In this document: positions 1 to 23,042 of the stretch, piece after piece
Layout: every line of letters begins with the position of its first letter
Position numbering within the stretch: the stretch's first letter is position 1
Source of the DNA: a virus
Length of the DNA: 23,042 bases
Direction: 5' to 3' (one strand)
Virus record (IMG/VR): IMGVR_UViG_3300032282_000745
Span: 1-23,042 of that record
Made by a program: the position numbers and the translations under genes
The notes under the pieces: model-generated
What the model was told of the DNA's origin: nothing
Databases searched by the model: none
What the model saw: the letters and a program-made list of their open reading frames with translations, nothing else

Positions 1-363
1 GACCCGATCAACCTGACCGAGTGCAAGAGCGAGGCATCGTTGACCAACGCCATGCACCGGTGGAAGACTGGCGACTGTTCGCTGATGATCGGCCACCCAG
101 CATCGATGGGCCACGGGATTGACGGCTTGCAAAAGAACGGCCACATCCTTGTCTGGTACGGCCTCAACTGGAGCCTAGACCTGTACGAACAGTTTAACGC
201 TCGAGTGCGTCGTCAGGGCCAGGGAGCGCCTGTGATCTGCCATCGCATCCTCATGCAAGCCACACTGGATCAGGCGCAGGCGATGGCGCTTGACGAGAAG
301 GCAACCACGCAAGCAGGGCTTCGCAACGCAGTCAAACAATATCGCTTGACAAAGGGCGCATAA
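1..363 (+). CDS. SNF2/DEAD-like helicase, C-terminal part (5' end outside window)
   Basis: The reading frame is open from the first base and ends in TAA, giving 120 visible residues. Two superfamily 2 helicase motifs of the second RecA-like lobe can be seen: a motif V-like stretch GHPASMGHGIDGLQ (visible residues 31-44) and a clear motif VI, QFNARVRRQGQ (64-74), which matches the QxxxRxRRxGQ pattern of SNF2-type enzymes. The motif VI arginines act as the ATP-sensing fingers in this family. Phage versions are usually single-polypeptide ATP-driven DNA translocases or helicases in the replication/early region. The Walker A and DExx motifs must lie upstream of this window. It is the first of three plus-strand genes. 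Sure of the superfamily, not of the exact cellular role. Confidence 0.85.
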   Translation, partial: DPINLTECKSEASLTNAMHRWKTGDCSLMIGHPASMGHGIDGLQKNGHILVWYGLNWSLDLYEQFNARVRRQGQGAPVICHRILMQATLDQAQAMALDEKATTQAGLRNAVKQYRLTKGA

Positions 364-376
364 CCCGTGTTACACT
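346..376 (+). promoter_or_regulatory. Candidate sigma70 promoter with extended -10
   Basis: A perfect -35 hexamer TTGACA (346-351) lies in the last codons of the helicase gene. It is followed after 19 bases by TACACT (371-376) preceded by TGT (368-370), which forms an extended -10. The spacer is longer than the ideal 17, but an extended -10 can compensate. It would drive the two small genes at 406 and 609 separately from the helicase. Inferred from sequence only. Confidence 0.45.
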
Positions 377-405
377 GTGTCACACCAACCAAAGGAGTAA
401 ATGTA

Positions 406-612
406 ATGATCCGTGAATCAATTGAATGGCTGAAGACTGTTTACAAGATACCCAGTGCCGAAGTGCTGGCGCTGCGTGAACTTGAGGAGGCCAAGCGCAA
501 GTTGCTCGAGGCACAGTCAGGCCGCGACTACGCCATATCGATGTGCAACTATTACGAAACCAAGATCAAACGCTTGACCGCGTATTTGCACAACGCAACG
601 GAGGTGAAATGA
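406..612 (+). CDS. Small helical/coiled-coil phage protein, unknown function
   Basis: A 68-residue protein. The start at 406 is chosen over an in-frame TTG at 367 because AAAGGAG (391-397) lies eight bases before this ATG. The product is mostly charged and helical, with a heptad-like central region (ALRELEEAKRKLLEAQSGRD, about residues 23-42) followed by a second amphipathic helix with the stretch YYETKIKRLTAYL. Similar short proteins sit next to helicase or replication genes in many phages, but no biochemical function is known to me. The last codons overlap the next start in an ATGA arrangement (609-612), so the two small genes are likely translationally coupled. No cysteine cluster, membrane segment or signal peptide is visible. 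Confidence 0.75.
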   Translation: MIRESIEWLKTVYKIPSAEVLALRELEEAKRKLLEAQSGRDYAISMCNYYETKIKRLTAYLHNATEVK

Positions 613-800
613 AATGCCCCGTGTGCGGAACACCGACAATAGTGCTCGAGACTCGGAGTGGTCGCCGACGCAGGGAGTGCATGAATCTGCACCGGTTTGT
701 TACCCAAGAAAGCGTCGTGAAAATTGGCCCTTCAGAATCTACGAAGAAGACGGCAGAATGTACCAAAACGTCGCACCTCGCCGCCGTAAAGTGGATTTAG
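609..800 (+). CDS. NrdR-like small zinc-ribbon protein
   Basis: A 63-residue protein starting in an ATGA overlap with the preceding gene; GGAGG (600-604) is the SD. Its N-terminus MKCPVCGTPTIVLETR, then RRRREC at residues 19-24, then HRFVTQE, closely follows the zinc ribbon of the ribonucleotide reductase repressor NrdR (CPxCG, VxETR, RRRRxC, RFxTxE). Probable zinc ligands are C3, C6, C24 and H28; the last replaces the usual fourth cysteine. The ATP-cone of true NrdR is missing, so it cannot sense dNTP levels the same way. It is better called a stand-alone zinc ribbon that may bind DNA or a protein partner. After residue 35 the sequence becomes unremarkable, while another frame looks more protein-like (see findings). 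It ends 31 bases before the oppositely oriented holin gene. Confidence 0.75.
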   Translation: MKCPVCGTPTIVLETRSGRRRRECMNLHRFVTQESVVKIGPSESTKKTAECTKTSHLAAVKWI

Positions 801-831
801 ACAGCGTGGAGGATGCGCCGTGGTGACTGGA

Positions 832-1005
832 TTATTCTGAGGCTTTCTTCTTGTCGTAGAGTGACCAAGCAACACCGGCCAACGTGGACACTGCGCCCAC
901 CACGGCATCCAGAGTGCCACCGGTGATGCCAAACGACATCAGGAAACCACCGCCAACGGTCGTCAGCAAATGGCGCACGATGGCTTGAATGATTGTTGCG
1001 TTCAT
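832..1005 (-). CDS. Small two-helix holin candidate (Pam3-gp28-like)
   Basis: A 57-residue hydrophobic protein. The start at 1005 overlaps the endolysin stop as ATGA. It has two hydrophobic segments (about residues 8-28 and 32-50) joined by a short glycine-rich turn, and a charged tail DKKKASE. The layout (AIVRHLL near the N-terminus, glycine-rich first helix, TLAGVAWSLYDKKK end) resembles the small putative holins named after cyanophage Pam3 gp28. Holins make holes in the inner membrane so that the endolysin can reach the wall, and the coupling to the endolysin gene supports this role. It could also be an antiholin partner of the 1382-1594 product. It is the last gene of the long minus-strand operon. 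Confidence 0.7.
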   Translation of the reverse strand: MNATIIQAIVRHLLTTVGGGFLMSFGITGGTLDAVVGAVSTLAGVAWSLYDKKKASE

Positions 1006-1382
1006 GGATAGTCCTTCCAGGGTAATTGAAAGTGGGGGCCGTCTTTGAACTTCTTCCAGTCCCCGCCCCACTCGATAGGGATGTTGAGTTCCTGCGCTGC
1101 CGTCTTCATGGCGGTGGCGATCTTGGAGTATAGGGGCCACGACCAGTCCACCTGACCATCGACCCAGGCTCCCAGATCGACGGCGTGGCCGTCAAGATGG
1201 CGGCTGTTCATAGTCTGACTTGAGCCAGCATCGAACATGGCTTTCTGACGCTCGATGGTCCGTAACCCCTCGAGCACCGTGAAGTCCACGAGGCTGATCT
1301 CAATCGCATGTTTGACGACCTTGACCAGATCGGGATGGACCCCCTTGAGTCGCATGATTGATCGCGGGCCGAGTTGGTACAT
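1002..1382 (-). CDS. Endolysin, M15 (L-Ala-D-Glu / VanY-type) zinc peptidase
   Basis: A 126-residue protein with the M15 peptidase signature SRHLDGHAVDL (residues 60-70) and the C-terminal DGPHF (114-118). By comparison with the T5 endolysin, H62, D69 and H117 should bind zinc and D114 should be the catalytic acid/base, with the same D-x-x-H spacing. It would cleave peptidoglycan stem peptides at lysis. The length is typical for these single-domain enzymes. There is no signal peptide or SAR helix, so release through a holin is expected. The start at 1382 overlaps the upstream stop (TGATG); an in-frame ATG at residue 10 is possible but would leave a gap. The stop overlaps the downstream holin gene. 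Confidence 0.92.
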   Translation of the reverse strand: MYQLGPRSIMRLKGVHPDLVKVVKHAIEISLVDFTVLEGLRTIERQKAMFDAGSSQTMNSRHLDGHAVDLGAWVDGQVDWSWPLYSKIATAMKTAAQELNIPIEWGGDWKKFKDGPHFQLPWKDYP

Positions 1383-1594
1383 CAGTGTTTACCAAAAAAG
1401 AATCCAGCAATTCCTGTGAGCATTGACCACAGGCCAATACCGATCCATAGAGCACCCTTGGAACGACTCGCCATGTCAAGCAGTTGTTCCATTTGTTTTT
1501 CCATGCGATCCATCTTTTTGTCCATGTTTTGTACGCGTTCCCACAGAACGCCGTACTTCACTGGATCAATCTCCGCGCTTCCCTCTAACGCCAT
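1382..1594 (-). CDS. Coiled-coil plus C-terminal membrane helix protein; holin-like (XhlA-type topology)
   Basis: A 70-residue protein. A heptad-rich region (about residues 19-42, with VQNMDKKMDRMEKQMEQLLD) is followed by one predicted membrane helix (about 48-67) and the tail GKH. This order, coiled coil then a single C-terminal transmembrane segment, is the XhlA/holin-associated topology, and the gene sits directly before the endolysin with a one-base stop/start overlap. It may be a holin, an antiholin or a membrane-anchored lysis regulator. AGGAGT just before the ATG lies in the 3' end of the large ejection gene. Family membership is inferred from topology and position rather than from a diagnostic motif. 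Confidence 0.6.
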   Translation of the reverse strand: MALEGSAEIDPVKYGVLWERVQNMDKKMDRMEKQMEQLLDMASRSKGALWIGIGLWSMLTGIAGFFFGKH

Positions 1595-1596
1595 GA

Positions 1597-3798
1597 TTAC
1601 TCCTGAGTTTCAATAATTCGTACTGGCTGCTTCGCCAGCGCGTTGCTGTTGTTTCGCTCAGGTGCAAGCGCGTTGACACCGGCAGCGGTGGTGCCGCGCA
1701 CTATGGCTTTGGCACCCTGGCTCCATTGTGACGGATCAGAGATCAGTTTCAACACGCGGCTGCGCTCCTCAGCAGGCAAACGCTCAAGCAGGTTCTGAGC
1801 GCCCTCGGGCGACTGCATCGCTTCAGCTAACACCTTCATGCTTTTGCTGCCCACAGCTTTTTCTAATTCGCTGATTGTTTTGTTGGCAGCAGCGCCCCAA
1901 AAACTTAACCAAGAAGGTAAACGAAACCTTGATGTGTTTTCGCGCAGTAGCGTGGTCAGCGCTTTCTCACCATCGCTGGCTTGCTTGCTTGCGGCAAGCT
2001 GGGCAATCCGTTTCTCAGCCTGGGCCTGGAGAACCGACAGCGTGTTTTCGCTGAGTTCGGTGGCAATGTTGTAGTTGCCAGGGCCGAGGAACTTCTCGAC
2101 CACTTCGGGTGATTCGTTTTGCACCAAACGAACAAAAGCATCCTTGTCCGTCTTCCACAACTGCATAGCTTCACCGGTCAGCTTCTTCTCAGCAATCTGC
2201 TGCATACCCTTGGCGTAGTCGGTCAGGTACTGGCGATACCCAGTGCCGCCTGCTGCCTCGATGGCATCGATCAGCGTGGGTTTGAGTTTGCCCATGACTT
2301 CGGCTGCAAGGTTGCGTTGGGTCGTGGCATCCACGCCTGGGCGCAACTGCTGGATCGCAGCGTTGATCGAGTTTTTGCGAATGGCATCAAGCGCACGAGC
2401 GTCAATGATGCCACCGCTACCGGTCCACTTGGTGATGTCGTCGGCCACGTTCTTAACCGCGCCCAGCAGCAGATCGTTGCCTGCAAACTCGGGGTTGTTC
2501 GCAATCGCACGAACACTGCCAATCACCTCGTCGCCTTTGAGCGGCTTGATGCCGACAGAACGCATGGCATCAGCCGCGCCTTGGGCAAACCGAGCGCCTT
2601 GGCCCAGATCGAGCGACGCATCAGCAGCCTTGGATGCCCATTCGTCAGCCATGCGGGCCAGATCGCCCTTGTAGGTGTATTTGGTCAAGCCGACTGGCAG
2701 ATTACCTTTGATTAAATCAAGTCGGGCAGAAGCCTCGGCAATCTTGCCAGCGTTGATCAAGTCACGAACTTTCTGCACCTCGGCAGCAGCCTCGGCGCTC
2801 AACTTGCCAGCCTGCGCCTCGTAGTCAGCCACCGCTTTGCCCAAGTTTGCGCGGTTCAAAGAAGCCTCACGCACCGGCCCTTGGGTAGTGTTGAGTGCCT
2901 CTTTCATGGCAGTCGTTGTGCCTCGGGCTTCCGCAGCCGTTGTACCACCAACAAGTTTTGCCAAGGCGTTGACACCTTCATCATGGCTCATTGTTGCAAA
3001 TTTGTTCAGATATTGGGCACCACTTGGGCTTTTTTCCAATGCATCGCGCACAAGCGCTTGCCATGCGGGATTTTGAATTTTTGCAGTAATTTCGGCAACA
3101 CTGGCGTTTGGAGAAGCATTGCGAAGTGCATTCAAGGTTTGGTCAAGGTCTTGACCCAAAGACGCACGAGCCAAAGTCGCAGCCTTGTTGGCCGGGATGT
3201 TGCGAATGTCCATGACCTTGCCAACGACCTTGCCGATCACTGGACCAAGGACTCGACCACCCGCTTCAAAGGTTGCGCCCTCAACCACATTGCGAACAGG
3301 CTCAGTGACGAGCGCAGCGCCGGTTCTGGGCTGCTTTATACCCATCGCCACATCAGCGGCTTCCAAGGCTTCTTTGGCGATGCCGTAACCCAAGCCAGCG
3401 CCAGCAACACCACCGGCAGCGGTGCCCACTGGGCCAGCGCCAAACGTGCCTGCTGCACCGCCCAGCAGCCCGCCACCAATTGCACCACCGGCTTCCACCA
3501 AAGGCGCAGCATACGGGCGCACGGCCTGGTAGATGCGCTGACCAGTGGTCAGTTCTTGACGGTTGCCAGGGATCGCGTCAGGCGATACCTGGGCGACAGA
3601 TGGCTGCATCGACTGGGGCAGCGGTGCAGCTTTTGGGGTAGCCACACCAAACCGCTCACGAATGGCATCTTGCGTTGCTGGGTTCGCTTTGGTGAAGTTC
3701 GGGTCTTGCGCCGAGAACTTGTCAAAGATGGCCCGCTTCGTTGCCTCGTTGGCGTTGACGTAGTTGGGGTCGGTAAGGATCGAGGCGAGGTCTGCCAT
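1597..3798 (-). CDS. Large DNA-ejection/internal virion protein (P22 gp16 position)
   Basis: A 733-residue protein in the place of the last P22 ejection protein. The N-terminus holds two copies of a DPN-F/Y-xx-AN-x-AT motif (residues 10-28 and 32-50). A Gly/Ala-rich, glycine-zipper-like hydrophobic stretch follows (about 97-145, including GGAIGGGLLGG), then a long Ala-rich helical body. Ejection proteins leave the capsid before the DNA and help it cross the cell envelope; the hydrophobic glycine-rich part would suit membrane insertion. No lytic transglycosylase catalytic motif was recognised. Its SD AAGGAG overlaps the stop codon of the upstream gene (TAAGGAG). The specific equivalence to P22 gp16 is inferred from order and size, not from sequence identity I can measure. 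Confidence 0.7.
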   Translation of the reverse strand: MADLASILTDPNYVNANEATKRAIFDKFSAQDPNFTKANPATQDAIRERFGVATPKAAPLPQSMQPSVAQVSPDAIPGNRQELTTGQRIYQAVRPYAAPLVEAGGAIGGGLLGGAAGTFGAGPVGTAAGGVAGAGLGYGIAKEALEAADVAMGIKQPRTGAALVTEPVRNVVEGATFEAGGRVLGPVIGKVVGKVMDIRNIPANKAATLARASLGQDLDQTLNALRNASPNASVAEITAKIQNPAWQALVRDALEKSPSGAQYLNKFATMSHDEGVNALAKLVGGTTAAEARGTTTAMKEALNTTQGPVREASLNRANLGKAVADYEAQAGKLSAEAAAEVQKVRDLINAGKIAEASARLDLIKGNLPVGLTKYTYKGDLARMADEWASKAADASLDLGQGARFAQGAADAMRSVGIKPLKGDEVIGSVRAIANNPEFAGNDLLLGAVKNVADDITKWTGSGGIIDARALDAIRKNSINAAIQQLRPGVDATTQRNLAAEVMGKLKPTLIDAIEAAGGTGYRQYLTDYAKGMQQIAEKKLTGEAMQLWKTDKDAFVRLVQNESPEVVEKFLGPGNYNIATELSENTLSVLQAQAEKRIAQLAASKQASDGEKALTTLLRENTSRFRLPSWLSFWGAAANKTISELEKAVGSKSMKVLAEAMQSPEGAQNLLERLPAEERSRVLKLISDPSQWSQGAKAIVRGTTAAGVNALAPERNNSNALAKQPVRIIETQE

Positions 3799-3807
3799 GT
3801 CGGCTCC

Positions 3808-5160
3808 TTACTTCAGCAACGGATTGTTTGTGTCTACTGCACCACCAGCGGCAGGGGCAGCGCCGCCTGAGCGAGAAGCACGGGCCTGTGCGTTTGCCAC
3901 ACCTTTACGAACCACTTCTTGCAGGTCACGAGCAGCAGCCATGAACTCTTTTTCGCTTTGCGAAGTGGACATCCGGTTGATAGCGTCGGTAGCCTTTGCG
4001 CCTTCTTTTTCCGTGATTGCGCCGCCGCCTTTAAGCGCTTCAAACGCCTCGAGGAACGATGCACCTTTGATCTGGTCAAAACGCGAATTAAAGTCAGCAG
4101 CATCTGTGCCAGGAACAAACCGAGAGCCGGGTAGCCAAGTGGTGCCCACTGCGTTCTCAAAGCCGGGGTGCGGTTTTGTCGCAGCTTGAATGACCTTGCC
4201 ATTCTTGTCGCGCACTTCTTGTTTGCCGACCAGTTCGTCGATCAAACGCAAACCGTCTTCGGCACGAGAAATGATTTTCGGCAGCGCCTGCTGTGCGGCC
4301 ACATCGCCCTTGGCAATTGCCTCGCCGGTGGCCTTTGCGCCAGCCATGCGCTGTTGGAACACGGGGTCGGCATCGCGGCGCTGATTTTCCTCGAGCACGG
4401 CAACACGACGACCTTCGAGGCCGAGGCGATCACCCTCGAGTTTGATGCGCTCACGCTCACGCTTGTCTTGCAGTTTCTGCGCTTCGGTGAGCGTAACGGT
4501 TGCCACGCTGCCGGGTACGACAGCAGCCGTGCCACCCAATCCAGGCACAGCGGTAATTTGCTTTGTGCCGCCCAACTCTTGCTGGAAGTATTGCGGCTTG
4601 TTCAACTCCATGTACTTGCTCAAACCCAGCGCGGCCTGTTGCTTCCACTGAGCAAACCCAGCGGGGTCAGCAGGGATCGAACGAGCAGCGTCCATAATCG
4701 ACACTCGTGCGATTGGGGAGCCAGCCATGTCAGGGTCTTGCTGTTGCGCTTGCAACCATTTCAACGCGGTCTGCTGATCGTTCACACCAACAAGAGCGTC
4801 GCGGTACAGCGCGGCCTTGTCGATGTGCAACTTTGCGCGACGAGCCGACTCCTCGGTCATCGCCTTCTCAGTCTCGGTCAGTTTGCCACCAACAGTTTGA
4901 CCATACTTTCCATACTTCGTAAGCAGCGATGCACGGTTTTCTGGTTTCAGCAATTCGGGGTTCGCAAGAATGTCGGCGGCAAGACGGTTCTGCCCCTCGA
5001 TTTCGCGCTGGTACTCGGCCAGTTTGGCCTCATTGAGCACGTTTTCTTGCTGCATGCCTTTCAGCTTCAGTGCGCCAGCCAATTGATTGACCGGCGACAA
5101 AGCCTGATAGTCTACTTGTAACGGTTGAACGCCGAGAGCGATGCGGGGATCAATTGGCAT
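3808..5160 (-). CDS. DNA-ejection/internal virion protein (P22 gp20 position)
   Basis: A 450-residue, mostly helical, Gln/Ala-rich protein between the gp7-like gene and the largest ejection protein, matching the place and approximate size of P22 gp20. A highly charged coiled-coil segment in the middle (about residues 225-265, with KLQDKRERERIKLEGDRLG) links two helical halves. The C-terminal part contains FLEAFEALKGGGAITEKEGA, a stretch that recurs in phage internal proteins, and ends in a low-complexity Gly/Ala tail. The SD AAGGAA is fused with the stop codon of the preceding gene. It is expected to be packed in the head or at the portal and released with DNA. No enzyme motif is visible. Confidence 0.68.
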   Translation of the reverse strand: MPIDPRIALGVQPLQVDYQALSPVNQLAGALKLKGMQQENVLNEAKLAEYQREIEGQNRLAADILANPELLKPENRASLLTKYGKYGQTVGGKLTETEKAMTEESARRAKLHIDKAALYRDALVGVNDQQTALKWLQAQQQDPDMAGSPIARVSIMDAARSIPADPAGFAQWKQQAALGLSKYMELNKPQYFQQELGGTKQITAVPGLGGTAAVVPGSVATVTLTEAQKLQDKRERERIKLEGDRLGLEGRRVAVLEENQRRDADPVFQQRMAGAKATGEAIAKGDVAAQQALPKIISRAEDGLRLIDELVGKQEVRDKNGKVIQAATKPHPGFENAVGTTWLPGSRFVPGTDAADFNSRFDQIKGASFLEAFEALKGGGAITEKEGAKATDAINRMSTSQSEKEFMAAARDLQEVVRKGVANAQARASRSGGAAPAAGGAVDTNNPLLK

Positions 5161-5169
5161 GATTGTTCC

Positions 5170-5844
5170 TTAAGTGGGGGTCGTCGGTGCAGGGAACATA
5201 CGGTTATACAACTGATTTTGGTTGTACAAGCCGTACAAGTTAATTCCTTGACCAACGGCTTGATTGATTGCGTTTGCACCACCCACGTAACCAGACGCAC
5301 GGGCGTTTGCGGCTGACGCAAGACCCTCGGAAATGTTTTGACCCATCGTACCTGCTGCGCTGGTCAATGTGTTTGCCGAAGATTGACCAACACCGGCCAA
5401 CGACTGGAGCGGCTGCAACTGGGCGGCACGTTCTGTCTGGTAGCGGTTGAACGCGTTTTGAAATTCTTGCGAACCCATTTCCTGACCGTAACGAGTCAGT
5501 GCTTTACCCGTTGCACCCGACAGCAAACCACCTCGAGCAGCAGCCGAACGCTCAAGGGCTTTTTGCCCTTCGGACAATCGGAATGCGTAGCCAGGATCAG
5601 CCTGGAACTGGGACATATCAAACTTTTTGTAGTCGGTGAGCGGAATCAATTTGTTCAGCGCACCGATACCCGCTTGCCGCCACGGTTCTTGCAGTTCAAT
5701 CTGTCGTTCAAACATGCGCTCCTGCGCGGCAGTTCCTTGCTCGGCGGCAGCGGCTTGTGTGTCTGCGGCTTTACTTGCTGCACTAGACGACTTGCTTGCA
5801 GAATAAACGGTTGCCGCAGCAACGGCGGTAAGTCCCCATGTCAT
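5170..5844 (-). CDS. DNA transfer protein, P22 gp7-like
   Basis: A 224-residue protein of the size and type of the P22 gp7 DNA-transfer family. The N-terminus is a hydrophobic Ala/Ser-rich helix (residues 1-40). A conserved-looking block follows with FQADPGYAFRLSEGQKALE (about 79-97) and RGGLLSGATGKALTRYGQEM (about 104-123), then QEFQNAFNRYQTER, and a Gly/Asn/Ala-rich C-terminus. This block is the hallmark of many phage injection proteins next to the tail genes. It is ejected first or early and is thought to help form the periplasmic channel. The start overlaps the cupin gene stop (ATGA) with AAGGAG upstream. Confidence in the family is good. Confidence 0.82.
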   Translation of the reverse strand: MTWGLTAVAAATVYSASKSSSAASKAADTQAAAAEQGTAAQERMFERQIELQEPWRQAGIGALNKLIPLTDYKKFDMSQFQADPGYAFRLSEGQKALERSAAARGGLLSGATGKALTRYGQEMGSQEFQNAFNRYQTERAAQLQPLQSLAGVGQSSANTLTSAAGTMGQNISEGLASAANARASGYVGGANAINQAVGQGINLYGLYNQNQLYNRMFPAPTTPT

Positions 5845-6359
5845 AGCGTTTCTCCTTGTGCAGCAATCTGCGCCAGTTTCTCAGTTGAATCGATTAGCCC
5901 CATCTCGTCATACGATGGGGAAATAACCTCTTGCTCGATTTTATCGAGTTCGGCTTCACTCTCAAACTCTGTCAAGTGAACCGTGGTCCAAAGTGTGTCT
6001 TCCTCGGCATAAACTGCCCGCTTTAGGCCAACCTCGGACACAAAGGTGCAAGGGGCTTCAAGGTACTTGGTGCCAAATTCGGTGACGACTCTTACTCGAC
6101 CCTTACTGATAAAGTTCAAATGCTGATGCCGGTGAATCTTGCCAATGATCAAGGTGCCCTTGGGGATGAACATCTCGCGGGCGTAGGTGCAACAGCCATA
6201 CTTTTCGTCTTTGGGTGTGAAGTAATGGGTCAGGGTGCAGTCTTCCAGCGTAGACTCGACCGCGCCACTGGCGATCAACTGCTGAAGGCCGTCCTGCACC
6301 GTCAGGATGTCCTGACGAAATTGCACTTTGCTCGGGGCGTTCTGGGCTACCAAGTCCAT
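5841..6359 (-). CDS. Cupin-fold protein of unknown role in the ejection module
   Basis: A 172-residue protein. The core (about residues 55-130) reads as a small beta-barrel: REMFIPKGTLIIGKIHRHQH, then LNFISKGRVRVVTEFG, then a second half with EAPCTFVSEVGLKRAVYAEE and WTTVH. H76, H78 and H80 (HRHQH) could bind a metal, as in cupin motif 1, but the usual glutamate of that motif is absent and motif 2 is weak. Enzymatic activity is therefore uncertain. It is coupled by one-base or four-base overlaps to the genes on both sides, so it is made together with the virion proteins. It may be structural, an assembly factor or a host-metabolite modifier. The fold is fairly clear; the role is unknown. Confidence 0.65.
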   Translation of the reverse strand: MDLVAQNAPSKVQFRQDILTVQDGLQQLIASGAVESTLEDCTLTHYFTPKDEKYGCCTYAREMFIPKGTLIIGKIHRHQHLNFISKGRVRVVTEFGTKYLEAPCTFVSEVGLKRAVYAEEDTLWTTVHLTEFESEAELDKIEQEVISPSYDEMGLIDSTEKLAQIAAQGETL

Positions 6360-6694
6360 CAGGTCACCTCGCGTCCGCTGACTCGCATGTTGATGGCCGA
6401 TGCGGTGCCAGCAATCGTGGAAATGAAGTCGCCAGGGTTAAGCACCTGACCCACCAGTTCGGGGAACGTGTAGACTTCGGCAGGCTGGAGTGTCTTGGTC
6501 TTGGTGATCAAGTTGTTGTTGCCAGCCGATCCAGCCACCGTGACGAGGTTGACGCTGATTGTGGCAGCGCTGACACTGTAATTCGTCGCGGTGAACTTGT
6601 CGATGATGGTCGTCACGCCAGTCGCGGTGTACTGGGTGGTTTGAGTGTTCTCGACCGTTTTGGCCGGAACTATATTCTTGACGGTGACTGTCAT
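6359..6694 (-). CDS. Small beta-rich virion-associated protein, unknown
   Basis: A 111-residue Thr/Val-rich protein with no charged clusters. The pattern of alternating hydrophobics (YTATGVTTIIDKFTATNYSV, then ISVNLVTV, then the end MRVSGREVT) suggests an Ig-like or jelly-roll beta-sandwich. Proteins of this kind accompany tail and neck genes in many podoviruses and are often virion parts. GGAG lies eight bases before the ATG, and the stop overlaps the cupin start by one base (TGATG). No enzymatic motif, signal peptide or membrane helix. The function is not known to me; a neck, tail or decoration role is inferred from composition and neighbours. Confidence 0.6.
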   Translation of the reverse strand: MTVTVKNIVPAKTVENTQTTQYTATGVTTIIDKFTATNYSVSAATISVNLVTVAGSAGNNNLITKTKTLQPAEVYTFPELVGQVLNPGDFISTIAGTASAINMRVSGREVT

Positions 6695-6698
6695 GTCA

Positions 6699-7997
6699 TC
6701 ACTCCAAAAGTAGGGCGTTGTTCGAGGTGTATTGCGTCATTATCCAGTTTGTGCCATCAGACACAAGGGTTGCGTTTGCACCGGCCACAGCGGCCAGGAT
6801 GGCCGTGGTTGCCGCGCCCCCAGCAAGGGGCACCACGTTGCTGGATGCTGACACAAGGGTTTGAGCCTGATAGTTCTGAAAATGCAGCGTCCGTCCGCTG
6901 TTGGCGCTGGCTGTCGGCAGCGTCACAGTGCAGGTTGACCCCGACTTGTTGTTGATCAGCCAAGTCTCGCTGGCCGCAACCGTGAAGTCCGCTGTTTTAG
7001 TGACTGGTGCGCCACCAGCACCTGAGATTACCGACGCAGGGGTGACGTTGGTCCAGTACGTGCCGTTGTACTGAATCAGGTCATTGGTCGCCAATGTGCC
7101 AAACTGCACGTTGCTGTCAGTGCCGCCCAAAACAGACCCAGGCACGATGCGAATGTGGATCGACCCAGAAGCACCGGGCCCGGCGTTCGTCACTTCACCA
7201 ATGTAAGTTTTCTGATTGGGCGCTACCGGCTTTGTTTTTGTAAAACTGCCGACATACGCTGGGTTGTAATACAGCGGGTCGCCGTCAGCCCATGTCTCAC
7301 CGACGCTGCTGCCGGTGGTGTTGAAGCCCCGAAGGTCGCCGCTAATCTGGATCAGGCCAAACCCGTTGAGTGCGATTGTCTCAGCGGCCACGCCAACGAT
7401 CTGATTAGGATCAGTCAGCGCCAGCGGCGTAGGGGCCACGGTGATCACACCAGACGCACCCACTGCGCCCGTGTGGTAGCAGAGTTGCCCTTTGGTCACG
7501 GCTGACGATGCCTTGGCGTAAACGTACTCAGCTTCACCAACTCGAATTAAAACGCTGGTCGTGGCCTGAATACCCATCGTTGTGCCGCCGTCCCAGTACA
7601 TGCTACCCACAGCAGTGGGTACAGGCGACGGGGCTGTGTTGAACGTGAGCCAGGGCACATTGTCCTGCTGAAGCGAAGCCATGCTGCCCAGTTCAGGCTG
7701 GCGCAGGGTTTGCAGTTCCTGGCGCACAGCATCGAGCGCGGCTTGCAACTCGGATGTTCCGGGTGCGGGTTGAGTTTGCAACCCGTTGATGTCGATGATG
7801 ATGTCGGTCAAGTCTTCCTGCTGAGGCACAGGAGGACCAAGTTGCAGGTCAGTCAGGGACGCGGTGTTTTGACCGTTGCCAGTCAACTGAAACAAGTTCA
7901 GGAAAAACCGATACCACTCACGCGAGATCAACCCAGTTCGCGCATCCGTTAGCGGAACCCTGGGAGGTGTGATGTTGGTTAGATCGACGGTTGCCAT
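6699..7997 (-). CDS. Tail fibre/needle-like protein with C-terminal beta domain
   Basis: A 432-residue protein following the gp10-type gene, where P22 has its needle gene 26. The N-terminus contains PPRVPLTDARTGLISREWYR (residues 11-30) and FFLNLF, a sequence typical of the anchoring end of phage fibre proteins. A helical, likely trimeric coiled-coil segment follows (about 60-100), then a middle beta domain (about 148-285, GEAEYVYAKASSAVTKGQ through SIHIRI), and a C-terminal domain (330-422). This last domain is strikingly similar to the product of 10453-10812. The expected role is closure of the portal/tail channel or receptor contact. No strong SD is seen before the ATG, which suggests translational coupling to the upstream gene. 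Needle versus fibre cannot be decided here. Confidence 0.65.
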   Translation of the reverse strand: MATVDLTNITPPRVPLTDARTGLISREWYRFFLNLFQLTGNGQNTASLTDLQLGPPVPQQEDLTDIIIDINGLQTQPAPGTSELQAALDAVRQELQTLRQPELGSMASLQQDNVPWLTFNTAPSPVPTAVGSMYWDGGTTMGIQATTSVLIRVGEAEYVYAKASSAVTKGQLCYHTGAVGASGVITVAPTPLALTDPNQIVGVAAETIALNGFGLIQISGDLRGFNTTGSSVGETWADGDPLYYNPAYVGSFTKTKPVAPNQKTYIGEVTNAGPGASGSIHIRIVPGSVLGGTDSNVQFGTLATNDLIQYNGTYWTNVTPASVISGAGGAPVTKTADFTVAASETWLINNKSGSTCTVTLPTASANSGRTLHFQNYQAQTLVSASSNVVPLAGGAATTAILAAVAGANATLVSDGTNWIMTQYTSNNALLLE

Positions 7998-7999
7998 CG

Positions 8000-9439
8000 T
8001 TAAGCATTGGTCGGACTGATGATCAGTTCAGCACCCATGATCGCAGTCTTCACGGGGTCGGTCATTGACAACTCGTACACCCGGTCGCGCAGTTTCATGG
8101 TCATGCCAAGACGACGGTAAAACACGCGGCGATAATACTGGCCGATCTTGCCAATTGATGCCGTGTGTTCGTTGGACCACGTATGACCGCCATCGTCTGA
8201 CCAGCGTAGCATCAATTCGGGGTCACTACCTTGTCCAAGGTTCAAGCCAACACCCGACTCCAGATCGATCTGAAGGCTGTGGTGCGCGGTGCGCTTGAGG
8301 TTGTTTTGACCTGTCGGCAGCGCCCGCCATGTACGCAGCCACTTTTGAATCTGGCCGTTGTCGGCGTAGGTGTCAAGGTCAAACGAGTAGATGTTGCCGT
8401 TCTCGTAGTCGCCCACGATGATCTTGTTGTTGAACGCCATCTGGCAGTTGCTGCGGTGGCGCGTGAACGAGCCATTATTCCAGCCTGCCCGCTCATGCCA
8501 CGCGCCAGTGGCAACGTCGTACACCCAGGTCGTGTTGGCGCTGGGAAAAATGAGCACGTAGAAACTATGGCCGTCTTGCTGGTAGGTGTAGGCCAGCGAG
8601 TCGGTCAGATTGCCGTACTGCTGGATGTGCCACTCGACAGCGTGGGTGCTGATGCGCTGGCCCGTGTAGCCGTTGGCGCGATAGACAATACCCTGGCCTC
8701 GAGCGTCAGCACCCAACCAAAAGATGCCGTTGTCCATCTTGGCAATCGTGTAGGCCGAGATGCAGCCAATCTCGTTGAACGCACCCTGGATGCGCTGGAG
8801 CGGGAAGTCTTGAGTGCCTGCGTCGTACCAAACCTCGACGCTGTTTGTGCCGTAGACCCAAACCTCGCGGTGGTCGATGATGATGCCCACCACACCGTCA
8901 GGAGAACCCTCGGCGCTGGCAAAGTCGAGTGGGTCAACCGACAAACCGTCAAGCAGGCTCGTGATCCAGATTTTCTGGCTGTTCGGCTCGTTGAACACAA
9001 AGTAACCGTCCAGATAGCCTACGGTCACCGCGCCAGGATAGTCTGGATCGGTGATCTGCGAGAACACGTTGGTCGTGTTGTTGTAAATGTAGCCGGGGCC
9101 GTTGGCAGCAACGAACAACTGGGTGCCATTGTCGGCCATGCTGACTGGCCCAGTGCCTGCAATCGTGCCCAGCAGCGTGGCGCTGTAACTGGTGTTGATT
9201 TTGTACAGGCTGTTGCCCGAAACAACAAACGCCACGGTGTTGTCGGACGAGAAAGCCCACAACCCTCGGATCGGTCCGTCACCAACGGTGGCAAGGTTCA
9301 GCAGTCCTGGGCAGCGTTGCAAGTACGCAGGCTCTTTACCACCCTCGGGAATGACCTCGGGGAAAAGATTGATCATGCGGGCATCCGCAGCGTTGACGCT
9401 GCGAGTCACATACGTCGAGCCAAGGATCGGGGTCTTCAT
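8000..9439 (-). CDS. Packaged-DNA stabilisation / tail hub protein, P22 gp10-like
   Basis: A 479-residue protein very close in length and style to P22 gp10. It begins MKTPILGSTYVTRSVNAADA, then NLFPEVIPEGGKEPAYL, a start that is characteristic of the phage stabilisation family. The rest is a repetitive beta structure with propeller-like blades (for example FVVSGNSLYKIN, FVAANGPGYIYNN, WVYGTNSVEVWYD, FWLGADARGQGIVYR). In P22, gp10 assembles under gp4 to close the portal channel and keeps packaged DNA in place, with gp26 below it. The start overlaps the gp4-like stop by one base (TAATG), so the two tail factors are made in step. Confident assignment from sequence character and gene order. Confidence 0.88.
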   Translation of the reverse strand: MKTPILGSTYVTRSVNAADARMINLFPEVIPEGGKEPAYLQRCPGLLNLATVGDGPIRGLWAFSSDNTVAFVVSGNSLYKINTSYSATLLGTIAGTGPVSMADNGTQLFVAANGPGYIYNNTTNVFSQITDPDYPGAVTVGYLDGYFVFNEPNSQKIWITSLLDGLSVDPLDFASAEGSPDGVVGIIIDHREVWVYGTNSVEVWYDAGTQDFPLQRIQGAFNEIGCISAYTIAKMDNGIFWLGADARGQGIVYRANGYTGQRISTHAVEWHIQQYGNLTDSLAYTYQQDGHSFYVLIFPSANTTWVYDVATGAWHERAGWNNGSFTRHRSNCQMAFNNKIIVGDYENGNIYSFDLDTYADNGQIQKWLRTWRALPTGQNNLKRTAHHSLQIDLESGVGLNLGQGSDPELMLRWSDDGGHTWSNEHTASIGKIGQYYRRVFYRRLGMTMKLRDRVYELSMTDPVKTAIMGAELIISPTNA

Positions 9440-10170
9440 TAGTAGTTACCCGCATAGACGTTAAAGCGCTGGCGCGTTGCGATCAGCGAATACGGCATCG
9501 ACATCACATCGTCAGGGTTGTTGATGCGCTTGAGGTCACGCTTGGATGTCATGGCAATACGCACAACCTGGGGCGATGGCTCTACGCCAAACTCAGGCGC
9601 GATTTCGCATGCGAGGTTGTAGGCAAACGCCCGCAGGTAGCCCGGAGGGAACAGAATCTGCGTTGACAGGTTTGCAGGCTGATCCAACTGTTGCACACTG
9701 ATAAAGTGGAACTCCAACAGGCGCGTGGGGCGCGGATAGATGTAAATGTCGATGTCGGGGTAGGTCATGTTGACGAACATGACCTGGGGGTACGTGGATG
9801 TCACGGTCTTGACCGCGATGCCGTCGTACTGTTGCTGATTGATCAGCTTGATGCCGTAGGAAACATTGGTCTGCGGATCACGGAAATAGGTGGCATCGTC
9901 AACCAGGATAGGGCGCTCGGCAGTGCCGTTCAAACGCACCAGCGATCCGGTGGGGCCAAGGGTTGCGTTGATCTGGTCAACAGGCCAGTTGCAGATTTGG
10001 TCGATGGTTGAGAAGACGGACAGGCGCTCAGTGTTCCATGACTCAATCATCTGATTGAGCGCCATCAGGCAGTCTTGAGACACGGCTGCGGAAGGCGTTT
10101 CACCTTCGGCCAGCACACCTAGCAGCCGCAACGCTCGATTGATCTGTTCGCCTGCGGTGTAGGTAGCCAT
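9439..10170 (-). CDS. Head-tail connector / tail accessory factor, P22 gp4-like
   Basis: A 243-residue protein. It starts MATYTAGEQINRALRLLGVL and continues with ALNQMIESWNTERLSVF, the helical N-terminal half typical of P22 gp4. It then has a beta part with IDIYIYPRPTRLLEFHF and LFPPGYLRAFAYNLACEIAP near the C-terminus. In P22, twelve gp4 copies add to the portal ring and form the site for gp10; some relatives also carry muramidase activity, for which I see no clear catalytic motif. A strong SD, AAGGAG, precedes the start, and the gene is followed with a one-base overlap by the gp10-like gene. The longer length compared with P22 gp4 fits the wider family. Confidence 0.87.
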   Translation of the reverse strand: MATYTAGEQINRALRLLGVLAEGETPSAAVSQDCLMALNQMIESWNTERLSVFSTIDQICNWPVDQINATLGPTGSLVRLNGTAERPILVDDATYFRDPQTNVSYGIKLINQQQYDGIAVKTVTSTYPQVMFVNMTYPDIDIYIYPRPTRLLEFHFISVQQLDQPANLSTQILFPPGYLRAFAYNLACEIAPEFGVEPSPQVVRIAMTSKRDLKRINNPDDVMSMPYSLIATRQRFNVYAGNY

Positions 10171-10171
10171 G

Positions 10172-10420
10172 TCACTCTCCTTCGTCTGTCTGCGGTGCCA
10201 AAAAGTCGGGCACTGGGGTTTCTACCGATTCATCGGTTTTCTTGCGGCGACCGCGCCGCGCAATCGGAGCCACATCGGCTTCCGAGGCCACTTCTTCGAC
10301 AGTCGAAGGCGTGTCGGGATTGTAGCGTGTCCAGCCGTTTTGTTCATCTGCTTCGGCTTCCATATCGAGCGAGGCGATTTTGGTGCCGTGAACCGGGTGT
10401 TCGAGGTAGATTATGGGCAT
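10172..10420 (-). CDS. Small acidic phage protein between capsid and connector genes
   Basis: An 82-residue protein. The start at 10420 is chosen because the recognisable text MPIIYLEHPVHGTKIASLD begins there, and because an upstream extension would run through the terminator-like hairpin and into the neighbouring gene. The N-terminal 40 residues (LEHPVHGTKIAS, NGWTRYNP) form the conserved core seen in many phage genomes at this place. The tail is disordered, acidic, with a basic patch RRGRRKK (residues 56-61 and around). No enzymatic motif. There is no good SD just before the ATG, and the hairpin lies only about seven bases upstream, so translation may be weak or controlled by that structure. 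Function unknown; head completion or assembly helper is a guess from position. Confidence 0.7.
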   Translation of the reverse strand: MPIIYLEHPVHGTKIASLDMEAEADEQNGWTRYNPDTPSTVEEVASEADVAPIARRGRRKKTDESVETPVPDFLAPQTDEGE

Positions 10421-10426
10421 GTTAAG

Positions 10427-10448
10427 AAACGGGGCCGAAGCCCCGTTT
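10427..10448 (-). terminator. Hairpin 1 with TTCG loop, terminator-like
   Basis: Read on the minus strand, a perfect nine-base stem AAACGGGGC / GCCCCGTTT encloses a TTCG tetraloop, followed by TTTCTT. It lies right after the stop of the 10453-10812 gene. A cUUCGg loop on a GC stem is very stable and typical of intrinsic terminators or mRNA 3'-end protection. The T-run is short, so termination is probably partial. Confidence 0.65.
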
Positions 10449-10452
10449 GGTT

Positions 10453-10812
10453 TTAGCCAGCAGCCATGATGACCCAGTTCGTGCCATCTTCGCAAACCAG
10501 AGTGGCCCACTTGCCAGCAGTAGCAGCCAGAATGGCTGTGCCTGCGGTAGCAGAGGTCAAAGGTTTGACGTTGGACGAAGCCGAGATCACCGTGTAAGTG
10601 CCGGACAGGTTTTTCAGAGTGACGGTACGACCGATGTAGTCGGAACCGCTGGGCAACGTCACGGAGACGTTGGCAGCAGAGCCGTTGCACACCACGTAAT
10701 TGTCTGAATCACCGAGGCTAAAACTGGCAGTCTTAGTCACAGGTGCGTTCAAATAAAACGCGGTCAGCGCAGGATCGGAGTACGCAACACCGACGGGTTT
10801 ATTGTTTGCCAT
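10453..10812 (-). CDS. Small capsid-linked beta protein (paralogue of fibre C-terminal domain)
   Basis: A 119-residue protein; GAAAGGA stands seven bases before the chosen ATG at 10812. Residues 23-117 match the last domain of the 6699-7997 fibre/needle product, including PVTKTA, VTLP, GRT, SASSNV.PL, TAIL.A.AG and ATLV..DGTNW. It is a compact Ser/Thr/Val-rich beta fold ending in a Trp-containing strand. Being transcribed just after the coat gene and the 10854-11267 gene, it could be a decoration or neck protein. It is flanked by two hairpins of nearly the same sequence. No enzyme motif. The shared domain is directly visible; the capsid role is inferred from place. Confidence 0.7.
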   Translation of the reverse strand: MANNKPVGVAYSDPALTAFYLNAPVTKTASFSLGDSDNYVVCNGSAANVSVTLPSGSDYIGRTVTLKNLSGTYTVISASSNVKPLTSATAGTAILAATAGKWATLVCEDGTNWVIMAAG

Positions 10813-10826
10813 GATGCGTCCTTTCA

Positions 10827-10849
10827 AAATAGGGGCCGAAGCCCCCATT
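10827..10849 (-). terminator. Hairpin 2 with TTCG loop, intergenic
   Basis: The minus strand contains GGGGC-TTCG-GCCCC (10832-10845) with three more A/T pairs beyond one mismatch, followed by TATTTTGAAAGG. It separates the 10854-11267 and 10453-10812 genes and ends just before the SD of the latter. The core is identical to hairpins 1 and 3. It may be a partial terminator or processing/stability element. Confidence 0.6.
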
Positions 10850-10853
10850 AAAT

Positions 10854-11267
10854 TTAAGCAACGCGATACAGCGACCAAGCACCGTCGCCGCTCTTGCGGG
10901 CGCGGAACATTTGGGCAGTGCCAGCAGTTGCAACAACGGTCATCAGACCAACCAACGTCCAGCCAGTGTTGGTCACCAAAGTGATCACACCGGAAGTGTT
11001 ACCGTCTACGTTGACAACCGAGAAGGTGAATGACACGCCAGCCTTGGTGGCAGACGGCAAAGCGGCTTCGAGGTCGGCAACAGTGGGCAGCGTGTAGCTG
11101 GCCGCAGACGCACCAGGACTGCCGAGCAAAATGCCATTCAACACTTGTGCAGCGGTCAGGGTAGCGGTTGCAGTTGCAGTTGCGGGAGCGGGGATGACGG
11201 TGAAATCGACTTCATTGATGTTGCCATCGCCAAGCTGATAACCACCAGAACCATTAGGGAGAGCCAT
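10854..11267 (-). CDS. Small virion-associated protein downstream of the coat gene
   Basis: A 137-residue protein starting MALPNGSGGYQLGDGNINEV. GAAAGGAA precedes the ATG by seven bases. Ala/Thr-rich and beta-type; the central part has TLTAAQVLNGILLGSPGA (helix) and the end has TLVTNTGWTLVG and ARKSGDGAWSLYRV. Proteins like this, immediately after the coat gene, are common in podoviruses and are plausible head decoration or head fibre parts. Its C-terminus recalls the GTNW-type ending of the 10453-10812 product but is less similar. Flanked on both sides by the repeated hairpins, so its mRNA may be processed as its own unit. Function not established. Confidence 0.68.
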   Translation of the reverse strand: MALPNGSGGYQLGDGNINEVDFTVIPAPATATATATLTAAQVLNGILLGSPGASAASYTLPTVADLEAALPSATKAGVSFTFSVVNVDGNTSGVITLVTNTGWTLVGLMTVVATAGTAQMFRARKSGDGAWSLYRVA

Positions 11268-11295
11268 GATAAATTCCTTTCAAAATTAAGACGTT

Positions 11296-11317
11296 GAAAG
11301 GGGCCGAAGCCCCGTTT
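11296..11317 (-). terminator. Hairpin 3 with TTCG loop, after the coat gene
   Basis: On the minus strand, GGGGC-TTCG-GCCCC (11300-11313) lies five bases after the coat protein stop, flanked by A/T pairs. It is followed by TTTCAACG. It is the third copy of the same hairpin core. At this place it could reduce transcription beyond the coat gene or protect the 3' end of abundant coat mRNA. Confidence 0.62.
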
Positions 11318-11321
11318 CAGA

Positions 11322-12524
11322 TCAGCCCCACAAACGGCAAGCCATTTGCGGACGAATGACGCTGTAACCGTACAGAACGTCAATACGGCAAGGCATCCGG
11401 TCATTGTTGATATCGTACTGGCGAACCACACGCATGGAGATGCCGTTGTGGACAGCGCGAGCGGCCATATCGACACCCTGGGGCAGCAACAGGTCAGCCG
11501 TAGCAAACGTGATCGCGTCCTTGTGGTAGACCAAGTTCTGAGCATAGGCGCTGGCAGAAGAACCGAGCATCGTCACGACGGCAGAAGCCTGTGGGAATGC
11601 GTCGATGGTAGCCAGGGCTTGATCAGCGGTGTACATCGCGGGGCTGACAGTCAGCGTAGCGGTGGACGAGCCAGAAGCGGCAGCGGTCACCACGAATTGC
11701 TGGAGCGAACCAGTGGACTCGCGGGTCTGCGGGTTCACTGCGTACACACCGGCCACAGTGAACACATCGCCCACGTTCCAGGTTTTGCTGGAGCCGGTGA
11801 AGCTGATGCCCAAGGTGGTAGAACCTTGGGTGGTCACGGTGCTGGTCACGGTGATGCCAGTGCCCCACGAGCCAGTGGTGTGCTGCTTGATCGACTGAGA
11901 CATATTGATCTCGTCGAAGCCCAACACGCCCATGCCCATCATGCCGTTCTTGAACTGGCGGCTGATGGTGTCGGTGGGGTTGAACAGACCTTTCATGCCT
12001 TCGACCAAACCAGCGTTAGCGGCGGGGTTGACGGTGGCATAACGGGGCGACATGACAGCAGCGGCTTCGTTCAGCTTCTGCTGCGCTTGCAACAGAACCA
12101 AAGAAGTAGCGGGAGTCGTGCCGGGGGTGCCCACGGACTGATAAATGCTCTTGAAGCTGTTTGCCACATCAGCGTCGATGGACGATGCCAACTGGCTGAT
12201 ACGAGGCTTCAACACACGCTCTGCGAAGTCGTCCAATTGCATGGTCAATTCAGCAGAGGTGAAGTTCACACCGATGTGCTTCTGGCTGGAAACAGTCAGA
12301 GTGGTGTACTGCTCGTTGTCGTCCTGAACTTGCAGAGCGGCACCGTCAGTCACCAGAGCGCGGTCGGGCAAACGGATACGGAGGGTCGAACCAATCTTGG
12401 CACCTTCGACAGCGAAGCTGTCGTCGTACTGACGGTTCACGTTGCGGGTGAGCACCAGATTGTTCTCGAGGATTTCGAGAGCCTTTCGGGTGATCATGTC
12501 AATGGTAAGAATACTATTCGCCAT
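11322..12524 (-). CDS. Major capsid (coat) protein, P22 gp5-like
   Basis: A 400-residue protein starting MANSILTIDMITRKALEILE, then NNLVLTRNVNRQYDDSF and GSTLRIRLPDRA, the typical N-terminal arm and E-loop style of P22-type coat proteins with the HK97 fold. The core continues with FAERVLKPRISQLASSIDAD. A Thr/Ser/Val-rich beta insertion (about residues 222-325) fits the extra I-domain that marks P22 coat. The C-terminus has RVVRQYDINNDRMPCRIDVL. It assembles with the scaffold directly upstream into procapsids. A strong SD AAAGGA (TCCTTT at 12533-12538 on the plus strand) precedes the start. The close scaffold-coat order supports the call. Confidence 0.92.
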   Translation of the reverse strand: MANSILTIDMITRKALEILENNLVLTRNVNRQYDDSFAVEGAKIGSTLRIRLPDRALVTDGAALQVQDDNEQYTTLTVSSQKHIGVNFTSAELTMQLDDFAERVLKPRISQLASSIDADVANSFKSIYQSVGTPGTTPATSLVLLQAQQKLNEAAAVMSPRYATVNPAANAGLVEGMKGLFNPTDTISRQFKNGMMGMGVLGFDEINMSQSIKQHTTGSWGTGITVTSTVTTQGSTTLGISFTGSSKTWNVGDVFTVAGVYAVNPQTRESTGSLQQFVVTAAASGSSTATLTVSPAMYTADQALATIDAFPQASAVVTMLGSSASAYAQNLVYHKDAITFATADLLLPQGVDMAARAVHNGISMRVVRQYDINNDRMPCRIDVLYGYSVIRPQMACRLWG

Positions 12525-12545
12525 GATGCGAGTCCTTTCAAAGTT

Positions 12546-13349
12546 TTAGCGGTTCATCTGTGCTTGCATCTTCCGCAACTGACGGGCGCGTTCAGCTTCA
12601 ATCCATTCCGACGCACTCATGGTCTTCGTAGAACGAGGATCAGTCGTGTCGTATGACGGGTTACCGCTGGTTCGTGCTGTTACAGGTGTGATAGGTGCTG
12701 GCGCAGACGTTGTGGGTTTGACAACGGGGTTGCTGCCAAGTTTGGCTTCAATTTTCCCGATCTCTCTTGCCTGCAAAATAGGGGACAAACGAGAAATGCG
12801 GTCCGCTTCTTTCGGATTCGATCCAAACCAGTAGGCCAGATCGGGTCCAATTTCAGAAGCCTGAATCGCTTCGGCCATCGAGTCGGTGATTCTGACGCTG
12901 GGGTTGTAGGCGACTTGTTCAAAGTCATCGTACTTGTCCCGTGCGGCTTCTTCACGTTCTTGATACGCGGCTTGCGTCGCAGCCTGCTGCTTCTGGCGTT
13001 CACGAATCTCGAGAAGCTGATGGGCCTTGCGCTCGGCCAATGCGTCAGCATAGGCTTCGTCAGACTCAAAAGCACTGCGATCCAGATCGCCTTTGGGCAT
13101 CGACTGCGCGGTTTGCACTTCTGCCAACCGTGCTTGCTGCTCCCGTTCCCATTTGCGCTGTTCTCTTGCGAGGCGCTTGCCGATGGCAGCATCGAGTTCT
13201 TCCTGAGTGAATGTCTTCGTCGCAGGTTGTTGCTCGGGCTGATTCTCAGCTACTTCCGGCGCATTTTGTGCAATATCCGTGGTGGCCGTCACCTCGGTTG
13301 CTGGCGCGGAGTCTACTTCCGCTAAGGCTTGTTGGACTTCTTCAGTCAT
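12546..13349 (-). CDS. Scaffolding protein, P22 gp8-like
   Basis: A 267-residue, highly charged and helical protein directly before the coat gene. It has an acidic, disordered N-terminus (residues 1-45), then a long coiled-coil (about 47-140: FTQEELDAAIGKRLAREQRK, ERKAHQLLEIRERQKQQAAT). A more globular middle contains DLAYWFGSNPKEADRI. A short basic helix closes the chain (ASEWIEAERARQLRKMQAQ). In P22 the basic C-terminal helix-turn-helix of gp8 binds coat subunits, and the same type of ending is seen here. Length is close to P22's. The ATG at 13349 has only a weak SD, AAAGA, lying in a small inverted repeat, which may control translation. It appears to be the first gene after an internal promoter. 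Confidence 0.87.
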   Translation of the reverse strand: MTEEVQQALAEVDSAPATEVTATTDIAQNAPEVAENQPEQQPATKTFTQEELDAAIGKRLAREQRKWEREQQARLAEVQTAQSMPKGDLDRSAFESDEAYADALAERKAHQLLEIRERQKQQAATQAAYQEREEAARDKYDDFEQVAYNPSVRITDSMAEAIQASEIGPDLAYWFGSNPKEADRISRLSPILQAREIGKIEAKLGSNPVVKPTTSAPAPITPVTARTSGNPSYDTTDPRSTKTMSASEWIEAERARQLRKMQAQMNR

Positions 13350-13355
13350 TTTGTC

Positions 13356-13387
13356 GATTCTTTAGAATCCCTGGTCAACTGGACCAG
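13356..13387 (-). promoter_or_regulatory. Two tandem inverted repeats in the scaffold 5' leader
   Basis: Between the promoter below and the scaffold ATG the minus strand carries CTGGTC-CAGTT-GACCAG (13371-13387), then GATTC-TAAA-GAATC (13356-13369), which ends six bases before the ATG. As RNA these would form two small adjacent hairpins that fill most of the leader, and the second holds the only SD-like purines. This would suit translational control or a protein-binding site. Inference only. Confidence 0.5.
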
Positions 13388-13398
13388 TACAGTTTTTT

Positions 13399-13426
13399 AT
13401 CTTACACCGACTTGCGCCGGTGTCAA
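13399..13426 (-). promoter_or_regulatory. Sigma70-like promoter for the scaffold/coat genes
   Basis: On the minus strand TTGACA (13426-13421) is followed after 16 bases by TAAGAT (13404-13399) and an A-run. The inverted repeat ACACCG / CGGTGT (13404-13409 and 13418-13423) spans the spacer and touches both boxes, so a repressor or activator could bind there. It lies between the small 13437-13607 gene and scaffold, giving the capsid genes their own start within the long operon. Confidence 0.6.
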
Positions 13427-13436
13427 GGTAGCAATA

Positions 13437-13607
13437 TCAGCTTGGCTCCAAAATTGAATTTCCTTCTTCAATCCATTTTTGAAAAGCCAAAAAATCATCG
13501 TCGATTACAGAGTCGCGCCCAACAACAAGCATTGATTTGCGTGATTTTCCGTCTTCATCAATGATGTGAACAATTTGCCTTTCGTCATCTACCCATTGGT
13601 ATTTCAT
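13437..13607 (-). CDS. 56-residue protein overlapping the tail-fibre stop
   Basis: A small protein, MKYQWVDDERQIVHIIDEDG then KSRKSMLVVG and FLAFQKWIEEGN, starting in an ATGA overlap with the fibre gene (13604-13607). Acidic and compact, with a beta start and a helical end, and a codon pattern that looks like a real gene. Tiny genes of this sort often follow fibre genes in environmental phages; a fibre chaperone, assembly or capping role is possible but unproven. It ends 11 bases before the -35 box of the scaffold promoter, so it closes the fibre island. No SD apart from translational coupling is obvious. Confidence 0.7.
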   Translation of the reverse strand: MKYQWVDDERQIVHIIDEDGKSRKSMLVVGRDSVIDDDFLAFQKWIEEGNSILEPS

Positions 13608-14668
13608 AGCTCAACACTCCATGCAAGATAGGGGGTAACTCCAATATTTGCGCCATGCGCGGTTCCAGAATAGGCGGTTAACCCTGAAGCAACAGTAAAA
13701 CCAGTTCTCCCAAAGGACACGCCTGCCGCGTTAAGTATCGGAACTGCTGAACAATCGGTAGCAATAGCACCGCCACCAAATACACGGTAATCTGTTGCCG
13801 TGCCCGTTTGCTCCAGCGCAGTTGGGGCTATTCGCATAGTAACGGGAAATGGCGTAATTGCTCTGCTAACGGTCGTATTAACAGCGTAACCCGATGACCC
13901 ATCAAGACTGGCGGCAGCCATTGTCACCCTGTAATAATACCGTTGGCATAACGCCAACTGTGTTGAATAAGGCCGTTGCTCAAACGCCGTGGCAATTGAC
14001 CCCGATTCAAGTTGCACATTTTCAAATTGCAACGTATTTGTGGCAGTAAGTGCGCCGCAAGAAAACTCAAGAGCGATTCCGTTTGCAGCATTTGAACCTG
14101 CACTAAAAGAGAATGAATAGTTTGTGGCTGTGCTTGTTATGGTAAGTGTGCCTGTTGCAATTTGTGTTTTAGATGAGAATGTGTCTGCGGAATTTGCATA
14201 ATAAGCCGTCCAAGTCAACGTAGTAATAGATGAACTAGAAACTGTCAATGAGCCAACAACAGTTTTGCTCACTAAATCAGCGCAATTGAGCGATTCAATA
14301 CGTTGACCAAAGATTAAACCAGTATTGCTTGCAGCGCCGGTAAATTTGTAAGCGTATTGATTTGGCGATGTTCCAGAAACACGCCGCCCTGTAATGTTTG
14401 CGCCAGTACACGAGACGTACCATCTATCAACGCAATAAGCCACAGCCGCAGCAGCGGTAAATGTTTGCGATGCGCCGCTATTACGCTGATCCACCGCCAT
14501 GTTGCCGTTAATAAGTCTGTTTCTAAACAGCGCACCAGACCCGCCAAAGTCAAGTAACGATGCAATTGATGTTTGAACAGTTGTAGAAGATTGAACAATT
14601 GGCAAAACTTCACTGCCCGCCAAAGGGCGTGAAGAATTTGACAGTTGAGAAATCTTTTTGTCAGCCAT
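13604..14668 (-). CDS. Tail fibre / adhesin with carbohydrate-binding-type domain
   Basis: A 354-residue protein. The N-terminus MADKKISQLSNSSRPLAGSE then VLPIVQSSTTVQTSIASLL is a common virion-anchoring module of phage fibres. Next comes NRLINGNMAVDQRNSG (about residues 50-65) and YCVDRWYV, the N-x-x-x-NG-M-x-x-x-QR ... DRW pattern found in many phage proteins with a jelly-roll, carbohydrate-binding-like domain. A beta-rich body follows with YSFSFSAGSNAANGIALEFS and the sequence FENVQLESGSIATAFEQRPY typical of such fibres, then a C-terminal beta domain ending YLAWSVEL. Probably binds cell-surface glycan. Base composition is poorer in GC than the neighbouring assembly genes, as expected for exchanged adhesins. 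The SD is weak. Confidence 0.78.
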   Translation of the reverse strand: MADKKISQLSNSSRPLAGSEVLPIVQSSTTVQTSIASLLDFGGSGALFRNRLINGNMAVDQRNSGASQTFTAAAAVAYCVDRWYVSCTGANITGRRVSGTSPNQYAYKFTGAASNTGLIFGQRIESLNCADLVSKTVVGSLTVSSSSITTLTWTAYYANSADTFSSKTQIATGTLTITSTATNYSFSFSAGSNAANGIALEFSCGALTATNTLQFENVQLESGSIATAFEQRPYSTQLALCQRYYYRVTMAAASLDGSSGYAVNTTVSRAITPFPVTMRIAPTALEQTGTATDYRVFGGGAIATDCSAVPILNAAGVSFGRTGFTVASGLTAYSGTAHGANIGVTPYLAWSVEL

Positions 14669-14677
14669 GATCTAATC

Positions 14678-16846
14678 TTAGTTCACGCTTCGGGCAATTT
14701 CGTACCATTTGCCATCGGCTTTTTGAATCAACGTCAAAGTGTCGGTGGCTTTCATCACAAAATTTGCGGAACCCGACAAAAAGATGTTGGTGCCGTCAGT
14801 GATCGTGATTGCGTGTTCCGAAACAAGCGTGAATTGTTGTCCAACCGTTCCATTGGTGAAGTTTGTGATTGTGGTTGTGCCGCCAGTAAGACCTTGAGTT
14901 AAACCATAAACGCTCGGAGTTGCGCTATTAGAAAGCGTGGACAACCCCGTGTTGGGCTGAATGTACGGCTCGTACACGATACCAGGAAGCGCCACAAAAC
15001 CCGTAATGTAGAACGGATCAGTGTTGGCAACCGTGGTGCTAAACGTAAATGCTTGGTTGCCTGTATCGTAGAAACCAATGCAACGACCAATACTAAACCA
15101 CTTCCATTGCGAATTAGCCGAAATGGAATTCACTTCTTGCGATGTGTAATATTTCGGCATATTGACCGATGAAAGCAAAGGCCAGAATGTGCTTGGTGTT
15201 GCGCTACTGGTTTTCAAAAACCACCCATAGGTATGGAAATTCTTTGCAAACGCATAGACAGCGTTGGTGGATTGAATTTGTACAGTGCCTGTCGTGGTCG
15301 GCGTAACCTTGTACACCGGCACATTACCTGCGGGACTTGCAATCTGCTCAACGGTCACTGTGCAATTAGTCGTGCTCCAAGTATTAATTTGCGAATACGG
15401 GAATACGTTGGAAACAGCAGTGTTTCCAAATTCCACATATTGATCGTTGTTATCGTGAACGTAAAAAGGCGTGGTCGAGGGGTTTGAATAGCAATTCGTA
15501 ATCAGCGGTGCGCTTGCAAATTCACCGACAGAAATTTTGCCGCCGCCTTTAAAATCACAAGCATCAATGTGGCAGTTTGTACCAGCCAAAATTTGAATCT
15601 TTGGACCTGTCCCCGTTACGCCCCACAACTCTGTGCTGCGAATTACAGTAGCTTGCGGAACCGTTACAAGGGACGCACCGTCACCTACCTGAATGTGGGC
15701 TTTGTTGCCTTCCAACCAACAACCGTCAATTTCAACGGTATTTGATTCGCCAAGTATGGCAATACCAACGCCATTTCCAGTTGGGAAATACTGACCCGTT
15801 GATTCAATGTCTACATCAAGAATTGACACGCGATACACTGAAGTATCAAGTTTGATGCCGTAGTTTTTGTTTTGAACAATTTTGCCGCCCTGGATGTACG
15901 ACATGTAAGAGTTGACCGTTTCGGTTGTTCCGAAAGGGCCATAATCCATGCGAATGCCGCAATCTTGGTTGTACTCGGCTTCGCAATCGTGCATGGTCGC
16001 GGTCAACGCACCGTAAAAACGGAAACCAGACAGACTGAACCAACCCGCATACACGCGATTGCAGATCATGCGCTGACTGCTGTAACAGGCTAGACCATAG
16101 GTGCCGCGCACTGCTTCGTTTTGCGTAACTAAACCGCCCAACAAAGTCATGTCGGAAATAGTGATATGGCCTTGATAGTCAACATCCAAATCGCCCGTCG
16201 AGGTGTACAACAGGAAAGCATTAGTTGTTTGTATCAGGCGCGTTCCTTGACCTAAATTTTCTGTGTAAGAACTAACATATCCAACTTTTCCCGCTCCTTG
16301 CAAATTGGAATAAGGGCGAACGGTCAACGTACCGTTGATCTTGTAATTGCCCGCAGGAAAATAGACGTTGTAACTGTTGTCAAGCGCGGCTTGAATTGCT
16401 GCGGTGTCATCAGTAACACCATCACCAACAGCGCCAAAATCTTTAACGCTAACGTATTGCGCTAGTTTTGCCTCGACGGTGGTAGCAACAGATTGCGTAA
16501 AAGGCGGATCATAAGTTACCTGAGAAGAATCAATCGGTAACGTAATGCTACTGATCCCATTAACATTGTCGTAGGTGGCGATCAAAACATCGTTGCTGTC
16601 TTTGAGCACGAACTTGTAGATCAAACCATCAGTCAACCAAATTTCACCACTGTTTGACACGCGGCCAGCAGCATCTAACACAATCGGATTGGTCCAAGGC
16701 ACGTTGCCCGCGGACGTGGTGTAGGTGGCTTGCGGCGTGGTCGTGCCAGCGGCGTAGGTGTACAGCTTGCCGCCAGTCAGCACCGCACCAGAGTTGGTGA
16801 AAAATTGGGCCGCAACGCCGCCCACGGGAGAGAGATTGACGGCCAT
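14678..16846 (-). CDS. Tailspike with parallel beta-helix (pectate-lyase-like)
   Basis: A 722-residue protein. Residues 1-100 (SPVGGVAAQFFTNSGAVLTG, LYTYAAGTTTPQATYTT, PIVLDAAGRVSNSGEIWLTD) form a head/tail-binding module widespread in podovirus spikes. VSVKDFGAVGDGVTDDTAAI (132-151) is the signature entry of the Pectate_lyase_3 type right-handed beta-helix. About 300 residues of helix rungs follow. A separate C-terminal part ends with GQQFTLVSEHAITITDGTNI and KADGKWYEIARS, a small beta domain like those in other proteins of this window. Tailspikes bind and often cleave O-antigen or capsule; the catalytic residues cannot be assigned from sequence alone. TGGAG precedes the start. Confidence 0.88.
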   Translation of the reverse strand: MAVNLSPVGGVAAQFFTNSGAVLTGGKLYTYAAGTTTPQATYTTSAGNVPWTNPIVLDAAGRVSNSGEIWLTDGLIYKFVLKDSNDVLIATYDNVNGISSITLPIDSSQVTYDPPFTQSVATTVEAKLAQYVSVKDFGAVGDGVTDDTAAIQAALDNSYNVYFPAGNYKINGTLTVRPYSNLQGAGKVGYVSSYTENLGQGTRLIQTTNAFLLYTSTGDLDVDYQGHITISDMTLLGGLVTQNEAVRGTYGLACYSSQRMICNRVYAGWFSLSGFRFYGALTATMHDCEAEYNQDCGIRMDYGPFGTTETVNSYMSYIQGGKIVQNKNYGIKLDTSVYRVSILDVDIESTGQYFPTGNGVGIAILGESNTVEIDGCWLEGNKAHIQVGDGASLVTVPQATVIRSTELWGVTGTGPKIQILAGTNCHIDACDFKGGGKISVGEFASAPLITNCYSNPSTTPFYVHDNNDQYVEFGNTAVSNVFPYSQINTWSTTNCTVTVEQIASPAGNVPVYKVTPTTTGTVQIQSTNAVYAFAKNFHTYGWFLKTSSATPSTFWPLLSSVNMPKYYTSQEVNSISANSQWKWFSIGRCIGFYDTGNQAFTFSTTVANTDPFYITGFVALPGIVYEPYIQPNTGLSTLSNSATPSVYGLTQGLTGGTTTITNFTNGTVGQQFTLVSEHAITITDGTNIFLSGSANFVMKATDTLTLIQKADGKWYEIARSVN

Positions 16847-16863
16847 TGTTTACTCCATCAAGA

Positions 16864-17352
16864 TCAAGCGCTCAAAGCGGCAACTTTGTCTTGGAATGCT
16901 TTAACGCGGGCTTCATGGGCTGCAACTTGAGCAGTCAGGTCGGCGCGTTGCTTGTTAATATCGGCTTGAGTGCTGGCCTGATCGGCCTCTCGTGCAGCCA
17001 CTTGTTTTTCGCGGGCATCTAATGCCTTCTCACGCGCAGCCACTTGCTTGCCTGCGGCATCAGCGTCAGCCATCATGCGTTTGGCGTTGTCGGCATCGAC
17101 TTGGGCCGCTGCTTTGATCTCATCAGCCGTGCGCTTTGCGTCAGCACGGACAGCCAGCGCCTCGGCTTGCGCGGACTCGAGTTCAGCCTTGGCTTTGGCG
17201 CGGTCGGCTGCGGCATCTTCAACCGCAGACAACGAACCCTGGCGCTTTGCCAGTTCGTCGCGCACTTTCAGCAACTGCACCAAGTCCTTGGGCAACTGCT
17301 TGGTGATGTACTCGATGGGGTCGGTTGCGGGCGTGTCGTTGGAAATGATCAT
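16864..17352 (-). CDS. Alanine-rich coiled-coil protein, unknown
   Basis: A 162-residue protein. After a short N-terminus (IEYITKQLPKDLVQLLKVRD) nearly the whole chain is a long charged helix. A region rich in Ala, Lys, Asp and Glu (about 45-110, with AKAELESAQAEALAVRADAK) is followed by a near-repeat AAREKALDAREKQVAAREAD (about 106-125), then QADINKQRADLTAQVAAHEA. It looks like a rod-like trimer or dimer, perhaps a spacer, assembly chaperone or length ruler for the tailspike encoded just downstream. GAGG lies before the ATG. No catalytic motif, membrane helix or signal is seen. Function inferred only from position between the repeat protein and the tailspike. Confidence 0.65.
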   Translation of the reverse strand: MIISNDTPATDPIEYITKQLPKDLVQLLKVRDELAKRQGSLSAVEDAAADRAKAKAELESAQAEALAVRADAKRTADEIKAAAQVDADNAKRMMADADAAGKQVAAREKALDAREKQVAAREADQASTQADINKQRADLTAQVAAHEARVKAFQDKVAALSA

Positions 17353-17362
17353 GGCAACCTCA

Positions 17363-17668
17363 TCAAGAATAGTAGGTGATGTTTAGTTTTGCGCCGCCAG
17401 TTTGCTCGATGAACTGAATCTGGGAGATGTCGCCATCATATTGCAACGTCACGCCAGCAGCCAGGGGCATGCCAACACTTGCGGTCGGGGCCACGCCATC
17501 ATCACGCCAACGCACGGCCTGAGCCTCGGGAATGATGATTGCGATGCGGGGAGTGCCAGCAAGACCGTTCAGGTCTTTTTGCGGCACAGTCAGTTTGGTC
17601 GCTGCACTCAGACTCGTGATCTGCTGGTAACCCAGCACCGAGGTAATTGCTTTGAGGTTGATTGCCAT
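17363..17668 (-). CDS. Small conserved-type phage structural protein, unknown
   Basis: A 101-residue protein with beta-strand-like pattern: TKLTVPQKDLNGLAGTPRIA then IIIPEAQAVRWRDDG, then a hydrophobic loop, then QIQFIEQTGGAKLNITYYS. The text AVRWRDDGVAPTASVGMPL is typical of small proteins found in many phage tail/neck regions, where they are thought to be virion parts. The ATG overlaps the stop of the repeat-protein gene by one base (TGATG), and AAGGAG for this gene is inside the end of that gene, so the two should be translated together. Its partner and place in the virion are unknown. Confidence 0.65.
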   Translation of the reverse strand: MAINLKAITSVLGYQQITSLSAATKLTVPQKDLNGLAGTPRIAIIIPEAQAVRWRDDGVAPTASVGMPLAAGVTLQYDGDISQIQFIEQTGGAKLNITYYS

Positions 17669-18552
17669 CAGAATCTCCTTCGTTCAGTGAACGATCTTAA
17701 CTTAATAAACGGATTTTCGACAGAGGGTGTCGGCTGACCGCCAATGACAATCGCTGCCTCATTTCCAACCACCGAGTACGCCCCCGGCAAAGCTGAGATG
17801 ACTCGATCAACCGAGATTGTGGCCGATTCACCCAAATACGCGTACACCCCAAATTCGCATGTGATGTTGCGGACATACGCAATTGTCGCATTTTGTCCGG
17901 CGACTGCATACGCCCCCGGATCGGCAAACACAACTCGCGTTTTGAGGATTGATGCTGACTGACCGCTGACAGCATAGCTGCCTGGGGCGGCTGTGACCAG
18001 TTTTGACCGCAAAAGGTCAGCAGATTGCCCTGTGACGGCATAGCTGCCCGAGGCGGCTGTGATGTTGTGCCCGCGCCTGAGCGTGGCAGGCTGGCCGTTG
18101 ATGGTGTAGCTGCCTGAGTCAGCGGTGACCTGCTTGGACCGGTAGATGCTGGCGCTTTGGCCGGTGACGACATAGCTGCCCGAGTCGGCTGCAAGCGCCT
18201 TGGAGCGCAGGATTGTGGCATCCTGGCCCGTGACGGCATAGCTACCGGCTGCGGCTGCAAGAGCGCGGCTTCGATAAATGCTGGCAGACTGTCCTGTAAC
18301 TGCATAACTGCCAGCGGCGGCAGATATGACCTTGCTTCGGGTGATTGTGGCGCTCTGACCGGTGACCGAGTACGTTCCATAAGCCGCTGTGAGTGAGCGG
18401 TTTTTGGCGACAGTTGCAGACTGGCCCGTGACGGTGTACGTGCCATACGCTGCAACAACAATGTACTGAAGCGGTTCAAGGTCTAGCTTCCCTCCATCTT
18501 CCTGAACAAGATAGGAGCCATCCTCGCACAGAAGATAGGCTACTAATCCCAT
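17668..18552 (-). CDS. 22-residue-repeat beta protein (fibre-like), about 11 repeats
   Basis: A 294-residue protein. The N-terminus has LLCEDGSYLVQEDGGKLDLE, a form common in phage repeat proteins. From residue 34 to about 275 it is made of eleven tandem 22-residue units with the pattern A-x-x-G-S/T-Y-x-V-T-G-Q-S-A-T/S-I-x-R-S-K. The centre units are closest to the consensus; the last three diverge (CEFGVYAYLGESATI). The C-terminus IKLRSFTERRRF is basic. Such repeats probably give an elongated beta-solenoid or fibre, suited to surface binding or to a decoration rod. No enzyme motif. It follows the 18555-18953 gene and is coupled to the 17363-17668 gene. The exact function is not known. Confidence 0.72.
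   Translation of the reverse strand: MGLVAYLLCEDGSYLVQEDGGKLDLEPLQYIVVAAYGTYTVTGQSATVAKNRSLTAAYGTYSVTGQSATITRSKVISAAAGSYAVTGQSASIYRSRALAAAAGSYAVTGQDATILRSKALAADSGSYVVTGQSASIYRSKQVTADSGSYTINGQPATLRRGHNITAASGSYAVTGQSADLLRSKLVTAAPGSYAVSGQSASILKTRVVFADPGAYAVAGQNATIAYVRNITCEFGVYAYLGESATISVDRVISALPGAYSVVGNEAAIVIGGQPTPSVENPFIKLRSFTERRRF
17728..18453 (-). repeat. Eleven tandem 66-bp coding repeats
   Basis: The DNA behind the 22-residue units repeats every 66 bases on the minus strand and remains in frame. The words for SYAVTGQSA recur with small base differences (for example GTGACGG/GTAACTG variants on the plus strand), so the array has drifted and is not a recent exact copy. Such arrays may expand or contract by recombination. 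Confidence 0.8.
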
Positions 18553-18554
18553 AC

Positions 18555-18953
18555 TTACGTCGCTTGGAAGACCCCGTTGGTGCCATCCAGCGTCACGGTT
18601 ACGGTTTCACCAGCAGCCACGGCTTGCGAACTGCCATAGTCCCAATATGCCACGTTGGTGCCTGTTGTCGAGTCAACCAAAACAGCATACTGGAAAGAAA
18701 ATCCTGCGCCACTGGCGGTCCAAGCGGTCGGGCTTGACAGCACCAGTTTGTACGTGCCCCCACTTTGGGTGGCACTGACAGTAGCGGCTGCGTTACCACC
18801 GGTCGTGTAACCGTTGCCGTTGGCAACCTCGGTGATCGTGCCAGCAGCTTGGCTGACAGCCGTCGCCAGTTTGATGACCCACGAATCAGAACCCGCGTTG
18901 ATGTTCTCAAACAGGTTTTCAATTGCGGGTTGGAATTTGTTGTAGACGGCCAT
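18555..18953 (-). CDS. Small beta-rich virion protein, unknown
   Basis: A 132-residue protein. It starts MAVYNKFQPAIENLFENINA, then a beta region with VANGNGYTTGGNAAATVSAT, TYKLVLSSPTAWTASGAGFS, VAYWDYGSSQAVAAGETVTV and the end TLDGTNGVFQAT. This arrangement (NKFQPxxE at the start, NGYTxGG, YWDYGSS, DGTNGV) is shared by many phage proteins of unknown structure next to tail or fibre genes and is probably a small jelly-roll or Ig-like virion component. AAGGTGG stands seven bases before the ATG. It is the first gene of the fibre island after the Dps-like gene. The role is inferred from recurrence in such loci rather than any known activity. Confidence 0.68.
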   Translation of the reverse strand: MAVYNKFQPAIENLFENINAGSDSWVIKLATAVSQAAGTITEVANGNGYTTGGNAAATVSATQSGGTYKLVLSSPTAWTASGAGFSFQYAVLVDSTTGTNVAYWDYGSSQAVAAGETVTVTLDGTNGVFQAT

Positions 18954-18964
18954 GACGATCCACC

Positions 18965-19330
18965 TTATGCCAAAAATTTCAACTTGTAAAGTGTCGTCAA
19001 ATACAGTTCAACGATGTTGTCGATCAACTGTTGCAGTGACGTATCTTCCTTTTTTGCCACCTTATATCGCATTTCCTCAACGTCGGCCAAAGACGACTCG
19101 AGGAACTCGATGATGTTGGTGGTTTTCTTGGCCGTCATCAGGCTGATTGGCCCGATGAGGCCGTGACGACCTTGATACGCCTCGGCAAACGCGTCGGCGT
19201 GGTCGATGATGCTGTCGTAGAAGGTATTGAGCGCCATGTGCTTGGAAAAGCTGCGCGTGTTCAAATGCACCGAATGGGCCACATCGCGGGCCAAAAATAA
19301 GGTGCCTACAAAATCGGCTGCGGTACTCAT
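18965..19330 (-). CDS. Dps/ferritin-like helical protein (DUF5856-like)
   Basis: A 121-residue, all-helical protein with HSVHLNTRSFSKHMALNTFY (residues 19-38) and IDHADAFAEAYQGRHG. This recalls the Dps mini-ferritin family, and more closely the phage DUF5856 type. H19, H31, D46 and E50 have the same spacing (12, 15, 4) as the ferroxidase residues H51, H63, D78 and E82 of E. coli Dps; the fifth ligand (D67) would be N35, so iron chemistry may be weakened. It is shorter than Dps (about 167). The start overlaps the portal stop (ATGA) with AAGGGA upstream, so it is co-made with the portal. It may be a virion protein, an iron or DNA binder, or an assembly factor; activity is not shown. Confidence 0.7.
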   Translation of the reverse strand: MSTAADFVGTLFLARDVAHSVHLNTRSFSKHMALNTFYDSIIDHADAFAEAYQGRHGLIGPISLMTAKKTTNIIEFLESSLADVEEMRYKVAKKEDTSLQQLIDNIVELYLTTLYKLKFLA

Positions 19331-21531
19331 TGGGGCATCCCTTCAGGTTGCATCATGGGCGGCTGCTCGAAGGGCATTTCAGCACCCACGGGCATCTCAG
19401 GCATCTCTTGCCCTTCGTGTCCCATGACCAGATCGTTGCTGTGCATGGCTGCGGCCACAACGCCCATCGCAATGTCTTGAATCTGTTGCTCGGACATGCC
19501 AGCCTGGACCGCAGCAATACGCTTGGTTTCGGCATTGTAGGCTTCGATGTCTGCCTTGAACTCTTTGATTGCAATGTCGCGGGCCTCGATGGACTGCTGC
19601 ACGTTTTGCAGCATGCCAGCCATTTGTTGCATCTCTTGGTTCATGGCCTCGATCTGCTGTTTTGCAGCAGCCAGTGCCGGATTGTCTTCGTCGTCGCCAA
19701 TGATGGCCGGATCGATGACCTTGGCAAAGCGCTTGGACATCTCCTGGGCACCCGGCCAGTCCATGTTCTTGATGAACAAGTCGCCAGCCACTTTCCACAG
19801 ATCGGGGTTGCCTTGCAGCAACTGAGCCATTGCCTCAAGCGACTCTTGACGCTTGGTCTGAAAGCCAGGGCCGGTGATCACACGGACATCGTACTTGCCA
19901 ACACCAGGGTTGTAGATTTTCTCGATCACGATGCCTTGCTCGTTGACGATCTTTTTGACCGGCTCTTGCTGCATCGGGTTGATCTTGACCATGCCCGACT
20001 CGCCGTCTTCTTGGATGATGCGGGCGATGCGCTCAGTGTCGTAAATCTTGGGGATCAGGTCCACAAGTTGACGACCCACGTAGCGGATCATGCGGGCGTA
20101 GTTGTCAACGTAGTGGTAAGTGCCGGTGTCGGATTCACGCTGACGCGCCAGAATGGCCTTGCCAGAGCGCTCGTTGGACGTTTGACCCAGCGAAGCGTTG
20201 TATTGGCCTGTCGTGCTCTTGATGTCGTCAGCAGCGCCCATTTTGGCCTGAATAAGACCGGTTTGGGGCAAAGGTGGGGCCGCACGTTGCGGAAGCGGCA
20301 AAACGGCTCCTTGGCCGTCTGTGACATCGGGGTTGACCTCGAGGTAAGGCCAGTTCTGTGTGTTGGCCGTCTTCCACTGAGTCTCGTAGCCTTCAAACTG
20401 ACCGCCGTAGCCGATGAACGGCGCTTTGGGAGCCAGCGCCAGCATCTCGGCTTCCTGAGAAGTCCAGTAGTTGTACATGCGCTGCGCGTCTTTGGAGTTA
20501 CGCACAAGACCGCTGACATACAAACGACCTTCAACCTCGAACTCGTTACCCACGCAACGGATCACGGGGATGTGGGAACCGGCCCAGTCGGCCCGCTCGA
20601 GCACCTCGTAGCCGTTGATCTTGAGCCACTTGATGCGTTTGCGGTCAGATTGGCGCGACTTCAGGGGCTTGATAAACTGCTTTTTGAGCATCCTGTCTTC
20701 AGAAGTGCCTTCAAACGCAGTCACGTTGCCAGGGTACAAATTCAGCGTTTCGCGGGTGTTTTCGATGTAGAAATACTCGGCGATACGGACCGTGTTCTCG
20801 TTGAGCCACTGGCTGATGGACTGGTCGCCCACGCCCAGGGTCTGCAAAGTGGTCAGAGGCGAGGCGTTGGGGAACTGGCGCTCGTACTCGTCACGCGGCA
20901 GGTCTTCGGTGATGAAACACCAGCGGGCATCAGCGCCGCAGGGGTCTTGAATCAGCGGGTCCATGTAGACCGAGAAGCTGTTTCGGATGCGACCGATCTT
21001 GATGTCCTGGTTGAACGTAGCAGCGTCGCAGTATTCGGTCAGGATACGCACGTAGCCTTCACCGTAGGACACTTGGTTCTCGCATGCGGTGTCATAGGCC
21101 ACATCAGCATCGGAGATGTACTCGATGTGACGGATGACACCGTTGAAAATCTCGGCCACTTCAACGTCGGCCTTGTCATCGACGGGGATGACTTTAGGCT
21201 GCGGGCGATTTTGTCGCTGCTCGTTGGTGACTTGGTGAACGTGTTGGGGCAGTTTGTTGATGGTCAGGCAGGGGCGGGCGTTGATGGTCTGCCCTTGCAC
21301 TGCACCACGGGTCGCCAGCACATCGGCGGGCCACTGCCAGTGGTTGTCCGGTGAACCTGCATAGAAACGCAGGTCATCGAGTTCGTCTTCACGCGACTCT
21401 GACAACGCAGAAATCGCCATGTCGAGGCGGCTGCGGGCGGTCGAGAGGACTTGCGCGTCGCTTTTGTCCTTGGCCGAGCCGCCTTCACTGACCGCACCGG
21501 CAGCGACGACTCCTGTGTAGTCTTGCGGCAT
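19327..21531 (-). CDS. Portal protein, P22 gp1-like
   Basis: A 734-residue protein, near the 725 of P22 gp1. The N-terminal part (residues 26-150) has LSTARSRLDMAISALSESRE, DELDDLRFYAGSPDNHWQWP and TINKLPQHVHQVTNEQRQNR, the usual start of P22-type portals. The central part holds VYMDPLIQDPCGADARWCFI and SIGRIRNSFS-like structure, and near residue 450 SLGQTSNERSGKAILARQRE. Close to the C-terminus is a coiled-coil barrel segment (NPALAAAKQQIEAMNQEMQQ, EARDIAIKEFKADIEAYNAE), then a Met/Pro/Gly-rich tail. Twelve copies form the DNA entry and exit ring that docks the terminase and gp4. No SD is seen at the ATG; the upstream stop is only three bases away, so coupling is likely. Confidence 0.93.
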   Translation of the reverse strand: MPQDYTGVVAAGAVSEGGSAKDKSDAQVLSTARSRLDMAISALSESREDELDDLRFYAGSPDNHWQWPADVLATRGAVQGQTINARPCLTINKLPQHVHQVTNEQRQNRPQPKVIPVDDKADVEVAEIFNGVIRHIEYISDADVAYDTACENQVSYGEGYVRILTEYCDAATFNQDIKIGRIRNSFSVYMDPLIQDPCGADARWCFITEDLPRDEYERQFPNASPLTTLQTLGVGDQSISQWLNENTVRIAEYFYIENTRETLNLYPGNVTAFEGTSEDRMLKKQFIKPLKSRQSDRKRIKWLKINGYEVLERADWAGSHIPVIRCVGNEFEVEGRLYVSGLVRNSKDAQRMYNYWTSQEAEMLALAPKAPFIGYGGQFEGYETQWKTANTQNWPYLEVNPDVTDGQGAVLPLPQRAAPPLPQTGLIQAKMGAADDIKSTTGQYNASLGQTSNERSGKAILARQRESDTGTYHYVDNYARMIRYVGRQLVDLIPKIYDTERIARIIQEDGESGMVKINPMQQEPVKKIVNEQGIVIEKIYNPGVGKYDVRVITGPGFQTKRQESLEAMAQLLQGNPDLWKVAGDLFIKNMDWPGAQEMSKRFAKVIDPAIIGDDEDNPALAAAKQQIEAMNQEMQQMAGMLQNVQQSIEARDIAIKEFKADIEAYNAETKRIAAVQAGMSEQQIQDIAMGVVAAAMHSNDLVMGHEGQEMPEMPVGAEMPFEQPPMMQPEGMPQ

Positions 21532-21534
21532 GGT

Positions 21535-21720
21535 TTACTTGATTTTGTTCAAAACTTTGGCAACCGTCGCCTTGACGTTGGTGCCGCTGGGGATGCTACC
21601 GTGACAGCCCATACCGGGCATCTTGGAATAGGTTTCTTTGTTGCGGTCAGGCATGCCAGCGCCGGACATTTTGGGTTCGCGGGCGTTGAGTTTGGCGATG
21701 GGTTCGAGTTTGTTGCTCAT
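21535..21720 (-). CDS. Small Met/Gly-rich basic protein before the portal
   Basis: A 61-residue protein, MSNKLEPIAKLNAREPKMSG, then AGMPDRNKETYSKMPGMGCH and ATVAKVLNKIK. It is basic, rich in Gly, Met and Lys, and likely unstructured apart from the C-terminal helix. AAAGGT is before the ATG, and the start overlaps the upstream 49-residue gene by ATGA. Small genes in this slot between terminase and portal are common and mostly unnamed. A DNA- or portal-linked role can only be guessed. The gene order and overlaps speak for a true gene. Confidence 0.6.
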   Translation of the reverse strand: MSNKLEPIAKLNAREPKMSGAGMPDRNKETYSKMPGMGCHGSIPSGTNVKATVAKVLNKIK

Positions 21721-21866
21721 TTTTTACCTTTCGGGGATGATTTTGCAGCGGCGCGTTTGACACTGTATGCGATGGCGACGGCCTGTTTGACCGGTTTACC
21801 GGCCTTGACTTCGGCTTTCACGTTCTTGCGGAACGCTTCTTTGCCTGTGCTTTTGACGAGTGGCAT
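21717..21866 (-). CDS. 49-residue lysine-rich protein
   Basis: A very small basic protein, MPLVKSTGKEAFRKNVKAEV then KAGKPVKQAVAIAYSVKRAA and a Lys-rich tail: 12 Lys and 2 Arg against 2 Glu. The start at 21866 is preferred to a longer upstream reading because AAAGG lies just before this ATG and an extension would overlap the whole next gene. The phrase GKPxKQAVAIAYSxKR is widespread in short phage and bacterial proteins of unknown function. Probably a nucleic acid-binding or packaging-associated peptide, by charge only. Coupled by an ATGA overlap to the 21535-21720 gene. Confidence 0.68.
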   Translation of the reverse strand: MPLVKSTGKEAFRKNVKAEVKAGKPVKQAVAIAYSVKRAAAKSSPKGKK

Positions 21867-21867
21867 A

Positions 21868-22023
21868 TCACTTACCTTTCTTTGCTGTTTTCGCAGACTC
21901 GCGGAACGCTTTGTCGGTAGGTGCGCCCTTGGTCCCCGGCTTACGCATTTTCTCTTTGCTGCCAGCGGCAATTCTTGCCTGTTTAGCGTGAATGTTAGCG
22001 TAGAGTCCGGGTTTTGTCGCCAT
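21868..22023 (-). CDS. 51-residue lysine-rich protein
   Basis: A small basic protein, MATKPGLYANIHAKQARIAA, then GSKEKMRKPGTKGAPTDKAF and RESAKTAKKGK: 11 Lys and 3 Arg against 3 acidic residues. GLYANIHAKQxRIAAGSxEKMRKPG is a short sequence seen repeatedly beside phage terminase or portal genes. The start at 22023 has GGAAG upstream and the upstream gene ends three bases earlier. It may bind DNA or RNA or serve in packaging, which is a guess from charge. The arrangement of three such genes in a row suggests one functional set. Confidence 0.7.
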   Translation of the reverse strand: MATKPGLYANIHAKQARIAAGSKEKMRKPGTKGAPTDKAFRESAKTAKKGK

Positions 22024-22025
22024 GA

Positions 22026-22286
22026 TCAGCACTTCCAGCGTTTGAGCGATGCTTTGGCGCGTTCCGCGTCGCCCTTGGCGTGTTTGACAACACCTTCCAT
22101 TCGGGCGCAAAACGAGGCTTTACGACCCGCATCTGCTTTGGTTTTGGGGTTTGGGGCTGGCGCTTTGAGTTTGCTACCAGTCGCAGCGTTGTACTTCTCG
22201 CGCCCTTTGGCAGTCAAGCCTGCTCCCTTGGACACGGGCAGCTTCTCGCCTCGTCCAACGCTAAGAGACACGCTTTTCTTTGCCAT
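22026..22286 (-). CDS. DUF6321-like small basic protein
   Basis: An 86-residue protein. The conserved-looking body is PVSKGAGLTAKGREKYNAAT (residues 17-36), GSKLKAPAPNPKTK, then SFCARMEGVVKHAK (58-71) and the end RAKASLKRWKC. This is the pattern of the DUF6321 family, which occurs next to phage terminases. C60 and the terminal C86 could bind metal or form a disulfide. The strong basic charge suggests nucleic-acid contact. GGGAG is six bases before the ATG, within the terminase 3' end, and the terminase stop is directly adjacent. The family has no known function to my knowledge. Confidence 0.8.
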   Translation of the reverse strand: MAKKSVSLSVGRGEKLPVSKGAGLTAKGREKYNAATGSKLKAPAPNPKTKADAGRKASFCARMEGVVKHAKGDAERAKASLKRWKC

Positions 22287-23042
22287 TTACGCTCCCATCC
22301 AAGAGGTTGTGATACCCTGCATTCCCGTGGGTCTGCGAATATCTGTGCGCGGATTGTACTCCCGGTGAGCGACAGGAAACGCAAAGGTAACTGCCAGCGC
22401 ATCTGCTGCATCTGGTGAAGCCAAGCCTCGTGCTTTCATTTCCTTCTTGCCCTCCAAGAATATGGTGCCAGCGGAGTTGGGCTTCTTCATGGGGCCGGTC
22501 AGGTCAGTTTTTAACTGTCTGTCCTGGGGAAGTGCCGCTGTTTTCAGCCATTCCCGCATCGCGCCCCACATTTCAGCCCGTTTGTTACCCCACATGACAG
22601 GGTTCTTCGCTTTCCAGCCAAAGTTTACCCCACGGACTTTGTACCTCTGCTCGTTCAATCTGTCAAGTATCCCGTAACCGAGGCCACCCTCGTCGATGAC
22701 GGTGAGCGTGGGCTTGAACTCCTCGATCATGTCGATGACGTTGCCAACAGTCGTCATGGTGTCGTCACCCTTGAAGCGCCGTATCGCCACGATGTCACGC
22801 CCCTGGCGCACCACCATGACTGTGGAGTCCATGCCGCCACGGGCCGGATCGACACCAAGTACCACGGGTGCGCTCATGTCCTTGTACCTGGGCCGCTTCA
22901 TGGCATCCTCGACCACCGATGGCATGATGAACTGGTCGTCCCCAGACTTAGGGAAATCCCCATACACCTCGACGCGGGCTTCGTCGCTGTCTTCACCGTA
23001 CTCGGCGATGATCTGCTCGTAGATCGACTTGTCGGTGCCCTC
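22287..23042 (-). CDS. terL: Terminase large subunit, C-terminal nuclease part (5' end outside window)
   Basis: 251 visible residues, open to the right edge of the window, so the ATPase domain lies outside. The visible part begins EGTDKSIYEQIIAEYGEDSD, then VEVYGDFPKSGDDQFI, the usual junction from ATPase to nuclease. The RNase H-like nuclease acids are seen: D65 in VLGVDPARGGMDST, D117 in VIDEGGLGYG, and D211 or D214 in ASPDAADALAVTFA. The enzyme pumps DNA into the procapsid through the portal and cuts the concatemer. It is the first of the visible minus-strand genes and is followed at once by the small basic genes and the portal. Confidence 0.93.
   Translation of the reverse strand, partial: EGTDKSIYEQIIAEYGEDSDEARVEVYGDFPKSGDDQFIMPSVVEDAMKRPRYKDMSAPVVLGVDPARGGMDSTVMVVRQGRDIVAIRRFKGDDTMTTVGNVIDMIEEFKPTLTVIDEGGLGYGILDRLNEQRYKVRGVNFGWKAKNPVMWGNKRAEMWGAMREWLKTAALPQDRQLKTDLTGPMKKPNSAGTIFLEGKKEMKARGLASPDAADALAVTFAFPVAHREYNPRTDIRRPTGMQGITTSWMGA

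Follow-up and report, generated by a model that had tools for sequence, protein, structure and literature searches.

A conserved pseudoknot leader before the capsid scaffold gene of P22-type phages, with a probable role in translational control

Our analysis indicates that the short leader preceding the head scaffolding protein gene of this P22-type tailed phage contains a compact H-type pseudoknot followed by a hairpin that holds the Shine-Dalgarno (SD)-like purines, and comparison with relatives suggests that this leader is very probably a real, previously undescribed control element. The comparative support for the pseudoknot is unusually clear, covering phages known from metagenomes as well as cultured phages of Vibrio, Shewanella, Thalassomonas and Pseudomonas, and the element is placed at a gene whose dosage governs capsid assembly. 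From these comparisons, we consider it reasonably probable that the leader is a conserved cis-acting RNA element that sets, and probably regulates, translation of the scaffold gene, with unassembled scaffold protein as a candidate ligand.

The window analyzed here, a 23-kb piece of an IMG/VR record, carries its late genes on the minus strand. These include the genes for the head scaffolding protein (267 aa; 12546-13349; PHROG 8865, E = 7e-31) and for the P22-type major head, or coat, protein (400 aa; 11322-12524; PHROG 283, E = 1e-77). The coat genes of relatives are annotated as P22 coat, in agreement with the latter assignment, and a protein-family search matched the portal of the window to PHROG 156. 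The window therefore resembles P22 in having P22-type portal, scaffold and coat genes; however, the scaffold gene directly follows the portal gene in P22, whereas a tail spike/fibre module and small genes (13437-19330) separate the two in the window. An ORF of 56 aa (13607-13437, minus strand) lies upstream of the scaffold gene, and the 87-nt gap between them (13436-13350) contains both the promoter and the leader element.

The scaffold mRNA leader is 43 nt long (13392-13350, minus strand), and its first 22 nt make up the pseudoknot. A preliminary description of this DNA had read the first of two inverted repeats as a simple hairpin; its arms, CTGGTC (13382-13387) and GACCAG (13371-13376), are indeed exactly complementary, but they represent stem 2 only, and the pseudoknot was missed. 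Judged by its pattern of pairing, this repeat (13371-13392) makes up one half of a compact pseudoknot of the H type, CUG-UA-CUGGUC-CAG-UU-GACCAG. Stem 1 (3 bp) is formed by S1a (CUG, 13390-13392) and S1b (CAG, 13379-13381), which show double changes with each other; stem 2 (6 bp) is formed by S2a (CUGGUC, 13382-13387) and S2b (GACCAG, 13371-13376), for which both the exact repeat and covariation provide evidence. S1b abuts S2a, with S1 directly stacked on S2. The loop L1 (UA, 13388-13389) crosses S2 and is TA in 102 of the 117 distinct leaders, and the short L3 (UU, 13377-13378) crosses S1 and mostly has 2 nt in the leaders, with varying letters. The second repeat, GATTCT (13364-13369) and AGAATC (13356-13361), is also exact; as correctly described earlier, it holds the SD-like purines and is separated by 6 nt from the ATG (13349). 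It forms the hairpin H2 (GAUUCU-AA-AGAAUC, 13356-13369, minus strand; exact repeat and covariation), which starts 1 nt past the pseudoknot and is weak, at about -3.8 kcal/mol. The purines in the window, AAAGAA, are a poor SD; GGA is found in 102 of the 117 distinct leaders. The complete order is CUG UA CUGGUC CAG UU GACCAG G GAUUCU AA AGAAUC GACAAA AUG.

Within the window alone, neither the leader repeats nor the promoter carry statistical significance, which is supplied by the comparative evidence. Folding of the leader, suggested earlier as a check and run here with a program limited to pseudoknot-free structures, gave an unremarkable energy (z = -1.6, with 15 of 200 shuffles as good). A strict scan of the window found no further pseudoknot copies beyond this one, and a looser scan of the window yielded no further convincing leader. 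A plus-strand terminator built from the first repeat (CTGGTCAACTGGACCAG then TACAGTTTTTT) was considered and set aside as a coincidence: relatives do not retain its T run, and a plus-strand gene is not indicated either.

Relatives were drawn from IMG/VR by scaffold or coat protein similarity, with the leader outside the selection criteria, and 57 leaders were aligned with MAFFT without fitting to any structure. Across the scaffold leaders of relatives, the layout S1a(3)-UA-S2a(6)-S1b(3)-N2-S2b(6)-GG-hairpin-ATG is kept while the letters change. In the 57 leaders, compensatory changes occur at 13 of the 14 pairs, 89.7% of the cells are paired, and the covariation score over all pairs is 0.481; shuffled data gave 0.182, and slid partners no more than 0.122. 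S1 alone is paired in 92% of cells, with 34 cells changed on both sides, and scores 0.493 against 0.204 shuffled (0/500) and at most 0.147 slid; all six S2 pairs show changes on both sides. Similarly, when all 1275 column pairs are ordered by APC-corrected G, the pairs of S2 occupy ranks 1, 2, 6, 14 and 16, those of H2 ranks 3, 4 and 21, and those of S1 ranks 8, 17 and 22. Parsimony on the scaffold-protein tree places 18 same-branch double changes in S1, all 18 of which restore pairing (about 3.4 expected), together with 45 in S2 (about 7 expected) and 25 in H2 (about 4.7 expected). The order S1a-S2a-S1b-S2b, with covariation in both helices, is that of an H-type pseudoknot, and the proposal that the leader repeats are conserved as pairing withstood this comparison, given the 13 compensated pairs and the double changes on the tree. 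The weak spot is pair 5 of S2, which is non-standard, mostly C-A, in about half of the leaders. RNAalifold recovered only part of S2 from the alignment, since this program cannot represent pseudoknots and pair 5 is often C-A.

The same changes bear on the idea that the conserved stretch is a recombination linker, a homology joint at module boundaries in which the pairing is incidental. The upstream genes of relatives do differ right up to the element, as would be seen at such a joint; however, a homology joint should keep its letters, and here the letters change and the pairing stays. The compensatory changes have already largely refuted this explanation, and we assign it almost no probability.

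The leader is, on the comparative evidence, tightly tied to the start of the scaffold gene. Pattern scans of IMG/VR fixed S2 only and left S1 out of the pattern; S1 was perfect in 163 of the 183 distinct scaffold-linked matches, and at least two of its three pairs were present in all of them, where the chance of a perfect S1 is 1 in 64. A strict pseudoknot rule accepted 94 of 117 scaffold leaders; in the controls, it accepted 2-5 of 117 leaders after shuffling and 2 of 252 regions upstream of coat genes. A loose parser was non-discriminating, since it accepted all 117 leaders and, after shuffling, still 112-116 of them. Most genomes searched carry one strong copy, at the scaffold only, and the distance from the end of S2b to the start codon is 17-22 nt in most leaders.

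Cultured phages with divergent scaffolds share the same fold with nearly unrelated stem sequences. For instance, the scaffold leader of Shewanella phage X14 reads GGC-UA-CCAGUG-GCC-UUU-CACUGG, and the form GGC-UA-CCAGUG-GCC-...-CACUGG is common to X14 and the Vibrio phages FGH, D478, 1.183.O, 1.184.A and 1.211.A. Thalassomonas phage BA3 has CCG-UA-CCAGUG-CGG-UU-CACUGG, Vibrio phage VvAW1 has AGC-UA-CCCAUG-GCU-U-CAUGGG, and Pseudomonas phage PAE2, read by eye, has CCG-ACU-UCCGG-CGG-AA-CCGGA. In the Vibrio, Shewanella and Thalassomonas group the SD likewise lies in a hairpin, CGUUUC/GGAACG or CGUAUA/UAUACG. Unlike the window, P22 has no pseudoknot at this place, gene 8 starting only 13 nt past gene 1; the pseudoknot is also absent from the region upstream of the scaffold in EBPR podovirus 1, and in Xanthomonas phage PBR31 a terminator-like stem was seen and no pseudoknot. 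What lies between the scaffold start and the gene upstream of it differs in type among phages: the window has a promoter and a spacer palindrome, PAE2 (L552) and PBR31 (L399) have an intrinsic-terminator-like stem, which in PAE2 is followed by the pseudoknot, and others have plain hairpins. Rfam contained no relevant family (the best hit, EGFOA-assoc-1, reached 14.7 bits where the threshold is 224.5), and a search of the open literature, with most subscription journals outside its scope, returned no description of a scaffold-leader pseudoknot.

A sigma-70-type promoter, TTGACA-N16-TAAGAT (13399-13426, minus strand; 10/12), is located about 10 nt past the stop of the 56-aa ORF, with the -35 box at 13426-13421, a 16-nt spacer and the -10 box at 13404-13399. 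It is the sole 10/12 match within the 10 kb scanned, where sites of at least 9/12 are not enriched (5 vs 6.3 in shuffles). Promoter-like sites of at least 10/12 occur in 46 of 154 dereplicated homologous leaders, compared with 2.35 in shuffles. The promoter reported earlier just upstream of the leader is thus present and conserved in many relatives, with -35 and -10 hexamers at the 16-18 nt spacing of the sigma-70 type; many other relatives have no strong match. Since the commonest -10 end in the 154 leaders falls 7 nt upstream of S1, the RNA is predicted to begin with the pseudoknot, its 5' end in the window lying at about 13392-13393, at or adjoining S1.

The preliminary description also noted that ACACCG/CGGTGT, an inverted repeat, spans the spacer of the promoter (13404-13423, minus strand; arms 13423-13418 and 13409-13404) and likened it to an operator. 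The repeat is present, and within the clade of the window its arms differ yet stay self-complementary (ACACCG/CGGTGT, ACACCCAG/CTGGGTGT, ACACCC/GGGTGT, ATCTAA/TTAGAT and CCAAA/TTTGG). Such compensation, together with a mild enrichment of hairpin-forming arms immediately 5' of the pseudoknot (25 vs 8 among 154 leaders), would fit control at the DNA level, in which a repressor or activator of scaffold transcription would use the palindrome as its operator. However, the arms share no common sequence, unlike a fixed protein site, and the sequence is not kept among orthologous promoters; the three outer pairs are supplied by the promoter region (ACA of TTGACA on one side, TG and the first T of TAAGAT on the other); and the palindrome is absent from many relatives outside the clade, including many with a good promoter. 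Because the palindrome is partly dictated by the promoter boxes, restricted to the clade and variable in sequence, a fixed-sequence operator appears unlikely. The operator role thus did not hold up as the palindrome itself did, and we regard control of scaffold transcription through this site as highly improbable.

Control of translation initiation is the reading that we favour, and we infer it from the partial hiding of the SD by H2 and from the position of the pseudoknot at the border of the ribosome footprint. In the proposed mechanism, the pseudoknot would border the upstream edge of the ribosome landing site, H2 would partly mask the SD just before the AUG, and the leader would set, and probably regulate, the translation rate of the scaffold. 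On binding to the pseudoknot, a factor would either block the 30S subunit or lock H2. Scaffold is required in large, regulated amounts, and a feedback of the P22 scaffolding protein has reportedly been described genetically by King, Casjens and co-workers. Unassembled scaffold protein is the favoured candidate ligand, which would provide a dosage feedback of the kind described for P22. We consider this specific ligand possible, but less likely than not. A shade more doubtful is a widespread assembly feedback, in which unassembled scaffold would bind the 5' pseudoknot of its own mRNA and lock the SD hairpin, so that scaffold synthesis is halted until new shells form, and would in some phages act on further late genes as well. 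In favour of the mechanism, the C-G pair that involves the SD hardly varies (C39-G46, kept in 53 of 57 leaders) while the outer H2 pairs covary; against it count the poor SD of the window and P22, the phage in which the feedback was described, which is without the leader pseudoknot.

Late genes other than scaffold can likewise have a pseudoknot of this build in front of them. In many relatives one is found upstream of a small PHROG 6228 gene beside the scaffold (L138, about 2827-2860; L074, about 3608-3650; L024, L069, L158, L426, L449 and others), in the forms CCG-UA-CCAGUU-CGG-AC-AACUGG or CCG-UA-CUGGUG-CGG-CC-CACCAG. In these leaders the pseudoknot abuts the upstream stop codon, whichever gene lies there, and is usually followed by a second hairpin, whose arms vary. 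The SD is mostly beyond that hairpin, and a role in hiding the SD, or one limited to the scaffold, is weakened by this. Pseudoknot leaders were also located in lysis regions, one at a membrane-like ORF and one at a holin-like ORF (L206, 2034-2086; L180, 7802-7847, minus strand), and, in a single case, at a small late gene that follows a tail gene (L274, about 600-660, minus strand). These copies argue against a strictly scaffold-only element.

The main rival to translational control is a stabilizing or insulating role, in which the pseudoknot would be a passive, ligand-free 5'-end element that caps the mRNA or marks an intercistronic junction; it would thereby protect late mRNA against decay and insulate the translation of the gene downstream from that of the gene upstream. 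Several observations are consistent with this role: the predicted transcript start is the first base of the pseudoknot in promoter-bearing leaders, the PHROG 6228 copies abut the upstream stop codon with the SD free further downstream, the element stands before several unrelated late genes, and its stem letters drift freely, as in a shape-only element. A passive role nevertheless leaves unexplained that compensatory changes keep the SD hairpin beside the pseudoknot in scaffold leaders and that most genomes have their single strong copy at the scaffold only; we consider it possible, although rather unlikely. That the same build is found at the scaffold, at the PHROG 6228 gene and at some genes of the lysis region could also reflect a translational operator bound by something other than scaffold, either a host protein (a ribosomal or CsrA-like protein) or another phage protein, acting on several late genes. 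The UA of L1, kept in 102 of 117 leaders, may be a recognition feature for such a factor, and VvAW1 encodes a CsrA-type regulator (COG1551, annotated at L545:28277-28489) and has in its scaffold SD hairpin the loop ACAGGAG, a CsrA-like site. However, no candidate regulator common to all these phages was found, and the GGA loop is not conserved across all leaders; an operator of this kind is, in our view, distinctly unlikely. CsrA as a general ligand was rejected, the GGA loop not being general among the leaders.

The literature contains very few regulatory pseudoknots in the mRNA leaders of DNA phages, and a 2010 review knew of one: the gene 32 leader of T4/T2, perhaps the only viral pseudoknot of translational autoregulation (PMC3014915). 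Like that leader, the scaffold leader has an H-type pseudoknot with coaxial stems in the 5' leader upstream of the ribosome-binding site (PMC3014915). The two differ in the gene concerned, gene 32 against a capsid scaffold, and in distance, the gene 32 pseudoknot lying 67 nt upstream and the scaffold pseudoknot about 20 nt from the AUG (PMC3014915). Moreover, gene 32 has an unstructured A+U-rich tract with UUAA repeats to which gp32 binds cooperatively, whereas the scaffold leader has at that place a conserved hairpin holding the SD (PMC3014915). The Escherichia coli rpsO (S15) operator, which is under autogenous translational control, also has a pseudoknot at the ribosome-binding site, although its gene encodes a cellular ribosomal protein (PMC3014915). 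With a 43-nt leader and cultured phages at hand, the old question of how scaffold synthesis is matched to assembly is now testable.

A scan of bacterial chromosomes gave four exact matches, one of which is a phage scaffold leader and the rest chance-like. The former is joined to a betaproteobacterial MAG "chromosome" (CP070643.1), where the phage scaffold leader and gene start contain masked or gap bases, and is possibly a mis-assembly. Finally, downstream of the coat gene in the late operon of the window, a GGGGC-UUCG-GCCCC hairpin (10832-10845, minus strand) resembles a terminator or stabilizer.
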